This document shows, piece after piece, positions 1-64,000 of a stretch of DNA of 64,000 nucleotides (within the stretch, counting starts at the first letter, position 1; the number at the start of each line of letters is the position of its first letter). The notes below the pieces were generated by a model that made no database searches, was not told where the DNA came from, and saw nothing but the letters and a program-made list of their open reading frames with translations. Origin of the DNA: Arcobacter defluvii. GTDB taxonomy: Bacteria > Campylobacterota > Campylobacteria > Campylobacterales > Arcobacteraceae. Made by a program: the position numbers and the translations under genes. The stretch is taken from positions 248,001 to 312,000 of the forward strand of contig NZ_CP053835.1 in assembly GCF_013201725.1 (NCBI RefSeq). The letters run 5' to 3'.

Positions 1-108
1 GGTTTTGTTTTCAAAAAAGACTATAAAATAACAATTGAGTTTTTAGATGAAAATGTGGAGTCACAATTAAATAGAGGAAAATTTGAGATAACTAAATATA
101 AAGGATAG
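1..108 (+). CDS. C-terminal end of an unidentified protein (partial)
   Basis: Frame 1 is open from the window edge to a TAG at 106-108, giving 35 residues ending in ITKYKG. The stop lies three bases before the ATG of the next gene, so it is probably the upstream member of the same transcript. Too little is visible to name a family. Confidence 0.6.
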   Translation, partial: GFVFKKDYKITIEFLDENVESQLNRGKFEITKYKG

Positions 109-111
109 ATA

Positions 112-537
112 ATGAAATATCTATTTGTAATTTTGATAATTTTTTCATTTTTAGATGCAAAAATTAATAGAGATAGTCAAAAAGAAGTGGTTATTGATGA
201 TGTTGCAAAACTTATGTGGCTTGATAATATTTCAGTTATTAAAACTTTAAAAAATCATGAAAATGCAGCAAAATATTGTAAAGAAATAACACATTTAGGA
301 TTTAATAATTGGCGATTGCCAAAAGTTGAAGAGTATGAGTTAATAGTTGATAAAACTAATACAAAGACATATATAAATAGAGCATTTAAATATAATGTTC
401 CTGACGGTTATTGGGCAGCAAAAGCTCATTGGAGAACACTTTGGTATTATGCTGATTATATGCATTTTATAAGTGGGACACCGTATTATGATAATCGTAT
501 TAAGAAAAAATATGTTAGATGTGTAAGAGATTATTAA
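112..537 (+). CDS. Secreted DUF1566 (Lcl C-terminal-like) domain protein
   Basis: A 141-residue protein with an N-terminal signal sequence (residues 1-16, hydrophobic and ending in LDAK), so it is probably exported. The body shows the DUF1566 pattern: an LMWLDN block near residue 35, the NNWRLPKVEEYELI block near residue 65, a YWAAK block near 100 and a terminal VRCVRDY. In this family WRLP and the final VRCVR are the hallmarks. The function is unknown; many members are cell-surface or lipoprotein components. It starts 3 bases after the preceding stop and ends 10 bases before the hydrolase gene, so it is part of an operon. Confidence 0.7.
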   Translation: MKYLFVILIIFSFLDAKINRDSQKEVVIDDVAKLMWLDNISVIKTLKNHENAAKYCKEITHLGFNNWRLPKVEEYELIVDKTNTKTYINRAFKYNVPDGYWAAKAHWRTLWYYADYMHFISGTPYYDNRIKKKYVRCVRDY

Positions 538-547
538 AGGATAGAAT

Positions 548-1108
548 TTGAGTAAAAGAGTATTAATACTTCATGGACTTGGAGGAAGTGATTATCCTCA
601 TTGGCAATCACAACTTGCAATGGATTTAATTAAAGAAAATTATGTAGTTTCATTTCCTATATTTCCAAGTAGAAATAACCCAAAGTTAGAAGAATGGAAA
701 GAGTTCTTAAAAAATGAAATAAAACATTTTAAACCTGATATTGTAGTTTGTCACTCTTTGGCAAATATATTATGGTTTCATACATGTGATGAGTTTGATA
801 TAAAACTTGATAAATTGATGCTTGTTGCACCTGTTCGAAATGAAGTTTTAGAAGATGCAAAAACATTTTTTCCATATCCAATAGTAAAAGATTTAAAAGC
901 TTGTGAAATTATAATGGCATCATCAACAAATGATCCTTATATGAGTTTAGAAGAAGCAATTGAACTTCAATCAAAACTAAATATCGGTATGAAGATTATG
1001 GAAAATGCAGGACATATAAATGCTGCTTCTGGATTTGGTAAACTTGATTGTGCACTTGATTGGATAAAACGAGTTGATGAATGTGAAATTAATAAAGAGC
1101 AAAAATGA
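548..1108 (+). CDS. RBBP9/YdeN-family alpha/beta hydrolase
   Basis: A 186-residue protein of RBBP9/YdeN size. The N-terminus has the alpha/beta-hydrolase oxyanion region [12 protein letters not shown]. The nucleophile elbow appears as VVCHSLAN (Ser in H-S-L, with the usual Gly-x-Ser-x-Gly degenerate as in this family). A C-terminal [10 protein letters not shown] carries the likely catalytic His. The substrate is not known. It begins with TTG; no ATG is available at the right place. Its stop overlaps the tsaD start by 4 bases (ATGA), so the two are translationally coupled. Confidence 0.75.
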
Positions 1109-2106
1109 TTTTAAGTATAGAAAGTAGTTGTGATGATAGTTCTATTTCAATTACAAAAATAGAAACAAATGAATTAATCTATCATAAAAAAATATCTCAA
1201 GAATTACAGCATAGTGTTTATGGAGGAGTAGTTCCAGAGCTTGCAGCTAGGCTTCATATTGAAGCACTTCCTAAAATACTTGAAGAGTGTAAAGAGTATT
1301 TTCCTAAACTTAAAGCAATAGCTGTTACAAATGCTCCTGGTCTTTCTGTTACACTTATGGAAGGTGTAACAATGGCAAAAGCTTTAAGTATTTCTTTAAA
1401 TCTTCCTTTAATTGCAGTAAATCATTTAAAAGGTCATATTTATTCACTTTTTATAGAAAAAGAAGCTGTTCTTCCTATTACTGTTTTATTAGTTTCAGGG
1501 GGACATACACAAATTATTGAAGCAAATAGTTTAACTGATATGAAAGTTATTGCAACTACGATTGATGATAGTTTTGGTGAGAGTTTTGATAAAGTTGCTA
1601 AGATGTTAGGACTTGGTTATCCAGGTGGTCCCGTTGTTCAAGAGTATTCTTTAAAAGGTGATGCAAATAGATTTGAGTTACCAATTCCACTTAGTCAAAG
1701 TCCAAAAATAGAGTTTAGTTATAGTGGACTTAAAAATGCAGTTAGACTTCATATTGAAAAACTTGAAAATAGAGAATTTGGAATTATCGAACAAGATAAA
1801 TATGATATCTGCGCAAGTTTTCAAAAAACAGCAGTTGACCATATTTTGCAAAAACTAAAAAAACAATTTAAACAAGAAGTTCCAAAAAACTTTGCAATTG
1901 TTGGAGGCGCTAGTGCAAATATTTATTTAAGAGCACAAATAGATGAACTTTGCAAAAAGCACAATATGAACTTATATCTTAGTGAACTTAAATATTGTAG
2001 TGATAATGCAGCAATGATTGGACGAGTTGCAGTTGAACAGTACAAAGTAAAAGATTTTATAAGTATAGAAGAAATTGATATACAAACAAGAATAAAGGAG
2101 TTTTGA
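1105..2106 (+). CDS. tsaD: tRNA N6-adenosine threonylcarbamoyltransferase TsaD
   Basis: A 333-residue ASKHA-fold enzyme that transfers threonylcarbamoyl from TC-AMP to A37 of ANN-decoding tRNAs, working with TsaB and TsaE. The sequence opens with [12 protein letters not shown]. It has the metal-binding HxxxH (NHLKGH, His107 and His111), the VSGGHTQ phosphate loop near residue 130, [17 protein letters not shown] and [10 protein letters not shown]. The length is normal for bacterial TsaD. The ATG start overlaps the hydrolase stop, and its TGA shares a base with the ATG of the SUI1-like gene. Confidence 0.95.
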
Positions 2107-2453
2107 TGAGTTTAGCAGATATGTTATCAAAAGGATTAGGTTCAAAACTTGAAGGAAACAGTCACGATACAGTAAAAGAGGATAAAAAAAATCCCAAAAA
2201 ATCTTCAAATGAATTAATACCAAAAAATCAACATCAACTGGTTTTTACATTTGAGAAAAGAAATGGAAAACCTGTAACTTTAATTGGAAGATTTTATATT
2301 GAAGAGAGTGAGAAAAAAGAGGTTTTAAAACTTCTAAAGAAAAAGCTTGCTTGTGGTGGAGCGATAAATAATGAGTGGCTTGAAATTCAGGGTGATTTTA
2401 AAGATAAAATCAAAGAGATATTAATAAAAGAGAACTGGAAATTTAAAAACTAA
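2106..2453 (+). CDS. SUI1/eIF1-like translation factor
   Basis: About 115 residues. The C-terminal half matches the SUI1/eIF1 (YciH-type) fold: VFTFEKRNGKPVTLIGRF, then KKKLACGGAINNEWLEIQGD, then IKEILIKENW. The N-terminal 40 residues are Lys/Asn-rich and variable. YciH-type proteins influence start-codon fidelity; the exact role in this lineage is not settled. I choose ATG at 2106, overlapping the tsaD stop (TGATG), over a TTG one codon upstream. Confidence 0.8.
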   Translation: MSLADMLSKGLGSKLEGNSHDTVKEDKKNPKKSSNELIPKNQHQLVFTFEKRNGKPVTLIGRFYIEESEKKEVLKLLKKKLACGGAINNEWLEIQGDFKDKIKEILIKENWKFKN

Positions 2454-2471
2454 ATCATTTAAGGAGCTGTT

Positions 2472-3857
2472 ATGCAAAAAATATTTGATGAGGTAAATTC
2501 TTTAGATAAAAGATGCTACGAAGGGTTTTTCTTGAATGAAGATATTTTAATGGAGCATGCAGCTTTTAGTATGTACTCTTACATAGAAAATATCTTTGAA
2601 GAAAATAAATCAGTATTGATTGTTTGCGGAACTGGAAATAATGGAGCTGATGGTTTAGCTCTTGCTAGACTTTTACATAAAAAATTTGATGTAAGTTTAT
2701 ATCTTGCAAGTGAACCAAAATCTTCTATGGCAAAACTTCAATACAAAAGAGTTAAAACTTTAAATATAAAAGAAGTAAATGAACTATTTGAAGCTGATAT
2801 TGTAGTAGATTGTTTGTTTGGAACAGGTTTAAACAAACCACTTAGTGAAAAATATTTAAATCTAATTGATACTTTAAATTCTTATAACTCTTTTAAAATA
2901 GCTTGTGATATTCCAAGTGGAATAAATCATTTTGGACAAATAAACAATTCAACTTTTGAAGCAGATGTTACTATTACTATGGGAGCATTAAAAACTTCGC
3001 TTTTTAGTGATTTTGCAAAAGATTATATTGGTGAAATAATCGTGTCAAATCTTGGTGTTCAAAGAGAGATTTACGAAACACAAACTAATAAATTTTTATT
3101 AGATGAAAGTGATATGAACTTGCCTTTTAGAAATAAAAAAAATTCTCATAAAGGTTCATATGGACATTTAAATGTAGTTGCAGGTTGTAAAAAAGGTGCG
3201 GGAATAATTGCAGCAAAAGCAGCTTTTGGATTTGGAGCTGGACTTGTAAGTGTAGTTTGTCATGAAAATCTTGATTTACCTTATCATATTATGCAAACTC
3301 ATTTTATTAGTGAAAACTGTACAGCAATTGCAATTGGTATGGGTTTAGGAAAATATGAAACAGATGAAATAAGAAAAATTTTAAATAAAGATGTATCAAA
3401 AATAATTGATGCTGATTTATTTTATGATAAATTAATTTGTGAAGTTTTAGACCAAGAAATAGTTTTAACTCCTCATCCAAAAGAGTTTATATCTTTATTA
3501 AAACTTTGTGAAATAGCTGATATATCTGTACAAGAGTTACAAAATAATAGATTTTTATATGTTGAAAAGTTTTGTAAAAAATATCCAAATGTGGTTTTAC
3601 TATTAAAAGGTGCAAATGTAATTATTGCTCAAAGTGAAAAACTTTATGTAAATAGTTTTGGAAGTGCAGTTTTAAGTAAAGGTGGAAGTGGTGATGTTTT
3701 AAGTGGTCTTATAGGTTCTTTATTAGCTCAAGGTTATAAGCCACTTGAAGCAGCAATAAGTGCAAGTTTAGCACATGCTTTTGGTGCTAGAAATTATAAA
3801 AAGAACAATTACTCTTTAATACCTTCTGATTTAATTGAAGAGATTAAAAAATTATGA
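2472..3857 (+). CDS. nnrDE: Bifunctional NAD(P)HX epimerase / ADP-dependent NAD(P)HX dehydratase
   Basis: A 461-residue metabolite-repair enzyme that restores damaged hydrated NAD(P)H. The N-terminal YjeF_N epimerase domain (about 1-200) contains CGTGNNGADGLALARLL, the CLFGTGL block and DIPSGIN. The C-terminal ribokinase-like dehydratase domain (about 210-461) has HKGSYGHLNVVAG, LTPHPKE, LLKGAN and SKGGSGDVLSGLIGSLLAQG. The ATG is preceded by a strong AAGGAG at 2461-2466. The end overlaps cutA by 4 bases. Full length for the fused YjeF type. Confidence 0.93.
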   Translation: MQKIFDEVNSLDKRCYEGFFLNEDILMEHAAFSMYSYIENIFEENKSVLIVCGTGNNGADGLALARLLHKKFDVSLYLASEPKSSMAKLQYKRVKTLNIKEVNELFEADIVVDCLFGTGLNKPLSEKYLNLIDTLNSYNSFKIACDIPSGINHFGQINNSTFEADVTITMGALKTSLFSDFAKDYIGEIIVSNLGVQREIYETQTNKFLLDESDMNLPFRNKKNSHKGSYGHLNVVAGCKKGAGIIAAKAAFGFGAGLVSVVCHENLDLPYHIMQTHFISENCTAIAIGMGLGKYETDEIRKILNKDVSKIIDADLFYDKLICEVLDQEIVLTPHPKEFISLLKLCEIADISVQELQNNRFLYVEKFCKKYPNVVLLLKGANVIIAQSEKLYVNSFGSAVLSKGGSGDVLSGLIGSLLAQGYKPLEAAISASLAHAFGARNYKKNNYSLIPSDLIEEIKKL

Positions 3858-4165
3858 AAGCAATTATAGTTCAAACAACTTGTTCTTCTAAAGAAGAGGC
3901 TAAAAATATAGCAAAGATTTTGATAGAAGAAAAACTTGCAGCTTGTGTACAGTTGAGTGAAATAGAATCCTTATATAATTGGAAAGAAAAATTCTGTAGT
4001 GATAATGAAACACTTTTAAATATAAAAACAAGAAAAGATAATTTTGACAAAATTAAAAGCAAAATATTAGAATTACATAGTTATGATTTGCCTGAAATTA
4101 TTCAACTCGATATTGCAAATGCAAGTGAAGAATATTTAAAATTTATAGGAGAAAATACAATATGA
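3854..4165 (+). CDS. cutA: CutA divalent-cation tolerance protein
   Basis: A 103-residue trimeric ferredoxin-like-fold protein of the CutA1 family. Visible family features are [29 protein letters not shown], the SLYNWKEK strand, [13 protein letters not shown] and [25 protein letters not shown]. The family has been linked to copper tolerance, but its molecular role is unresolved. The gene overlaps its neighbours by 4 bases on both sides (ATGA), so it is translated as part of the nnrDE-cutA-thiG unit. Confidence 0.93.
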
Positions 4166-4941
4166 GTGATATTTTAAAAATAGGTAAATATGAATTTAAT
4201 AGTAGATTAATCGTTGGAAGTGGTAAATATAAAGATTTTCAAACAACTAAAGATGCAACATTAGCTTCAGGAAGTGAGCTAATTACAGTTGCAATTAGAA
4301 GAGTAAATATAACTAATCCAAATGAAGAGAATTTACTAGATTATTTTAAAGATACAAATGTAAAATTATTACCAAATAGTGCAGGGTGTTTCACAGCAGA
4401 AGAAGCAATTACAACTTTTAGACTGATGAGAGAAGCAACAGGAATAGATATTATTAAACTTGAAGTTATTGGTGATGCTCAAAAAACTTTGTATCCAGAT
4501 GTAATTGAAACAATCAAAGCTTGTGAAATCTTAAAAAAAGATGGCTTTACAATCATGGCTTATACAAGTGATGATCCAATTATTGCAAAAAGATTAGAAG
4601 ATGCAGGTGCAGATGCTATTATGCCATTAGCTGCACCAATTGGTTCAGGACTTGGAATCCAAAATAGATATAATATTGCCTTTATTAGAGAAGCTGTAAA
4701 AGTTCCTGTTATTGTTGATGCTGGTGTTGGGTGTGCTTCAGATGCTACAATCGCAATGGAATTAGGTGCAGAAGCTGTTTTAACTAACACAGCGATAGCT
4801 TGTGCCCAAAATCCAATTGCTATGGCAGAAGCAATGAAATATGCAGTAATTGCAGGAAGACTTGGTTATAAAGCAGGAAGAATCCCTAAAAAGCCTTATG
4901 CAACAGCTAGTTCTCCAGTTGATGGGTTGATTCAATTTTAG
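4162..4941 (+). CDS. thiG: Thiazole synthase ThiG
   Basis: A 259-residue TIM-barrel enzyme that condenses deoxyxylulose-5-phosphate, ThiS-thiocarboxylate and dehydroglycine into the thiazole half of thiamine. Family features: [17 protein letters not shown] at the N-terminus, [31 protein letters not shown], then [23 protein letters not shown] and AVLTNTAIA. The imine-forming Lys is in IKLEVI. No other thi gene is adjacent, so it is separated here from thiS/thiH. It is the last gene of the operon before a short gap and the tRNA promoter. Confidence 0.95.
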
Positions 4942-4948
4942 TTATTTT

Positions 4949-4980
4949 GGAGAAATTTTGAAGAATTTTAGAATTTCTCC
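4949..4980 (+). terminator. Hairpin after thiG, weak terminator candidate
   Basis: GGAGAAATT (4949-4957) pairs perfectly with AATTTCTCC (4972-4980) across a 14-nt loop, 7 bases after the thiG stop. No clear U-run follows, so this is a weak terminator or a 3'-end processing stem. Confidence 0.4.
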
Positions 4981-4989
4981 TAAAAACCC

Positions 4990-5018
4990 TTGACAAAGTT
5001 AAATATATTTAATATAAT
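4990..5018 (+). promoter_or_regulatory. Consensus sigma-70 promoter of the tRNA operon
   Basis: TTGACA at 4990-4995 and TATAAT at 5013-5018 are both perfect and separated by 17 bp. The likely start is near 5025, about 30 bases before the first tRNA. A perfect -35 is rare in this window, as expected for a strong stable-RNA promoter. Confidence 0.9.
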
Positions 5019-5056
5019 TCCGTCCACTTTTTGTGAAACTTCAAAAACATTTTTGT

Positions 5057-5134
5057 CGGGGCGTAGCGCAGTCTGGTTAGCGCACCTGGTTTGGGACCAG
5101 GGGGCCGGAGGTTCGAATCCTCTCGCCCCGACCA
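5057..5134 (+). tRNA. tRNA-Pro(TGG)
   Basis: The acceptor stem CGGGGCG (5057-5063) pairs with CGCCCCG (5124-5130), followed by A and an encoded CCA. The anticodon arm CCTGG-TTTGGGA-CCAGG places TGG at positions 34-36. The T-loop is GTTCGAATC. First gene of the tRNA operon. Confidence 0.95.
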
Positions 5135-5155
5135 TTTAATTAATTTAAATCTTGT

Positions 5156-5233
5156 GGTAGGTATAGCTCAGTCGGTTAGAGCATCGGGTTGTGGTTCCGA
5201 GGGTCGTGGGTTCGAGCCCCATTACCTACCCCA
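5156..5233 (+). tRNA. tRNA-His(GTG)
   Basis: GTAGGTA (5157-5163) pairs with TACCTAC (5223-5229). The extra G-1 (5156) faces discriminator C73, a histidine identity feature. The anticodon arm TCGGG-TTGTGGT-TCCGA gives GTG. CCA is encoded at 5231-5233. Confidence 0.95.
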
Positions 5234-5246
5234 TTTATTTTTTATT

Positions 5247-5323
<77 letters not shown>

Positions 5324-5369
5324 CTTTTTGGTTTAGGTTTACCATCTAAATCTTTTTTTGAAAAATTAT

Positions 5370-5454
5370 GCGGATGTGGTGAAATTGGTAGACACGCCAG
5401 ACTTAGGATCTGGTGCCTCACGGTGTGGAAGTTCGAGTCTTCTCATCCGCACCA
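5370..5454 (+). tRNA. tRNA-Leu(TAG), integration site of the island
   Basis: An 85-nt class II tRNA with long variable arm. GCGGATG (5370-5376) pairs with CATCCGC (5444-5450). The anticodon arm CCAGA-CTTAGGA-TCTGG gives TAG, and CCA is encoded. Its last 17 bases plus one flanking base form the left copy of the 18-bp att repeat, so the integrated element preserves a complete tRNA. Confidence 0.95.
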
Positions 5455-5455
5455 C
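5438..5455 (+). repeat. attL, 18-bp direct repeat at tRNA-Leu 3' end
   Basis: TCTTCTCATCCGCACCAC is identical to 17868-17885. It covers the T-arm side, acceptor stem and CCA of tRNA-Leu. The match stops abruptly on both sides. Confidence 0.9.
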
Positions 5456-5507
5456 CTTTTAAAAATCCCCCTTTTTTCGGTATCTTCAAAGACTTTTAAA
5501 AATCTTG

Positions 5508-5534
5508 GTGTCATTTGAGTGTCAATCAGTGTCA
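5508..5534 (+). promoter_or_regulatory. Putative integrase arm-type sites, left end
   Basis: Three GTGTCA direct repeats begin at 5508, 5519 and 5529, so they are 11 and 10 bp apart, one helical turn each. They lie between attL and the integrase 3' end. The same motif recurs at the right end. Tyrosine integrases of this type use such arm sites; binding here is inferred. Confidence 0.55.
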
Positions 5535-6632
5535 AAAACTTTCATTAAATATTTTTCCAAAGTTCCTATTTTTATTAGGAATATATTTTGAATAAACTTC
5601 AAGTGTCATTTTAGTTGAAGAATGTCCAGCAATTTTACTAACATAATTTACATCTTCCCCACTTGAAATCATTGTTGAACAAAATGTGTGTCTTGTATTA
5701 TGTATCTTTCTATATGGAATATCTGATTTTTCTAAATCTTTTTTCCAGTAATTTCCTCTAATTTTTGAAATATCCCAAAAATGAGTTCCCTCATTATTTA
5801 TAAATACATAAGAATTTTGTTTTCCAGTTATTTTAAATTGACTTTTTAGAAAAGGTATTAAACTATCAATAATTGGAATAGTTCTAAATGAATCCCATTT
5901 TGGAGAACCAATTACACCTCTTCCAACTTGTGATTTAATTTCAATAGTTTTATTAAAAAAATCTACATTTTTCCATTCTAAACCTATTGCTTCTCCACCT
6001 CTTACTCCTGTTGTAAATAAAAACATATAAAAGTTTTTCATTTGTTGATTTTCACAATTAGAAATTAACTTTTGAATTTGTTCCATAGTAAAAGGTTCAA
6101 TATCTTCAACATCTTTAACTCTATTTCTAGTTGATAATTGACTTGCTAGTCTAATTGGATTTTTTGAAACAATTTCATCTCTCATTGCGTCTTCATACAT
6201 TGTTGAAAGTATTCCTCTAACCCCTTTTATGGTTTTAATAGCATACCCTTGTTCAATCATTTTATTCTGCCATAAAGTTATGTCAGTTCCTTTTATAGTA
6301 TCAATTTTTTTATTCCCAAAAATAGGTTTTAAATGTTTCTCATATTTACTTTTATAATCATTTTGTGTAAATGTTTTTCTGTTTGAACTTTGAAGTTCAA
6401 AAGATTTTTTCATACATTCATCAACTGTTGGCATTATATTTTTAAAGAACTCCCCACTTATAATTTTATAGTGTAATTTGGGTATTATTGATTTTTCTGC
6501 TAATTTTTTATTAGCAGGTGTATTGTCAAGGTTTAAAGGTTTTCTATATCTAATTCCATTATGAGTGAAATCAACCCATAGAGTTTCTTTAAAACCATCT
6601 TTATTTTTTGATTTTTTCACATATAGTTTCAT
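5532..6632 (-). CDS. int: Tyrosine recombinase / site-specific integrase
   Basis: A 366-residue integrase that would catalyse insertion and excision at tRNA-Leu. It has an N-terminal arm-binding domain (about 1-60, IRYRKPLNLDNTPANKKLAE), a SAM-like core-binding domain (about 70-170) and a C-terminal catalytic domain. The catalytic residues seen are Arg in TTGVRGGEAIGLEW, the HNTRHTFCS box (H-x-x-R), His in IAGHSS and the nucleophile Tyr in LEVYSKYIP. The ATG is at 6632. The 3' end overlaps the third GTGTCA repeat beside attL, the usual position for an element integrase. Confidence 0.93.
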   Translation of the reverse strand: MKLYVKKSKNKDGFKETLWVDFTHNGIRYRKPLNLDNTPANKKLAEKSIIPKLHYKIISGEFFKNIMPTVDECMKKSFELQSSNRKTFTQNDYKSKYEKHLKPIFGNKKIDTIKGTDITLWQNKMIEQGYAIKTIKGVRGILSTMYEDAMRDEIVSKNPIRLASQLSTRNRVKDVEDIEPFTMEQIQKLISNCENQQMKNFYMFLFTTGVRGGEAIGLEWKNVDFFNKTIEIKSQVGRGVIGSPKWDSFRTIPIIDSLIPFLKSQFKITGKQNSYVFINNEGTHFWDISKIRGNYWKKDLEKSDIPYRKIHNTRHTFCSTMISSGEDVNYVSKIAGHSSTKMTLEVYSKYIPNKNRNFGKIFNESF

Positions 6633-6717
6633 TGTGTGTTTCCCTTTTTTTGTTTAACCACAAATCAACCATAAATACTTTGTAATTATAATTGAAATTA
6701 GGCTAAATTAGACTTAG

Positions 6718-7050
6718 TTAAGCGGCTATAGAAGAAATTATTTCTTCTATAGTAGTATCAATTTGGTTTTTCATATAATCATTGTTAGAAGTAATTCCCA
6801 TAACCCATTTATCAAGGGATTCTTTGTCAAACATTCTTTTTCTTTCAACTTGGTAATAATGAATATTTACAATGAACTCACCTTTTTTAACCATAAAATC
6901 AATAGAATCTTTTGAATAACCTAAATAGTGAGCAGTTTCAGTTGTTGATAACCATCTTTTCTCAACTCTATTTTCTATTTTTTCATTTAATTGTAAAAGT
7001 AGTTTATAAATATTAGGAATTTGCTCTAATGCTTCTAAATTTATATTCAT
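6718..7050 (-). CDS. Small HTH protein, excisionase/MerR-like
   Basis: A 110-residue protein. The segment RWLSTTETAHYLGYSKDSIDFMVKKGEF (about 33-60), followed by YYQVERKRMFDKESLDKWV, has the layout of HTH_17/excisionase DNA-binding domains: a winged helix recognising 'which column, which row'. It lies between int and the methyltransferase and overlaps the latter by 4 bases (ATGA), so the two are co-translated. A recombination directionality factor is the likely role, inferred from domain and position. Confidence 0.65.
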   Translation of the reverse strand: MNINLEALEQIPNIYKLLLQLNEKIENRVEKRWLSTTETAHYLGYSKDSIDFMVKKGEFIVNIHYYQVERKRMFDKESLDKWVMGITSNNDYMKNQIDTTIEEIISSIAA

Positions 7051-8639
7051 AATATTTCTCTTGTATTGATTACTGAACCAGTCATAAATACTTCATATTT
7101 TGTATCTATTGTTCCACCTTTTTCATTTTTTGAATTTGTTGATTTTCTCCCAAGAGCTTTAACTTTTAAGCCATAATCTAAACAATACTTACCTATAAGA
7201 GGATGAGAATAATTAAAATATGAAATATCTCCTTTTACTAGGGCTAAATCTTTTAATAATTCCTCATGGTTAAAGTTATCTCCATATTTTCCATAGTTTG
7301 CAACACAACCACCTAAAATTTTATTCATTTTAGAAGCAATTTTATTTTTTTCTTTTTCAGTAGATACTTCAAGAAATTGCTTGTTTAATTCAGCTCTTTG
7401 TTTTTCAAATTCTGAAATAGTCAAATGACATTCATTAAAATATGGAGGGTCAAAAGTTGTATGAGTATCTTCTTTTTTACTGTTTTTTTTCAGTATTTCT
7501 TTATAATCTTTATTTTCAATTCTAACATTTACAGAATTGTATAAAAAGTTATATAATTCAACTTTTCCCACAAAATTAAAATATCTATCAAATTTGTTTA
7601 AATCTTTTGGAACGCTAAAAGTTGTTGAACCATCTTCTTTTGTTTTATAATTTCCTCCAAAATTATTGTTTAATAAAAAAAGTAGAATTGAAGAAGTTAA
7701 TGTGCTTCTGTTTTTTCCCTCTTTATTTACTCTGTAATTAAAAATCTTTTCAAGTCTTTTAATGAATAAATTTGTATCTTTATATGTTGCTTCAAACATA
7801 TTAGTTTTTTGAAATAGTTTTTGAATGAAGAAAGAAATATTTTTTAAAATATTTTTATTCTCACTTTTAGATTTAACATGATTATTTAAACAAGCAATAG
7901 CAGGATTTAAATCATTTAAAATAACTTTGATATCATTTTCTTTTATTACACTATATGAAGAATAAAAACTTCCAACCCCTCCCATAAATGGGTCTACAAA
8001 TTTTGTGATAGTTTTTGAAGTAGTAAGTTCTTTTAAATGTAAATTTATAAATGAGTAAAATTTCTTTTTCCCTCCACATAAAGCATATAAAGTATGTAAT
8101 GACATTTTATTGAAACTAAAAAATTTAGAATTCTTTTTAGCATAATCAATAAGGGCATTATTTGATAAGTTATTTATTCTAAAAATTACATTTTTATCAT
8201 TTGTATAAGATAAAAGTGAAAATATATAAAATAGATTAAAGAATAAATCTACTGCTGAATTTCTATGTTCAAATAATATTTCTTTTAACCTTATTTCATT
8301 AATTTTTTTATCATTTATAACTTCTTTTCTAATAATATCATTCTTAGGTTTTAAGATATTTTCTAATTTAGCATTAAGTAAATTGATATATAATCTCAAC
8401 TCTTTTAAGTTTTCAGTTTTTTTCATATCTTCAATAATAGGATATATAAAATCTAATTTTGTATTTGGATTTATTTCATTCAAATTTTTAAATAAGGTAG
8501 ATAATGGTTTTTGAATAGAATCATTATCAATATTAGAAAATGGATTTAGTTCCTTTTCTATATATTCAGTTATTTTTGTTTTTTTATGCTTTGTTTCTGC
8601 ATACACATTAATTGGTTTTTTGTTTTGAATTGTTTTCAC
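7047..8639 (-). CDS. Orphan D12-class (Dam-like) adenine-N6 DNA methyltransferase
   Basis: A 530-residue protein, long for the Dam family (about 270-330). Residues 1-180 are an unrecognised Lys/Asn-rich extension. The remainder has FVDPFMGGVGSFYSSY (SAM-binding motif I, DPFxGxG form), NDLNPAIACLNNH (acidic motif II) and TTFDPPYFNECH (catalytic DPPY). The C-terminus ends with YFNYSHPLIGKYC. No restriction endonuclease gene is adjacent, so it may protect the element or act as a solitary regulator. It starts at GTG 8639 with AAAGGA seven bases upstream. A 10-bp inverted repeat overlaps this ribosome binding site. Confidence 0.8.
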   Translation of the reverse strand: MKTIQNKKPINVYAETKHKKTKITEYIEKELNPFSNIDNDSIQKPLSTLFKNLNEINPNTKLDFIYPIIEDMKKTENLKELRLYINLLNAKLENILKPKNDIIRKEVINDKKINEIRLKEILFEHRNSAVDLFFNLFYIFSLLSYTNDKNVIFRINNLSNNALIDYAKKNSKFFSFNKMSLHTLYALCGGKKKFYSFINLHLKELTTSKTITKFVDPFMGGVGSFYSSYSVIKENDIKVILNDLNPAIACLNNHVKSKSENKNILKNISFFIQKLFQKTNMFEATYKDTNLFIKRLEKIFNYRVNKEGKNRSTLTSSILLFLLNNNFGGNYKTKEDGSTTFSVPKDLNKFDRYFNFVGKVELYNFLYNSVNVRIENKDYKEILKKNSKKEDTHTTFDPPYFNECHLTISEFEKQRAELNKQFLEVSTEKEKNKIASKMNKILGGCVANYGKYGDNFNHEELLKDLALVKGDISYFNYSHPLIGKYCLDYGLKVKALGRKSTNSKNEKGGTIDTKYEVFMTGSVINTREIL

Positions 8640-8674
8640 TTTCAGTCCTTTGTATTTTTGATTTGACTGAAAGT
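8638..8674 (-). promoter_or_regulatory. Inverted repeat over the methyltransferase ribosome binding site
   Basis: ACTTTCAGTC (8638-8647) and GACTGAAAGT (8665-8674) form a perfect 10-bp inverted repeat with a 17-bp spacer. In the methyltransferase mRNA the 3' arm covers the end of the AGGA and reaches the GTG start, so folding would hide the start. As DNA it could be an operator between the divergent genes. Confidence 0.5.
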
Positions 8675-8726
8675 CTAGTTATTGTAAAATCTCACAAGTA
8701 TCAACTAAAAATTAAAATGGAAAACA

Positions 8727-10088
8727 ATGAAAGATTTAAAACCCTTAAAACCGAACTTAGAAAAAGAAATTGATAAAATAAGAAAGAAAAAACATACATC
8801 AATAAATTGGTATGATTTAGAAAGTGAAATTGATAGAATTAAAGATTTTGATACTTTTGAAGAAAAAGAAGTGTTATTGTATGAATTCCAAAAACTATTT
8901 TCTAATCAAAATAAATCAATAATAAATGCCTATGATAAAGATTTAGTTATTTATAAAATATTAGAAACAATAATTTTGAATAACCCTATTCAAGTAAGTG
9001 CTACAGAATTGAAAGAAAAAGAATATTTTATTGATAGTGGTATAAAAAATGCAGTTGATAAATCTTTAAAGGTATTGAATCTTTATGAGATAATAGATAA
9101 AAATAAAATTACTCTTCAACAAAATAGGAAAGAATATACATTAAATTTAAATAAGTGGTATAAAAAATCTAAATATAGAATAAATGATAATGAAGTGTTG
9201 GCTATTTTAGCTCCACTTATAACTTCATATATAAATATTGGTTTTATAAATGAATTTAATATTGAAATCTTTTTTGAAAAAATATCTAATATTATTGAAT
9301 ATACTATTCAACCCTCTGCTGAACACAATAAATATTTTGAATTAGAATATGAAATTACTTTTGCTATTGAAATGAAAGATAAATTATATCTCTTGATAAA
9401 AAATAGAAATACTTATGAAGAAATAGAAATTGCACCTATATCAATTATTTTTAATAATGGTAAAAAATATTTGAGATATAAAAATAATGAAACAAATAAA
9501 TATGAAACAAAAGAGTTAAATGATTTAAAACTTAAATTAGAAGAGGATATAGAAGATACAAATATTTTCAATGCTAATATATCAATGCTAAAAGCAGAAG
9601 ATATAAAAATAAAACAACCACCTAAAAAAGCAGAACCAAAACAAATAAAACTTCTTTTAGAGTGTGATAGTGTTATATATGAATACTTTAATATGCTTCC
9701 TTTATCAAATATGATTATCTATGATGAAGAAAAAAAATTAAAAGAGTTTTCTAAAAAATATAACTGTGATTTTATGCCAAATAAGTTTTATATTGAAGCA
9801 ACAGATTATAAAGAAAAATGTATTTCTGTAATTTTTCATTGTTTAGAAAATGTAAAAATTATAGAACCAACTGAACTTAAAAATGACATTATAGAAAGAG
9901 TAAAAATATTTACTAAAAAAAATAATATTGATATTTGTAAGGAAGATAATACACCACCAACCCAACCTATAAAACCTGATAATAATCAAACTTCAAAAAA
10001 TGAAACACCAATTGAAAATATTGAAATTGATAAAAATGGATTGGTGGAAAAAATAAAAAACTCTAAGGGTGGTAATTTGAATTTATAA
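8727..10088 (+). CDS. WYL-domain-like regulator (tentative)
   Basis: A 453-residue protein divergent from the methyltransferase operon. Residues about 70-145 could form a DNA-binding helical region. The central part (about 205-270) has a WYL-like rhythm: KDKLYLLIKNRNTYEEIEIAP, ISIIFNNGKKYLRYKNNE, then a KELNDLKL block. The segment about 310-395 (LLLECDSVIYEYF ... FYIEATDYKEKCISVIFHCL) resembles the WYL C-terminal extension. A low-complexity tail rich in Pro, Asn and Thr follows. WYL proteins are ligand-responsive repressors common in mobile elements and defence loci. The identification is by pattern only. Confidence 0.45.
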   Translation: MKDLKPLKPNLEKEIDKIRKKKHTSINWYDLESEIDRIKDFDTFEEKEVLLYEFQKLFSNQNKSIINAYDKDLVIYKILETIILNNPIQVSATELKEKEYFIDSGIKNAVDKSLKVLNLYEIIDKNKITLQQNRKEYTLNLNKWYKKSKYRINDNEVLAILAPLITSYINIGFINEFNIEIFFEKISNIIEYTIQPSAEHNKYFELEYEITFAIEMKDKLYLLIKNRNTYEEIEIAPISIIFNNGKKYLRYKNNETNKYETKELNDLKLKLEEDIEDTNIFNANISMLKAEDIKIKQPPKKAEPKQIKLLLECDSVIYEYFNMLPLSNMIIYDEEKKLKEFSKKYNCDFMPNKFYIEATDYKEKCISVIFHCLENVKIIEPTELKNDIIERVKIFTKKNNIDICKEDNTPPTQPIKPDNNQTSKNETPIENIEIDKNGLVEKIKNSKGGNLNL

Positions 10089-10217
10089 GGGGTTTTGAAA
10101 GGGGTTTAACCCATTCACAAGAGAGAGAAAAAACTTTTTAAAGTTTATTTCCTATCTTGAAAAGGGTGATGATTTTTAGTCCAATTTCCCATTTAACAAA
10201 AAGGGAAAATGGTGCTA

Positions 10218-10240
10218 TATAATTTTTGTAAATTTACAAA
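10218..10240 (+). promoter_or_regulatory. -10 box and 16-bp palindrome before the relaxase-like gene
   Basis: TATAAT at 10218-10223 is followed at once by the perfect palindrome TTTGTAAATTTACAAA (10225-10240), which covers the expected transcription start and runs into the AAAGG ribosome binding site (ATG at 10249). A repressor bound here would block both the promoter and the start region. Confidence 0.55.
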
Positions 10241-10248
10241 GGTTATAT

Positions 10249-11268
10249 ATGAGAAGACTAAAAAACTGGACTGTCATAATGAAGAGTATAAGTCAAAAAA
10301 ATAAAGACAATGTAAAGTCTTTTTTGAATTTATATGAATACATTTATGACTTAAAAAATCAACACCCTAACCATAACTTAAAAGAGTTCCACAAGGTTGT
10401 GGGATTTGAGGATAGACACCCTCAAATATCTAAAAACTTTTTAAACCTGCAAATGAAAATTGACATAGAGAAGAATTTTCTAATAAGTGGTAAAAAAGCA
10501 AGTGGAAGAAAATCAAGTTATGGGAAAAGCATTCTTTTATCTTTGCCTTCTTCTATACAATTAGAAGAAAAAGATTATAAAAGAATAAGAGATTTAATAC
10601 TTATAAGATTAGTTAATTTTATAAGTTCTGAATACAAATTAAATTATGATAAATCTCAAAGAGATAGATTTATCAATAATTATATTCTCTCAACTGCTCA
10701 TTTACAAAATAGCAACAATCATATAAATATTTTAGTTCCTAATGTTTTTATAGATTACAAAAATGAAAATAAACTGTTAAGAATTGACTTAGGCAAAAGA
10801 AGATTTTCTTACTTTATAAAACAAAGTTTCAACTATATAATGCTTCAATATTTTAATAATAACTATTTAGATTATGAAATCCAAGCCCATAATAAAATCA
10901 GTAAGAAAACAAATTCACAATATTACTATAAACTAAAACAAGTGGAAGAACAAAAACAAGACTTAACCCATCAAATCTCTAATATGAAGAACTTATTTAA
11001 CTTAACTAATGAAAACTTTACTAAATTGCAAAAAAGAGTAGATATCTACCTAAATAGAATGGATACAGCAATACAAGAGCAGAACAAAGAAAAATTTGAG
11101 AAAAATAAAGAACTTATTGAAAGAAATTTAGAAAAAATAAAAGAAGAACTTCAAAAAGATTATTCAAAAACACCATCTAAACCTGACTTGTTGTCAATAT
11201 TTGACAAGATAAAAATAGAACTTGAAAATAAATCTTATACTAATACAAAATCAGGATTAACAAGGTAA
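10249..11268 (+). CDS. Possible mobilization relaxase-like protein
   Basis: A 339-residue protein. The middle shows SILLSLPSSIQLEEKDYKRI followed after about 50 residues by STAHLQNSNNHINILVPN. A short 'slP ... H ... nHINilv' pattern of this kind occurs in MobA/VirD2-type relaxases, where the paired histidines bind metal. The classic three-His cluster is not complete. The C-terminal third (about 225-310) is a Lys/Glu/Gln-rich coiled coil. It lies upstream of a Rep_3 gene, which suits plasmid mobilization. A replication or DNA-binding role is also possible. Confidence 0.4.
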   Translation: MRRLKNWTVIMKSISQKNKDNVKSFLNLYEYIYDLKNQHPNHNLKEFHKVVGFEDRHPQISKNFLNLQMKIDIEKNFLISGKKASGRKSSYGKSILLSLPSSIQLEEKDYKRIRDLILIRLVNFISSEYKLNYDKSQRDRFINNYILSTAHLQNSNNHINILVPNVFIDYKNENKLLRIDLGKRRFSYFIKQSFNYIMLQYFNNNYLDYEIQAHNKISKKTNSQYYYKLKQVEEQKQDLTHQISNMKNLFNLTNENFTKLQKRVDIYLNRMDTAIQEQNKEKFEKNKELIERNLEKIKEELQKDYSKTPSKPDLLSIFDKIKIELENKSYTNTKSGLTR

Positions 11269-11271
11269 AAA

Positions 11272-11478
11272 ATGGACTCACTTCACACAATATCAAATAG
11301 ACAAAAAAAACAAATTGAAAAATTTGAAGAACATAAACCAAAATTAGATTTAGTAATTAACTGCCTATATAGAAGTGAATTGCTAACAGAGGAAGAAAAA
11401 GAGCATTTAGAAGTTTCATTAAAATATATTATTCATATTATGGATAAATATAAATTATCTGAAGGGTTGGACTTCTAA
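11272..11478 (+). CDS. Small hypothetical protein
   Basis: A 68-residue acidic, helical protein with no recognised domain (SNRQKKQIEKFEEHKPKLDL, then LTEEEKEHLEVSLKYIIHIM). It begins three bases after the relaxase-like stop and is followed after one base by another small frame, so it belongs to the same transcript. Its function is unknown; accessory proteins of this size often accompany relaxases. Confidence 0.6.
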   Translation: MDSLHTISNRQKKQIEKFEEHKPKLDLVINCLYRSELLTEEEKEHLEVSLKYIIHIMDKYKLSEGLDF

Positions 11479-11479
11479 A

Positions 11480-11623
11480 ATGTTTTTACTTTTACAATTC
11501 TTAATGGACACAACAGATATTTTAGAAATATTTTCACAATTTGAAAAAAAGAAAGGTGCAAGTTCTAATTCTATTTCTTTAAAACCTAAACCCCCTAAGG
11601 GATTTTTTGATAAAAGAAAATAA
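11480..11623 (+). CDS. Very small hypothetical protein
   Basis: ATG at 11480 opens a 47-residue frame ending at TAA 11621-11623. The first nine residues are hydrophobic (MFLLLQFLM), followed by an acidic helix and a basic tail rich in Lys and Pro (KPKPPKGFFDKRK). The ATG is one base after the previous stop, consistent with coupling. The Shine-Dalgarno is weak. It may be real, but support is positional only. Confidence 0.4.
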   Translation: MFLLLQFLMDTTDILEIFSQFEKKKGASSNSISLKPKPPKGFFDKRK

Positions 11624-12093
11624 AATTTCTTCTATCTTCAATCATAAATTAGCAGTCATGAAGCAAGAAAAATAAATTTTTTTATTAAAAATATAATGCT
11701 CTAATTTTTTTAATTGCTTTATGTTTAAATAGTTAATATTATTTAGGAAAGTTCTTCTTAATTAATAAAACCATCTCAATGGGTTCTAATGGTTCGCTAA
11801 TTTATTTCTTATAGAAAAAAGCAAAACATTAAAGGAGTAAAATTTTATTTCAAAAATTTATTCATAAAATCTTTATAGCAAGAGCGAATTCATCAAGGCT
11901 ATATATCTTACTGAATTATATGTTTTTAAAAAAATGAAATAAACTCCTATAAAATAGGCTCTGTGTTAGGTTCTATAATTCTTAAAATAGAGTAATTAGG
12001 GCTTTTTTACAATTTATTGTGCTTTCCTTAGTTTTAATTTGATTTATTGTTTTTATTGCTATAAACTGAAAATAAAGAAAGGTTTTATAGTAA
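11624..12093. other. 470-bp non-coding region upstream of rep, candidate replication origin region
   Basis: No convincing gene on either strand. The stretch is very AT-rich. It contains a short dyad CCTATAAAATAGG and three TTTATTG copies at 12013, 12043 and 12052 just before the Rep_3 gene. Plasmids with Rep_3 initiators often carry iterons here, but I do not see long regular iterons. Regulation of rep or an antisense RNA is possible. Confidence 0.35.
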
Positions 12094-13014
12094 ATGGAAG
12101 AAGAATTTGTAATATATAAACCCAAACCTTTAATTTATATCAGCAATTTAACACAAAGAGAAAGGTTAATAGTTAATTTTTTAATAAAATTGGTTAATAC
12201 CCAAAATAAAGAAGAAAACCCTAAATATGTGTTTAGAGTAGGAAACATAAAAAATATTTGTAATATTAGGGATTTTGAAGCAATTAGAGCTATTTTATAT
12301 AATCTATTTGAAACAAATTTAGAAATTGATTTATTAAAAAATAAAAGAAAATTAAAAATAATGAAAAACATATCAATGAAGAAATCAGAAGTGAGCATTA
12401 CTTTTTCAAATGAATTTATGGAATTATTTAAAATAAATTCCTATGCTAATATTGATATAAAAGAACAAACAAAACTAAAATCAAAATATTCAATTATTGT
12501 ATATGAAATGATAAAAGATTATTATAGAACAAATAATTCATTTGTTCAAATTCCTCATATTGAAATTGATACATTTAAAAATCTAATGGGATTTAAAAAT
12601 ATTTCTAATTATGATTTGAAAAAAATTGTATTAGAAAAAATTATTGTAGATATAAATAAAAACACTAATTTTAATTTTACCTATAAATTTTTAAATAAAA
12701 TTGGAAGTAAAAAACCTACTCATATAGAATTGAAATTTTCCAAAGAAAAATCAATTATTCCTAAAATTGAAAATAAAAAATCTGATGCTGAAACTTTGAA
12801 AGAAATTGAAAAAAAAATGGAATGCCTAAGGCTTAAAGATATTGAGAATGAAAAAAAAATGGAATGGTTAAAACTTGAAGATATTAAAATTGCTAAAAGA
12901 AGAGACGCATTAACCAAACAAGAAATATATTGTGAAGAAACCACAAGCAGGTATGAAAGATATATGAATGACTATGAGAAAAGGATTGATGAAAAGAGGG
13001 GTGAGGAAGAGTAA
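12094..13014 (+). CDS. Rep_3-family replication initiation protein
   Basis: A 306-residue protein with the double winged-helix layout of RepE/RepB-type plasmid initiators. WH1 covers about 10-125 (LIYISNLTQRERLIVNFLIKL ... VSITFSNEFMELF). WH2 covers about 125-220 (LKSKYSIIVYEMIKDYY, IDTFKNLMGFKN, LKKIVLEKIIVDINKNTN, PTHIELKF). The C-terminal 80 residues are a charged coiled coil with a KKMEC/WLKLEDI near-duplication. Such proteins bind iterons and load the helicase. An initiator inside an integrated element implies a plasmid ancestry or an excised replicating form. Confidence 0.8.
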   Translation: MEEEFVIYKPKPLIYISNLTQRERLIVNFLIKLVNTQNKEENPKYVFRVGNIKNICNIRDFEAIRAILYNLFETNLEIDLLKNKRKLKIMKNISMKKSEVSITFSNEFMELFKINSYANIDIKEQTKLKSKYSIIVYEMIKDYYRTNNSFVQIPHIEIDTFKNLMGFKNISNYDLKKIVLEKIIVDINKNTNFNFTYKFLNKIGSKKPTHIELKFSKEKSIIPKIENKKSDAETLKEIEKKMECLRLKDIENEKKMEWLKLEDIKIAKRRDALTKQEIYCEETTSRYERYMNDYEKRIDEKRGEEE

Positions 13015-13031
13015 TATTGAAACAATAAAGC

Positions 13032-13061
13032 CTTATAAGTATTTATTTTACTTATAAGTAT
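13032..13061. repeat. Two CTTATAAGTAT repeats, operator-like
   Basis: CTTATAAGTAT occurs at 13032-13042 and 13051-13061, 19 bp apart. Each copy contains the palindrome CTTATAAG. They lie between rep and the cargo genes and could be a Rep or repressor binding pair controlling the operon that starts at 13109. Confidence 0.4.
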
Positions 13062-13108
13062 ATATTAAGTGAATTAAGTTTATTATTTCAAATATAAGGA
13101 GTTAAATT

Positions 13109-13600
13109 ATGACTGAAATAATAAACAAAATATTAGAAAATTCTAAGAGAGCTTATAAAAAAAGTATTTTAATTAATAATGAAGAGTTAGAAGAGTTACT
13201 TTTTTCAATAATTACAGATACAAAAAGAGTTTTGGATGAAGTTACTAGTGAAGAAAAAAACATAAATAATGTATCTTCTCAAAATAGAACAGAAGAAGAA
13301 GAAATTAAAAGAGTAAGAAAAAAAATTCCTTCATGGTTTTCTAAACCAAATCAATATAACCATAAAATTTTAGTGGCTTATATGAAATTATCTAACAAAA
13401 ATAAAAATACAATAACTATAGAAGAATTGGAAAAAGAAGCAGGATTAAAAAATAGTCAAGTTTTTATTTCAAATTTTAATCAAATGAAAATTATATCTTA
13501 TAAAAATCATGGAAAAGTTTTTACTGAAGAAAACGGGATTGTTACTTTGTGGTTTCCAATTGCTGATTATATTGTAGAAGAATATGAGAAAATGAAATAA
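13109..13600 (+). CDS. Hypothetical protein with C-terminal winged-helix-like region
   Basis: A 163-residue protein, not recognised. The N-terminal 90 residues are charged. The C-terminal part (about 72-163) runs IPSWFSKPNQYNHKILVAYMKL, TIEELEKEAGL, FISNFNQMK and GKVFTEENGIVTLWFPI. This alternation of helices and a beta-wing suggests a winged-helix DNA-binding domain. A good ribosome binding site (AAGGAG) precedes ATG 13109. It follows two palindromic repeats and precedes the cargo genes, so it may be their regulator or a partition-type protein. No function is assigned. Confidence 0.55.
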   Translation: MTEIINKILENSKRAYKKSILINNEELEELLFSIITDTKRVLDEVTSEEKNINNVSSQNRTEEEEIKRVRKKIPSWFSKPNQYNHKILVAYMKLSNKNKNTITIEELEKEAGLKNSQVFISNFNQMKIISYKNHGKVFTEENGIVTLWFPIADYIVEEYEKMK

Positions 13601-13643
13601 GGTGGATAATGTGAGAAAGAACTATAATAAAGGGGGAATTTAA

Positions 13644-14099
13644 ATGAGTGGTAATCATCAATATACATCTGACTATGAAAAAGATTTTTTGTTAAATGAG
13701 TTGAAGTTAAAACAAATTAGAAATACTACTATTTTTATTAAAAATGATATTTTTTGTTTATCTCCCTCTTTATCGTTAAATAAAAGTAAATTTTATTGGT
13801 TTGATTTAAGAGAAATTAATATAAGTAAATTTAATGGAATGAAATATTTAAAATTTTTAATTTTAATAAGAGTTGTAGATAAAGGTTTTATATTATTAAA
13901 TTTTGAAGAAATAGAAAAGATAATGCAATCGCACACAAAAGAAGAAAAAAATCTATTGAAAGTATGGGGCTTTAAAATTGAGATAAAAGATAAGTCTGTA
14001 AAAATAATAAATAAAAAAGATAAATCTATTTTGTTATCTTCTTTTTTCAACAAGGAAGAGATTAAAATAAATTTTTTTGAGGGAATAAATAATGATTAA
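13644..14099 (+). CDS. Hypothetical protein, island cargo
   Basis: A 151-residue Lys/Ile-rich protein without recognised domain or signal peptide. It contains short beta-type segments (FYWFDLREINISKFNGMKYLKFLILIRVV) and a basic region near 115-135. AAAGGGGGA precedes the ATG. It overlaps the next gene by 8 bases, so its translation is coupled to the secreted protein that follows, which suggests joint function. Confidence 0.55.
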   Translation: MSGNHQYTSDYEKDFLLNELKLKQIRNTTIFIKNDIFCLSPSLSLNKSKFYWFDLREINISKFNGMKYLKFLILIRVVDKGFILLNFEEIEKIMQSHTKEEKNLLKVWGFKIEIKDKSVKIINKKDKSILLSSFFNKEEIKINFFEGINND

Positions 14100-15465
14100 A
14101 ATACTAACAATTATTTTTATCTTTAATACTCTTTTATTTGCAAATAAAGAAGTCTATAATAATATAATCAAAAATTATGAGCCAAAAAAAATGAGTAATA
14201 TTGAACTATCAGAAGAACAATTAAATCAACTTTGTGGAGAAAAACATTTTTCAACTGAATGTGAGATAATAAGTTTATCTATAGATAATGAAACTACAAA
14301 AAAAAGAATAGTCTATATATTAGAAGAAATAACAAAAAAATATAAACTTGATGAAAAATTAGCAATTAATCTAAATACTAAATTTATGAACTATATTGAA
14401 GAAAATCAAAAAATTGATAATATAGTTTCTTTTTGTAATTCTTCACTTTGTTCTTTGAAATCTATTCAATCAGGTTTGGAATCTTTTGAAAGTGCTTTAA
14501 AATTTGTCTTAAATAATAAAATTATTAAATCTGATAATAAAGAATTATCAAGTTATTTCAGTTTGAATGATATAGACAATCTTTATTTAGATAATTATAA
14601 TTTTATTGTAAATACAAAAAAGGGTGCAGAAATAGAAAAACCTCTTATTTTTAAAAATGATTTTTTACAGATAGAAAAACTTTGGAATCAATATGAACTA
14701 AGTTTAAAAAAATTTTTAGAAAAAACAAGCAAATTTGACTTGGAATGGATACGAGTATTTTATGAAATTAAATATAATTATTCAATTAGACTAAAGGAAT
14801 ATTTTCAAGAGATAAATTCTCAAAATAAGTCAAATGAAATATATGAAAGATATGCCATTTTAGAGTTAGAAAAATATTCTAAAAATAATAAATTTTTTGA
14901 CAATATTGATAATAATGACTTAAACCATAATTTAGAAAAAAAATATAACCTTAGTGAGAATGAAGTTTTATTATTATATTCATCATATAATAAATTTAAC
15001 TGCCATATTTGTGTTCCAAAAATGAGTTGGTTTTATCTAAAAAATGAAAATAATAAATGGAAAATCAAAAAATCTATTATAAATAAAGAGACACAACTTG
15101 GAACATGGGGAAGTTTTGTAGTGCCAAGATTAATTAAGCCTAAAAAAGATTTATTCGTTTTTAAATATGATTTTACTTATGTTAATCAAGGTTTTAGTGA
15201 AGATTTTGTTACACTTGAATTATTTAATAATGGAAAATTTGAAGAAATATTTCATAATGAATTCGGTTTGAATGATGCTGGTGCATATGATACTATTAAG
15301 AATGATTGGGGAAGCAGAATTGATTTTGTAAATAGTAAAAATGAAATACCAAATTTATTAATAGAAAAAATAGGTTTAAAGAATTCAAGAATTTTTTATG
15401 ATAAAAAAATTTATATTTTCAATAAGGGTAAATACAAATTAATAAAAGAAAAAGGGAAGATATAA
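14092..15465 (+). CDS. Exported hypothetical protein, island cargo
   Basis: A 457-residue protein with a clear signal peptide (IKILTIIFIFNTLLFA, cleavage near residue 18). The mature part has cysteines near LNQLCGEKHFSTECEI and FCNSSLCSLKS, and later a FNCHICVPKMSW block with CxxC spacing, so periplasmic disulfides are plausible. The C-terminal third appears beta-rich (KDLFVFKYDFTYVNQG ...). No family is recognised. It is preceded by GAGGGA and coupled to its upstream neighbour; the next gene starts two bases after its stop. Confidence 0.6.
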   Translation: MIKILTIIFIFNTLLFANKEVYNNIIKNYEPKKMSNIELSEEQLNQLCGEKHFSTECEIISLSIDNETTKKRIVYILEEITKKYKLDEKLAINLNTKFMNYIEENQKIDNIVSFCNSSLCSLKSIQSGLESFESALKFVLNNKIIKSDNKELSSYFSLNDIDNLYLDNYNFIVNTKKGAEIEKPLIFKNDFLQIEKLWNQYELSLKKFLEKTSKFDLEWIRVFYEIKYNYSIRLKEYFQEINSQNKSNEIYERYAILELEKYSKNNKFFDNIDNNDLNHNLEKKYNLSENEVLLLYSSYNKFNCHICVPKMSWFYLKNENNKWKIKKSIINKETQLGTWGSFVVPRLIKPKKDLFVFKYDFTYVNQGFSEDFVTLELFNNGKFEEIFHNEFGLNDAGAYDTIKNDWGSRIDFVNSKNEIPNLLIEKIGLKNSRIFYDKKIYIFNKGKYKLIKEKGKI

Positions 15466-15467
15466 TA

Positions 15468-16148
15468 ATGATAGATAAAATGTTTGATTCTGGAATCACT
15501 GGTGGAATAGTTGCTTTAATTGCATTTTTAATAACATTTTTAATATTTAAGATTATAAAAAAAACTCTAAAAGAAAAAAGTTTTTTTATAGTTTTTGGTA
15601 TATTAATGACTATTCTTTGGATAGGTTTAAAGACTTTTCCTATTGATTTAAATTCTGGTGATAATGCAAAACTGATTTCTAATAATATAGAATATAACAT
15701 CATTATTAAAAATGATTATATCGACATTAATGGGTATAAATTGTCTTCTAATGATTTTAAATTAATAAGTGAGTTATTTAAAATAGATATGAATAAGTTA
15801 TCAACATATGATTTTTATGGAATGATGGAATATAATCCAATCACTCCAATTCCAATTATGAAGAGTTCAATTTTAAAAAGTGATAGTCCTCTTTATCATA
15901 GTATTTTTATAAACTTTGAAAAATATTTTCAACCAATTTTAATTGATAATATAAAAATAGAAAGAAATATGTCATCAGAATTTGTAAGAAAATATTTAGG
16001 TGAGCAATACTTCAAACCTGTAGTGAATAAAGATAAATATAGTAATTATAAATATGAGACTGAAACACGCAAAATAATTTTTGGTTTTACAGATAATAAG
16101 TTAATAGATATGGAAATCTTTTTAATAAAAAATGTAATGAATATTTAA
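15468..16148 (+). CDS. Membrane-anchored hypothetical protein, island cargo
   Basis: A 226-residue protein with two N-terminal hydrophobic segments (about 10-28, GGIVALIAFLITFLIFKII, and about 38-56, FIVFGILMTILWIGLKTF). A soluble C-terminal domain of about 160 residues probably faces the periplasm. No family is recognised. It is the last gene of the 13109-16148 unit, closed by a strong terminator. An inner-membrane protein paired with a secreted one could be an immunity or anchoring partner; that is speculation from order alone. Confidence 0.55.
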   Translation: MIDKMFDSGITGGIVALIAFLITFLIFKIIKKTLKEKSFFIVFGILMTILWIGLKTFPIDLNSGDNAKLISNNIEYNIIIKNDYIDINGYKLSSNDFKLISELFKIDMNKLSTYDFYGMMEYNPITPIPIMKSSILKSDSPLYHSIFINFEKYFQPILIDNIKIERNMSSEFVRKYLGEQYFKPVVNKDKYSNYKYETETRKIIFGFTDNKLIDMEIFLIKNVMNI

Positions 16149-16163
16149 AGCAATAATATTAAA

Positions 16164-16191
16164 AAAATAGCCAAATTTAATTGGCTATTTT
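16164..16191 (+). terminator. Intrinsic terminator after the cargo operon
   Basis: AAAATAGCCAA (16164-16174) pairs with TTGGCTATTTT (16181-16191) around a 6-nt loop and runs into a T-rich tract (TTCTTTT). It sits 15 bases after the last cargo stop. Confidence 0.85.
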
Positions 16192-16238
16192 TTCTTTTAC
16201 AAAGATATTTAATCATACATAAATATGAATAAGTGATT

Positions 16239-16385
16239 TTACAGTGATACTATAACCTGATTTTCTTCCACTTGTTTTACATAATCAACTTTTGATAAAA
16301 ACTTTTGGAATTCAGCCCATCTAATGGCTACTAAACTTTCATTTTGTGAGAAACTTTTTAATACTGAACTTTGAAACATTGACAT
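16239..16385 (-). CDS. Small hypothetical ORF, possible gene remnant
   Basis: ATG at 16385 opens a 48-residue frame with a TAA at 16241-16239. The sequence begins MSMFQSSVLKSFSQ and continues with AIRWAEFQKFL and YVKQVEENQ. This resembles the first 40-50 residues typical of type IIG restriction-modification enzymes in Campylobacterota, after which the frame ends. It may be the degraded head of such a gene or an independent small protein. The resemblance is from memory of the pattern, not a search. Confidence 0.35.
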   Translation of the reverse strand: MSMFQSSVLKSFSQNESLVAIRWAEFQKFLSKVDYVKQVEENQVIVSL

Positions 16386-16386
16386 A

Positions 16387-16427
16387 AAAATAAAACCTTT
16401 TAATAATAATTAAATAGGTTTTATTTT
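16387..16427 (-). terminator. Inverted repeat, probable terminator for the leftward gene at 16479
   Basis: AAAATAAAACCT (16387-16398) and AGGTTTTATTTT (16416-16427) are perfectly complementary with a 17-nt loop. Read leftward, the stem ends in ATTTTT. It lies between the 16479-16745 gene and the small ORF at 16239-16385. Confidence 0.5.
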
Positions 16428-16478
16428 ATCTAAAAGTAGCAAAAAGTTATGAGTTTGATTTTCTTTTCTATTGATTAA

Positions 16479-16745
16479 TTATTCAAATATACACCCCATT
16501 TTTTCCAACATACCTTTAATATCAGGTTCAACTAAATAAGTTCTATTTTCTGAAACATTTCTTAAATAAGCCTCACAATAGTCTTCAATAAGACTTTTTA
16601 TATATTTCACATTATGTGATGCTTCTTCTTCTGAACAATAAACACTTGTTTGACTGTTCCAAACCATACCTTTTAAACAATATACAATTGAATTTTCAAT
16701 ATCTGATAACTCTGGTGATACTAAATCATAATTTGTTATACTCAT
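16479..16745 (-). CDS. Small hypothetical protein
   Basis: About 88 residues, not recognised. It is acidic and contains SPELSDIENSIVYCLKGMVWN, EEASHNVKYIKSLIEDYCEAYL and a C-terminal MGCIFE. I choose ATG 16745 because AGGA lies seven bases upstream (16753-16756). The frame continues upstream to 16811, but that extension (MARFFYCYKITIQ...) covers the ribosome binding site and the AT-rich leader and is probably not translated. Probably a small helical regulatory or accessory protein of the island. Confidence 0.5.
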   Translation of the reverse strand: MSITNYDLVSPELSDIENSIVYCLKGMVWNSQTSVYCSEEEASHNVKYIKSLIEDYCEAYLRNVSENRTYLVEPDIKGMLEKMGCIFE

Positions 16746-16852
16746 TTTCATTTCCTTTAATTTTTTTGTTTTTTGTATAGTAATTTTATAGCAATAAAAA
16801 AACCTTGCCAAATTAAAATGATAGGTTTAAAAAGAAATTTATAAATTTATAA

Positions 16853-16877
16853 AAAAGATAGGGAAAGCCTATCTTTT
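16853..16877 (-). terminator. Terminator after the J-domain gene
   Basis: AAAAGATAGG (16853-16862) pairs with CCTATCTTTT (16868-16877) around GAAAG. Read leftward it follows the 16885 stop by 7 bases and ends in a T-run. Confidence 0.8.
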
Positions 16878-16884
16878 AAAATAT

Positions 16885-17349
16885 TTAATATGTTAATTTT
16901 CCTTTTTCTTTTGTCTTTACAGTTTCAAAACCATATTTACTTTTAATGTCTTCCATAGATTTTTCATTTGGGTTTCTTCCTTTCATTTCACCATAAAACC
17001 ATAGCTTTTTTTTTGAAGCCCATTTAAAATTTAGTTCTTTTAGTTTTTCTTTGATTTCTCTTGTGTCACCTGAAACCCATACCCAAGAACCAACAACTTC
17101 AATTAAAATATTTTCATAGTGTAAAATTTGAGAAATGATTTTTTCTATTTCTAAATCAAATTTAAACTCATTTGAAAAGTAAATCCCATTTTCTAAAATA
17201 TTTGTATAAATACTATTTAACATTTTAAAAAGTTCATCACTTCCTCCAACATCAGGGTGTAATTTTTTTGCTAATTGTTTATAAATCTTTTTAGCCTCAT
17301 TAATACCATCTATACCTTTAAATTGTTCTTCTATTTGTGAATGTGTCAT
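16885..17349 (-). CDS. J-domain (DnaJ-like) protein of the island
   Basis: A 154-residue protein. Residues about 12-55 form a J domain (INEAKKIYKQLAKKLHPDVGGSDELFKMLNSIYTNI) with the HPD motif that stimulates DnaK. No Gly/Phe or zinc-finger region follows. The C-terminal 80 residues contain VVGSWVWVSGDTREIKEKLKEL and FKWASKKKLWFYG, a small module I recall from short J-proteins on phages and plasmids. It probably recruits the host DnaK for element replication or partition (inference). ATG 17349 is used, and a terminator follows. Confidence 0.75.
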   Translation of the reverse strand: MTHSQIEEQFKGIDGINEAKKIYKQLAKKLHPDVGGSDELFKMLNSIYTNILENGIYFSNEFKFDLEIEKIISQILHYENILIEVVGSWVWVSGDTREIKEKLKELNFKWASKKKLWFYGEMKGRNPNEKSMEDIKSKYGFETVKTKEKGKLTY

Positions 17350-17753
17350 TTTGTCTTTCCTTTAAAAAAATTACCTTTTTTGAAGATTTTTGAGGGGATT
17401 GTCTTTTATCTTCTTTTTTTAATTTTAGAAAATAAAAACAACTATCAAAAAACTTTTTTAGGTTTTACCTCTCTCGTTAGTTTCATCGGGTTTTGTAGGA
17501 ATGTAAGGAATGAATTTTTATTTATAATAAAATATAAAATAGCAATAGTTTTATTTTTAGTATCATTAAAATAATTTGTTAGAGTGAAATGAGAAAAAAA
17601 CTTGAAACTAACAAGTGAGTAAAATGCAAAAAGAAAAGTTTTCTGTTTGGTTTTATTTTAGGTGTGATAACAAAAATTAAAAAAGTTAGAAGATTTATTT
17701 TGTGAGGTATTTGTAGTTATATTTTTGGTGATTTATATTTTTAATTAATTCTG

Positions 17754-17770
17754 GTGTCATTATGGTGCCA
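17754..17770 (+). promoter_or_regulatory. Putative integrase arm-type sites, right end
   Basis: GTGTCA (17754-17759) and GTGCCA (17765-17770) are direct repeats 11 bp apart, each preceded by G. They match the spacing and sequence of the three repeats beside attL. Confidence 0.45.
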
Positions 17771-17799
17771 TTCTTAACCATTTTTTAAGATTAAGGTGC

Positions 17800-17805
17800 T
17801 ATAAT
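17800..17805 (+). promoter_or_regulatory. Extended -10 box reading out of the island into tRNA genes
   Basis: TGCTATAAT gives an extended -10 (TATAAT at 17800-17805). The expected start is near 17812, about 80 bases before tRNA-Gly. The -35 is weak, as usual here. It would transcribe the tRNA genes cut off from the promoter at 4990. Confidence 0.55.
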
Positions 17806-17867
17806 TTCACCATCATAAAGCGTGTATTTATGGTAATGAGTGGTATTAAGTAGTTAATTTTAGATTT

Positions 17868-17885
17868 TCTTCTCATCCGCACCAC
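17868..17885 (+). repeat. attR, 18-bp direct repeat
   Basis: An exact copy of 5438-5455, the tRNA-Leu 3' end including CCA, without the rest of the tRNA. It marks the right boundary of the integrated element. Confidence 0.9.
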
Positions 17886-17893
17886 TATATGAA

Positions 17894-17970
17894 GCGGGAG
17901 TAGCTCAGTTGGCTAGAGCTTCTGCCTTCCAAGCAGACTGTCGCGAGTTCGAGTCTCGTCTCCCGCTCCA
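17894..17970 (+). tRNA. tRNA-Gly(TCC), copy 1
   Basis: GCGGGAG (17894-17900) pairs with CTCCCGC (17960-17966). The anticodon arm TCTGC-CTTCCAA-GCAGA gives TCC. CCA is encoded. It begins 8 bases after attR and would follow tRNA-Leu directly if the island were absent. Confidence 0.95.
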
Positions 17971-17973
17971 TTT

Positions 17974-18019
17974 AAAAGCCTTATATAAGAAGTAAAGTAA
18001 CTTTTTGTGTAAGGCTTTT
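17974..18019 (+). terminator. Terminator after tRNA-Gly copy 1
   Basis: AAAAGCCTTA (17974-17983) pairs with TAAGGCTTTT (18010-18019) across a 26-nt loop and ends in a T-run. Its layout is closely matched by the terminator after copy 2, which is interrupted by an IS element. Confidence 0.75.
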
Positions 18020-18038
18020 TTTAACCTTATTTTTTAAT

Positions 18039-18115
<77 letters not shown>

Positions 18116-18121
18116 CTTTAA

Positions 18122-18198
18122 GCGGGAGTAGCTCAGTTGGCTAGAGCTTCTGCCTTCCAAGCAGACTGTCGCGAGTTCGAGTCTCGTCTCCCGCTCCA
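18122..18198 (+). tRNA. tRNA-Gly(TCC), copy 2
   Basis: Identical over 77 nt to the tRNA at 17894-17970, with anticodon TCC and encoded CCA. It is 6 bases after tRNA-Arg, so the two are cotranscribed. Confidence 0.95.
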
Positions 18199-18242
18199 TT
18201 TAAGAGGCTTTATATAAGAAGTTATACTTTTTATATCGCCAA

Positions 18243-19340
18243 TTCAAGAGATAAATGCATAAATTCACCAAACTAAGCTGTTAAAACTTTTGCAACTTTA
18301 GCATAAAAAACCTCAGATGGAGTTTTGTAACCAAGAGATTTTCTAGGTCTGTTATTTAACCTGTTTTGTATTTCTCTAATTTCTCTTCTTTTGACTTTAG
18401 TGAAATCTGTTTGTTTTGGTAAATACTGACGTATTAAACCATTTGTATGTTCATTTAATCCTCTTTCCCATGAATGATATGGATTTGCAAAGTAAAACTT
18501 TGTATCTAAAGCTTTTGATACTTCTTCATGATAAGCAAACTCTTTACCATTATCAGAAGTAATTGTATGAGTAATTGCTTTTATTGGATAAAGCATATCA
18601 ATTAAAGCTTGTGTAACCACATCAGCTTTCTTAGAATCAACTTTTTTGATGAGAGTAAACTTTGTTGCTCTATCAACTATTGTAACTAATGCTCCAATAT
18701 GGTTTTTACCAATGACTGTATCAATTTCAAAATCACCAACTCTTTTTTTGTATTCAACAACTTTTGGTCTTTTCTCAATTGATACTCTATTTTTAATAAT
18801 TCCTCTAGAGTTATAGTCATTTCCTCTCTTGTGATACTTTTTGTTTTTATGACGTAGCATTAAATATAACTTTCCACCATGGCATTTATTTTTGTAGATA
18901 TATTGATAAATAGTTTCATGTGATACATAAGAAAGCTTTTGTAATTTCATTACTCCTGATATTTGTTCAGGAGACCAATCTAATTTTAATTTATCTTTGA
19001 TGTAATTCATTACTTTTCTAGTAAGCTTTAAATGCTTTGATTTATATTTGTGTCTATAGAAACTAAACTGTTCAGCAAGTTCTGGTTTATAAATACCTTC
19101 AGAACTATTTCTCTTTATCTCTCTACTAACAGTGGATTGTGAAATACCTAAAGTATTTGCTATTTGAATTTGAGTGTATCCAACTTTAGTGTAAGCAGAT
19201 ATTTGATATCTTACTTTTAGGGTTAACTGTGTGAATTTTCGCATAAATATTTTTCCTGTTTTTGGCGAAATAAGGATAACAAAATATTTGTTAACCCCAC
19301 TTACACCTTTTCTTCAGAAATTATGCATTTATGATTTGAA
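18243..19340 (-). mobile_element. IS30-family insertion sequence
   Basis: Imperfect terminal inverted repeats of 24 bp (18243-18266 and 19317-19340, about 20 of 24 matching, with a shared ATAAATGCATAA core) enclose a complete IS30-type transposase. The length is about 1.1 kb, normal for the family. I could not fix the exact tips or the target duplication, since up to six bases on each side could belong to the element. Confidence 0.8.
18273..19244 (-). CDS. IS30-family transposase
   Basis: A 323-residue transposase that appears intact. The N-terminal HTH (about 20-45, GYTQIQIANTLGISQSTVSREIKR) recognises the ends. WSPEQISGVMKL and SHETIYQYIY follow. The DDE catalytic core is seen as GDFEIDTVIG (first Asp), HTITSDNGKEFA (second Asp) and YHSWERGLNEHTNGLIRQY (Glu). 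The C-terminal NRLNNRPRKSLGYKTPSEVF is typical. ATG is at 19244, close to the right inverted repeat. With all catalytic residues present the element may be active. Confidence 0.95.
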   Translation of the reverse strand: MRKFTQLTLKVRYQISAYTKVGYTQIQIANTLGISQSTVSREIKRNSSEGIYKPELAEQFSFYRHKYKSKHLKLTRKVMNYIKDKLKLDWSPEQISGVMKLQKLSYVSHETIYQYIYKNKCHGGKLYLMLRHKNKKYHKRGNDYNSRGIIKNRVSIEKRPKVVEYKKRVGDFEIDTVIGKNHIGALVTIVDRATKFTLIKKVDSKKADVVTQALIDMLYPIKAITHTITSDNGKEFAYHEEVSKALDTKFYFANPYHSWERGLNEHTNGLIRQYLPKQTDFTKVKRREIREIQNRLNNRPRKSLGYKTPSEVFYAKVAKVLTA

Positions 19341-19427
19341 CTTAGGTATAAAGCCTTTTTTTATTTATATATACCTAATAATTCTTTTACTTTTTTATAA
19401 ATCTATAGTTAATTTTGGATATAAAAA

Positions 19428-19456
19428 AAGCCCTTGTAGTAATCCTACAAGGGCTT
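19428..19456 (-). terminator. Terminator of the oad operon
   Basis: AAGCCCTTGTAG (19428-19439) and CTACAAGGGCTT (19445-19456) form a perfect 12-bp stem with a 5-nt loop. Read leftward it is followed by a T-run. It lies 22 bases after the oadB stop. Confidence 0.92.
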
Positions 19457-19478
19457 AATATAAGATATTTAGAATAAA

Positions 19479-20804
19479 CTATTTAAATATCGATAAAAGA
19501 ACACCAGCAGCAACTGCTGAACCAATAACACCAGCTACATTAGGACCCATCGCATGCATTAATAAAATGTTCGATTTGTCATAAAGTTGACCTTCTTTAC
19601 TAACAACCCTTGCTGCCATTGGCACAGCAGATACTCCAGCTGCTCCAATTAAAGGATTTATCTGACTCTCTTTTGAACTTACTAAATTCATTATTTTAGC
19701 CATTATTACACCCATCGCAGTCCCTGCAGAAAATGCTAAAAGACCTATTGCCATAATTCCTAAAGTCTCTGCTACTAAGAATTGCTCTGATGCTAGTTTT
19801 GAACCAACACCTAATCCTAAAAATATTGTTACTATATTAATTAATGCGTTTTGCATTGTATCAGAAAGTCTATCAACAACTCCTGATTCTCTTGCAAAAT
19901 TACCAAAGCATAATGCTCCAATTAATGGTGCAGCATCTGGAAGAATTAATAATGTTAAAGATAATACTACTAATGGAAAAACAATTTTCTCTAACTTAGA
20001 AACTTTTCTAAGTGTAGACATTTTTATTTTTCTCTCTTTTTCTGTAGTTAATGCTCTCATAATTGGTGGCTGAATTAGTGGTACTAATGCCATATATGAA
20101 TATGCTGCAACTGCAATAGCTCCAAGTAATTCAGGTGCTAGTTTTGAAGCAACGAAAATAGATGTTGGTCCATCAGCTCCACCAATGATTGAAATAGCAG
20201 CAGCTTGTTCTAATGAAAAGTTAATCCCTGGAACAAATTGAGATAATAAAACTGCACCAACAAGTGATCCAAAGATTCCAAATTGTGCAGCACCACCTAG
20301 AAGGGCAGTTTTTGGATTAGCTAATAATGGACCAAAGTCTGTCATAGCTCCAACACCCATAAAGATTAATAATGGGAAAAATTGATTTGTAATACCCATA
20401 CTATAAATAATTCCTAGCATTCCATCATGTCCTGCCATATTTGCAATTGGTATATTTGCTAATAATCCACCAAATCCAATTGGAATTAATAGTAATGGTT
20501 CAAACCCTTTTTTAATTGCTAAATAGAACAATAAGAAACAGATGAAAATCATGATGATTCTTCCATACCCTTGAGCAAAGAATGTCATCTCTTTTCCATG
20601 TGAATCTAGTACACCAGCTTGCGGTTCAAACAAAGCTTTAATACCAGTTGTTGCATAAAATGAATCAACTAATTCACTCATCGTTTTTGAATGATAAGGT
20701 TGTTTCTCTTCAGTTGGTGTTTCAACACTAGGTGTTGAAGCAAAACTATTTAGTGCAAATGCACTAAACAGAAGAAAAAAAGCTATAAGTATATTTTTTC
20801 TCAT
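19479..20804 (-). CDS. oadB: Oxaloacetate decarboxylase Na+ pump, beta subunit
   Basis: About 441 residues; an integral membrane subunit that couples decarboxylation of carboxybiotin to Na+ export. It has a signal-like N-terminus ([21 protein letters not shown]) and about nine or more membrane segments. Family blocks include [57 protein letters not shown] (Asp of the Na+ site) and [19 protein letters not shown] prefer ATG 20804, with AGGA eight bases upstream, over the ATG at 20819 that overlaps the oadA stop. Last gene of oadGAB, closed by a strong terminator. Confidence 0.93.
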
Positions 20805-20818
20805 CAAATTATTCCTCA

Positions 20819-22627
20819 TTAACCAATAATGGCTAATGTTTGACCTTCATCAACAGCTTGCGTATTTTCAACTAAAATTTTAGTAATAACTCCAGAAACT
20901 GGTGCAGTTATATCTATTTCCATTTTCATAGCTTCAAGAATCATGATTTGTTGATCTTTTTCAACTCTATCACCTTCTTTTACTAAAATTTTCCATACTG
21001 CTCCATTTACTGCGGCTGGTACTTCTGTTCCACCATTTGAAGAAACTGGTGCAGGTGCTGAACTTACTGTATTTGAAACAGGAGTTACTTGAATATCTGC
21101 ATTACCTTCAGCAATTGTTACATTAAACTTTTGACCATCAACTACAACTGTATAGTTTCCATTTGCATTTGCCATTTTATTCTCTCCTAATTTACAATCT
21201 TTATTATCTTCACAAACTGTATCAATTTTTCTTACATTTAAAGGTGATTCACCTTTTAAGAATGCAATTCCTTTTTCATCACAAGCAGCAGCAATAAAGA
21301 TATTTTCTTCAGTTGCTTCAATTCCTTCAATTTCTAATCTTTGTTTCCAAACAGAGATTTTTTTCTTTTCATCTCTATCTGCTATATCTAAAGGATTTTC
21401 TTTTGTTGGTTCAAGTTTTAGTTTTTCAGCTGCAAGTTTTACAACTTCTGCATCTGGTTCAACAGGAGTTTTACCAAAGTAACCTAAAACCATTTTTCCA
21501 TATCCAGGAGCAATTTGTTTCCATGGACCAAACATTACATTTGCGTATGCTTGTTGCCAATAAAACTGAGAAACAGGAGTTACAGATGTACCATATCCAC
21601 CTTTTTCAACAACTTCTCTCATAGCTTTAATAACTTCTGGGAATTTATCTAAAGTACCATTATCTCTCATCATTTGAGTATTTGCAGTTAATGCACCACC
21701 TGGCATTGGAGAGAATGGGATTAAAGGAGAAACTTGAGTAGCTTCAGGAGGAATAAAGTAGTCTTTTAAGCAATTAGCCAATACATCTTGGTATTTTAGA
21801 ATTTTATCAATTTCTAAACCACCTAAATCATAATTCTTGCCTTTTACTGCATGAAGCATTGTAAGAATATCAGGTTGGCTTGTTCCACCACTTACTGGAC
21901 TTGCAGCTAAATCAATACCATCAGCTCCAGCTTCAAGTGCAGCAAGATAACAGGCAACTGAAACACCTGCTGTTTCATGAGTATGAAGTCTAATATGAGT
22001 ATCATTACCCACTAATCTTCTTGCCATTTGGATTGTTTCATAAATTTTTTGAGGTGAGCTTGTCCCTGATGCATCTTTAAAGCATAAAGAATCAAATGGC
22101 AAGCTACTATTTAGAATTTGTCTTAAAGTTTTTTCATAAAAAGCTACATCATGAGCACCAGTACAACCTGGAGGTAAATCCATAAGTGTAACAACTACTT
22201 CATGATTTAATCCATATTTTTTAATACATTCAGCACTATATTCAAGGTTTTGAACATCATTTAATGCATCAAAGTTTCTGATTGTTGTTGTTCCATGTTT
22301 TGCGAACATTTTTGCATGTAAGTCGATTAATTCTCTAGAACCTGTATCTAGCATTACTGTGTTGATACCTCTTGCTAAAGTTTGTAAGTTTGCATATGGT
22401 CCAACGATTTCTCTAAATTTATCCATCATTTCAAATGCGTTTTCTTGTAGATAGAAGAATAAAGATTGGAACCTTGCTCCTCCACCAAACTCAAAGTGAG
22501 TTATACCTGCTTCTTTTGCAGCTTCTACAGCCGGAAAGAAATCATTCATTAGGACTCTTCCTCCAAAGACAGATTGAAATCCATCTCTAAAAGTTGTATC
22601 CATGATATCTATATATTTTTTAGACAT
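20819..22627 (-). CDS. oadA: Oxaloacetate decarboxylase alpha subunit (carboxyltransferase, biotin carrier)
   Basis: A 602-residue protein. The N-terminal carboxyltransferase TIM barrel (about 1-300) has [23 protein letters not shown] (metal and carbamoyl-Lys region) and [13 protein letters not shown] conserved PYC/OADA domain follows (about 310-470). The C-terminus is a biotinyl domain with the biotinylation site [10 protein letters not shown] near residue 568. Between them is a Ser/Thr/Ala/Pro-rich linker. It transfers CO2 from oxaloacetate to biotin for OadB. Five bases separate it from oadG; its stop shares a base with a possible oadB ATG. The family also includes pyruvate carboxylase subunit B, but the OadB and OadG neighbours decide the call. 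Confidence 0.93.
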
Positions 22628-22632
22628 ATATT

Positions 22633-22881
22633 TTAACCCTTTAGATTTTTATGATGTTGTACAGCTGCTACTATTGCAGCTATTTTTGCAGTCTCTGTAT
22701 TTGTACTATTTTTTATTGGTGTTGTATTTACAACTTTCTTCTCTTCTTGTGGAAAAAATCTTGTTAATATTATCCCTTGTGCTTTTAGTACTAATATCAT
22801 GATTATTAGGAATGCAAATACTACTCCCATCCCTAAAAACATAAACTTTACTGATTCTGCGATTAAGTTTACTTCTTCCAT
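22633..22881 (-). CDS. oadG: Oxaloacetate decarboxylase gamma subunit
   Basis: An 82-residue protein with one N-terminal membrane helix (about 10-32, VKFMFLGMGVVFAFLIIMILVL) and a polar tail, the plan of OadG, which anchors OadA to OadB and helps bind Zn2+. The tail ends AAIVAAVQHHKNLKG, with the adjacent His pair typical of this subunit. ATG 22881 is preceded by AAAGGA. It is the first gene of oadGAB. Confidence 0.88.
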   Translation of the reverse strand: MEEVNLIAESVKFMFLGMGVVFAFLIIMILVLKAQGIILTRFFPQEEKKVVNTTPIKNSTNTETAKIAAIVAAVQHHKNLKG

Positions 22882-23016
22882 AAGGAAATCCTTTAGTTCT
22901 GATTAATCAATAAATGATTTAAACGGGTGTAATTTTAGGGAAATTTAACAAAATGTTCTTCTTTTTAAGTGCTAAATAAATTGTTTTTTAGTGCTTATTT
23001 TATAGTTATTATGTGT

Positions 23017-23022
23017 TATAAT
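23017..23022 (+). promoter_or_regulatory. -10 box immediately before the AraC-type gene
   Basis: TATAAT at 23017-23022, in the context TGTTATAATG, is only six bases before ATG 23029. The predicted transcription start therefore falls at or next to the A of the ATG, giving a leaderless or nearly leaderless mRNA. Confidence 0.5.
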
Positions 23023-23028
23023 GATACT

Positions 23029-23904
23029 ATGAAAAAAGAAACGTTACAAAAAAGAACAAAAATAGCAAATGACATAATGTACTATATTTATACTCATATA
23101 GAAACAAATATAGACATAGAAGAATTAAGTATTGATTTAGGCGTGAGTAAATTTCATATGCATAGAATTTTCAAAGAAGCATTTGGAAAAAATATTTATG
23201 AAAGCATTAAATCAATTAGACTTCAAAAAGCATCAAATCTACTTTTAACAAATAAATATTCGACAATTTCTAATATAGTAAATCAGTGTGGATACTCTTC
23301 CCAATCATCATTTATAAAAATCTTTAAAGATAGATTTGATATGAGTCCTAAAGAGTGGAAAAATGGAGGATATAAAGAGTATTCAAAAAAGATACTTCAA
23401 CAATCTCAAAAAGCTATGCAATCTACAGCAGATTTTAGGAATATAGTTCCTTCTATTGTAAAAATGCCAGCAATTGAGAGTTTTTATATTAGAAATAAGG
23501 GATATAATGTAAATATTAAAGAGACATGGCAGAAGCTTCAAACTTGGGTATTAACAAATAATATTAATTCCTATAAAAGAATTGCTCTTTTTCATGATAA
23601 TCCAACCATTACTCCTTTAAATGAGTGCCAATATATTGGTTGTATAGTAGTTAATGACAAAGATGATGTAAAAAGTGATAGATTGCCAAAATTTAAAATA
23701 GCAGAAGGTGTATATGCGAAATTTGATTTAAAAGGAAAAACAGGAGATGTACTTCCATTTATTCACTGGGTATATCATGAGTGGTTACCAAAAAGTGAAT
23801 ATGAAACGACTACAAAGCCTTCTTATGCTGTTTATAATAAATTAGATTTTTTTGATGAACATGATGAGTTTGAATTAAGCTTTTATGTATCGATAAACTT
23901 TTGA
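23029..23904 (+). CDS. AraC-family regulator with GyrI-like effector domain
   Basis: About 291 residues. The N-terminal AraC DNA-binding domain has two HTH motifs (about 30-55, IDIEELSIDLGVSKFHMHRIF, and about 75-105, TISNIVNQCGYSSQSSFIKIFK, then MSPKEW). The C-terminal half (about 135-291) fits the GyrI-like/effector-binding fold (FYIRNKGYNVNIKETWQKL, CQYIGCIVVND, GVYAKFDLKG, ending YELSFYVSI-like). Such proteins respond to small hydrophobic ligands. I use ATG 23029 because a -10 box lies just before it; a frame extending to 22969 would include that box. It is divergent from oadGAB and may or may not regulate it. Confidence 0.85.
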   Translation: MKKETLQKRTKIANDIMYYIYTHIETNIDIEELSIDLGVSKFHMHRIFKEAFGKNIYESIKSIRLQKASNLLLTNKYSTISNIVNQCGYSSQSSFIKIFKDRFDMSPKEWKNGGYKEYSKKILQQSQKAMQSTADFRNIVPSIVKMPAIESFYIRNKGYNVNIKETWQKLQTWVLTNNINSYKRIALFHDNPTITPLNECQYIGCIVVNDKDDVKSDRLPKFKIAEGVYAKFDLKGKTGDVLPFIHWVYHEWLPKSEYETTTKPSYAVYNKLDFFDEHDEFELSFYVSINF

Positions 23905-23919
23905 TTAATAATATTTAAC

Positions 23920-23925
23920 TATAAT
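23920..23925 (+). promoter_or_regulatory. -10 box of the exchanger gene
   Basis: TATAAT at 23920-23925, 32 bases before ATG 23958, with AAAAAGG as ribosome binding site in between. The -35 is weak. Confidence 0.6.
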
Positions 23926-23957
23926 TGCGCAAATTTTTTTATAAAAAAAGGTAAAAA

Positions 23958-24938
23958 ATGATTTTCTATTTACTCTCAATTGTTGTTGGCTTTGTAATTT
24001 TAGTTTGGAGTGCAGACAAGTTTGTTGAAGGGGCTGCAAGTACAGCAAAACATCTTGGAATGCCAAGTTTATTAATTGGTATTTTAATAGTTGGATTTGG
24101 TACAAGTGCACCTGAAATGGTTGTATCAGCAATCGCTGCAATGGAAGGTAATCCTGGTCTTGCTCTTGGAAATGCAATTGGTTCAAATATAGTGAATGTA
24201 GCACTTATTTTAGGAATTACAGCTTTAGTTACTCCAATAGTTGTAAACTCAAAAATTATCAAAAAAGAAATACCTCTATTGTTAGTTATTGTTTTAATAA
24301 CTGGATATTTATTATTAGATAATTCATTAACATTTTTTGAAGGAGTAATCCTTTTAGCTGGATTTTTTAGTTTAATTATTTGGTCTATTTATACAGCTTT
24401 AAAAAGTAGAGGCGATACTTTTGGAACAGAAATGGATGCAGAATTAATAGAAAATGAATTAAGTTTAAAAGCTGGAATTATTTGGCTTATTGTAGGAATA
24501 GTTTTACTAATTGCAAGCTCAAGATTATTAGTTTGGGGAGCTGTTGGTGTTGCTCAAGAATTTGGTGTTAGTGATTTAATTATTGGATTAACAATAGTTG
24601 CACTTGGAACTTCACTTCCAGAGCTTGCAGCATCTGTAGTTGCTGCAAGAAAAGGTGAACATGATATTGCAATTGGTAATGTTGTTGGATCAAATATGTT
24701 TAATTTATTGGCTGTAATTGGTATCGCAACGGTTATATCTCCTATGAATAATATTCCAATTGAAGTATTACAAAGAGATTGGATAATTATGTTTTTATTA
24801 ACAATCATTCTTTTAGTTATGGCATATAGTTTCAAAAATAAAGAAGGTGTGATTACTAGAGTTGAAGGGTTAATTTTAGTTGCTTGTTATATAGCCTATA
24901 ATACATACTTAGGGATTAATTTAGCAAGTGGGTTATAA
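23958..24938 (+). CDS. CaCA-family calcium/sodium antiporter (YrbG-like)
   Basis: A 326-residue inner-membrane exchanger with about ten membrane helices in two inverted halves. Each half has the alpha-repeat: GFGTSAPEMVVSAIAAMEG then GNAIGSNIVNVALILG in the first, and VALGTSLPELAASVVAARKG then GNVVGSNMFNLLAVIG in the second. The acidic residues in these repeats bind the cation. An acidic cytosolic loop (EMDAELIENEL) lies between the halves. Length and order are standard for bacterial K+-independent exchangers. Confidence 0.92.
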   Translation: MIFYLLSIVVGFVILVWSADKFVEGAASTAKHLGMPSLLIGILIVGFGTSAPEMVVSAIAAMEGNPGLALGNAIGSNIVNVALILGITALVTPIVVNSKIIKKEIPLLLVIVLITGYLLLDNSLTFFEGVILLAGFFSLIIWSIYTALKSRGDTFGTEMDAELIENELSLKAGIIWLIVGIVLLIASSRLLVWGAVGVAQEFGVSDLIIGLTIVALGTSLPELAASVVAARKGEHDIAIGNVVGSNMFNLLAVIGIATVISPMNNIPIEVLQRDWIIMFLLTIILLVMAYSFKNKEGVITRVEGLILVACYIAYNTYLGINLASGL

Positions 24939-24950
24939 GTAGGAATTATT

Positions 24951-25085
24951 TTGAAAAAGTATGATTTTATTTTTTGGTTTATATTAGGATTAATTGCATT
25001 ATTTTATATTTTTAAAGGTAATGATATTTATAAAGAAAAATATGAAACAATAAAACAAAAAAGTGAGATAAATAAAAAAGATTAA
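24951..25085 (+). CDS. Small single-pass membrane protein
   Basis: A TTG at 24951 with AGGA six bases upstream opens a 44-residue frame. It has one membrane helix (FIFWFILGLIALFYIF) and a charged Lys/Glu tail. It starts 12 bases after the exchanger stop, so it is probably cotranscribed. The end overlaps the 3' end of the leftward gene 25082-25804 by four bases. No family is recognised. Confidence 0.55.
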   Translation: MKKYDFIFWFILGLIALFYIFKGNDIYKEKYETIKQKSEINKKD

Positions 25086-25804
25086 TTAGAAATTAGCGGT
25101 AACCATCTTTTTAGAAATTCTTTTCTTGAGTAGCTTACCGCTCCTAAATCAAATTTATATTGCATATAAGGATGACCTAAATTCCAAAAAGAAAACTTTT
25201 CTTCTTTTAAATAATTTGCTAATAAAACTAATTGAAGTTTTCCCCAATTATTGTATTTTTTATCACTTGAAGAAAATCCTGTAAGTGAAGTATAAATTGA
25301 ATTTATTTTATAACCAATTTCTCCTGCGATTAACTCTTGCGAGTTTTTATCATAGAGTTCTATGCTCATTATTTCAAAATTTATATTTGAATGTTTATAA
25401 TTGATTAAAGATAAAATTAAGTTTTTATATTTATCTCTCAACCAATTTGTTTTATGATAAATTTCCAATTTTTCTAAAACTAAATTGATATTTTTGTTGA
25501 TATGAAATTCATAGCTATCTTTATTTAAAAGAGATTTTACTTTTTTACTAATATGTAAATTTTCAAAATCAAGTATTGCATAATCAAATTGTATTTCAGG
25601 AAGAAGATAAAATTTATCATTTAATGTTATAGAAGTAGTTATAAAACCAAATGAAGCTAATTCTATATAAAAATCCTTTGAAAAGTCTTCACTTAAATAG
25701 TAATTAGACTTTTCATTCGAATATATAAAATTAAATAAGATATCTTTATTATTTAATTCTTCTTGAGAAATTAAATAAATTATATTTTTTTTATTCAATA
25801 TCAA
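25082..25804 (-). CDS. Leucyl/phenylalanyl-tRNA-protein transferase-like protein
   Basis: A 240-residue protein of the GNAT-like fold. The C-terminal part shows LIAGEIGYKINSIYTSLTGF, then WGKLQLVLLANYLK and FWNLGHPYMQYKFDLGA, which I recognise as a divergent relative of Aat. True Aat has a GGLYGV-type motif and a different C-terminus, so N-end-rule transfer of Leu/Phe is not assured. The N-terminal 100 residues are weakly conserved. Plausible ATG at 25804; convergent with the exchanger operon. Confidence 0.65.
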   Translation of the reverse strand: MILNKKNIIYLISQEELNNKDILFNFIYSNEKSNYYLSEDFSKDFYIELASFGFITTSITLNDKFYLLPEIQFDYAILDFENLHISKKVKSLLNKDSYEFHINKNINLVLEKLEIYHKTNWLRDKYKNLILSLINYKHSNINFEIMSIELYDKNSQELIAGEIGYKINSIYTSLTGFSSSDKKYNNWGKLQLVLLANYLKEEKFSFWNLGHPYMQYKFDLGAVSYSRKEFLKRWLPLISN

Positions 25805-25814
25805 ACTTTACAAT

Positions 25815-26336
25815 TTATCTATGAGGTCCTCTATCATCTTTAAATTGTCTTTGTTCTTTATAATATGGTTTATCATTATTATAATGCTTTTTCATATTGT
25901 GATTTTGTTTACTATACTCTTTGTCATAGTAAGGTCCATATATTGGCTGTCTATTATCTCTAAACTGATGAGTTCTATTCCAATCATTATTTTTATGGTA
26001 AACATATTTTCTATAATGCGGATGAGAAGGTCTGAAATTACCTCTTCTATGTAATCTATCATAATAACTATATCTACTATCATAAAGGAAGAAAATATTG
26101 TTATAAAAATAACCAGTTCTATCAAAGTATCCAAAATAGTAACCAAAATTATCGTAGTAACCATATCTGTTATAATCAAAACTTCTATATCTGTTATCAT
26201 ATCTATGATCATCTGATCTAAAACCAATATCTAATATGGCATTATTACCTATTGGAGTTTGGATTCTCACACCTATATCAGCTGAAAAAAGTGCGGGTGA
26301 TATACTTAAAAGTGAAATTAAAATCAATTTTTTCAT
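25815..26336 (-). CDS. Secreted Tyr/Arg/Asn-rich protein
   Basis: A 173-residue protein with a clean signal peptide (KKLILISLLSISPALFS, cleavage near residue 18). After a short conserved-looking start (ADIGVRIQTPIGNNAILDIGF) the sequence becomes rich in Tyr, Arg, Asp and Asn (RYDNRYRSFDYNRYGYYDNF) and then His/Lys/Asn-rich. There are no cysteines in the mature part. Low complexity suggests a disordered or matrix-like extracytoplasmic protein. No function can be assigned. It ends 11 bases before the start of the Aat-like gene, so the two are probably cotranscribed leftward. Confidence 0.6.
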   Translation of the reverse strand: MKKLILISLLSISPALFSADIGVRIQTPIGNNAILDIGFRSDDHRYDNRYRSFDYNRYGYYDNFGYYFGYFDRTGYFYNNIFFLYDSRYSYYDRLHRRGNFRPSHPHYRKYVYHKNNDWNRTHQFRDNRQPIYGPYYDKEYSKQNHNMKKHYNNDKPYYKEQRQFKDDRGPHR

Positions 26337-26420
26337 AATTTATCCTTTTGGTTATTTTTAAAATTATGAAGTACAAGTGTGAATGAATTGTGATTTATAA
26401 TCTTTTACGTTTGCTTTGAT

Positions 26421-26426
26421 TATAAT
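26421..26426 (+). promoter_or_regulatory. -10 box of the PLD-helicase gene
   Basis: TATAAT at 26421-26426, 24 bases before the TTG start at 26451. AAGG at about 26441 would serve as ribosome binding site. No conserved -35. Confidence 0.55.
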
Positions 26427-26450
26427 CAATTTTTAATTTTAAGGTTTTTT

Positions 26451-29225
26451 TTGAATAGTTTAATAACCAATAATCAAATAACAAATTTTTATAATAATAT
26501 CACAGAATTACTACAAGAGTGCGATAGTTTTTATTTTAATGTAGCATTTATAAATTTTTCAGGAATACAACTACTTTTAGATAGTTTTAAAGAGTTAGAA
26601 GAAAAAAATATAAAAGGTAAAATATTAACTTCGACATATCTAAATTTTACGCAAATAAAAGCATTAGAAAAAATTAAAGAGTTTGAAAATATAGAGTTAA
26701 AAATCTATGATTGTAATAGTTCAAATATAGGTTTTCATAGTAAATCTTATATATTTGAATTTAAAGATGAATATAAAATTTTAATTGGTTCTTCAAATAT
26801 AACTGCAAGCGCTTTTAAATCAAATATTGAGTGGAATGTAAAAACAATAACAAAAAAAGATGATGTTTTTTTAAGAGATATTTTAAATGAGTTTGAATCT
26901 CTTTGGAAAGGTTCAATTGAAGTAAATGACAAATTTTTAACTTCATATTCTAACTTTCTAAATTCTCAAAATAAAGAGTTTCAATCTTTTAGTTTAAATC
27001 AAATAAAAACAAATTTTATGCAAGAAAAAGCTTTACAAAAATTACAAAATTTACGAACTAAAGGTGAAAATAAAGCTTTAATTATTGTTGCAACTGGATC
27101 AGGAAAAACTTATCTAAGCGCCTTTGATGTGAAAAAATTCAAAGCAAAAACAATGCTTTTTTTAGTTCATAGGGAAAATATTTTAATAAAAGCAAAAGAG
27201 AATTTTGAAAATATTTTGCCAGAAATCAATTCATTTGGGTTATATACAGGAAATAAGAAAGAGCAAAATAAAAACTATCTATTTTCAACTATTCAAACTA
27301 TGAGTTTAAATTTTTTAGAGTTTTCACAAGATTTTTTCGAATATATAATTATTGATGAAGCTCATCATGTAACAAGTTCTAGTTATAAAAAAATCTTAGA
27401 TTATTTTAAACCAAAGTTTTTATTAGGACTTACTGCTACATCAAATCGAATGGATGGAAATTCAATTTATGAAGTTTTTGACGAAAATATAGCACTTGAT
27501 TTAAGGCTAAATGACGCACTAGAACATGATTTAATAGTTCCTTTTCATTATTATGGAATTACAGATATAAAAAGTATAGATTATGAAAATGTGGATTTAA
27601 CAAAGATTGATGTTTTAGCCAAACTTTTAAGTGTGAATAAAAGGGTCGATTTTATTGTTGAAAAAATAAATTTTTACTCAAATAGCGGAAATAAAAGAAA
27701 AATTCTAGGTTTTTGTGTTTCAAAAGAACATTGTAATTTTATGGCAAATGAATTTAATAAAAAAGGTATAAACTCTATAACTCTTACAAGTGATGATTCA
27801 ATTTCTAAAAGAGAAGAGAGTATCAAAAGACTTGAAAATGAAAATGACAGTTTAGAAGTAATTTTCACAGTTGATATTTTCAATGAAGGTATTGATATTC
27901 CATCAATAAATATGGTTTTGTTTTTACGTCCAACTAATTCACCGATAGTTTTTATTCAACAATTAGGAAGAGGTCTTAGAAAATATGAAAATAAAGAGTT
28001 TTTAACGGTTCTTGACTTTATTGGAAATCATAAAAAAGCTTATTTAATCGCATTAGCTTTGGTTGGAAATAAAATGATTGATAAAGAGAGTATTAAGCTC
28101 TCACTTCAAAATAATTTTGCAGATTTTAAAAATGCTTTTATAAGTATGGATGAAATTTCAAAAAATAGAATCCTTGAACAAATAAACAAAGAAAATTTCA
28201 ATCAATTAAAATATCTAAAAGAGCAATATTTTGAGTTTAAAAATATCTTAGGGAAAATTCCATCATTGGTAGATTTTTTGCAATTTGAAGATGTGATAAA
28301 TCCTTTAAAATTTATAAATGAAAGTAAATCTTACATTGAATTTTTAGCAAAAGTTGAAGATGATAAAAAGTTAAAAGCGTTAGTTTTAAATGAAAACTTT
28401 ACAAAAGCTATAAGATTTATAGAAAATGAATTTCCTATAAAAAGAATTTATGAATTTGTGATTTTAAAATATCTTTTAAACAATGATTTTTGTGATATTG
28501 ACATTGCTTTTAAAATTTTGAATAAGTATTTAGATAGAGTTGATGATCAAACGATAATTCATAGTTTCTTATATTTAAATCAAGACTTTTTAGATTCAGC
28601 TCAAGTTGGTAGATATTTAAAACTTTTGAAATTTGATGGAAAAGTTGCAAAAAAAACAAAAGAGTTTGAAGAACTTTTGAAAAATGAGAATTATAAAAAA
28701 ATCTTTGAAGATAGTTTGAATTTTGGAATTTATAATTATGAAGAGGAGTTTAGCTCAACTGATTTTGGAAAACCATTTCTAAAACTTTATTCTAAATACA
28801 ATATGTTAAATATTGCAAAACTTTGTAATTTCCCAAAAATTCATAGTTCATTTAGAGGAAGTGGATTTTTAAAATATGAAAATGATTTCTTTTTATTTAT
28901 AAATCTAGAAAAAGAGAAATTCTCAAAATCTGCAAATTATCATAATACTTTTTTATCAAAAAATATTTTTACTTATCAAAGTAAACCAAGTCATTCTTCT
29001 GATAAAGGTGATGGTGAAAGATTGTGTGAAAATAAAAAGTTTAGTGTAAAGCTTCATATATTTGTGCGGAAATTTGCGCAAGTTGATAAAAAAACACAAG
29101 ATTTTATATATCTTGGAATTGCAAATAGCATAAAATATTGGGATAATAAACCAATAAATTTAGAATTAAAACTTGAAATTCCACTTTCAAATAAGCTATT
29201 TGAAGAGTTTACAAAAATAGGTTAA
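26451..29225 (+). CDS. PLD-like nuclease / superfamily 2 helicase / DUF3427 protein
   Basis: A 924-residue multidomain protein. Residues about 1-165 are a phospholipase D-like domain with HxK in FHSKSYIF and IGSSNITASAF. A type III restriction-like SF2 helicase follows, with ATGSGKT (Walker A, near 215), IIDEAHH (Walker B, near 301), LGLTATSNRMDG, and motif VI in QQLGRGLRKYENKEF. The C-terminal third matches the DUF3427 plan (SLVDFLQFED ... SFRGSGFLKYEND). Such proteins are single-gene systems often near defence genes; a nucleic-acid cleavage or repair role is likely but unproven. The TTG start follows a TATAAT. Full length. Confidence 0.85.
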   Translation: MNSLITNNQITNFYNNITELLQECDSFYFNVAFINFSGIQLLLDSFKELEEKNIKGKILTSTYLNFTQIKALEKIKEFENIELKIYDCNSSNIGFHSKSYIFEFKDEYKILIGSSNITASAFKSNIEWNVKTITKKDDVFLRDILNEFESLWKGSIEVNDKFLTSYSNFLNSQNKEFQSFSLNQIKTNFMQEKALQKLQNLRTKGENKALIIVATGSGKTYLSAFDVKKFKAKTMLFLVHRENILIKAKENFENILPEINSFGLYTGNKKEQNKNYLFSTIQTMSLNFLEFSQDFFEYIIIDEAHHVTSSSYKKILDYFKPKFLLGLTATSNRMDGNSIYEVFDENIALDLRLNDALEHDLIVPFHYYGITDIKSIDYENVDLTKIDVLAKLLSVNKRVDFIVEKINFYSNSGNKRKILGFCVSKEHCNFMANEFNKKGINSITLTSDDSISKREESIKRLENENDSLEVIFTVDIFNEGIDIPSINMVLFLRPTNSPIVFIQQLGRGLRKYENKEFLTVLDFIGNHKKAYLIALALVGNKMIDKESIKLSLQNNFADFKNAFISMDEISKNRILEQINKENFNQLKYLKEQYFEFKNILGKIPSLVDFLQFEDVINPLKFINESKSYIEFLAKVEDDKKLKALVLNENFTKAIRFIENEFPIKRIYEFVILKYLLNNDFCDIDIAFKILNKYLDRVDDQTIIHSFLYLNQDFLDSAQVGRYLKLLKFDGKVAKKTKEFEELLKNENYKKIFEDSLNFGIYNYEEEFSSTDFGKPFLKLYSKYNMLNIAKLCNFPKIHSSFRGSGFLKYENDFFLFINLEKEKFSKSANYHNTFLSKNIFTYQSKPSHSSDKGDGERLCENKKFSVKLHIFVRKFAQVDKKTQDFIYLGIANSIKYWDNKPINLELKLEIPLSNKLFEEFTKIG

Positions 29226-29290
29226 TAATTTATCTTCTTTTTATGAAACTTTGATACCATTGCGAAAAATAAATCATAAGTTGTAAAATA

Positions 29291-29791
29291 ATGAAAGAAG
29301 AAGAGAAAAAGAGTCTTATTGAAAAAGTTTTTATAAAAGTAAATAAAATTGATAAAGTTCTAGAAAATAGAGTTGATGTTATTTTATTGAAAATGATAAA
29401 TATGCTTAAATATTTTTTTATTTTAGCGATGATTTTGTATTTAGCAATTTGTATTATGAGTTTATCTCATAAAATTGTCTCTTTTACTCTTGCTCAAGGT
29501 GCTTTAGATTTTGCATCAAGTAAAAATATTTTGACAGATGGTTTATTTACCTTAATTGTTATTGCAATTGTAAAAACATTATTTATAAAAAATGGTTTTG
29601 ATTACGCTTTAACCTTTTTAGAAATTGCTTTCGTTGTAATTATTAGAAAGTTAATTTTATTAGAAACAATTCCTAGTGAAACTGATTTATTAATTGCTTT
29701 AGGATTTACATCTTGTGCATTTTTTATATTGATAGTGTATATACATAATCTAAAAAGAAAATGGAAAAAAGAAGATCATCATCATAAATAA
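29291..29791 (+). CDS. PsiE-like membrane protein
   Basis: A 166-residue protein with four membrane helices (about 40-62, 80-100, 108-128 and 133-155). It resembles the PsiE family (phosphate-starvation-inducible) by size, helix layout and the internal ALTFLEIAFVVIIRKLIL segment. It ends in a histidine-rich KKEDHHHK tail. The function of PsiE is not established. It lies between the helicase gene and the kinase gene on the opposite strand, with 2 bases between its stop and the kinase stop. Confidence 0.65.
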   Translation: MKEEEKKSLIEKVFIKVNKIDKVLENRVDVILLKMINMLKYFFILAMILYLAICIMSLSHKIVSFTLAQGALDFASSKNILTDGLFTLIVIAIVKTLFIKNGFDYALTFLEIAFVVIIRKLILLETIPSETDLLIALGFTSCAFFILIVYIHNLKRKWKKEDHHHK

Positions 29792-29793
29792 AA

Positions 29794-32163
29794 CTATTCA
29801 TTAATTGGAAGTTTTATTTTAAATTCTGCTCCTTTGCATTTTATATTGTTATATATATATTCTTTATTAGAAACAAAAATTTCACCATTCATATGTTTTT
29901 TTATAATTTCAATAGACATATAAAGTCCAATTCCTGTTCCCTGACTTCGATGTTTTGTCGTAAAGTATGGTTCAAATATTCTATCAATAATTTCTTCTTT
30001 TATTCCACCTGCATTGTCTTTGATTGTTAAAATAACATTTGAATTTTCTTTATAGATATTAATAAAAATATATTTTTCTATATCATTTTTATCTTCAAAA
30101 GCATCAATTGAATTATTTATAATATTTAGAATTACTTGTATAAATTCATTTTCAAGTCCTAAAATATTAATTTCTAAGCTACTTTTTATAACTTGAATAT
30201 TTCTATTTTTTAATTTACTATTAATAAGATAAATAACTTTATCTATTGGAGTGTTAATATTAAAAGAAGAAACCTCTTTATCATTACTAAAAAAGTTTCT
30301 AAAATCATCAATAGTATTTGAAAGGTGCTGTGAAGAGTTATTTATAATATCCATTGTTTCATAAAATTCTTTATCATCAAGCATTTTTAAATCTTTTTTC
30401 AATTTAGCAGCAGTTGCGACAGTAGAAATTACTGAAAGAGGTTGTCTCCACTGATGAGCAATATTTTCTATCATTTCTCCCATAGCAGCCATTTTTGATT
30501 GATGATTTAAAATATTCTCTTTTTGTATTAATTCCCTACTTTTTTTCTCTACAAGCAATTCTAGATTTTTATTTATTTCATTTAATTGTTTTGTTTTTTC
30601 TTCAACTTTTGTTTTTAAAGTTCTATTTATATTTTTAAGAGTTAAATTTCTGTAAATAAAAGCCAATGAAATCAATAAAATAACTAGTACCATCTTCCAA
30701 AAAATATCATAGTTAAAACTTGTTTGAAACTGTACATTGTTCCATTTATTTATAATTGAATTTAATTCATTTATAGAAATTGAAGATATGGCTTTATTTA
30801 AAATGGATTCTAGAATGGGATAATCATCTCTAATCATAAATTTTAAACTAAAATTTAAGCCTGTATTACCAGAAATCTTTAAATTGTCAAAATTGTATTT
30901 TGCAATATTATAAAAAAGTACAGGTTGAATATCTATAAAAGCATAAGCTTTACCCTTAGAAACTAAAGTCAATCCTTCTTTTATACTATTTACAAGTATA
31001 AAGTTCATATTTGGGAATTTATTTTTTAATATATTATGCGCCGTGAAATTATTTCCAATTGCAATTTTTTTGTTTTTTATTATAGAAATATTTTCGATAA
31101 AGTTTTCATCTTTTTTTGTAACAATGGATATTGGAAAACTTGCATATTCTTTTGAAAAAGTTGCATATTCTTTTCTTTGAGGAGTTTCTCCCACACTGAA
31201 AATCAAATCACTCTTTTTATCTTTTATGCTATTTAATTGTTGAGAAAATGTTTCATAAAATTCATTTTTTGTTTTTAAATTAAGTTTATTTAAAATTAAT
31301 TTCCAATATTCCGAAGAGATACCAATTGGGTCACTATTTTTCGATTTGAAAGTGAAAGGTTCCCAAGAATTAGAAATAGAAACTTTTATAATATTATTTT
31401 TTATAAAGTTTAACTCTTCATCTGTTAGTTTAAGTGGTTGTTTAAAGTTTTGATAATATTGCTCATTTTCATTTAGAATCCATTTTTTTTCTAAATTTAA
31501 TAGTTCTATAGTTGGAATTTTAATAAAACCTTTATTGAAAATTTCTGCTTTTTCTTTATTTGTTGTTATTGCTTGAGTTTTAACTTTTGTTATTAAATTA
31601 TCTAAAGGTTTTATCAAATGGAATAAATTATTTTGAACAGAGAAATATTCTATTGCTAATTTATCATCATAAATTAAATCAATTTGGTTATTTCTTAAAG
31701 CATTGATTGATTCTACATAGTCATTATAAATTATAATATTTGAATCTGGAAATTTATTTAAAATAATATCTTTATAATCATTTCCAATTAATCCTATTTT
31801 TAAATGTTCTTTCATTTCTATAAGAAAATTATTTTTTGTTAAAGTAAAAAATGTACTTTTTGTTTCATAGAAAAAATCTGAAGAAACCATCCAATCTTCA
31901 AATGAATTTGTACCTATAAAAAAATCAACTTTTCCTTCTTTTACTAAATTTATTGCATTTTCCCATAAATTCCCATCAACAAATTCTATTGTATAATTAT
32001 TATATTTTGCCCATAATTTCCAAATATCTATATATAAACCAGCTTCTTTACCATCTTGATTATATGAAAATGGAGCATAGTTTGGGTCATAAGAAATTTT
32101 AAAATCTACATCTTTTGAATAAATATTTAAAAATAATAAAAAAATTATTAGTAGTATTTTCAT
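29794..32163 (-). CDS. Sensor histidine kinase with two periplasmic solute-binding (SBP_bac_3) domains
   Basis: A 789-residue membrane kinase. After a signal/TM segment (1-16) come two tandem type-3 solute-binding domains (about 17-235, starting DVDFKISYDPNYAPFSY, and about 255-475, starting IKVSISNSWEPFTF). A membrane helix (about 488-506), a coiled coil (about 510-560), HisKA with the phospho-acceptor in NIAHQWRQPLSV and a HATPase domain (NIINNSIDAFED, DNAGGI, GTGIGLYMS) follow. It probably senses an amino acid-like ligand. It follows the response regulator on the same strand and is divergent from the secretion operon, which it may control. Confidence 0.9.
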   Translation of the reverse strand: MKILLIIFLLFLNIYSKDVDFKISYDPNYAPFSYNQDGKEAGLYIDIWKLWAKYNNYTIEFVDGNLWENAINLVKEGKVDFFIGTNSFEDWMVSSDFFYETKSTFFTLTKNNFLIEMKEHLKIGLIGNDYKDIILNKFPDSNIIIYNDYVESINALRNNQIDLIYDDKLAIEYFSVQNNLFHLIKPLDNLITKVKTQAITTNKEKAEIFNKGFIKIPTIELLNLEKKWILNENEQYYQNFKQPLKLTDEELNFIKNNIIKVSISNSWEPFTFKSKNSDPIGISSEYWKLILNKLNLKTKNEFYETFSQQLNSIKDKKSDLIFSVGETPQRKEYATFSKEYASFPISIVTKKDENFIENISIIKNKKIAIGNNFTAHNILKNKFPNMNFILVNSIKEGLTLVSKGKAYAFIDIQPVLFYNIAKYNFDNLKISGNTGLNFSLKFMIRDDYPILESILNKAISSISINELNSIINKWNNVQFQTSFNYDIFWKMVLVILLISLAFIYRNLTLKNINRTLKTKVEEKTKQLNEINKNLELLVEKKSRELIQKENILNHQSKMAAMGEMIENIAHQWRQPLSVISTVATAAKLKKDLKMLDDKEFYETMDIINNSSQHLSNTIDDFRNFFSNDKEVSSFNINTPIDKVIYLINSKLKNRNIQVIKSSLEINILGLENEFIQVILNIINNSIDAFEDKNDIEKYIFINIYKENSNVILTIKDNAGGIKEEIIDRIFEPYFTTKHRSQGTGIGLYMSIEIIKKHMNGEIFVSNKEYIYNNIKCKGAEFKIKLPINE

Positions 32164-32251
32164 TTTTACCTAGAATAAATGAAGTATAGATATATTTAAT
32201 AATATATTGAAGAAGATTATAACAAACTATTGTTAAAAATATAAAATTTCA

Positions 32252-32956
32252 TCAGTAATTCAATCTGTATCCAACACCTGATAAGTTTATTATAGATTCT
32301 TTACCTACTTTTTTCCGAAGTTTATTTAATAGATTTTTTAAAGCCGAATCTGTAGCTTCATATTCATCTTCCCATATATGAGCTTTTAATTCATCTGTTG
32401 AAATAACTCTATTACTATTTTGTATTAATAAATCTAATAAATTTAGTTCTTTAGATGTAAGTGAAATTTCTTCGTTATTTATATTATTAATTAATTTTTT
32501 TTGCAAAACATTATATGTTATGTTATTCTTAAATGAGATAATGTATCTTGAATTATCTAAAATCTCATCTACACAATTATATAAAGCAGTATTTAAACTT
32601 TTGAAATCTACAGGTTTTGTAAGATAGTCAATAAGTTTTAATTTTGTAGCTTCTAATAAATATTTTTTATCTGTATATGCACTTAATATAATAATTGGAA
32701 TAGTTTTATCAATTTTTCTTAGTTCTTTTATAAAATCTATACCTGAAATATCAGGTAAATTTATATCAGAAATAATAATATCAATTCTACTATTTTGTAA
32801 TAATTCTTTTGCTTCTTTTATGTTCTGTGCATCAAGTACATTTTCACAAAATAATTGTAAAGTTTTTTTTACATTTTCTTTAATAGTCTCTTCATCCTCA
32901 ATATAGAGAATATTTAAGGTTTTTAGAATTTTATTGTAGTGATTACTGATAGTCAT
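32252..32956 (-). CDS. OmpR-type response regulator
   Basis: A 234-residue protein. The N-terminal receiver domain (about 10-130) has acidic residues in IEDEE, the phospho-Asp in IIISDINLPD, Ser/Thr in IILSAYT and Lys in DYLTKPVD. The C-terminal winged helix (about 150-232) has ISLTSKELNLLDLLIQN, VISTDELKAHIWEDEYE and LKNLLNKLRKKVG. It is the partner of the kinase encoded 88 bases downstream. Its promoter faces the TolC gene across a 175-bp gap holding an 18-bp palindrome, so control of the type I secretion system is the simplest inference. Confidence 0.92.
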   Translation of the reverse strand: MTISNHYNKILKTLNILYIEDEETIKENVKKTLQLFCENVLDAQNIKEAKELLQNSRIDIIISDINLPDISGIDFIKELRKIDKTIPIIILSAYTDKKYLLEATKLKLIDYLTKPVDFKSLNTALYNCVDEILDNSRYIISFKNNITYNVLQKKLINNINNEEISLTSKELNLLDLLIQNSNRVISTDELKAHIWEDEYEATDSALKNLLNKLRKKVGKESIINLSGVGYRLNY

Positions 32957-33081
32957 TTTTAAGCTCTCTGTTTATAATTGTTTATGTTATAATATTAAAA
33001 CTTAGAAATAATTAATAATTTTAGAATTACATTTGTTAATATTTGATTAATATTAAATTAAGTTTTAACCTAGTAAAGTAA

Positions 33082-33111
33082 CATAAAAAATTATTTAAGA
33101 GATCTCTTAAA
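33082..33111 (+). promoter_or_regulatory. 17-bp shared leader element and 18-bp palindrome before the secretion operon
   Basis: CATAAAAAATTATTTAA at 33082-33098 is identical to 38705-38721 upstream of the adhesin gene. It overlaps the perfect palindrome TTTAAGAGATCTCTTAAA (33094-33111), which ends 20 bases before the tolC ATG. Either may bind the divergently encoded regulator; the palindrome could also form a hairpin in the leader. Confidence 0.55.
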
Positions 33112-33131
33112 AATACATAATTGGAGTTAAA

Positions 33132-34910
33132 ATGTTTAAAACAAAAATATTAAAATTTGCTTGTATTTCATTTTTTGCAAGTTCTTTTTTACACGCTGCA
33201 AGTTTAAAAGAGAGTGTAGAAAGAGTTCTTTCAACAAATCCTGAGGTAATAGCTGAAAGAAATAATCAAGAAGCTTTTAAAAAATATATTGATGAAAGAA
33301 AAGCTAATTATTTACCAAGAATCGATATAGATGGAAGATTAGAAAAAAGTAATTCTGACAAAAGATATGATCAACCAAATTCAAATAAGTATGTAAATGG
33401 TTCAGATCAAGAAGATGGATATAATGTTGGAATAGCATTAAATCAAATGCTTTATGATGGTGATTTAACTCCTAGCCAAGTAAGAGAAGCAAAACATAAT
33501 GATTTAGCAAATAAATACAGAAGTGATAATAATATAGAAAATGTTGTTTATGAAACAATTACAGCTTATACAGGTTTAGTTCAATATGACGAAATGTTAG
33601 GATTAACTAAAGATATGATCACAACAAATGAAGAGAATCTTCAAATTGCAAAAGAAAAAGAAGCAATTAGTGGTGAAATTTTAGAAACATACGAAGTTGA
33701 TTCAAAACTAAGTTTTGTGAAAGAAAAATATTTAGAAGAAAATGATTTAAAAAGTTCAAGAATTAGTACATTTAAAAGATATGTAGGAATTGACCCAACA
33801 GGAAATGAATGTAGACCTAAAATGGATTTATCAAAGATTCCAAATAGTTTACAACAAATAGTTGAACTAGCTGTTTTAAGGAATAATGAAATTCTAGAAC
33901 AAATAGAAAGAGTAAAAGCTCAAAGAGAAAAAATTGCACAAGCAGATGCAAAATTTTTACCAAATTTTAGTTTAGAATTAAAAGCATTAACAGATAATGA
34001 TTTATCATTAAATGAAGAAGGAATTGAAAACCAAGTATATGGTCGAATAAATTTGGCTTGGAATTTATACAATGGTGGTGGAGATCATGCCGTATCTAAA
34101 CAAGAAGAACTATTTTTAGCGGAACAGAAAGAGAGACTTGATGCAGTTACAAATAAAGTAGTTGAATCGTTAAAAGTTAATTATCAAAGATTTTTAAAAA
34201 ATAAAGATAGAATATCTGTGCTAAAAGATTATGTTGTTGCAAATGAAAATATAGTTGAAGTATATAAAAGTGAATTTGAATCAGGAACTAGAACATTTGT
34301 TGATATTTTAGATGCTCAAACAGTTCTTTATGAAGCTAAAAAAAGTTTAGTAAATAGAGAATATGAATTATACAAAAATTATTATGATATTTTGTTCTCT
34401 TTATCTATGGTAACTGATACTGTTCTAGATCCAAAAAATGATGTTTGTTCTGATGAAAAAGCTTTAAATAATATCGTTTCAGAACAAAAGCTAGCTGCAC
34501 AAAATAATAATGAATCAAGTGATTTAAAAGCACTATTAGGTGATGAACCTACAGAAATAAAAAAAGCTGAACCATTAGTTGCTCCTACAAAAATGCCAAT
34601 TGAAAATAAATCTGAATATGCAACTTTTTTAGAAGCTCCAGCAGAGTACTATACGATAAATATTACAACGACTGAAGGATTAGAAAATGCAAAAGAGTAT
34701 GTTAGTGCAAATGGCTTAGATAAAAATAGTTCGTATACTTATCCTTTTGGTCCAGAAATGAAGAGTGCTAAGGTTATTTATGGTATATTTAAATCAGTAA
34801 AAGATGCTAATATTGCAATGGAAAATTTACCTACTTCTATAAGAGTAAATAAACCATATATTGATAATATCTCAAAACATCAAAAATTATATTCAAAATA
34901 TAATAATTAG
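33132..34910 (+). CDS. TolC-family outer membrane channel with C-terminal SPOR-like domain
   Basis: A 592-residue type I secretion outer membrane protein. The signal peptide (about 1-22, ending SFLHA) is followed by the TolC/OEP fold (about 25-435) with SLKESVERVLSTNPEV, INLAWNLYNGGGD and FESGTRTFVDILDAQTVLYEAKKSLV. After an acidic linker the last 90 residues (about 505-592) read YYTINITTTEGLENAKEYV ... AKVIYGIFKSVKDANIAMENL, the pattern of a SPOR-like peptidoglycan-binding domain. That extension is found on LapE/AggA-type partners of adhesin systems. First gene of the secretion operon. AATTGGAG precedes the ATG. Confidence 0.88.
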   Translation: MFKTKILKFACISFFASSFLHAASLKESVERVLSTNPEVIAERNNQEAFKKYIDERKANYLPRIDIDGRLEKSNSDKRYDQPNSNKYVNGSDQEDGYNVGIALNQMLYDGDLTPSQVREAKHNDLANKYRSDNNIENVVYETITAYTGLVQYDEMLGLTKDMITTNEENLQIAKEKEAISGEILETYEVDSKLSFVKEKYLEENDLKSSRISTFKRYVGIDPTGNECRPKMDLSKIPNSLQQIVELAVLRNNEILEQIERVKAQREKIAQADAKFLPNFSLELKALTDNDLSLNEEGIENQVYGRINLAWNLYNGGGDHAVSKQEELFLAEQKERLDAVTNKVVESLKVNYQRFLKNKDRISVLKDYVVANENIVEVYKSEFESGTRTFVDILDAQTVLYEAKKSLVNREYELYKNYYDILFSLSMVTDTVLDPKNDVCSDEKALNNIVSEQKLAAQNNNESSDLKALLGDEPTEIKKAEPLVAPTKMPIENKSEYATFLEAPAEYYTINITTTEGLENAKEYVSANGLDKNSSYTYPFGPEMKSAKVIYGIFKSVKDANIAMENLPTSIRVNKPYIDNISKHQKLYSKYNN

Positions 34911-34933
34911 GATTTCTAATAAAAAGGTAAATA

Positions 34934-37093
34934 TTGGAAAATAATGACTCTAATTTAATAGAAAATGAAACATTAGGAAATTTAAAAGATAGAAGAAAAG
35001 TAGATGACTTGTTAGGTTGTCTACTTTTTTTATCTAAATATCACAACAGAGAAACATCTGCTGAATCTCTAACTTTCGGTTTACCAATACATAAAAAATC
35101 AATGAACATTTCTATGTTCCATCAAGCAGCTTCTCGAATAGGCTTAGTTACTAAAACAGTAAAAAGAGAAAAAGTAAAAGATATTACTAAACTTGCATTG
35201 CCTTCTGTTTTAATCTTAGATAAAAATAGAGCTTGTGTTTTAGTTGATTATAATTTGAAAGAAGGTGTAGCTCAAGTTATTTTACCTGGATTAATCGCAG
35301 GTGAAACTCAAATGACTATTCAAAAAATTGAAAGTGAATATACTGGTGAAGTAATAATTATTAAACCTGAATATAATTTTAATAATAGAATTGAAAAAGA
35401 AGTTGTTGTAGATAATCCTAAAAATTGGTTTTGGGGTACTTTAAAGAGAAATAAAGGAATATATCAACAAGTAGTTGCTGTATCATTATTTATTAATATT
35501 TTTATATTAGCAACTCCTTTATTTACGATGAATGTATATGATAGAGTTCTTCCAAATAATGCAATAGAAACATTGTGGGCTTTATTTATAGGAATTTCTC
35601 TTGTTATGATTTTTGATTTATTATTAAAGGTATTACGTTCTTATTTTTTAGGACTTGCAAGTAAGCGAGCAGATACAATTATGGCAAATAAAATATTTAA
35701 TCATTTATTAAATATTAAACTTGAGTCAAAACCTGCATCAACAGGTCAATTTGTGAGTAGGTTACAATCTTTTGAAAGTGTAAGAGAATTTTTTACAAGT
35801 GCAACAATTGCAGCAATTGTTGATTTACCTTTTGTTTTAATTTTTATTTTAGTTATATTTTTTATTGCGGGACCCTTAGCATATATTACAATTACGACTG
35901 TTATTATATCTTTATTGTTATCTTGGTATTTACAAAGACCATTAAAAACAATAATTGAAAAATCTGTAAAAGAAGAACAAATAAAACAAACTACACTTAT
36001 TGAAACTGTTTCTGGATTAGAAATTATAAAAAGTGTAAAAGCTCAAAATAGAATGAAAACACATTGGGATAACTCAATAAATAAAACAGTATATTTTGCT
36101 GATAAAGGTCACTTTTTATCTCAAACAATTAGTTATTTTACAGCCTTTATTTCACAATTTTCAAATATTGCAATAGTAGCTGCAGGAGTTTATTTAGCGC
36201 AAGATGGTGAAATCACGATGGGAGCAATAATTGCTGCAATGATATTAAATGGTAGAGTAATTGCACCAATTTCCCAACTTGTTGGTATGATTATAAAATT
36301 TGATAGAACAATGCTTTCTTTAAATAATCTTGATGAAGTAATGAGAATGCCTGTTGAGAAAGAGAATAAGTCATATATAAGTCGTCCTAATTTAAGAGGA
36401 GATATTGAGTTAAAAGATGTTCAATTTTCATATAAAGATCAAAATCACCAAACATTAAAAGATATTAATTTAAAAATAAAACAAGGTGAAAAAGTTGCAA
36501 TTCTTGGAAAAATTGGTTCAGGTAAATCAACATTATTAAAACTTATTATGAATTTGTATGAACCAACAAAAGGTTCAGTTTTAATTGATGGATTAGACAC
36601 AAGACAAATAGATCCTACAGATTTAAGGCATTCTATTGGAAGTGTTCCTCAAGAGCCATTTTTATTTATGGGTACAATAAAAGACAATTTAACTATTGGT
36701 GAACAGTATGTTTCGGATGAAGAGTTATTAAGGGTTTCAAAAGTTGCAGGTTTAGATGAATTTTTAGGTAAACATGAAGCTGGATATGATTTATTAGTGG
36801 GAGAACGAGGCGATGGGCTTTCAGGAGGAGAACGACAATCTGTAACATTAGCTCGTGCTTTAATTTCTGACCCAAATATTATAATGTTAGATGAACCAAC
36901 AAACTCAATGGATAGACAATCTGAAAAATCTTTTATTAATAGATTACAAAATATTGTAAGTGAAAAAACTTTGATAGTTGTAACTCACAAAACATCTTTA
37001 CTTCAATTAGTTGATAGAATTATAATAGTTGAAAATGGTAAAATCATTGTTGATGGACCAAAAGATGAAGTATTTACTACAAAAGTAGGTTAA
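34934..37093 (+). CDS. Type I secretion ABC transporter, LapB-like
   Basis: A 719-residue permease/ATPase. The N-terminal 135 residues are a C39-like domain without protease motif (DDLLGCLLFLSKYHNRETS), as in adhesin transporters. Membrane helices span about 175-445. The NBD has GKIGSGKST (Walker A, near 525), SGGERQSVTLARAL (signature) and NIIMLDEPTNSMDRQ (Walker B). The TTG start at 34934 has AAAGGT upstream. It lies 23 bases after tolC and 3 bases before the adaptor gene; together they form the channel that exports the adhesin. Confidence 0.92.
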   Translation: MENNDSNLIENETLGNLKDRRKVDDLLGCLLFLSKYHNRETSAESLTFGLPIHKKSMNISMFHQAASRIGLVTKTVKREKVKDITKLALPSVLILDKNRACVLVDYNLKEGVAQVILPGLIAGETQMTIQKIESEYTGEVIIIKPEYNFNNRIEKEVVVDNPKNWFWGTLKRNKGIYQQVVAVSLFINIFILATPLFTMNVYDRVLPNNAIETLWALFIGISLVMIFDLLLKVLRSYFLGLASKRADTIMANKIFNHLLNIKLESKPASTGQFVSRLQSFESVREFFTSATIAAIVDLPFVLIFILVIFFIAGPLAYITITTVIISLLLSWYLQRPLKTIIEKSVKEEQIKQTTLIETVSGLEIIKSVKAQNRMKTHWDNSINKTVYFADKGHFLSQTISYFTAFISQFSNIAIVAAGVYLAQDGEITMGAIIAAMILNGRVIAPISQLVGMIIKFDRTMLSLNNLDEVMRMPVEKENKSYISRPNLRGDIELKDVQFSYKDQNHQTLKDINLKIKQGEKVAILGKIGSGKSTLLKLIMNLYEPTKGSVLIDGLDTRQIDPTDLRHSIGSVPQEPFLFMGTIKDNLTIGEQYVSDEELLRVSKVAGLDEFLGKHEAGYDLLVGERGDGLSGGERQSVTLARALISDPNIIMLDEPTNSMDRQSEKSFINRLQNIVSEKTLIVVTHKTSLLQLVDRIIIVENGKIIVDGPKDEVFTTKVG

Positions 37094-37096
37094 ATT

Positions 37097-38614
37097 ATGA
37101 ATACTATTGACAAAAAAGATATTCCAATGAAAAATGCTGAACATTTACAGATGTCAGGAGAAACGTTAAAAGTTAATGAAGATAATAAAAAAGTAGAAAG
37201 AAAGATCAAAAAACAAAAAGGTTTTTTTTCAAAAATATTAAATGATTTTAAAAATTTATATGGTTTAGGAGACAAAAAAGAAGAAGATTTAGAGTTTATT
37301 TATACTTCTTATTCAAACTCAAATGAAAAACCAAGCTCAGTAAGTAGAGTAATTTTTATGCTTATTACTGGAATATTTTTGATTTTCTTACTTTGGGCAA
37401 GTTTAGCTGAAATAGATGAATTAGCAAGAGGAAATGGTAAAGTAATTCCAACAGATAAAATTCAGACTGTACAATCTTTAGATGGTGGAATTATTTCTGA
37501 AATTTTTGTTAAAGAAGGGGATATTGTAAAGTTTGATGATCCTTTGATGAAAATAGATACAACAAGATTTCAAGCAACTTTAGAAGAAAGTAGACAAGAA
37601 TATTTATCTTTATTAGCTCTAAAAGCAAGATTAGAAATAGAATCAACAATAAATATAGAAAAGGATTTACCAGAATTAAAATTTGATGAAAAAGTTTTAG
37701 GTGATTCCTCTCGATATGATATTAATGAAAAATTGTTATTAGAAAATAGATTTAGAGAATTAAAATCTTCTATAAATGTACTTCAAAATCAAGAAAGTCA
37801 AAAAATACAAGAGTTAAAAGAAATAGAAAGTACAATAAAAAAATTAACGGATAGTTTAGGTTTTATAGAACAGCAAAGAAAAACTATTAGAAAATTGGTT
37901 GAAAGAGGAATTAAATCTAATTATGATTTACTTGATATAGAAAAAGAGTACAATCAGACAAAGGGTGATCTACAAACTGCTAAGCTTTCAATTTCTAGAT
38001 CAAATTATGCAATTTCAGAGGCACAAAATAGAATACAAGAAAAAATAAATACTTTTAAATCTGAAGCTTCAACTGAGTTACAAAAAACGGTAAGTCAAAT
38101 AAATAGATTTGAAGCAAAATTGATAGGTGATAGGGATAAAGTAGCTAAAACTACAATTACATCTCCAGTTGATGGAATTATAAAACAATTGAATTTCAAT
38201 ACAATAGGTGGAGTTGTTCAATCAGGAATGGATTTAATAGAAATAGTTCCTTTGAGTGATGCTTTAGTTGTTGAAGCAAAAATTGATCCTAAAGATATAG
38301 CTTTTATTAATCCAAGTCAAAAAGCAATTATTAAAATTACAGCATACGATTTTTCAATTTATGGTGGATTAGAAGGGAAAATTGTAGAAATTTCAGCTGA
38401 TACAATTGTTGATAAAGATTCAAAAGAAGGAAAAAGTTATTATCGTGTATTAGTAAAAACTGATAAAAATTATTTAGAAAGAAAAGGTAAAAAACTACCA
38501 ATTATTCCAGGAATGATAGCTACAGTAGATATTGTTACAGGGAAAAAGACAATTTTAGATTTTATTTTGAAACCTATACTTAAAGTTAAACAAGAATCCT
38601 TACATGAAAGATAA
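37097..38614 (+). CDS. HlyD-family membrane fusion protein, LapC-like
   Basis: A 505-residue periplasmic adaptor. The cytosolic N-terminus (about 1-85) is Lys-rich and followed by one membrane helix (about 87-107, VIFMLITGIFLIFLLWASLA). The lipoyl half-motif (GNGKVIPTDKIQTVQSLDGGIISEI) leads to a long coiled coil (about 155-345), then the second half-motif (ITSPVDGIIKQLNF) and a beta-barrel ending at VDIVTGKKTILDFILKPI. This is the full HlyD/LapC plan. Last gene of the tolC-lapB-lapC-like operon; its stop lies inside a terminator hairpin. Confidence 0.92.
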   Translation: MNTIDKKDIPMKNAEHLQMSGETLKVNEDNKKVERKIKKQKGFFSKILNDFKNLYGLGDKKEEDLEFIYTSYSNSNEKPSSVSRVIFMLITGIFLIFLLWASLAEIDELARGNGKVIPTDKIQTVQSLDGGIISEIFVKEGDIVKFDDPLMKIDTTRFQATLEESRQEYLSLLALKARLEIESTINIEKDLPELKFDEKVLGDSSRYDINEKLLLENRFRELKSSINVLQNQESQKIQELKEIESTIKKLTDSLGFIEQQRKTIRKLVERGIKSNYDLLDIEKEYNQTKGDLQTAKLSISRSNYAISEAQNRIQEKINTFKSEASTELQKTVSQINRFEAKLIGDRDKVAKTTITSPVDGIIKQLNFNTIGGVVQSGMDLIEIVPLSDALVVEAKIDPKDIAFINPSQKAIIKITAYDFSIYGGLEGKIVEISADTIVDKDSKEGKSYYRVLVKTDKNYLERKGKKLPIIPGMIATVDIVTGKKTILDFILKPILKVKQESLHER

Positions 38615-38632
38615 TTGAGTACAATTATCTTT
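38607..38632 (+). terminator. Terminator between the secretion operon and the adhesin
   Basis: AAAGATAATTG (38607-38617) pairs with CAATTATCTTT (38622-38632) around AGTA and is followed by TTCTTC. The hlyD stop codon lies within the stem. It implies the adhesin has its own promoter. Confidence 0.75.
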
Positions 38633-38704
38633 TTCTTCATTAAATAATAAATTAAAAAACTTTTTAGAGACTTTATTTTTGTAAGATTATTCAATAGAGT
38701 AGTG

Positions 38705-38721
38705 CATAAAAAATTATTTAA
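38705..38721 (+). promoter_or_regulatory. 17-bp element upstream of the adhesin, shared with the tolC leader
   Basis: CATAAAAAATTATTTAA is an exact copy of 33082-33098. It ends 20 bases before the adhesin ATG at 38742. A common binding site or mRNA leader element of the two transcription units is likely. Confidence 0.55.
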
Positions 38722-38741
38722 AATATAAATGGAGTAATCAA

Positions 38742-41700
38742 ATGAAGTTAACTATAAAGTCTGAAGGTCAAGATAAAGTTGTAGATTTAAATAAAGATTT
38801 ACAGTTTAATGTTAATAAAGGTGAACAATATATATTTTCTAATGGTTTTAGTAGTTATGTTTTAAATTTTAAAGATAATCAGCAATCAGTAGAATTAACG
38901 TTTAAAATTGATGGTAAAACTATTAAAGTTGACTTAAAAGGAATAGTTCCTCTTCTTCAAGAAAATGTTGAAGGTATGGAAAATCCTACTTTAGTAATAA
39001 TTAATAAAACAGTTAATGAGAAAGATGTTGATAATATAGTTGATAATGATGCATTTAATGGCAGTGAAATAATAGATAGATTAGAAGCTTTATTATCTAA
39101 ACCAGTTGAATTAGGATCAGGAAATGGGAATGATAAATTAGCAATAATTTCTGATTTTCAATCATTAGTTGAAACACTTGATGCCGCTGCAGCTGGTGGA
39201 GAACAAGGAGGAGCAACATCTAATGGTTCTACATTCAATTCAATATTTGGTTCTATTTCAGATTCTTTAAATGGAATTGCAGATAGTGCAATATGGGAAA
39301 ATTTGAGTGAATCTATTTCAACTATTCCTGTTGAAACAGGAAATACAGCGGCTATAGCTGCTAATCAAGCAGACCAAATTGTGAATATCTTAGTAAGTGA
39401 TGCAGGAAGTGTAAAAGAAGCAGATGGAGCAACTTTAACATATGAAGTAAAACTATCAAACGCAGTTGGATCAGATGTAGAAGTAGATTTAACAACAGGT
39501 GGAACAGCAACAAGAGGTAGTGATTATGAAAATACATTACAATACTCAACAGATGGTGGAACAACTTGGTTAGATGTACCAGCTACAGGAAAAGTAACTC
39601 TTCCAGCAGATGGATCTTCAATTCTTGTAAAAGTAACAGTAATAGATGATGCAATAACAGAGCCTGATGAAACAGTACTGTTAACAGCAACAACAATAAA
39701 TACACAAATTACAACAAAAACAGCAACAGGAACAGGAACAATCCTTGATGATAGAGGAAGTGATAATCCAGATGTAGATGAAGATATAAAAGCAAATATC
39801 TTAGTAAGTGATGCAGGAAGTGTAAAAGAAGCAGATGGAGCAACTTTAACATATGAAGTAAAACTATCAAACGCAGTTGGATCAGATGTAGAAGTAGATT
39901 TAACAACAGGTGGAACAGCAACAAGAGGTAGTGATTATGAAAATACATTACAATACTCAACAGATGGTGGAACAACTTGGTTAGATGTACCAGCTACAGG
40001 AAAAGTAACTCTTCCAGCAGATGGATCTTCAATTCTTGTAAAAGTAACAGTAATAGATGATGCAATAACAGAGCCTGATGAAACAGTACTGTTAACAGCA
40101 ACAACAATAAATACACAAATTACAACAAAAACAGCAACAGGAACAGGAACAATCCTTGATGATAGAGGAAGTGATAATCCAGATGTAGATGAAGATATAA
40201 AAGCAAATATCTTAGTAAGTGATGCAGGAAGTGTAAAAGAAGCAGATGGAGCAACTTTAACATATGAAGTAAAACTATCAAACGCAGTTGGATCAGATGT
40301 AGAAGTAGATTTAACAACAGGTGGAACAGCAACAAGAGGTAGTGATTATGAAAATACATTACAATACTCAACAGATGGTGGAACAACTTGGTTAGATGTA
40401 CCAGCTACAGGAAAAGTAACTCTTCCAGCAGATGGATCTTCAATTCTTGTAAAAGTAACAGTAATAGATGATGCAATAACAGAGCCTGATGAAACAGTAC
40501 TGTTAACAGCAACAACAATAAATACACAAATTACAACAAAAACAGCAACAGGAACAGGAACAATCCTTGATGATAGAGGAAGTGATAATCCAGATGTAGA
40601 TGAAGATATAAAAGCAAATATCTTAGTAAGTGATGCAGGAAGTGTAAAAGAAGCAGATGGAGCAACTTTAACATATGAAGTAAAACTATCAAACGCAGTT
40701 GGATCAGATGTAGAAGTAGATTTAACAACAGGTGGAACAGCAACAAGAGGTAGTGATTATGAAAATACATTACAATACTCAACAGATGGTGGAACAACTT
40801 GGTTAGATGTACCAGCTACAGGAAAAGTAACTCTTCCAGCAGATGGATCTTCAATTCTTGTAAAAGTAACAGTAATAGATGATGCAATAACAGAGCCTGA
40901 TGAAACAGTACTGTTAACAGCAACAACAATAAATACACAAATTACAACAAAAACAGCAACAGGAACAGGAACAATCCTTGATGATAGAGGAAGTGATAAT
41001 CCAGATGTAGATGAAGATATAAAAGCAAATATCTTAGTAAGTGATGCAGGAAGTGTAAAAGAAGCAGATGGAGCAACTTTAACATATGAAGTAAAACTAT
41101 CAAACGCAGTTGGATCAGATGTAGAAGTAGATTTAACAACAGGTGGAACAGCAACAAGAGGTAGTGATTATGAAAATACATTACAATACTCAACAGATGG
41201 TGGAACAACTTGGTTAGATGTACCAGCTACAGGAAAAGTAACTCTTCCAGCAGATGGATCTTCAATTCTTGTAAAAGTAACAGTAATAGATGATGCAATA
41301 ACAGAGCCTGATGAAACAGTACTGTTAACAGCAACAACAATAAATACACAAATTACAACAAAAACAGCAACAGGAACAGGAACAATCCTTGATGATAGAG
41401 GAAGTGATAATCCAGATGTAGATGAAGATATAAAAGCAAATATCTTAGTAAGTGATGCAGGAAGTGTAAAAGAAGCAGATGGAGCAACTTTAACATATGA
41501 AGTAAAACTATCAAACGCAGTTGGATCAGATGTAGAAGTAGATTTAACAACAGGTGGAACAGCAACAAGAGGTAGTGATTATGAAAATACATTACAATAC
41601 TCAACAGATGGTGGAACAACTTGGTTAGATGTACCAGCTACAGGAAAAGTAACTCTTCCAGCAGATGGATCTTCAATTCTTGTAAAAGTAACAGTAATAG

Positions 41701-44700
41701 ATGATGCAATAACAGAGCCTGATGAAACAGTACTGTTAACAGCAACAACAATAAATACACAAATTACAACAAAAACAGCAACAGGAACAGGAACAATCCT
41801 TGATGATAGAGGAAGTGATAATCCAGATGTAGATGAAGATATAAAAGCAAATATCTTAGTAAGTGATGCAGGAAGTGTAAAAGAAGCAGATGGAGCAACT
41901 TTAACATATGAAGTAAAACTATCAAACGCAGTTGGATCAGATGTAGAAGTAGATTTAACAACAGGTGGAACAGCAACAAGAGGTAGTGATTATGAAAATA
42001 CATTACAATACTCAACAGATGGTGGAACAACTTGGTTAGATGTACCAGCTACAGGAAAAGTAACTCTTCCAGCAGATGGATCTTCAATTCTTGTAAAAGT
42101 AACAGTAATAGATGATGCAATAACAGAGCCTGATGAAACAGTACTGTTAACAGCAACAACAATAAATACACAAATTACAACAAAAACAGCAACAGGAACA
42201 GGAACAATCCTTGATGATAGAGGAAGTGATAATCCAGATGTAGATGAAGATATAAAAGCAAATATCTTAGTAAGTGATGCAGGAAGTGTAAAAGAAGCAG
42301 ATGGAGCAACTTTAACATATGAAGTAAAACTATCAAACGCAGTTGGATCAGATGTAGAAGTAGATTTAACAACAGGTGGAACAGCAACAAGAGGTAGTGA
42401 TTATGAAAATACATTACAATACTCAACAGATGGTGGAACAACTTGGTTAGATGTACCAGCTACAGGAAAAGTAACTCTTCCAGCAGATGGATCTTCAATT
42501 CTTGTAAAAGTAACAGTAATAGATGATGCAATAACAGAGCCTGATGAAACAGTACTGTTAACAGCAACAACAATAAATACACAAATTACAACAAAAACAG
42601 CAACAGGAACAGGAACAATCCTTGATGATAGAGGAAGTGATAATCCAGATGTAGATGAAGATATAAAAGCAAATATCTTAGTAAGTGATGCAGGAAGTGT
42701 AAAAGAAGCAGATGGAGCAACTTTAACATATGAAGTAAAACTATCAAACGCAGTTGGATCAGATGTAGAAGTAGATTTAACAACAGGTGGAACAGCAACA
42801 AGAGGTAGTGATTATGAAAATACATTACAATACTCAACAGATGGTGGAACAACTTGGTTAGATGTACCAGCTACAGGAAAAGTAACTCTTCCAGCAGATG
42901 GATCTTCAATTCTTGTAAAAGTAACAGTAATAGATGATGCAATAACAGAGCCTGATGAAACAGTACTGTTAACAGCAACAACAATAAATACACAAATTAC
43001 AACAAAAACAGCAACAGGAACAGGAACAATCCTTGATGATAGAGGAAGTGATAATCCAGATGTAGATGAAGATATAAAAGCAAATATCTTAGTAAGTGAT
43101 GCAGGAAGTGTAAAAGAAGCAGATGGAGCAACTTTAACATATGAAGTAAAACTATCAAACGCAGTTGGATCAGATGTAGAAGTAGATTTAACAACAGGTG
43201 GAACAGCAACAAGAGGTAGTGATTATGAAAATACATTACAATACTCAACAGATGGTGGAACAACTTGGTTAGATGTACCAGCTACAGGAAAAGTAACTCT
43301 TCCAGCAGATGGATCTTCAATTCTTGTAAAAGTAACAGTAATAGATGATGCAATAACAGAGCCTGATGAAACAGTACTGTTAACAGCAACAACAATAAAT
43401 ACACAAATTACAACAAAAACAGCAACAGGAACAGGAACAATCCTTGATGATAGAGGAAGTGATAATCCAGATGTAGATGAAGATATAAAAGCAAATATCT
43501 TAGTAAGTGATGCAGGAAGTGTAAAAGAAGCAGATGGAGCAACTTTAACATATGAAGTAAAACTATCAAACGCAGTTGGATCAGATGTAGAAGTAGATTT
43601 AACAACAGGTGGAACAGCAACAAGAGGTAGTGATTATGAAAATACATTACAATACTCAACAGATGGTGGAACAACTTGGTTAGATGTACCAGCTACAGGA
43701 AAAGTAACTCTTCCAGCAGATGGATCTTCAATTCTTGTAAAAGTAACAGTAATAGATGATGCAATAACAGAGCCTGATGAAACAGTACTGTTAACAGCAA
43801 CAACAATAAATACACAAATTACAACAAAAACAGCAACAGGAACAGGAACAATCCTTGATGATAGAGGAAGTGATAATCCAGATGTAGATGAAGATATAAA
43901 AGCAAATATCTTAGTAAGTGATGCAGGAAGTGTAAAAGAAGCAGATGGAGCAACTTTAACATATGAAGTAAAACTATCAAACGCAGTTGGATCAGATGTA
44001 GAAGTAGATTTAACAACAGGTGGAACAGCAACAAGAGGTAGTGATTATGAAAATACATTACAATACTCAACAGATGGTGGAACAACTTGGTTAGATGTAC
44101 CAGCTACAGGAAAAGTAACTCTTCCAGCAGATGGATCTTCAATTCTTGTAAAAGTAACAGTAATAGATGATGCAATAACAGAGCCTGATGAAACAGTACT
44201 GTTAACAGCAACAACAATAAATACACAAATTACAACAAAAACAGCAACAGGAACAGGAACAATCCTTGATGATAGAGGAAGTGATAATCCAGATGTAGAT
44301 GAAGATATAAAAGCAAATATCTTAGTAAGTGATGCAGGAAGTGTAAAAGAAGCAGATGGAGCAACTTTAACATATGAAGTAAAACTATCAAACGCAGTTG
44401 GATCAGATGTAGAAGTAGATTTAACAACAGGTGGAACAGCAACAAGAGGTAGTGATTATGAAAATACATTACAATACTCAACAGATGGTGGAACAACTTG
44501 GTTAGATGTACCAGCTACAGGAAAAGTAACTCTTCCAGCAGATGGATCTTCAATTCTTGTAAAAGTAACAGTAATAGATGATGCAATAACAGAGCCTGAT
44601 GAAACAGTACTGTTAACAGCAACAACAATAAATACACAAATTACAACAAAAACAGCAACAGGAACAGGAACAATCCTTGATGATAGAGGAAGTGATAATC

Positions 44701-47700
44701 CAGATGTAGATGAAGATATAAAAGCAAATATCTTAGTAAGTGATGCAGGAAGTGTAAAAGAAGCAGATGGAGCAACTTTAACATATGAAGTAAAACTATC
44801 AAACGCAGTTGGATCAGATGTAGAAGTAGATTTAACAACAGGTGGAACAGCAACAAGAGGTAGTGATTATGAAAATACATTACAATACTCAACAGATGGT
44901 GGAACAACTTGGTTAGATGTACCAGCTACAGGAAAAGTAACTCTTCCAGCAGATGGATCTTCAATTCTTGTAAAAGTAACAGTAATAGATGATGCAATAA
45001 CAGAGCCTGATGAAACAGTACTGTTAACAGCAACAACAATAAATACACAAATTACAACAAAAACAGCAACAGGAACAGGAACAATCCTTGATGATAGAGG
45101 AAGTGATAATCCAGATGTAGATGAAGATATAAAAGCAAATATCTTAGTAAGTGATGCAGGAAGTGTAAAAGAAGCAGATGGAGCAACTTTAACATATGAA
45201 GTAAAACTATCAAACGCAGTTGGATCAGATGTAGAAGTAGATTTAACAACAGGTGGAACAGCAACAAGAGGTAGTGATTATGAAAATACATTACAATACT
45301 CAACAGATGGTGGAACAACTTGGTTAGATGTACCAGCTACAGGAAAAGTAACTCTTCCAGCAGATGGATCTTCAATTCTTGTAAAAGTAACAGTAATAGA
45401 TGATGCAATAACAGAGCCTGATGAAACAGTACTGTTAACAGCAACAACAATAAATACACAAATTACAACAAAAACAGCAACAGGAACAGGAACAATCCTT
45501 GATGATAGAGGAAGTGATAATCCAGATGTAGATGAAGATATAAAAGCAAATATCTTAGTAAGTGATGCAGGAAGTGTAAAAGAAGCAGATGGAGCAACTT
45601 TAACATATGAAGTAAAACTATCAAACGCAGTTGGATCAGATGTAGAAGTAGATTTAACAACAGGTGGAACAGCAACAAGAGGTAGTGATTATGAAAATAC
45701 ATTACAATACTCAACAGATGGTGGAACAACTTGGTTAGATGTACCAGCTACAGGAAAAGTAACTCTTCCAGCAGATGGATCTTCAATTCTTGTAAAAGTA
45801 ACAGTAATAGATGATGCAATAACAGAGCCTGATGAAACAGTACTGTTAACAGCAACAACAATAAATACACAAATTACAACAAAAACAGCAACAGGAACAG
45901 GAACAATCCTTGATGATAGAGGAAGTGATAATCCAGATGTAGATGAAGATATAAAAGCAAATATCTTAGTAAGTGATGCAGGAAGTGTAAAAGAAGCAGA
46001 TGGAGCAACTTTAACATATGAAGTAAAACTATCAAACGCAGTTGGATCAGATGTAGAAGTAGATTTAACAACAGGTGGAACAGCAACAAGAGGTAGTGAT
46101 TATGAAAATACATTACAATACTCAACAGATGGTGGAACAACTTGGTTAGATGTACCAGCTACAGGAAAAGTAACTCTTCCAGCAGATGGATCTTCAATTC
46201 TTGTAAAAGTAACAGTAATAGATGATGCAATAACAGAGCCTGATGAAACAGTACTGTTAACAGCAACAACAATAAATACACAAATTACAACAAAAACAGC
46301 AACAGGAACAGGAACAATCCTTGATGATAGAGGAAGTGATAATCCAGATGTAGATGAAGATATAAAAGCAAATATCTTAGTAAGTGATGCAGGAAGTGTA
46401 AAAGAAGCAGATGGAGCAACTTTAACATATGAAGTAAAACTATCAAACGCAGTTGGATCAGATGTAGAAGTAGATTTAACAACAGGTGGAACAGCAACAA
46501 GAGGTAGTGATTATGAAAATACATTACAATACTCAACAGATGGTGGAACAACTTGGTTAGATGTACCAGCTACAGGAAAAGTAACTCTTCCAGCAGATGG
46601 ATCTTCAATTCTTGTAAAAGTAACAGTAATAGATGATGCAATAACAGAGCCTGATGAAACAGTACTGTTAACAGCAACAACAATAAATACACAAATTACA
46701 ACAAAAACAGCAACAGGAACAGGAACAATCCTTGATGATAGAGGAAGTGATAATCCAGATGTAGATGAAGATATAAAAGCAAATATCTTAGTAAGTGATG
46801 CAGGAAGTGTAAAAGAAGCAGATGGAGCAACTTTAACATATGAAGTAAAACTATCAAACGCAGTTGGATCAGATGTAGAAGTAGATTTAACAACAGGTGG
46901 AACAGCAACAAGAGGTAGTGATTATGAAAATACATTACAATACTCAACAGATGGTGGAACAACTTGGTTAGATGTACCAGCTACAGGAAAAGTAACTCTT
47001 CCAGCAGATGGATCTTCAATTCTTGTAAAAGTAACAGTAATAGATGATGCAATAACAGAGCCTGATGAAACAGTACTGTTAACAGCAACAACAATAAATA
47101 CACAAATTACAACAAAAACAGCAACAGGAACAGGAACAATCCTTGATGATAGAGGAAGTGATAATCCAGATGTAGATGAAGATATAAAAGCAAATATCTT
47201 AGTAAGTGATGCAGGAAGTGTAAAAGAAGCAGATGGAGCAACTTTAACATATGAAGTAAAACTATCAAACGCAGTTGGATCAGATGTAGAAGTAGATTTA
47301 ACAACAGGTGGAACAGCAACAAGAGGTAGTGATTATGAAAATACATTACAATACTCAACAGATGGTGGAACAACTTGGTTAGATGTACCAGCTACAGGAA
47401 AAGTAACTCTTCCAGCAGATGGATCTTCAATTCTTGTAAAAGTAACAGTAATAGATGATGCAATAACAGAGCCTGATGAAACAGTACTGTTAACAGCAAC
47501 AACAATAAATACACAAATTACAACAAAAACAGCAACAGGAACAGGAACAATCCTTGATGATAGAGGAAGTGATAATCCAGATGTAGATGAAGATATAAAA
47601 GCAAATATCTTAGTAAGTGATGCAGGAAGTGTAAAAGAAGCAGATGGAGCAACTTTAACATATGAAGTAAAACTATCAAACGCAGTTGGATCAGATGTAG

Positions 47701-50700
47701 AAGTAGATTTAACAACAGGTGGAACAGCAACAAGAGGTAGTGATTATGAAAATACATTACAATACTCAACAGATGGTGGAACAACTTGGTTAGATGTACC
47801 AGCTACAGGAAAAGTAACTCTTCCAGCAGATGGATCTTCAATTCTTGTAAAAGTAACAGTAATAGATGATGCAATAACAGAGCCTGATGAAACAGTACTG
47901 TTAACAGCAACAACAATAAATACACAAATTACAACAAAAACAGCAACAGGAACAGGAACAATCCTTGATGATAGAGGAAGTGATAATCCAGATGTAGATG
48001 AAGATATAAAAGCAAATATCTTAGTAAGTGATGCAGGAAGTGTAAAAGAAGCAGATGGAGCAACTTTAACATATGAAGTAAAACTATCAAACGCAGTTGG
48101 ATCAGATGTAGAAGTAGATTTAACAACAGGTGGAACAGCAACAAGAGGTAGTGATTATGAAAATACATTACAATACTCAACAGATGGTGGAACAACTTGG
48201 TTAGATGTACCAGCTACAGGAAAAGTAACTCTTCCAGCAGATGGATCTTCAATTCTTGTAAAAGTAACAGTAATAGATGATGCAATAACAGAGCCTGATG
48301 AAACAGTACTGTTAACAGCAACAACAATAAATACACAAATTACAACAAAAACAGCAACAGGAACAGGAACAATCCTTGATGATAGAGGAAGTGATAATCC
48401 AGATGTAGATGAAGATGTTCCAGTAATTACAATAACAGGTAGCATCGTATCTGAAAAAGAAAGTGGAATTGCAACAGGAGATAAAGTAATAGGAACGGTA
48501 TCTATTAGTATTGATAAAGTATTTAATGAAGACATAAAAATAACATTAAGTGATGGGCAACAAGTTACTATTTATGCAGGTGAATATACTCCAAGAAATA
48601 CAATATATATTGAAACAGATAGAATAGATGACTATTATAAACAAGGAACAACAACTTTTGAAGTATCTATAACAGATATATCAAATTCTGAAATAGATAT
48701 AAGTGATAAAAAAACAGAAATTACAATTAATGATGATGTTGATCCTATTGGTATGACTGTAACTGCAACTGCAACTTCACCTAAAATAATAGATGTAGAT
48801 ACTGAATTTGATGATTTAACAGGAGTATCAATTTATGCAACAGATACAAAAGGAAATAATAAAGAAATTTCTGTTGTAAAAGGTACAAATCATGATGGAT
48901 TTGGTGTATATGGAAAAACTACTGGAAGTGGTGCATCAACTGAGTTAGGTAATCTTGGAAATGGAGAAAGTGAAAAGATTGTTCTTACTTTTGATAAAGA
49001 TGTAAATTCATTAGATGTTGCTTTTGCTTGGAGACATAATGGTGAAACAGCTAGAGTTACTTTTATAAAAGATGGTCAAATTCTAGGTTATGCAGAAGTT
49101 ACAGGTGGAGGAGATAATACAAAAGCAAAAGTAAATTATTATTCAGTTGATGGTGAATTAATAAAATCTGTAGAAGCGCAGGGTGGAACAGATAGAGTTG
49201 ATTTATCTTATACATTTGAATTAACTGATACAAATGGAAATTTAGTAGCATTTGATCAAGTTGAATTTACTGCACCTAATTATGATGATGATTATTTGAT
49301 TAACAAAATTTCATATAAAGAAGTTGTTGATACAAGTTTAACTGATATTATTACTGATGGAGGAGAAGTTACATTTAGTATTCAATTAGATGAAAAATAT
49401 CCACCTCAAGGAACAGCAACTGCAACAATTGAAATAAATGGCATAACATATGAAAATGTGGCTATAAATGCAACAGGAAGAGCTACATTAACTGTTGATA
49501 GCAAAGATTTAGGTGATTTATCAAATGTTGTTGTAAAAGTAATTTCAATTAATGGTGGAAATTATGAAAAAGTTGAACAAGTTGAAGAAACTTTTGATTT
49601 TTCACCAGTTCTAGAATCTTCTGATGATAGTATAACTACAAATGAAGATACATCATATATTTTTAAAGTAAGTGATTTTGGAAATATTTCAGTTAATACA
49701 ACAGAGTTTAAAATTACAGAGTTGCCAAGTTTACAAAGCGGTAAACTTTATTTATTAGTTACAGAAGGTGAAACAATTATTGATAAAGAAGGCAATCTAA
49801 TCACAGTAACTCAAGATACAAAAATTGAAGTTTATGAAGGTCAAATTATTTCTTTAGCAGATGTTGGTACTGGAAAATTAATATTTGAACCTACTTCTAA
49901 TAGTGATATTGATGGAGAACTTAAATTTGAAGTAGGTGATGGAAATGGAAATTATAGTGATGAATATACAACATCTATTGAAATAATTGCAGTTGCAGAT
50001 GCTCCAATAGCAAGTATTGACGTTGTTAAAATTGAAACACTTTCTACAACAAATGAAATTATTGTTAAAGTGGGGAATAAAACATATAATATATCTGAAA
50101 TAATCGCAAATAAAGATTCATATACAGAGTTAAGTGGAATAACAAATAGCACTTCAACTAATAGTTCAAGTGTAGTTATAAATGAAAATATGGATAGCAA
50201 TGATTATCTTAAAACAACAAACTCTGATGATATTATAGTGTTAAATGGAGATTTTGGTGGACAATGGGGTAATGCAAAATTTGAAGGAATGTCTGGAAAT
50301 GATGTATATGTAATATTAGGAGATATTAGAGGATCAAATAATGCAATAAATGATAGTGCTGGTGATGCAGATATCATATATTTAAGTAAAGCTAGAGAAT
50401 ATTATGTAATTACTGATTCAAGTAATCATATAGTTAATAATTCAGGAACAGGAGTTGATTTTACTATAACACAATATGATGATAATGGTAATTTCGTAGG
50501 AAGTATGAGAATTAATAATATTGAAGGTATTGTCTTTGGTGATGGCTCTACTTTTGGAAGTATAGAAAAAGTTGAAACGACTACTACAACAATAAATTAT
50601 GAAGTTGATATAACTGCAGCTTTAGTAGATACAGATGGAAGTGAAACTTTAACTGTACAAATAAGTGGAGTACCAGAAGGGGCAACATTTGATTTAGCAA

Positions 50701-52160
50701 ATATGACAAATCTTGGAAATGGAATTTGGGAAGTAATTGTACCTCAAGGTGGAACATCAATAAATTATAGTAATATTAAAATGACTGTTCCATCTGAAGT
50801 AAAATATGTAGATTTACAAATCACAGCGAAATCGACAGAGGTAAGTAATAATTCTTCTGCTAAAACAACTGATTCGGATGCAACAATTTATGCTGTTAAT
50901 GAATCAGAGCAAGTTAATATGCAAGAATTTAAATATAATCTAGTCTTAACAATAGATAATTCAGGAAGTATGAAAGGTGATAAAATTGCTTTAGCAAAAG
51001 CTGCAATGGTTAATTTGATAAACAAATATGATGATTTAGGTGAAGTTAAAGTATTATTAAATGTGTTTAATGCTTATGGTGATATTAAAGGTGTATGGGT
51101 AGATCCTTCTAAAGCTATTAGTTTAATTAATGCAATTAGTGCTGGTGGTGGAACAAATTATGATGATGCGTTATTAAAAAATATTACTGCATTAGAAAAT
51201 AATCCAGCACCATTAGATGGGAAAACAATTTCATATTTTGTATCAGATGGAGTACCAACTTATGGAATGTATGAAAAAACTGAATGGTCATGGTCTCAAC
51301 TTAAAAAAATAACAACTTGGGAAAGAGATGGAGATGGGAAAAACACAACAGATGTAAATGATAAAATAGTTAATGATTGGAAAAAATTAGATATTGATAA
51401 AACATATTCTATAGGCATAGGAACAAATGAATTAAATACTTATATGAGAGAAATATCACAAAATCCAGATGAAGATGTAATTATTATTAGTAATGCAAAT
51501 GACTTAAGTAGCACTCTTGAAGATACAGTACAAGAGTTATTAGTTGATGGAAATGTAATTAATAATGTTGTTGGAGGAGATGGCGAAATTTCTATAGATA
51601 GTATAGAAGTAGATGGAAAAGAATATACAAAAGATGACTTCCCTGAAGATGGATTATTATTAGGTGATAATAATATTAAGTTTACATTTGATTTTGAAAC
51701 AGGTGATTATCAATATTATGCAAAATCATCAAATTTTGTAGAAGAAGTGGAAACATTTAAAGTAAATGCTTCAGATTCAGATGGAGATAAAACATCATTT
51801 GATGTTAGTGCAAGTGTAAAAATTGTTCAAGAAGAAACATCAAATATTCAAAACTTAATGGGTGAAGATATTGATTTAACAACTGTTATCACAAAAAATA
51901 CAGATGTAATTAATTTAGAAAATTCTACTAACGATAAGATAACTATTGAGTTAGAAGATATGTTAGTTCAAGAAGATAAACAATTAATAATCAAAGGTGA
52001 TGATGGAGATATGATTGAACTTGATAATCCAAGTGATTGGTCAAATGCAGGAACAGAACAATTAGATGGTATAAACTACAATGTTTATACAGGAACAGGA
52101 GAAAATTCAACAGTTAAATTATTAATTGAAGATGATATAGATATTACACCTGATATATAA
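38742..52160 (+). CDS. Giant LapA-like type I secreted adhesin with 22 Calx-beta repeats and a vWA domain
   Basis: A 4472-residue protein, about 460 kDa. Residues 1-150 resemble the LapA retention module and end in AAAAG (148-152), the kind of site cut by LapG proteases. Residues 215-3225 are 22 identical 137-residue Calx-beta-type repeats (GTATRGSDYE, DDAITEPDETVLLTAT, GTGTILDD), expected to bind Ca2+ and form a long stalk. After that come another Calx-beta-like unit, a beta-sandwich ligand-type domain (about 3250-3540), cadherin-like regions, a degenerate RTX-like stretch (about 3815-3945) and a vWA domain with MIDAS residues DNSGS (Asp4072), Thr4138 and Asp4169. The C-terminus is acidic, with no cysteine-rich part, as for uncleaved type I signals. 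The gene has its own terminator and a GGAG ribosome binding site. Confidence 0.93.
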   Translation: MKLTIKSEGQDKVVDLNKDLQFNVNKGEQYIFSNGFSSYVLNFKDNQQSVELTFKIDGKTIKVDLKGIVPLLQENVEGMENPTLVIINKTVNEKDVDNIVDNDAFNGSEIIDRLEALLSKPVELGSGNGNDKLAIISDFQSLVETLDAAAAGGEQGGATSNGSTFNSIFGSISDSLNGIADSAIWENLSESISTIPVETGNTAAIAANQADQIVNILVSDAGSVKEADGATLTYEVKLSNAVGSDVEVDLTTGGTATRGSDYENTLQYSTDGGTTWLDVPATGKVTLPADGSSILVKVTVIDDAITEPDETVLLTATTINTQITTKTATGTGTILDDRGSDNPDVDEDIKANILVSDAGSVKEADGATLTYEVKLSNAVGSDVEVDLTTGGTATRGSDYENTLQYSTDGGTTWLDVPATGKVTLPADGSSILVKVTVIDDAITEPDETVLLTATTINTQITTKTATGTGTILDDRGSDNPDVDEDIKANILVSDAGSVKEADGATLTYEVKLSNAVGSDVEVDLTTGGTATRGSDYENTLQYSTDGGTTWLDVPATGKVTLPADGSSILVKVTVIDDAITEPDETVLLTATTINTQITTKTATGTGTILDDRGSDNPDVDEDIKANILVSDAGSVKEADGATLTYEVKLSNAVGSDVEVDLTTGGTATRGSDYENTLQYSTDGGTTWLDVPATGKVTLPADGSSILVKVTVIDDAITEPDETVLLTATTINTQITTKTATGTGTILDDRGSDNPDVDEDIKANILVSDAGSVKEADGATLTYEVKLSNAVGSDVEVDLTTGGTATRGSDYENTLQYSTDGGTTWLDVPATGKVTLPADGSSILVKVTVIDDAITEPDETVLLTATTINTQITTKTATGTGTILDDRGSDNPDVDEDIKANILVSDAGSVKEADGATLTYEVKLSNAVGSDVEVDLTTGGTATRGSDYENTLQYSTDGGTTWLDVPATGKVTLPADGSSILVKVTVIDDAITEPDETVLLTATTINTQITTKTATGTGTILDDRGSDNPDVDEDIKANILVSDAGSVKEADGATLTYEVKLSNAVGSDVEVDLTTGGTATRGSDYENTLQYSTDGGTTWLDVPATGKVTLPADGSSILVKVTVIDDAITEPDETVLLTATTINTQITTKTATGTGTILDDRGSDNPDVDEDIKANILVSDAGSVKEADGATLTYEVKLSNAVGSDVEVDLTTGGTATRGSDYENTLQYSTDGGTTWLDVPATGKVTLPADGSSILVKVTVIDDAITEPDETVLLTATTINTQITTKTATGTGTILDDRGSDNPDVDEDIKANILVSDAGSVKEADGATLTYEVKLSNAVGSDVEVDLTTGGTATRGSDYENTLQYSTDGGTTWLDVPATGKVTLPADGSSILVKVTVIDDAITEPDETVLLTATTINTQITTKTATGTGTILDDRGSDNPDVDEDIKANILVSDAGSVKEADGATLTYEVKLSNAVGSDVEVDLTTGGTATRGSDYENTLQYSTDGGTTWLDVPATGKVTLPADGSSILVKVTVIDDAITEPDETVLLTATTINTQITTKTATGTGTILDDRGSDNPDVDEDIKANILVSDAGSVKEADGATLTYEVKLSNAVGSDVEVDLTTGGTATRGSDYENTLQYSTDGGTTWLDVPATGKVTLPADGSSILVKVTVIDDAITEPDETVLLTATTINTQITTKTATGTGTILDDRGSDNPDVDEDIKANILVSDAGSVKEADGATLTYEVKLSNAVGSDVEVDLTTGGTATRGSDYENTLQYSTDGGTTWLDVPATGKVTLPADGSSILVKVTVIDDAITEPDETVLLTATTINTQITTKTATGTGTILDDRGSDNPDVDEDIKANILVSDAGSVKEADGATLTYEVKLSNAVGSDVEVDLTTGGTATRGSDYENTLQYSTDGGTTWLDVPATGKVTLPADGSSILVKVTVIDDAITEPDETVLLTATTINTQITTKTATGTGTILDDRGSDNPDVDEDIKANILVSDAGSVKEADGATLTYEVKLSNAVGSDVEVDLTTGGTATRGSDYENTLQYSTDGGTTWLDVPATGKVTLPADGSSILVKVTVIDDAITEPDETVLLTATTINTQITTKTATGTGTILDDRGSDNPDVDEDIKANILVSDAGSVKEADGATLTYEVKLSNAVGSDVEVDLTTGGTATRGSDYENTLQYSTDGGTTWLDVPATGKVTLPADGSSILVKVTVIDDAITEPDETVLLTATTINTQITTKTATGTGTILDDRGSDNPDVDEDIKANILVSDAGSVKEADGATLTYEVKLSNAVGSDVEVDLTTGGTATRGSDYENTLQYSTDGGTTWLDVPATGKVTLPADGSSILVKVTVIDDAITEPDETVLLTATTINTQITTKTATGTGTILDDRGSDNPDVDEDIKANILVSDAGSVKEADGATLTYEVKLSNAVGSDVEVDLTTGGTATRGSDYENTLQYSTDGGTTWLDVPATGKVTLPADGSSILVKVTVIDDAITEPDETVLLTATTINTQITTKTATGTGTILDDRGSDNPDVDEDIKANILVSDAGSVKEADGATLTYEVKLSNAVGSDVEVDLTTGGTATRGSDYENTLQYSTDGGTTWLDVPATGKVTLPADGSSILVKVTVIDDAITEPDETVLLTATTINTQITTKTATGTGTILDDRGSDNPDVDEDIKANILVSDAGSVKEADGATLTYEVKLSNAVGSDVEVDLTTGGTATRGSDYENTLQYSTDGGTTWLDVPATGKVTLPADGSSILVKVTVIDDAITEPDETVLLTATTINTQITTKTATGTGTILDDRGSDNPDVDEDIKANILVSDAGSVKEADGATLTYEVKLSNAVGSDVEVDLTTGGTATRGSDYENTLQYSTDGGTTWLDVPATGKVTLPADGSSILVKVTVIDDAITEPDETVLLTATTINTQITTKTATGTGTILDDRGSDNPDVDEDIKANILVSDAGSVKEADGATLTYEVKLSNAVGSDVEVDLTTGGTATRGSDYENTLQYSTDGGTTWLDVPATGKVTLPADGSSILVKVTVIDDAITEPDETVLLTATTINTQITTKTATGTGTILDDRGSDNPDVDEDIKANILVSDAGSVKEADGATLTYEVKLSNAVGSDVEVDLTTGGTATRGSDYENTLQYSTDGGTTWLDVPATGKVTLPADGSSILVKVTVIDDAITEPDETVLLTATTINTQITTKTATGTGTILDDRGSDNPDVDEDVPVITITGSIVSEKESGIATGDKVIGTVSISIDKVFNEDIKITLSDGQQVTIYAGEYTPRNTIYIETDRIDDYYKQGTTTFEVSITDISNSEIDISDKKTEITINDDVDPIGMTVTATATSPKIIDVDTEFDDLTGVSIYATDTKGNNKEISVVKGTNHDGFGVYGKTTGSGASTELGNLGNGESEKIVLTFDKDVNSLDVAFAWRHNGETARVTFIKDGQILGYAEVTGGGDNTKAKVNYYSVDGELIKSVEAQGGTDRVDLSYTFELTDTNGNLVAFDQVEFTAPNYDDDYLINKISYKEVVDTSLTDIITDGGEVTFSIQLDEKYPPQGTATATIEINGITYENVAINATGRATLTVDSKDLGDLSNVVVKVISINGGNYEKVEQVEETFDFSPVLESSDDSITTNEDTSYIFKVSDFGNISVNTTEFKITELPSLQSGKLYLLVTEGETIIDKEGNLITVTQDTKIEVYEGQIISLADVGTGKLIFEPTSNSDIDGELKFEVGDGNGNYSDEYTTSIEIIAVADAPIASIDVVKIETLSTTNEIIVKVGNKTYNISEIIANKDSYTELSGITNSTSTNSSSVVINENMDSNDYLKTTNSDDIIVLNGDFGGQWGNAKFEGMSGNDVYVILGDIRGSNNAINDSAGDADIIYLSKAREYYVITDSSNHIVNNSGTGVDFTITQYDDNGNFVGSMRINNIEGIVFGDGSTFGSIEKVETTTTTINYEVDITAALVDTDGSETLTVQISGVPEGATFDLANMTNLGNGIWEVIVPQGGTSINYSNIKMTVPSEVKYVDLQITAKSTEVSNNSSAKTTDSDATIYAVNESEQVNMQEFKYNLVLTIDNSGSMKGDKIALAKAAMVNLINKYDDLGEVKVLLNVFNAYGDIKGVWVDPSKAISLINAISAGGGTNYDDALLKNITALENNPAPLDGKTISYFVSDGVPTYGMYEKTEWSWSQLKKITTWERDGDGKNTTDVNDKIVNDWKKLDIDKTYSIGIGTNELNTYMREISQNPDEDVIIISNANDLSSTLEDTVQELLVDGNVINNVVGGDGEISIDSIEVDGKEYTKDDFPEDGLLLGDNNIKFTFDFETGDYQYYAKSSNFVEEVETFKVNASDSDGDKTSFDVSASVKIVQEETSNIQNLMGEDIDLTTVITKNTDVINLENSTNDKITIELEDMLVQEDKQLIIKGDDGDMIELDNPSDWSNAGTEQLDGINYNVYTGTGENSTVKLLIEDDIDITPDI
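39384..48416 (+). repeat. Tandem array of 22 near-perfect 411-bp repeats
   Basis: The unit is 411 bp (137 codons) and begins at AATATCTTAGTAAGTG (39384, 39795, then every 411 bp to 48015). The last copy diverges after GAAGAT at 48416. The encoded protein is the same in all copies, and the text of the copies I compared is identical. No stop or frameshift occurs. Such arrays expand and contract by recombination, and the exact copy number depends on assembly quality. Confidence 0.95.
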
Positions 52161-52189
52161 ATACAAATAGGAAAAATTCCTATTTGTAT
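52161..52189 (+). terminator. Terminator after the adhesin gene
   Basis: ATACAAATAGGAA (52161-52173) pairs with TTCCTATTTGTAT (52177-52189), a 13-bp stem one base after the adhesin stop codon, followed by AGCTTTTAATTTTTT. The following kinase gene starts at 52227, so it needs read-through or its own weak promoter. Confidence 0.82.
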
Positions 52190-52226
52190 AGCTTTTAATT
52201 TTTTATAAAGTTGGATTTTTTTAAAT

Positions 52227-53027
52227 ATGAGACAAACGAGAATTGATGAATTCCTAGAATTAGAACATCACAATAAAGAACTTGAAAAAAGAATAAAAGA
52301 AGAAGTTGCAAAGAATAGAGAAAAAGACAAATTGATGTTTCAACAAGCAAAACTTGCTTCTTTAGGTGAAATGTTAGGAAATATTTCTCATCAATGGCGA
52401 CAACCTTTGATGGAAATCAATTCTTTATTTCTACCAATTGAAGCAAAAATTGCATTAGGTGAAACTTTAAATAAGGAAGAAATTTTGGAATCAATAGATA
52501 AATTAAATCATATAACAAAATATATGTCTAATACAATAGATGATTTTAAAGATTTTTTTGCAACAGATAAAGAAAAAATAAGATTCAAATTAATAGAACA
52601 AATAAATTCAACAATAAATATTATAAGTGGTGGATTAAAAGCAAATAGTATTAAACTTGATATTATAATCAAAAAAAATCCTGAATTAATTGGATATAAA
52701 AATGATTATTCTCAAGTTTTAATTAATATTATTAGCAATGCAAAAGATGTATTAGTTCAACGAAATATAAAAGAGCCATACATAAAAATAACTATTTATG
52801 AAGAAAATAATAATATTGTTACAACAATAGAAGATAATGCAGAAGGAATAAAAGTAGAACCTATTGAAAAAATATTTGAACCTTTTTTTACATATGAAAA
52901 AATTAATGGTTCAGGAATTGGTCTTTTTATGTCAAAATTAATAATAGAAAAAAATATGAATGGAAAATTAACTGCAAAAAATTCTTCAACAGGTGCATTT
53001 TTTAAAATAATTATTCCAAAAAACTAA
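52227..53027 (+). CDS. Soluble histidine kinase downstream of the adhesin
   Basis: A 266-residue kinase without membrane segment or sensor domain. A coiled coil (about 10-40) leads to HisKA with NISHQWRQPLMEI (His acceptor) and a HATPase domain (NIISNAKDVL N-box; DNAEGIK in place of DNAGGI; GSGIGLFMS). The altered G1 box keeps the Asp but has Glu for the first Gly. No response regulator is adjacent; the nearest is at 32252. It may feed into the same regulator or take part in adhesin control. Start at ATG 52227. Confidence 0.85.
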   Translation: MRQTRIDEFLELEHHNKELEKRIKEEVAKNREKDKLMFQQAKLASLGEMLGNISHQWRQPLMEINSLFLPIEAKIALGETLNKEEILESIDKLNHITKYMSNTIDDFKDFFATDKEKIRFKLIEQINSTINIISGGLKANSIKLDIIIKKNPELIGYKNDYSQVLINIISNAKDVLVQRNIKEPYIKITIYEENNNIVTTIEDNAEGIKVEPIEKIFEPFFTYEKINGSGIGLFMSKLIIEKNMNGKLTAKNSSTGAFFKIIIPKN

Positions 53028-53064
53028 ACTAAATCAATTCATTTTTTATTCAATCAATTTTAGA

Positions 53065-53070
53065 TATAAT
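53065..53070 (+). promoter_or_regulatory. -10 box of transketolase gene
   Basis: TATAAT at 53065-53070, in GATATAATCC, 40 bases before ATG 53111. The -35 region is T-rich and not conserved. Confidence 0.6.
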
Positions 53071-53110
53071 CCTAAAAATTTAGAAAACTTCACTCATTAT
53101 TAGGATAATC

Positions 53111-55027
53111 ATGTCAAAACAATTATTACAAAAACAAGCAGATACTATCAGATTTTTAGCAGCTGATATGGTGCAACAAGCAAACTCAGGACATCCTGGT
53201 GCTCCTATGGGATTAGCTGATATTGCAACAGTATTAAGTAAACATTTAAATGTAAATCCAGCTGATGAAAAATGGCTAAATAGAGATAGATTAGTATTTA
53301 GTGGTGGTCATGCTACAGGTTTAGTATACTCTTTATTACACCTTTGGGGATTTGATGTATCAGTAAATGATATGAAAAATTTTAGACAAACTCATTCTAA
53401 AACTCCAGGACATCCAGAATATGGGCATACTCATGGAATTGAAATAACAACAGGACCTTTAGGACAAGGAATTGCAAATTCAGTTGGATTTGCAATGGCA
53501 GGAAAATATGCACAAAATCTTCTTGGACGTGATGTAATTAACCATAAAGTTTATTGTTTATGTGGTGATGGAGATTTACAAGAAGGTATCTCTTATGAAG
53601 CAACTTCAACAGCAGGGCATCTAAAACTTGATAATCTTGTAATAATCTATGATTCAAACTCTATTACAATAGAAGGCGATACAAGTATAGCTTGGAGTGA
53701 AAATGTTAAAAAAAGATTCCAAGCTATTGATTTTGAAGTAATTGAAATTGATGGACATAATTTTGAGCAAATTGATAAAGCGTTAGTTACAGCTAAAGAT
53801 GCAACTCAACCTGTACTTATTATCGCAAAAACTGCAATTGCAAAAGGTGCAGTTACTATGGAAGGAAGTCATCATTCTCATGGTGCACCTTTAGGTGAAG
53901 ATGAAATTGCTAAATCAAAAGAAAAAGCCGGATTTGATCCAAAAGAAAAATTCTTTGTACCAGCAGATGTGAAAGGTGCTTTTGATAAGTTAATCGTGGG
54001 TTCTACCGCACAAAATGCTTGGACTGAATCACTTTCAGCTGAAACAAAAGCGAAAATTGAAGAGTTAAAAAATCCAAATTTTGATTCTATTGTTTATCCA
54101 ACTTTTGAAGTTGATTCAAGTGTTGCAACAAGAGATTCAAATCACAAAATCTTAAATGCAATAGCACTTGCAATTCCAGGATTTTTAGGTGGAAGTGCTG
54201 ACTTAGCTCCATCAAATAAAACTGAATTAAAAGATATGGGTGATTTCCCAAATGGAAGAAATATTCACTTTGGTATCAAAGAACATGCAATGGCAGCAAT
54301 TACAAATGCAATGAATTTATACGGATTATTTAGAGTTTATTCTGCAACATTCTTTGTATTTAGTGATTATTTAAAACCAGCTGCAAGAATAGCTGCACTT
54401 GCAGGAATCCCTCAACACTTTATTTGGACACATGACTCTATTGGTGTTGGAGAAGATGGACCAACACACCAACCAATTGAGCATTTATCACAATTTAGAG
54501 CATTACCAAACTTTTATACATTTAGACCTGCAGATGCAAGTGAAAATGTTGAAGCTTGGAAAGTAGCACTTAAAATGAAAGCACCAACTGCTTTTGTTTG
54601 CTCAAGACAAGGTTTAAAAGTATTAAAAGATGAAAGAGCTTATGGAAATGTTTCAAATGGAGCTTATTTATTAAAACAAAGAGAAAATGCAAATATTACT
54701 ATCATGGCAAGTGGAAGTGAATTAATGCTTGCTCTTCAAACAGCTTGTTCTTTAGAAGAAGAAGGAATTATTGCAAACGTAGTTTCTGTTCCTTGTTTTG
54801 ATTTATTAATGGAACAAAGTAAAGAGTATGTAGAAAAAATCATTAACCCAAAAACTAAAGTATATGCAGTAGAAGCAGCGCGTGGTTTAGAATACTACAA
54901 GTATGCTGATGTTGTATTTGGTATGGAAACATTTGGAGCATCTGGACCTGCAAATGATTTATTCAAAGAATTTGGATTTACAATTGATACTTTAAAGGCT
55001 AAAATTGTTGCAGATTTTAAAAAATAG
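53111..55027 (+). CDS. tkt: Transketolase
   Basis: A 638-residue thiamine-diphosphate enzyme of the pentose phosphate pathway, interconverting sugars by two-carbon transfer. The N-terminal domain has GHPGAPMGLADIA, SGGHATGLVYSLLH, GPLGQGIANSVGFA and the ThDP motif CGDGDLQEG. The central domain has GGSADLAPSNKT, FGIKEHAMAAITNAM and HDSIGVGEDGPTHQPIEHL. The C-terminal domain ends with EFGFTIDTLKAKI. Length and order are standard. Monocistronic, between a TATAAT and a terminator hairpin. Confidence 0.97.
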   Translation: MSKQLLQKQADTIRFLAADMVQQANSGHPGAPMGLADIATVLSKHLNVNPADEKWLNRDRLVFSGGHATGLVYSLLHLWGFDVSVNDMKNFRQTHSKTPGHPEYGHTHGIEITTGPLGQGIANSVGFAMAGKYAQNLLGRDVINHKVYCLCGDGDLQEGISYEATSTAGHLKLDNLVIIYDSNSITIEGDTSIAWSENVKKRFQAIDFEVIEIDGHNFEQIDKALVTAKDATQPVLIIAKTAIAKGAVTMEGSHHSHGAPLGEDEIAKSKEKAGFDPKEKFFVPADVKGAFDKLIVGSTAQNAWTESLSAETKAKIEELKNPNFDSIVYPTFEVDSSVATRDSNHKILNAIALAIPGFLGGSADLAPSNKTELKDMGDFPNGRNIHFGIKEHAMAAITNAMNLYGLFRVYSATFFVFSDYLKPAARIAALAGIPQHFIWTHDSIGVGEDGPTHQPIEHLSQFRALPNFYTFRPADASENVEAWKVALKMKAPTAFVCSRQGLKVLKDERAYGNVSNGAYLLKQRENANITIMASGSELMLALQTACSLEEEGIIANVVSVPCFDLLMEQSKEYVEKIINPKTKVYAVEAARGLEYYKYADVVFGMETFGASGPANDLFKEFGFTIDTLKAKIVADFKK

Positions 55028-55052
55028 ATAAGAGTTTTTCTCTTATCTATTT
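55022..55052. terminator. Bidirectional terminator between tkt and the DUF4405 gene
   Basis: AAATAGATAAGAG (55022-55034) pairs with CTCTTATCTATTT (55040-55052) around TTTTT. Both stop codons lie within the stem region, so it can end both convergent transcripts. The T-run on either side is short. Confidence 0.7.
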
Positions 55053-55535
55053 ATCTTGAGATAAAATATTTATAATCTCAAAAGGTGAAGTTTTATTTAT
55101 TGAAGCAAGTTCTTTTAAAGAGTTTGCTTTTTCAAGTTTTATTCCTGCTTTTTCAAGTTTCTCTTTAGCATTTTCAATATTTTTACTAAAAATCAGAAAT
55201 GAAGTTTCAATGGGTGCTTCTAATGTTTTATTTATCAATATTGCTTTTGGATTTTCACCTGTTTTTGCATTTAAAATAAATGTTAAAGCCACGATGGAAA
55301 TTATTATTCCAGCACTTAAAAAAACTTTTTTGCTAAAATAACTTTTCATTGCTTTCCAATTAAAAAAAACATGAAAGAAGATTACTAAAACAAAAACTAA
55401 ACCTAATATTTCATGCATTTCTTTTGTATAATTATCCAAAATGTGAAAATACATTAAAACACCAGTTATTCCCATAACTAAAAATAAAAATGTTGTAAAA
55501 GATGTTGCAATATCTCTTTTTAAAAATTTATTCAT
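55047..55535 (-). CDS. DUF4405 membrane protein
   Basis: A 162-residue protein with three membrane helices (about 10-32, 40-60 and 72-90). The segment TSFTTFLFLVMGITGVLMYFHI, then MHEILGLVFVLVIFFHVFFNWKAM, fits DUF4405, which resembles cytochrome b-type two-helix modules with spaced histidines (MYFH, MHEI, FFHV). A soluble C-terminal part (about 100-162) may act in the periplasm or cytosol. Electron transfer is plausible but not shown. Starts at 55535 with AAAGGGG upstream. Confidence 0.7.
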   Translation of the reverse strand: MNKFLKRDIATSFTTFLFLVMGITGVLMYFHILDNYTKEMHEILGLVFVLVIFFHVFFNWKAMKSYFSKKVFLSAGIIISIVALTFILNAKTGENPKAILINKTLEAPIETSFLIFSKNIENAKEKLEKAGIKLEKANSLKELASINKTSPFEIINILSQDK

Positions 55536-55589
55536 TTTTTCCCCTTTTAAAAAGGTAATTATACAAAAGTAATCTTAATGAATTTTTAA

Positions 55590-55595
55590 TATAAT
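55590..55595 (+). promoter_or_regulatory. -10 box of the dehydrogenase-tautomerase genes
   Basis: TATAAT at 55590-55595, 28 bases before ATG 55624, with GAGGGAG as ribosome binding site. Confidence 0.6.
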
Positions 55596-55623
55596 CATAT
55601 ATAAAGATAAGAGGGAGATATAA

Positions 55624-56475
55624 ATGAAAATAGGATTTATTGGACTTGGAAATTTAGGTCAAGCAATTTGTAAAAGATTAAGTGATGTTGGTGAGACATT
55701 AATTGTTTATAATAGAAATAAAGAAAAAATAGAAAATTTACCTTATGAAAAAGTTGATACACCAAGAGAACTACTTTTAAAGAGTGATGTGATTTTTATG
55801 TGTTTATTTGATAGTGATGCAGTAAGTCATATTTTGTCAAGAGAAAATGGGCTTTTATGTGATGAAATAAAAGGAAAAACAATTATAGATTTGACAACAA
55901 ATGATTATAAAGATGTTTTAGAATTTCATGACGCAATTAATAGTATGGGTGGAAATTATTTAGAAAATCCAGTTTTTGGTTCCGTTGCACCTGCACTTAA
56001 AGGTGAATTAACTGTTGTTAGTTCTGGAAAAGAAGAAATATTTAAAAATGTTAAACCAATTTTAGAAAAGATTGCAAAAGAGATTTTTTATCTTCCTGTA
56101 CCTTCAAGTGCTACAAAAATGAAACTTATAAATAACCTTTGTTTAGGTTCATTTATGGTCACAATTGCGGAATGTACAGCAATGGCTGAAAGTTGTGATA
56201 TAAATAAATCTAAAGCTTTAGAAATACTTGGAGTTGGTGGTGGTCAATCACTTGTACTTAAAGCTAAAACACAAAAATTGATAGATGAAGATTTTTCTGC
56301 ACATTTTTCAAATAATGCAATAAATAAAGATTTACATTTATTACAAAATTTAGCTTATGAATTAAAAAAGCCACTTTTTAGTGCAGCAATTCCAAAAGAG
56401 TTATTCTCTAAAATGAAAATGTTAGGAAAAGGTGACGAAGATTTTTCTTCAATTTATCAATTATTTAAAAACTAA
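55624..56475 (+). CDS. NAD(P)-dependent beta-hydroxyacid dehydrogenase-like protein
   Basis: A 283-residue enzyme of the 3-hydroxyisobutyrate dehydrogenase / GLYR family. The Rossmann motif is KIGFIGLGNLGQAICKRL. The next blocks are VIFMCLFDSDAV, IDLTTNDYKDV, ENPVFGSVAPALKGELTVVSSG and ATKMKLINNLCLG (catalytic Lys at KMKLINN). The substrate binding box, usually DAPVSGG, is changed to ENPVFGS, so the substrate may be a small aldehyde such as glyoxylate or succinic semialdehyde. It is 12 bases from the tautomerase gene and probably cotranscribed. Confidence 0.85.
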   Translation: MKIGFIGLGNLGQAICKRLSDVGETLIVYNRNKEKIENLPYEKVDTPRELLLKSDVIFMCLFDSDAVSHILSRENGLLCDEIKGKTIIDLTTNDYKDVLEFHDAINSMGGNYLENPVFGSVAPALKGELTVVSSGKEEIFKNVKPILEKIAKEIFYLPVPSSATKMKLINNLCLGSFMVTIAECTAMAESCDINKSKALEILGVGGGQSLVLKAKTQKLIDEDFSAHFSNNAINKDLHLLQNLAYELKKPLFSAAIPKELFSKMKMLGKGDEDFSSIYQLFKN

Positions 56476-56486
56476 AAGGATAAAAA

Positions 56487-56879
56487 ATGCCTCATTTACA
56501 GTTTGAATTGAATAAAAAAGTATCAAATGAAACTAAAGAAGAGTTTGTAAAAGAGATAAGAAATAGTTTTGCTCAAATCATGGATACAAAAACAGATCAT
56601 ATTGCTATTAGTTTAAGAGAGTATGATAAATATAGTTTAACTATTGGAAGAGCAAATGTTACTGATGATATTTGTTTGATGAATCTTGATATAAGAGAAG
56701 GTAGAACAATTGAAAAAAGAAGAGAATTAGCTTTAAAATTTATGGATGTAATTAAAGATAACTTTGGAATAAATCCAAAAAATCAGTATATAACATTTAC
56801 TGAACATAAAGGTGAAGATTTTCATTTAATTGAAAAATATTTAGCCACATGGCAAAGTGGAGAAGATCCACTTAATTAA
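56487..56879 (+). CDS. Tautomerase/MIF-family protein
   Basis: A 130-residue member of the tautomerase superfamily. After removal of Met the N-terminal Pro (MPHLQFELNKKV) can act as catalytic base. It has the beta-alpha-beta plan with KTDHIAISLREYDKYSLTIGRANV and IREGRTIEKRRELALKFMDVI. The length is near that of MIF-like members. The reaction is unknown. It follows the dehydrogenase gene closely and precedes the LrgA-like gene by 23 bases. Confidence 0.78.
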   Translation: MPHLQFELNKKVSNETKEEFVKEIRNSFAQIMDTKTDHIAISLREYDKYSLTIGRANVTDDICLMNLDIREGRTIEKRRELALKFMDVIKDNFGINPKNQYITFTEHKGEDFHLIEKYLATWQSGEDPLN

Positions 56880-56902
56880 AAGATAAATTCAAGGAAATAG
56901 AT

Positions 56903-57256
56903 TTGTTAAAAGGTATTATAGTTTTATTAGTATTTCAATTTTTAGGGGAGTGTATAGCTAAATTCTTTGAGTTATTAGTTCCTGGACCTGTAATTGGAAT
57001 GGTTTTATTGTTATTTTTTTTATTGATTAGAAAAGGAAGTTTTATAAGTCTTGATAATGCAGTTGCACTTCATTTAAGATATCTTCCATTACTTTTTATT
57101 CCTGCTGCAATGGGAATAATTACTCAAATAGATATTATTACAAAAGAGTTTTGGGCTATATTTATAGCTCTGTTTTTTGGAACTTTAATAGCTTTAGTTT
57201 TTGCAGCTAAATTTATGGATTTTCTAACTTCAAGGGTGAATAAAGATGAATTATGA
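56903..57256 (+). CDS. LrgA/CidA-family holin-like protein
   Basis: A 117-residue membrane protein with four helices (about 3-20, 24-42, 60-80 and 85-107). Family features are FQFLGECIAKFFELLVPGPVIGMVLLLFFL and LRYLPLLFIPAAMGIITQI. It starts with TTG at 56903 behind AAGGA. It overlaps the LrgB-like gene by 11 bases. In other bacteria LrgA/B pairs affect autolysis and pyruvate transport; the role here is unknown. Confidence 0.85.
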   Translation: MLKGIIVLLVFQFLGECIAKFFELLVPGPVIGMVLLLFFLLIRKGSFISLDNAVALHLRYLPLLFIPAAMGIITQIDIITKEFWAIFIALFFGTLIALVFAAKFMDFLTSRVNKDEL

Positions 57257-57959
57257 AGCATTGACAAACTATATTAGTTCTACACCACTTACTTGGTTAA
57301 TTATAACTTTAGCAGCATTTAAATTAGGAATAATAATTTATGAAAAGTTTAATAAACATACTTTATTACAACCAATTATTATAGCTTATGTGATTATTTT
57401 ATCTTTGATTGTTTATACAAATACATCATTTGAAAAGTATTTTAAAAGTGTTGAAATAATTCATTTTTTCTTAGGCCCTGCAACAGTTGCACTTGCTCTT
57501 CCACTTTATAAAAATTTGAAATATATAAAATCACTTTTTTTACCAATAGTTTTAACTCTATTTATAGCTGGTGTTTTTTCAATAGTGATTGCAATTAGTT
57601 TACTTTATATTTTTGGAGCACATCTTCCAACTATTTTATCAATGACTACAAAATCTATAACTGCTCCAATAGCAATTATAACTTCAGAACAAATTGGAGC
57701 TATTCCTTCACTTGCTGTTGGTTTTGTTTTAATTACAGGAATTGTTGGAGCTTTATTTGGAACAATAGTGTTTAAAATTTTTAAAGTAAAATATGAAACT
57801 TCAAAAGGTTTTGCTCTTGGACTTGTATCACATGGAATTGGAACTGCAAGGGCAATAGAAATAAGTGAAAAAGCAGCAGCTTTTGCAGCACTTGCAATGG
57901 GTTTAAGTGGAATATTTACTGCAATTTTTCTTCCAATGGTAATTACTTTTTTTAAGTAA
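57246..57959 (+). CDS. LrgB/CidB-family membrane protein
   Basis: A 237-residue integral membrane protein with about seven helices. Family blocks are FFLGPATVALALPLYKNL, MTTKSITAPIAIITSEQIGAIPSLAVGFVLITGI, GFALGLVSHGIGTARAIE and AAAFAALAMGLSGIFTAIFLPM. Functions with the LrgA partner, encoded by the overlapping upstream gene. Start at ATG 57246. Confidence 0.9.
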   Translation: MNYEALTNYISSTPLTWLIITLAAFKLGIIIYEKFNKHTLLQPIIIAYVIILSLIVYTNTSFEKYFKSVEIIHFFLGPATVALALPLYKNLKYIKSLFLPIVLTLFIAGVFSIVIAISLLYIFGAHLPTILSMTTKSITAPIAIITSEQIGAIPSLAVGFVLITGIVGALFGTIVFKIFKVKYETSKGFALGLVSHGIGTARAIEISEKAAAFAALAMGLSGIFTAIFLPMVITFFK

Positions 57960-57975
57960 TTACTATTTTTATAAT

Positions 57976-58003
57976 TAATATATCAAGATATGTTGATATA
58001 TTA
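57976..58003. promoter_or_regulatory. ArsR operator, perfect 11-bp inverted repeat
   Basis: TAATATATCAA (57976-57986), six bases GATATG, then TTGATATATTA (57993-58003). The core ATCAA-N6-TTGAT fits known ArsR/SmtB operators. It precedes the arsR ATG by 42 bases and sits where the -35 to -10 region is expected. Confidence 0.8.
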
Positions 58004-58045
58004 ATATTTTTATGTTAAACTTTCAAAAATCATCAAGGAGCAAGT

Positions 58046-58360
58046 ATGGATATATTTTTAAAAACAGTTAGTGCTTTAAATGATGAGACAAGAGTAAAGA
58101 TAATTAAGTTCATAAATATTTATGGAAAATGTTGTGTTTGTGATTTGGAAAACTCATTTGAAATGATTCAATCAAGACTTTCACGTCATCTAAAGATTTT
58201 AAAAGAAGCTGGATTTTTAAAACTAGAACGTGATGGAAGATGGGCTTATTATAGTATTCGTTCACCTTTAGATGAGTTTAGACAAAGTTGTATAAAAGAG
58301 ATAATGACACTTCAAATAGAGTTGCCAACTCTAAAAAAAGTTTGTGAGATTAAGGAATAA
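58046..58360 (+). CDS. arsR: ArsR-type arsenic-responsive repressor
   Basis: A 104-residue winged-helix repressor. The N-terminal half has FLKTVSALNDETRVKIIKFI, then the As(III)-binding motif KCCVCDLE (Cys30 and Cys32, with Cys29 adjacent). The recognition helix region is MIQSRLSRHLKILKEAGFLKLERDGRWAYYSI. It would release DNA on binding arsenite. A perfect inverted repeat 42 bases upstream is its likely operator, giving autoregulation. First gene of the ars operon; AAGGAG precedes the ATG. Confidence 0.92.
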   Translation: MDIFLKTVSALNDETRVKIIKFINIYGKCCVCDLENSFEMIQSRLSRHLKILKEAGFLKLERDGRWAYYSIRSPLDEFRQSCIKEIMTLQIELPTLKKVCEIKE

Positions 58361-58362
58361 AA

Positions 58363-58719
58363 TTGAAAGAGACACTTTTTGTATATGGAACACTAATGCC
58401 AAATTGTCCAAATGCTTATGTATTAGAAAATATAGTTGGGAAATTTGTTCCTGCAACTGTAAATGGAAAATTAATAGATGCTGGTTGGAGTGCAAGTATG
58501 GGTTATCCTGGGATTAGGCTTGATGCTGGAAAGGATACTATTCATGGATTTTTATTTTATTCAGATAACCTTATAAATCATTGGGATAGTTTAGATGAGT
58601 TTGAAGGTGCCGAGTTTGAAAGAACAGCTGTAACAGTAGAAAGATTTGATGAAATTGAAGTTGATTCTTATATTTATACTTTAAAATCAGAGATTTTAGA
58701 AATGCATGAAGAAAAATAG
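58363..58719 (+). CDS. Gamma-glutamylcyclotransferase (AIG2/GGCT)-like protein
   Basis: A 118-residue protein with the GGCT-like YGTLMPN motif at the N-terminus, then GKLIDAGWSASMGYPGIRLDAGKDTIHGFLF and WDSLDEFEGAEFERTAVTV, where the Glu in DEFEGAEF is the expected catalytic acid. It may act on gamma-glutamyl compounds. Starts with TTG two bases after the arsR stop, and the next ATG follows its stop directly, so it is translated inside the ars operon. Its role in arsenic resistance is not known. Confidence 0.8.
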   Translation: MKETLFVYGTLMPNCPNAYVLENIVGKFVPATVNGKLIDAGWSASMGYPGIRLDAGKDTIHGFLFYSDNLINHWDSLDEFEGAEFERTAVTVERFDEIEVDSYIYTLKSEILEMHEEK

Positions 58720-59970
58720 ATGTTAATTGCAAGTTTAATTTTTTTGATTACTTTGATATTTGTAATTTGGCAACCACGAGGTTTACAAATTGGAACAACT
58801 GCAATTTTAGGTGCAATTGTTGCTTTGATTTTTCAAGTTGTAAATTTTGATGATGTACTTGCTGTAACAAATATAGTTTGGGATGCAACTTTAGCATTTA
58901 TTGGAATCATAATCTTATCTATGATTTTAGACGAAATAGGATTTTTTGAGTGGGCTGCACTTAAAATGGCAAAGTTTTCAAATGGAAATGGAATATTGAT
59001 GTTTATCTATTCTATTTTACTTGGGGCTTTTGTTTCTGCACTTTTTGCAAATGATGGAGCAGCGTTAATTTTAACTCCAATTTTGTTAGCAAAAATGAGA
59101 ATACTAAAACTAAATACAAAAACAATAGTTGCTTTTTTACTTGCAGGTGGATTTATAAGTGATAGTGCTTCTTTACCATTCGTATTTTCAAATCTAACAA
59201 ATATAGTAACAGCGAACTATTTTAGTATTGGATTTGTGGAATACTTTTTTAATATGATAATTCCATTTATTGTAAGTGTAATCACTTCAATAGTTTTTTT
59301 ATGGTTACTTTTACGAAAAGATATTCCCAAAACTGTGGATATAACTTTGTTAAAAGAGCCAAAAAGTGTAATCAAAAATATGAAACTTTTTTATTTTTCT
59401 TGGTTCTTTTTAGGTTTTTTATTATGTGCATATTTTTTAGGAGATGCTTACGATTTACCTATTTCTATTTTTGCTTTAGGTGGAGCAGTTATATTTTTAA
59501 TAATTGCAACTATTTCAAAAACTGTAAAAGCAAAACATATTATAAAAGAAGCACCATGGCAAGTTGTATGGTTTAGTATTGGACTTTATATTGTTGTTTA
59601 TGGTTTAAAAAATGCAGGATTGACAGATGAATTAAGTCAAATTTTACAATATCTTGCAACAAAAGGTGATATGGTTGCTGTTGTTGGAACAGGATTTATA
59701 GCTGCATTTTTAAGTGCAATTATGAATAATATGCCAACAGTAATGATTATGGATATAGCTTTAACTGATATTTCAAATCAAGCATTGATTTATGCAAATG
59801 TTATTGGGTGTAACCTTGGACCAAAAATGACTCCATTTGGTAGTTTAGCTACTCTTCTTTGGCTTCATGTTTTAGCAAAAAAAGGTGTAAAAATTAGCTT
59901 TTGGGAATATAGTAGATTTGGACTTATTATAACTCCTCCAGTTTTATTAATAGTTTTATTATCAATTTAA
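58720..59970 (+). CDS. arsB: ArsB-like arsenite efflux permease
   Basis: A 416-residue inner-membrane transporter with about 11-12 helices. It has the ArsB/NhaD-type ion-transporter pattern: GTTAILGAIVALIFQVV, WDATLAFIGIIILSMILDEIGFFEWAAL, FANDGAALILTPILLAKM, then NNMPTVMIMDIAL and GCNLGPKMTPFGSLATLLWL. Exports arsenite, probably in exchange for H+ or driven by potential. The length is close to the usual 430. It directly follows the GGCT-like gene and lies 11 bases before arsC. Confidence 0.9.
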   Translation: MLIASLIFLITLIFVIWQPRGLQIGTTAILGAIVALIFQVVNFDDVLAVTNIVWDATLAFIGIIILSMILDEIGFFEWAALKMAKFSNGNGILMFIYSILLGAFVSALFANDGAALILTPILLAKMRILKLNTKTIVAFLLAGGFISDSASLPFVFSNLTNIVTANYFSIGFVEYFFNMIIPFIVSVITSIVFLWLLLRKDIPKTVDITLLKEPKSVIKNMKLFYFSWFFLGFLLCAYFLGDAYDLPISIFALGGAVIFLIIATISKTVKAKHIIKEAPWQVVWFSIGLYIVVYGLKNAGLTDELSQILQYLATKGDMVAVVGTGFIAAFLSAIMNNMPTVMIMDIALTDISNQALIYANVIGCNLGPKMTPFGSLATLLWLHVLAKKGVKISFWEYSRFGLIITPPVLLIVLLSI

Positions 59971-59981
59971 AAGGAAAAATA

Positions 59982-60383
59982 ATGAATAAAAAAGTTTTAA
60001 TTTTATGTACAGGAAATTCTTGTCGAAGTATTATAGCTGAAGCTTTGATTAATGCTAAATTAGATGGAATTAGTGCAGATAGTAGTGGAGTGCGAGCAAG
60101 TGGAAAAGTAAATCCAAATGCAAAAAAACTTCTTGAAGAAAAAGGAATTTGGAAGGAAGAGTATCACTCTAAAACACTTGATGCAGTAATTGACAATGAT
60201 TATGATTTAATCGTAACAGTTTGTGACCATGCAAATGAAACTTGTCCAATGTTTCCAAAACCAATCAAAAAAATTCATGTGGGATTTGAAGATCCAGATG
60301 GAAAAGGTTTTGAAGCATTTGAAGAGACATATAAAGAGATAGAAGAAATTTTACTTCCAAGAATTATAGAGGCTTTGAAATAG
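59982..60383 (+). CDS. arsC: Arsenate reductase, low-molecular-weight phosphatase type
   Basis: A 133-residue thioredoxin-coupled ArsC. The catalytic loop is LCTGNSCRS (CX5R: Cys9, Arg15). The relay cysteines are Cys81 and Cys88 in VCDHANETCPMFP, typical of the B. subtilis-type enzyme. A PDGKGFEAFEETY segment follows, then IEEILLPRI. It reduces arsenate to arsenite for export by ArsB. Its stop lies directly before the next ATG (60384). Confidence 0.92.
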   Translation: MNKKVLILCTGNSCRSIIAEALINAKLDGISADSSGVRASGKVNPNAKKLLEEKGIWKEEYHSKTLDAVIDNDYDLIVTVCDHANETCPMFPKPIKKIHVGFEDPDGKGFEAFEETYKEIEEILLPRIIEALK

Positions 60384-61346
60384 ATGTTTGATTGGCTTGC
60401 AAATTTAACTTCAATTTTTGTATTTAATATTTTAGGTCTTGTAAAAAATAGTCATTTAGGTGAATCATTAAATTTCTTTATTTACGACACAATTAAAATT
60501 TTTATATTATTAATCTCTATTATTTATATAGTTACACTTTTAAGAAGTTATTTTCCTATTGAAAAAGCAAGGGATTATATAAGTGGTAAGCATAAAATCG
60601 TAGGACATATACTTGCAGCAATTTTTGGAGTAATAACTCCATTTTGCTCATGTAGTGCAATACCTCTTTTTTTAGGATTTTTACAAGCAAGAATTCCTTT
60701 AGGAGTTACATTTTCATATTTGATTTCTGCACCACTAAGTGATGCAGTTGTAATTGCAATGTTGTTTTCACTCTTTGGTTGGAAAATTGCTTTATTATAT
60801 GTGGGAATAGGTCTGCTAATTGCAATAATCTCAGGTCTTGTAATAGGAAGTATGAATCTAGAAAAAGAGGTTTTAATAGAAGTTAAACCTATGAATAACT
60901 GTTGCAATAGCTCAAATAGTGATGAAACTTTATTTAAGCAAAGATTGAAAGAATCTTGGGAAAATACAATTGATATATTTAAAAAGATTTATCTTTATGT
61001 AATTATTGGTGTTGGAATAGGAGCATTTATTCATGGCTATATTCCAGCAGATTTTATAAGTACTTACGCAGGTGGAGATATTTGGTATGCTCCAATAGTT
61101 GCAGTTATTATGGGAATTCCAATGTATTCAAATGCTGCAGGAATTTTACCACTTGTTGAGGTTTTAACACAAAAAGGAATGTTATTAGGAACAGCGTTAT
61201 CATTTATGATGGCTGTTGTTGCTCTTAGTCTTCCTGAAGCTATGATTTTAAAAAGAGTTTTAAGTATAAAACTTATTTCAATATTTTTTGGAATAGTTGG
61301 AGTTTCTATTTTAATAACAGGTTATTTATTTAATACTATTTTATAG
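60384..61346 (+). CDS. Permease of the DUF318/ArsP-like family
   Basis: A 320-residue membrane protein with about eight helices. The key motif is TPFCSCSAIPLFLGFLQARIPLGVTFSYLISAPLSDAV, typical of DUF318 permeases (ArsP, SO_0444-type). Later it has GIPMYSNAAGILPLVEVL. Members export organoarsenicals or metals. The CxC and a NNCCNSSNSDE loop could bind thiophilic ions. It lies in an ars operon and is followed by a CxxC thioredoxin-like gene, a pairing common for this family. Confidence 0.85.
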   Translation: MFDWLANLTSIFVFNILGLVKNSHLGESLNFFIYDTIKIFILLISIIYIVTLLRSYFPIEKARDYISGKHKIVGHILAAIFGVITPFCSCSAIPLFLGFLQARIPLGVTFSYLISAPLSDAVVIAMLFSLFGWKIALLYVGIGLLIAIISGLVIGSMNLEKEVLIEVKPMNNCCNSSNSDETLFKQRLKESWENTIDIFKKIYLYVIIGVGIGAFIHGYIPADFISTYAGGDIWYAPIVAVIMGIPMYSNAAGILPLVEVLTQKGMLLGTALSFMMAVVALSLPEAMILKRVLSIKLISIFFGIVGVSILITGYLFNTIL

Positions 61347-61354
61347 GAGAAAAA

Positions 61355-61594
61355 ATGAAAATAGAAGTTTTAGGAACAGGATGTTCAAAATGTAAAGCTT
61401 TAGAAGAAGCTGTGAAACAAGCAGTTGCAAAAATTGGTGGTTTCCATGAAGTTAAAAAAGTTGAAGATATAGTTGAAATAATGAATTATGGTGTAATGAG
61501 TACACCAGCACTCGTTGTTGATGGAGTTGTGAGAAGTAGTGGAAAACAGCTAAATGTTGAGGATATTGTAAAAATATTATCAAATAATAATTAA
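61355..61594 (+). CDS. Small thioredoxin-like redox protein
   Basis: A 79-residue thioredoxin-fold protein with GTGCSKCKALEEAVKQAVAK (CxxC) near the N-terminus, the cis-Pro region MSTPALVVDGVV and SSGKQLNVEDIVKIL. It belongs to the 'redox-active disulfide protein 2' group often encoded beside DUF318 permeases. It probably reduces disulfides in the permease or a metalloid carrier (inference). AGGAGAAAA precedes the ATG. Confidence 0.85.
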   Translation: MKIEVLGTGCSKCKALEEAVKQAVAKIGGFHEVKKVEDIVEIMNYGVMSTPALVVDGVVRSSGKQLNVEDIVKILSNNN

Positions 61595-61610
61595 GTTTTG
61601 AAGGATATTC

Positions 61611-61937
61611 TTGATAAAAGAGTTTAGTTTATATTTTTTAGCAGCTTTTTTTGAGATACTTGGTTGTTATAGTTTTTGGGTTTATTTTAAACTTGGCAAA
61701 AGTTATTGGTTTTTAATTCTTGGAGTTTTTTCTTTGATTGCTTTTGCTTATGCTTTAACACGAGTAAATTTAGAGTTTGCTGGACGAGCTTATGCTATTT
61801 ATGGTGGAATTTATATTGTTTCATCTTTACTTTGGTTATATTTTGTGGAAAAACAAGAGTTTAATAGATGGGATTTATTAGGTTCTTTTGTCGTTTTAAT
61901 TGGAGTTTGTATTATACTTTTGGGAAATCAAAAATAG
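61611..61937 (+). CDS. ynfA: YnfA-family (UPF0060) small membrane protein
   Basis: A 108-residue inner-membrane protein with four helices. Family features are YFLAAFFEILGCYSFWVYFKLGKSYWFL, FAYALTRVNLEFAGRAYAIYGGIYIVSSLLWLYFVEK and WDLLGSFVVLIGVCIILLG. YnfA resembles SMR transporters and has been linked to drug or metal efflux. It uses TTG at 61611 behind AAGGA. It is the end of the ars operon, closed by a bidirectional hairpin. Confidence 0.88.
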   Translation: MIKEFSLYFLAAFFEILGCYSFWVYFKLGKSYWFLILGVFSLIAFAYALTRVNLEFAGRAYAIYGGIYIVSSLLWLYFVEKQEFNRWDLLGSFVVLIGVCIILLGNQK

Positions 61938-61956
61938 AGAAAAATTTCTCTATTTT
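61931..61956. terminator. Bidirectional terminator between ynfA and the SulP gene
   Basis: AAAATAGAGAAA (61931-61942) and TTTCTCTATTTT (61945-61956) form a perfect palindrome that overlaps the stop codons of both convergent genes. Confidence 0.78.
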
Positions 61957-63445
61957 AATGACCACCCATAACTTTTTCTATCTCTTCTGGTTTATCATGA
62001 ATTCCAAATCTATCAATGATAGTTTTACTTGCTTCATTTTGTCCTATAACTTCAACTTCTTTACCTTCTTTTCGCAGTTTAATTACTGATTTGTCTAAAG
62101 CATAAACAGCTGAAATATCCCAAAAGTGAGCTTTTGAAACATCAATGATAACTTTTTTAATATCTTCTTTGAAATCAATCATTTCATAAAACTTATCAGC
62201 ACTATTAAAAAATACCTGCCCTACAAATTTATAAGTTTTTATTGTTTTATTTTCATTATAAAAAGTTTCATTGTACATAAAGTGTGAAATCTTATTTGCA
62301 AAAAATAAAGAAGCAAGTAAAACTCCTGTGATTACTCCCATAGCAAGATTGTGTGTATAAACTGTAACAAAAACTGTTGATAACATTACAAGATTTGTTG
62401 AAATTGGAAGTGTTTTTAACTTTTTTACTGAAGCCCAATTAAATGTACTAATAGATACCATTATCATAACAGCAACTAATGCAGCCATAGGAATAATAGA
62501 AATTATATCACTTAAAAATACAACCATTATCAAAAGTAAAAAACCGGCAATAAAAGTAGATAATCTTCCTCGACCTCCTGATTTGAAGTTGATAATAGAT
62601 TGTCCAATCATAGCACAACCTGCCATTCCACCAATACAACCTGTTGCTATATTTGCGATTCCTTGACCTCTGGCTTCTGTTTGTTTATTACTTTTAGTAT
62701 CTGTTAAATCATCAATAATGGTTGCCGTCATAAATGACTCTAAAAGTCCAACGATTGCTAAAGCAAAAGAGTATGGGAAAATGATTTGTAAAGTTTCAAA
62801 ATTTAGAGGAATTTCTGGAAATAAAAATATTGGTAAAGTGTTTGGTAATTCACCCATATCTCCAACATTTCTCACATCCCAACCAACAAAATATACAAAT
62901 ATAGTAAGAACTACAATTGTTACAAGAGGAGAGGGTAAAAGTTTTCCAATTTTTGGAACATAAGGAAATAGATAAATAATACCAAGACCAACAGCAGTTA
63001 AAGCATAAACATGCCATGTTACATTAGTTAGTTCAGGTAATTGAGCCATAAAAATTAAGATTGCTAGCGCATTTACAAATCCAACAACAACAGCACGTGC
63101 AACAAAACTCATAAGTTTATGAATACCAATATATGATAAAAATATTTGAATTACACCAGTTAAAAGTGTAGCAGCTAGAAGATATTGTAATCCATGTTCT
63201 TTTACTAATGTCACCATCACAAGAGCCATAGCACCAGTAGCTGCACTAATCATCGCAGGTCGTCCTCCCACAAATGCAATAACAACTGCCATAGAAAATG
63301 AAGCATAAAGTCCAACTTTTGGGTCAACTCCTGCAATAATAGAAAAAGCAATTGCTTCAGGGATAAGTGCAAGTGCAACTACAAGACCTGATAAAAAATC
63401 AGCTCTAATATTTGAAAACCACTCTTTTTTCATGGTTTGGTACAT
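61955..63445 (-). CDS. SulP-family anion permease with STAS domain
   Basis: A 496-residue transporter (SLC26/SulP). The membrane part (about 1-390) has [95 protein letters not shown]. The C-terminal STAS domain (about 400-490) reads [38 protein letters not shown] and KEVEVIGQN. Substrate may be sulfate, bicarbonate or dicarboxylate; the family does not decide it. It is divergent from a MerR-family gene, with two MerR-type dyads between. Confidence 0.9.
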
Positions 63446-63526
63446 ATAATTCCTTAATAATGATTATTTTTTATTTTGATAGATAATCAGATTTTATCTA
63501 ATAAGTGGTTAATAGTTGATAAATAA

Positions 63527-63553
63527 AAAGTAAAGAGTTAAACTCTTGACTTT
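63527..63553. promoter_or_regulatory. MerR-type operator, copy 1
   Basis: A 27-bp near-perfect dyad (arms AAAGTAAAGAGTT and AACTCTTGACTTT, one mismatch per arm, central A). It contains TTGACT at 63546-63551, a possible -35 of the rightward gene. Confidence 0.65.
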
Positions 63554-63578
63554 TTAAATTAATTTTTATAAACTTTCA

Positions 63579-63605
63579 AAAGTAAAGAGTTTAACTTTAT
63601 ACTTT
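63579..63605. promoter_or_regulatory. MerR-type operator, copy 2
   Basis: A 27-bp dyad (arms AAAGTAAAGAGTT and AACTTTATACTTT, two mismatches per arm) starting 52 bp after copy 1, about five helical turns. It ends 12 bases before the ATG of the MerR-family gene. Confidence 0.6.
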
Positions 63606-63617
63606 AAAGGAAAAATT

Positions 63618-64000
63618 ATGAAAATAATAGAGAATAAAAACTATTATAAAATGTCAGAATTGGTTGATTTAACAGCTTTAAGTAATCATACGATTTCATT
63701 TTATGATAAAAAAGGTTTATTACCAAACACTTTAAGTACATCAAAAAATATGAAATATTATCCTGAAATCACAATAACAGTTTTAAATCTAATTAAATAC
63801 TTCAAAGATAACCTAAATTTTTCAATTGATTACATAAAAGAACTTTTTGATTATTACAAAATAAATTTTGATGACAGATCAGATTTAATTTTACAATCAA
63901 TTCAAATGTTAAGTAATGAGATTAAAAACCCAGTTTTAAAAAAAGATTTAATAAATCAAAATATAGAAGAAGCTATAAAACTTGATTTATTAGATGATAA
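63618..64000 (+). CDS. MerR-family transcriptional regulator (partial)
   Basis: Starts at ATG 63618 behind AAAGG and runs off the window after about 127 residues. The N-terminal winged helix has YYKMSELVDLTALSNHTISFYDKKGLLPNTLSTSKNMKYYPE, the MerR pattern (a HTH, then Y in the turn and a second wing). ITVLNLIKYFKDNLNFSIDYIKELF follows. The effector domain lies beyond the window. Two dyads upstream suggest autoregulation and control of the SulP gene. Confidence 0.82.
   Translation, partial: MKIIENKNYYKMSELVDLTALSNHTISFYDKKGLLPNTLSTSKNMKYYPEITITVLNLIKYFKDNLNFSIDYIKELFDYYKINFDDRSDLILQSIQMLSNEIKNPVLKKDLINQNIEEAIKLDLLDD

Follow-up and report, generated by a model that had tools for sequence, protein, structure and literature searches.

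The window analysed, a 64,000-nt stretch of Arcobacter defluvii DNA (NZ_CP053835.1, positions 248,001 to 312,000), contains what we take, with a probability of roughly 93%, to be an integrative element with a plasmid-type initiator that entered the 3′ end of the genome's single tRNA-Leu(UAG) gene through site-specific recombination by a tyrosine integrase. This reading is supported mainly by the two att copies, the integrase that adjoins attL, the still intact tRNA-Leu gene, the exact empty site in relatives, and the sister element in another tRNA gene, and no finding spoke against integration. Insertion of this kind is the ordinary lifestyle for such mobile elements; the features that stand slightly above routine are the use of the site as a hotspot, a change of target tRNA within one element family, and a possible outward promoter. 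The result is an integrative replicon of Aliarcobacter that appears intact and has exact boundaries, together with its attB; for this genus, a limited literature search found no description of such elements.

Boundaries of the element and the empty site

The initial annotation had described an island bounded by clean 18-bp att sites, and this was borne out by repeat and genome searches. An 18-bp direct repeat (TCTTCTCATCCGCACCAC) was found as exact copies on the forward strand at positions 5438–5455 (attL) and 17868–17885 (attR), with a spacing of 12,430 bp, and a search of the whole 3.02-Mb genome located it at these two places only (reversed control, 0). Seventeen of the 18 bases form the 3′ end of tRNA-Leu(tag), CCA included, while the remaining base lies outside the gene, and the flanking sequences diverge immediately beyond the repeat. 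Left of the element, ARAGORN placed tRNA-Pro(tgg), tRNA-His(gtg), and tRNA-Arg(tct) at 5057–5323 on the forward strand (starts at 5057, 5157, and 5247), followed by the intact target gene, tRNA-Leu(tag), at 5370–5454 on the same strand. To the right, tRNA-Gly(tcc) was predicted at 17894–17970, and a distal tRNA-Arg(tct) and tRNA-Gly(tcc), near-identical duplicates of upstream genes, at 18039–18198 (starts at 18039 and 18122; all on the forward strand). These positions confirm the order of seven tRNA genes and the distance of eight bases between the right repeat, which ends at 17885, and the first tRNA-Gly. The G+C content of the element is 0.226 vs. 0.287 in its flanks.

The empty site was sought in relatives with a 540-bp query consisting of the joined flanks. 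The query matched G011 at 97% and G020 at 96%, and an unbroken match at 91–97% was seen in G011, G020, G021, G004, G010, G029, and others. Over the 171 bp that span tRNA-Leu, the spacer (CTATATGAA), and tRNA-Gly from end to end, G021 equals the joined window flanks base for base. When sites were scored by tRNA positions and sequence, with a Leu-to-Gly distance of no more than about 35 bases counted as empty, the site was empty in 20 of the 27 resolvable same-genus genomes and occupied in seven, this genome included; four further same-genus genomes, broken or incomplete at the site, lie outside the 27. Comparison with element-free relatives thus gave a precise empty site, and neither a gap without an element nor a missing empty site was encountered. 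The initial annotation's view of an integrated element that restored the Leu gene is supported by the exact repeats, the integrase by attL, and these empty sites. Its further claim of a precise attB holds in that attB can be defined from the repeats and the relatives' empty sites; the crossover point itself, however, is placed by sequence only within the 18 bp of identity. A chance repeat, a rearrangement, or an assembly artefact would have to produce an exact repeat of a tRNA 3′ end at two places only, an adjacent integrase, and an identical empty site in a relative. Nothing was found in favour of any of the three, the relatives' empty sites refute them, and we give this explanation practically no weight.

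Judging from its family, the integrase would join attP, which would carry the last 17–18 tRNA bases, to attB within the 18 bp. The element would thereby supply a new 3′ end for tRNA-Leu, and the old 3′ end would stay behind as attR. Genomic islands and integrative elements with tyrosine integrases at tRNA 3′ ends have been reviewed (PMC2704930), and they share with the present element an integrase next to att, direct repeats of 16–20 bp, a restored tRNA 3′ end, an AlpA-like regulator, and a deviating G+C content. The element described here differs in that its target is the fourth of five tRNA genes, so that the downstream gene is parted from its promoter; otherwise there is no difference of principle.

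Gene content, related elements and mobilisation

The integrase gene lies 76 bp from attL (5532–6632, reverse strand) and encodes a 366-aa tyrosine recombinase of the P4 type (PF00589, 1.3e-21; Arm-DNA-bind_2; phrog_1, 1.3e-61). On the same strand follow a 110-aa AlpA-like HTH_17 regulator or excisionase (6718–7050; PF12728, 4.9e-07; phrog_66, 1.9e-06; 75% identity in locus L108) and a 530-aa D12-like adenine methyltransferase (7047–8639) with the motifs FVDPFMGGVGS and DPPY. The latter matched a DNA methyltransferase profile (phrog_1996, 3.8e-05) and no Pfam family above cut-off, and has relatives in loci L077, L108, and L110. Divergent from it is the gene of a WYL-like regulator of 453 aa (8727–10088, forward strand; PADLOC WYL, 6.7e-05, a weak match), whose relatives adjoin Rep_3 in the same three loci. 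The forward strand also carries o10249, a 339-aa ORF with no assigned function (10249–11268; 74% identity in L059 and 70% in L108); the small protein o11272 (11272–11478; 88% in L059 and 48% in L108), which adjoins o10249 in all three loci read; a 306-aa Rep_3-type replication initiator (12094–13014; PF01051, 4.8e-12; PF21205, 3.9e-07); and four ORFs of 163, 151, 457, and 226 aa (13109–16148), without convincing family matches and presumed to be cargo. Near attR, on the reverse strand, a 110-aa ORF (16479–16811), whose counterpart next to the L110 J-domain gene shows 54% identity, precedes a 154-aa J-domain protein (16885–17349), which matched DnaJ below the curated cut-off (PF00226, 9.6e-05) as well as phrog_15863 (6.7e-34).

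A syntenic sister element was found in a genome of another genus (G105, L108:3988-18433). It has the same module order of integrase, AlpA-like protein, methyltransferase, WYL-like protein, o10249, o11272, and Rep_3, with identities of 49% for the integrase, 75% for the AlpA-like protein, 31% for the WYL-like protein, 70% for o10249, 48% for o11272, and 49% for Rep_3. In contrast to the window element, the sister sits at tRNA-Arg(tcg) (UCG), whose 3′ end recurs as a 22-bp repeat at a distance of 14.4 kb, and differs in cargo, with N6/N4 methylases and an HNH endonuclease. The position of this sister indicates that the element family uses different tRNA genes. Loci L077 (G017) and L110 (G107) share the Rep_3, WYL-like, methyltransferase, and J-domain proteins, but they carry a MobA/VirD2 relaxase, L077 also a NikA/MobC protein, and lack o10249. 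In G021, o10249, o11272, and the J-domain gene are accompanied by genes for a primase-like protein and a C5 methylase. When whole genomes of the family were searched, three further relatives of o10249 came to light, one of them weak; no relatives were found in plasmids, phage records, IMG/VR, or GTDB contigs, and a search of plasmids for relatives of Rep likewise found none. Of 104 family genomes, 21 encode relatives of the J-domain protein, frequently in loci of this kind, with 56–85% identity for full-length matches. Within the family, integrative elements that are not otherwise related share this protein, and distant relatives occur in phages and on conjugative plasmids from other bacteria.

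The integrase and the AlpA-like regulator match phage families, and in G016 a true prophage is integrated at this tRNA-Leu, as would be expected of a prophage or phage satellite that retained early genes only. However, none of the element's proteins that were scanned against Pfam and PHROGs gave a convincing match to phage structural, packaging, lysis, or capsid-hijacking functions; the sole such hit was a weak one, a scaffolding profile (0.0013) inside the methyltransferase, and the absence of o10249 relatives from phage records and IMG/VR also argues against a phage. We therefore regard this origin as improbable, and the Rep_3 initiator together with the syntenic sister points to a plasmid-like rather than a phage nature. 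Had the element decayed into a fixed, immobile part of the chromosome, its several ORFs lacking an assigned function would fit; yet the att copies are identical and the reading frames of the integrase, the AlpA-like protein, Rep_3, and the methyltransferase are uninterrupted over their full length, which makes decay unlikely.

Judging from the integrase family, the integrative element would excise with the help of the AlpA-like protein, which may turn the integrase on or serve as an excisionase. Judging from Rep_3, the excised circle would replicate through this initiator, and a conjugative element in the same cell may move it. Integrative and mobilizable elements (reviewed in PMC5704250) resemble the present one in having their own integration module, no recognised T4SS genes, and VirB4 elsewhere in the host; the element studied here differs in its Rep_3 initiator and in having no established relaxase or oriT. 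For the proteins scanned, the family searches returned no convincing conjugation/T4SS or relaxase match, and PF03432 found no match in the element. VirB4 was found in its genome only at 1.27 and 1.84 Mb, so that a conjugative helper is conceivable. These positions fall in two opposite-orientation copies of one region (1.234–1.272 Mb and 1.832–1.870 Mb), each with VirB4, a relaxase, and an integrase at identical scores; from these gene matches, the duplicated region is a predicted conjugative-element-like island.

Could o10249 be a divergent relaxase, making this an integrative and mobilizable element? Its invariant H151-x6-H158-x-N160 resembles relaxase motif III, its best profile alignment among 21 targets, controls included, was to a relaxase group and co-linear, and the related loci L077 and L110, with Rep_3, WYL-like, and methyltransferase genes in common, carry relaxases. 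The hhalign probability, however, was a non-significant 2%; the HMM ranks were 4, 302, and 354 in a set of 1003 sequences that included 1000 shuffles; the Smith-Waterman p-value for the window protein was about 0.1 or more; and no Pfam match was obtained. Predicted structures had a pLDDT of 44 for o10249 and 40 for the WYL-like protein and were unusable for fold comparison. The motif is suggestive, but significance was not reached; we have not adopted o10249 as a relaxase and consider the assignment doubtful. Because no relaxase was established and no iterons were found near rep (no repeat there reached three copies), autonomous replication and mobilisation of the integrative element are presumed only.

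Other occupants of the tRNA-Leu site

On comparison of the occupied genomes, the tRNA-Leu site is a hotspot, taken up by unrelated elements with other integrases and initiators and by one prophage. In G030 the insert measures 8.7 kb, encodes a 601-aa integrase and a replicase, and has an identical 18-bp att pair; in G023 (L062:1189-4267) it is a 4.1-kb element with an integrase and a RepL-type initiator. G013 carries 17.4 kb with two integrase-family ORFs, the prophage of G016 has tail-fibre, holin, and endolysin genes, and G017 and G018 harbor larger insertions. The integrases of these occupants are at most distant kin of the integrase at 5532–6632. Since several unrelated elements share tRNA-Leu and members of one element family differ in the tRNA they target, integrase specificity becomes directly comparable.

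The G023 element, which contains just two ORFs of at least 80 aa, represents a minimal integrative replicon. A conserved stretch of about 1.15 kb (L063:867-2017 and L065:696-1847) lies between tRNA-Leu and an extra Gly-Arg-Gly set in G017 and G018; it contains no ORF of at least 80 aa, and the G017 copy matched nothing in Rfam at the gathering score. A truncated tRNA-Leu and a second Gly-Arg-Gly set lie tens of kb downstream in both genomes.

The tRNA transcription unit and a candidate outward promoter

The tRNA genes are preceded, upstream of tRNA-Pro, by a promoter that matches the consensus at 12 of 12 positions (TTGACA-17-TATAAT; 4990–5018, forward strand) and is kept in 14 relatives. Behind the first tRNA-Gly lies a terminator (17974–18020, forward strand), a strong hairpin with a T run (-23.7 kcal/mol, z -6.9), that is conserved in relatives and whose arms covary, for example with GCCTTATATAAG facing TATATAAGGC in G020 and GCCTTGTCTAAG facing TTAGGCAAGGC in G024. 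Relatives possess five, six, or seven tRNA genes, the variable members being the distal Arg and Gly. The conserved promoter before Pro, the conserved, covarying terminator, and the variability of the distal pair together suggest that the unit is probably one of five genes, Pro-His-Arg-Leu-Gly, with the distal Arg-Gly beyond the terminator. The initial annotation had the element splitting a seven-gene operon: the cut between Leu and Gly stands, but the unit probably ends after the first Gly, and the insertion therefore severs one gene only.

tRNA-Leu(tag) is the sole copy found in its genome (a single match with up to 3 mismatches allowed), whereas the 55-base 3′ part of the severed tRNA-Gly has four identical genome copies, i.e., three besides its own. 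The insertion therefore spares a unique gene and endangers only a redundant one: Pro-His-Arg-Leu would stay under the old promoter, and one redundant tRNA-Gly would end up downstream of the element's right end. The fate of tRNA genes downstream of a mid-operon insertion becomes testable in this system.

Sequence scoring revealed an extended -10 box (TGCTATAAT; 17797–17805, forward strand) that faces tRNA-Gly and could drive the severed gene. The sequence TGNTATAAT occurs only once in the 12.4-kb element, both strands considered, 62 bp inside attR, and the score of the box, which was picked out post hoc, is unmatched by any interior window of the element; no -35 element was found for it. That it is a dedicated outward promoter that takes over transcription of the severed tRNA-Gly is a tentative proposal. 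If true, an element inserted mid-operon would mend its target gene and, in addition, restore expression of the next gene downstream. The best right-end -10 scores of the G030, G023, G013, G017, and G018 insertions were not significant, falling within each element's own interior range (fractions 0.18–0.49), and a general rule that occupants of the tRNA-Leu site carry an outward promoter is therefore unsupported.

Downstream of the tRNA genes, window positions 18240–19345 are occupied by an IS30-type insertion sequence with a transposase at 18273–19244 and inverted repeats at 18243–18266 and 19317–19340. It seems to divide the terminator hairpin of the distal tRNA-Gly, of which the 3′ arm, with the T run, is located around 19347–19366.
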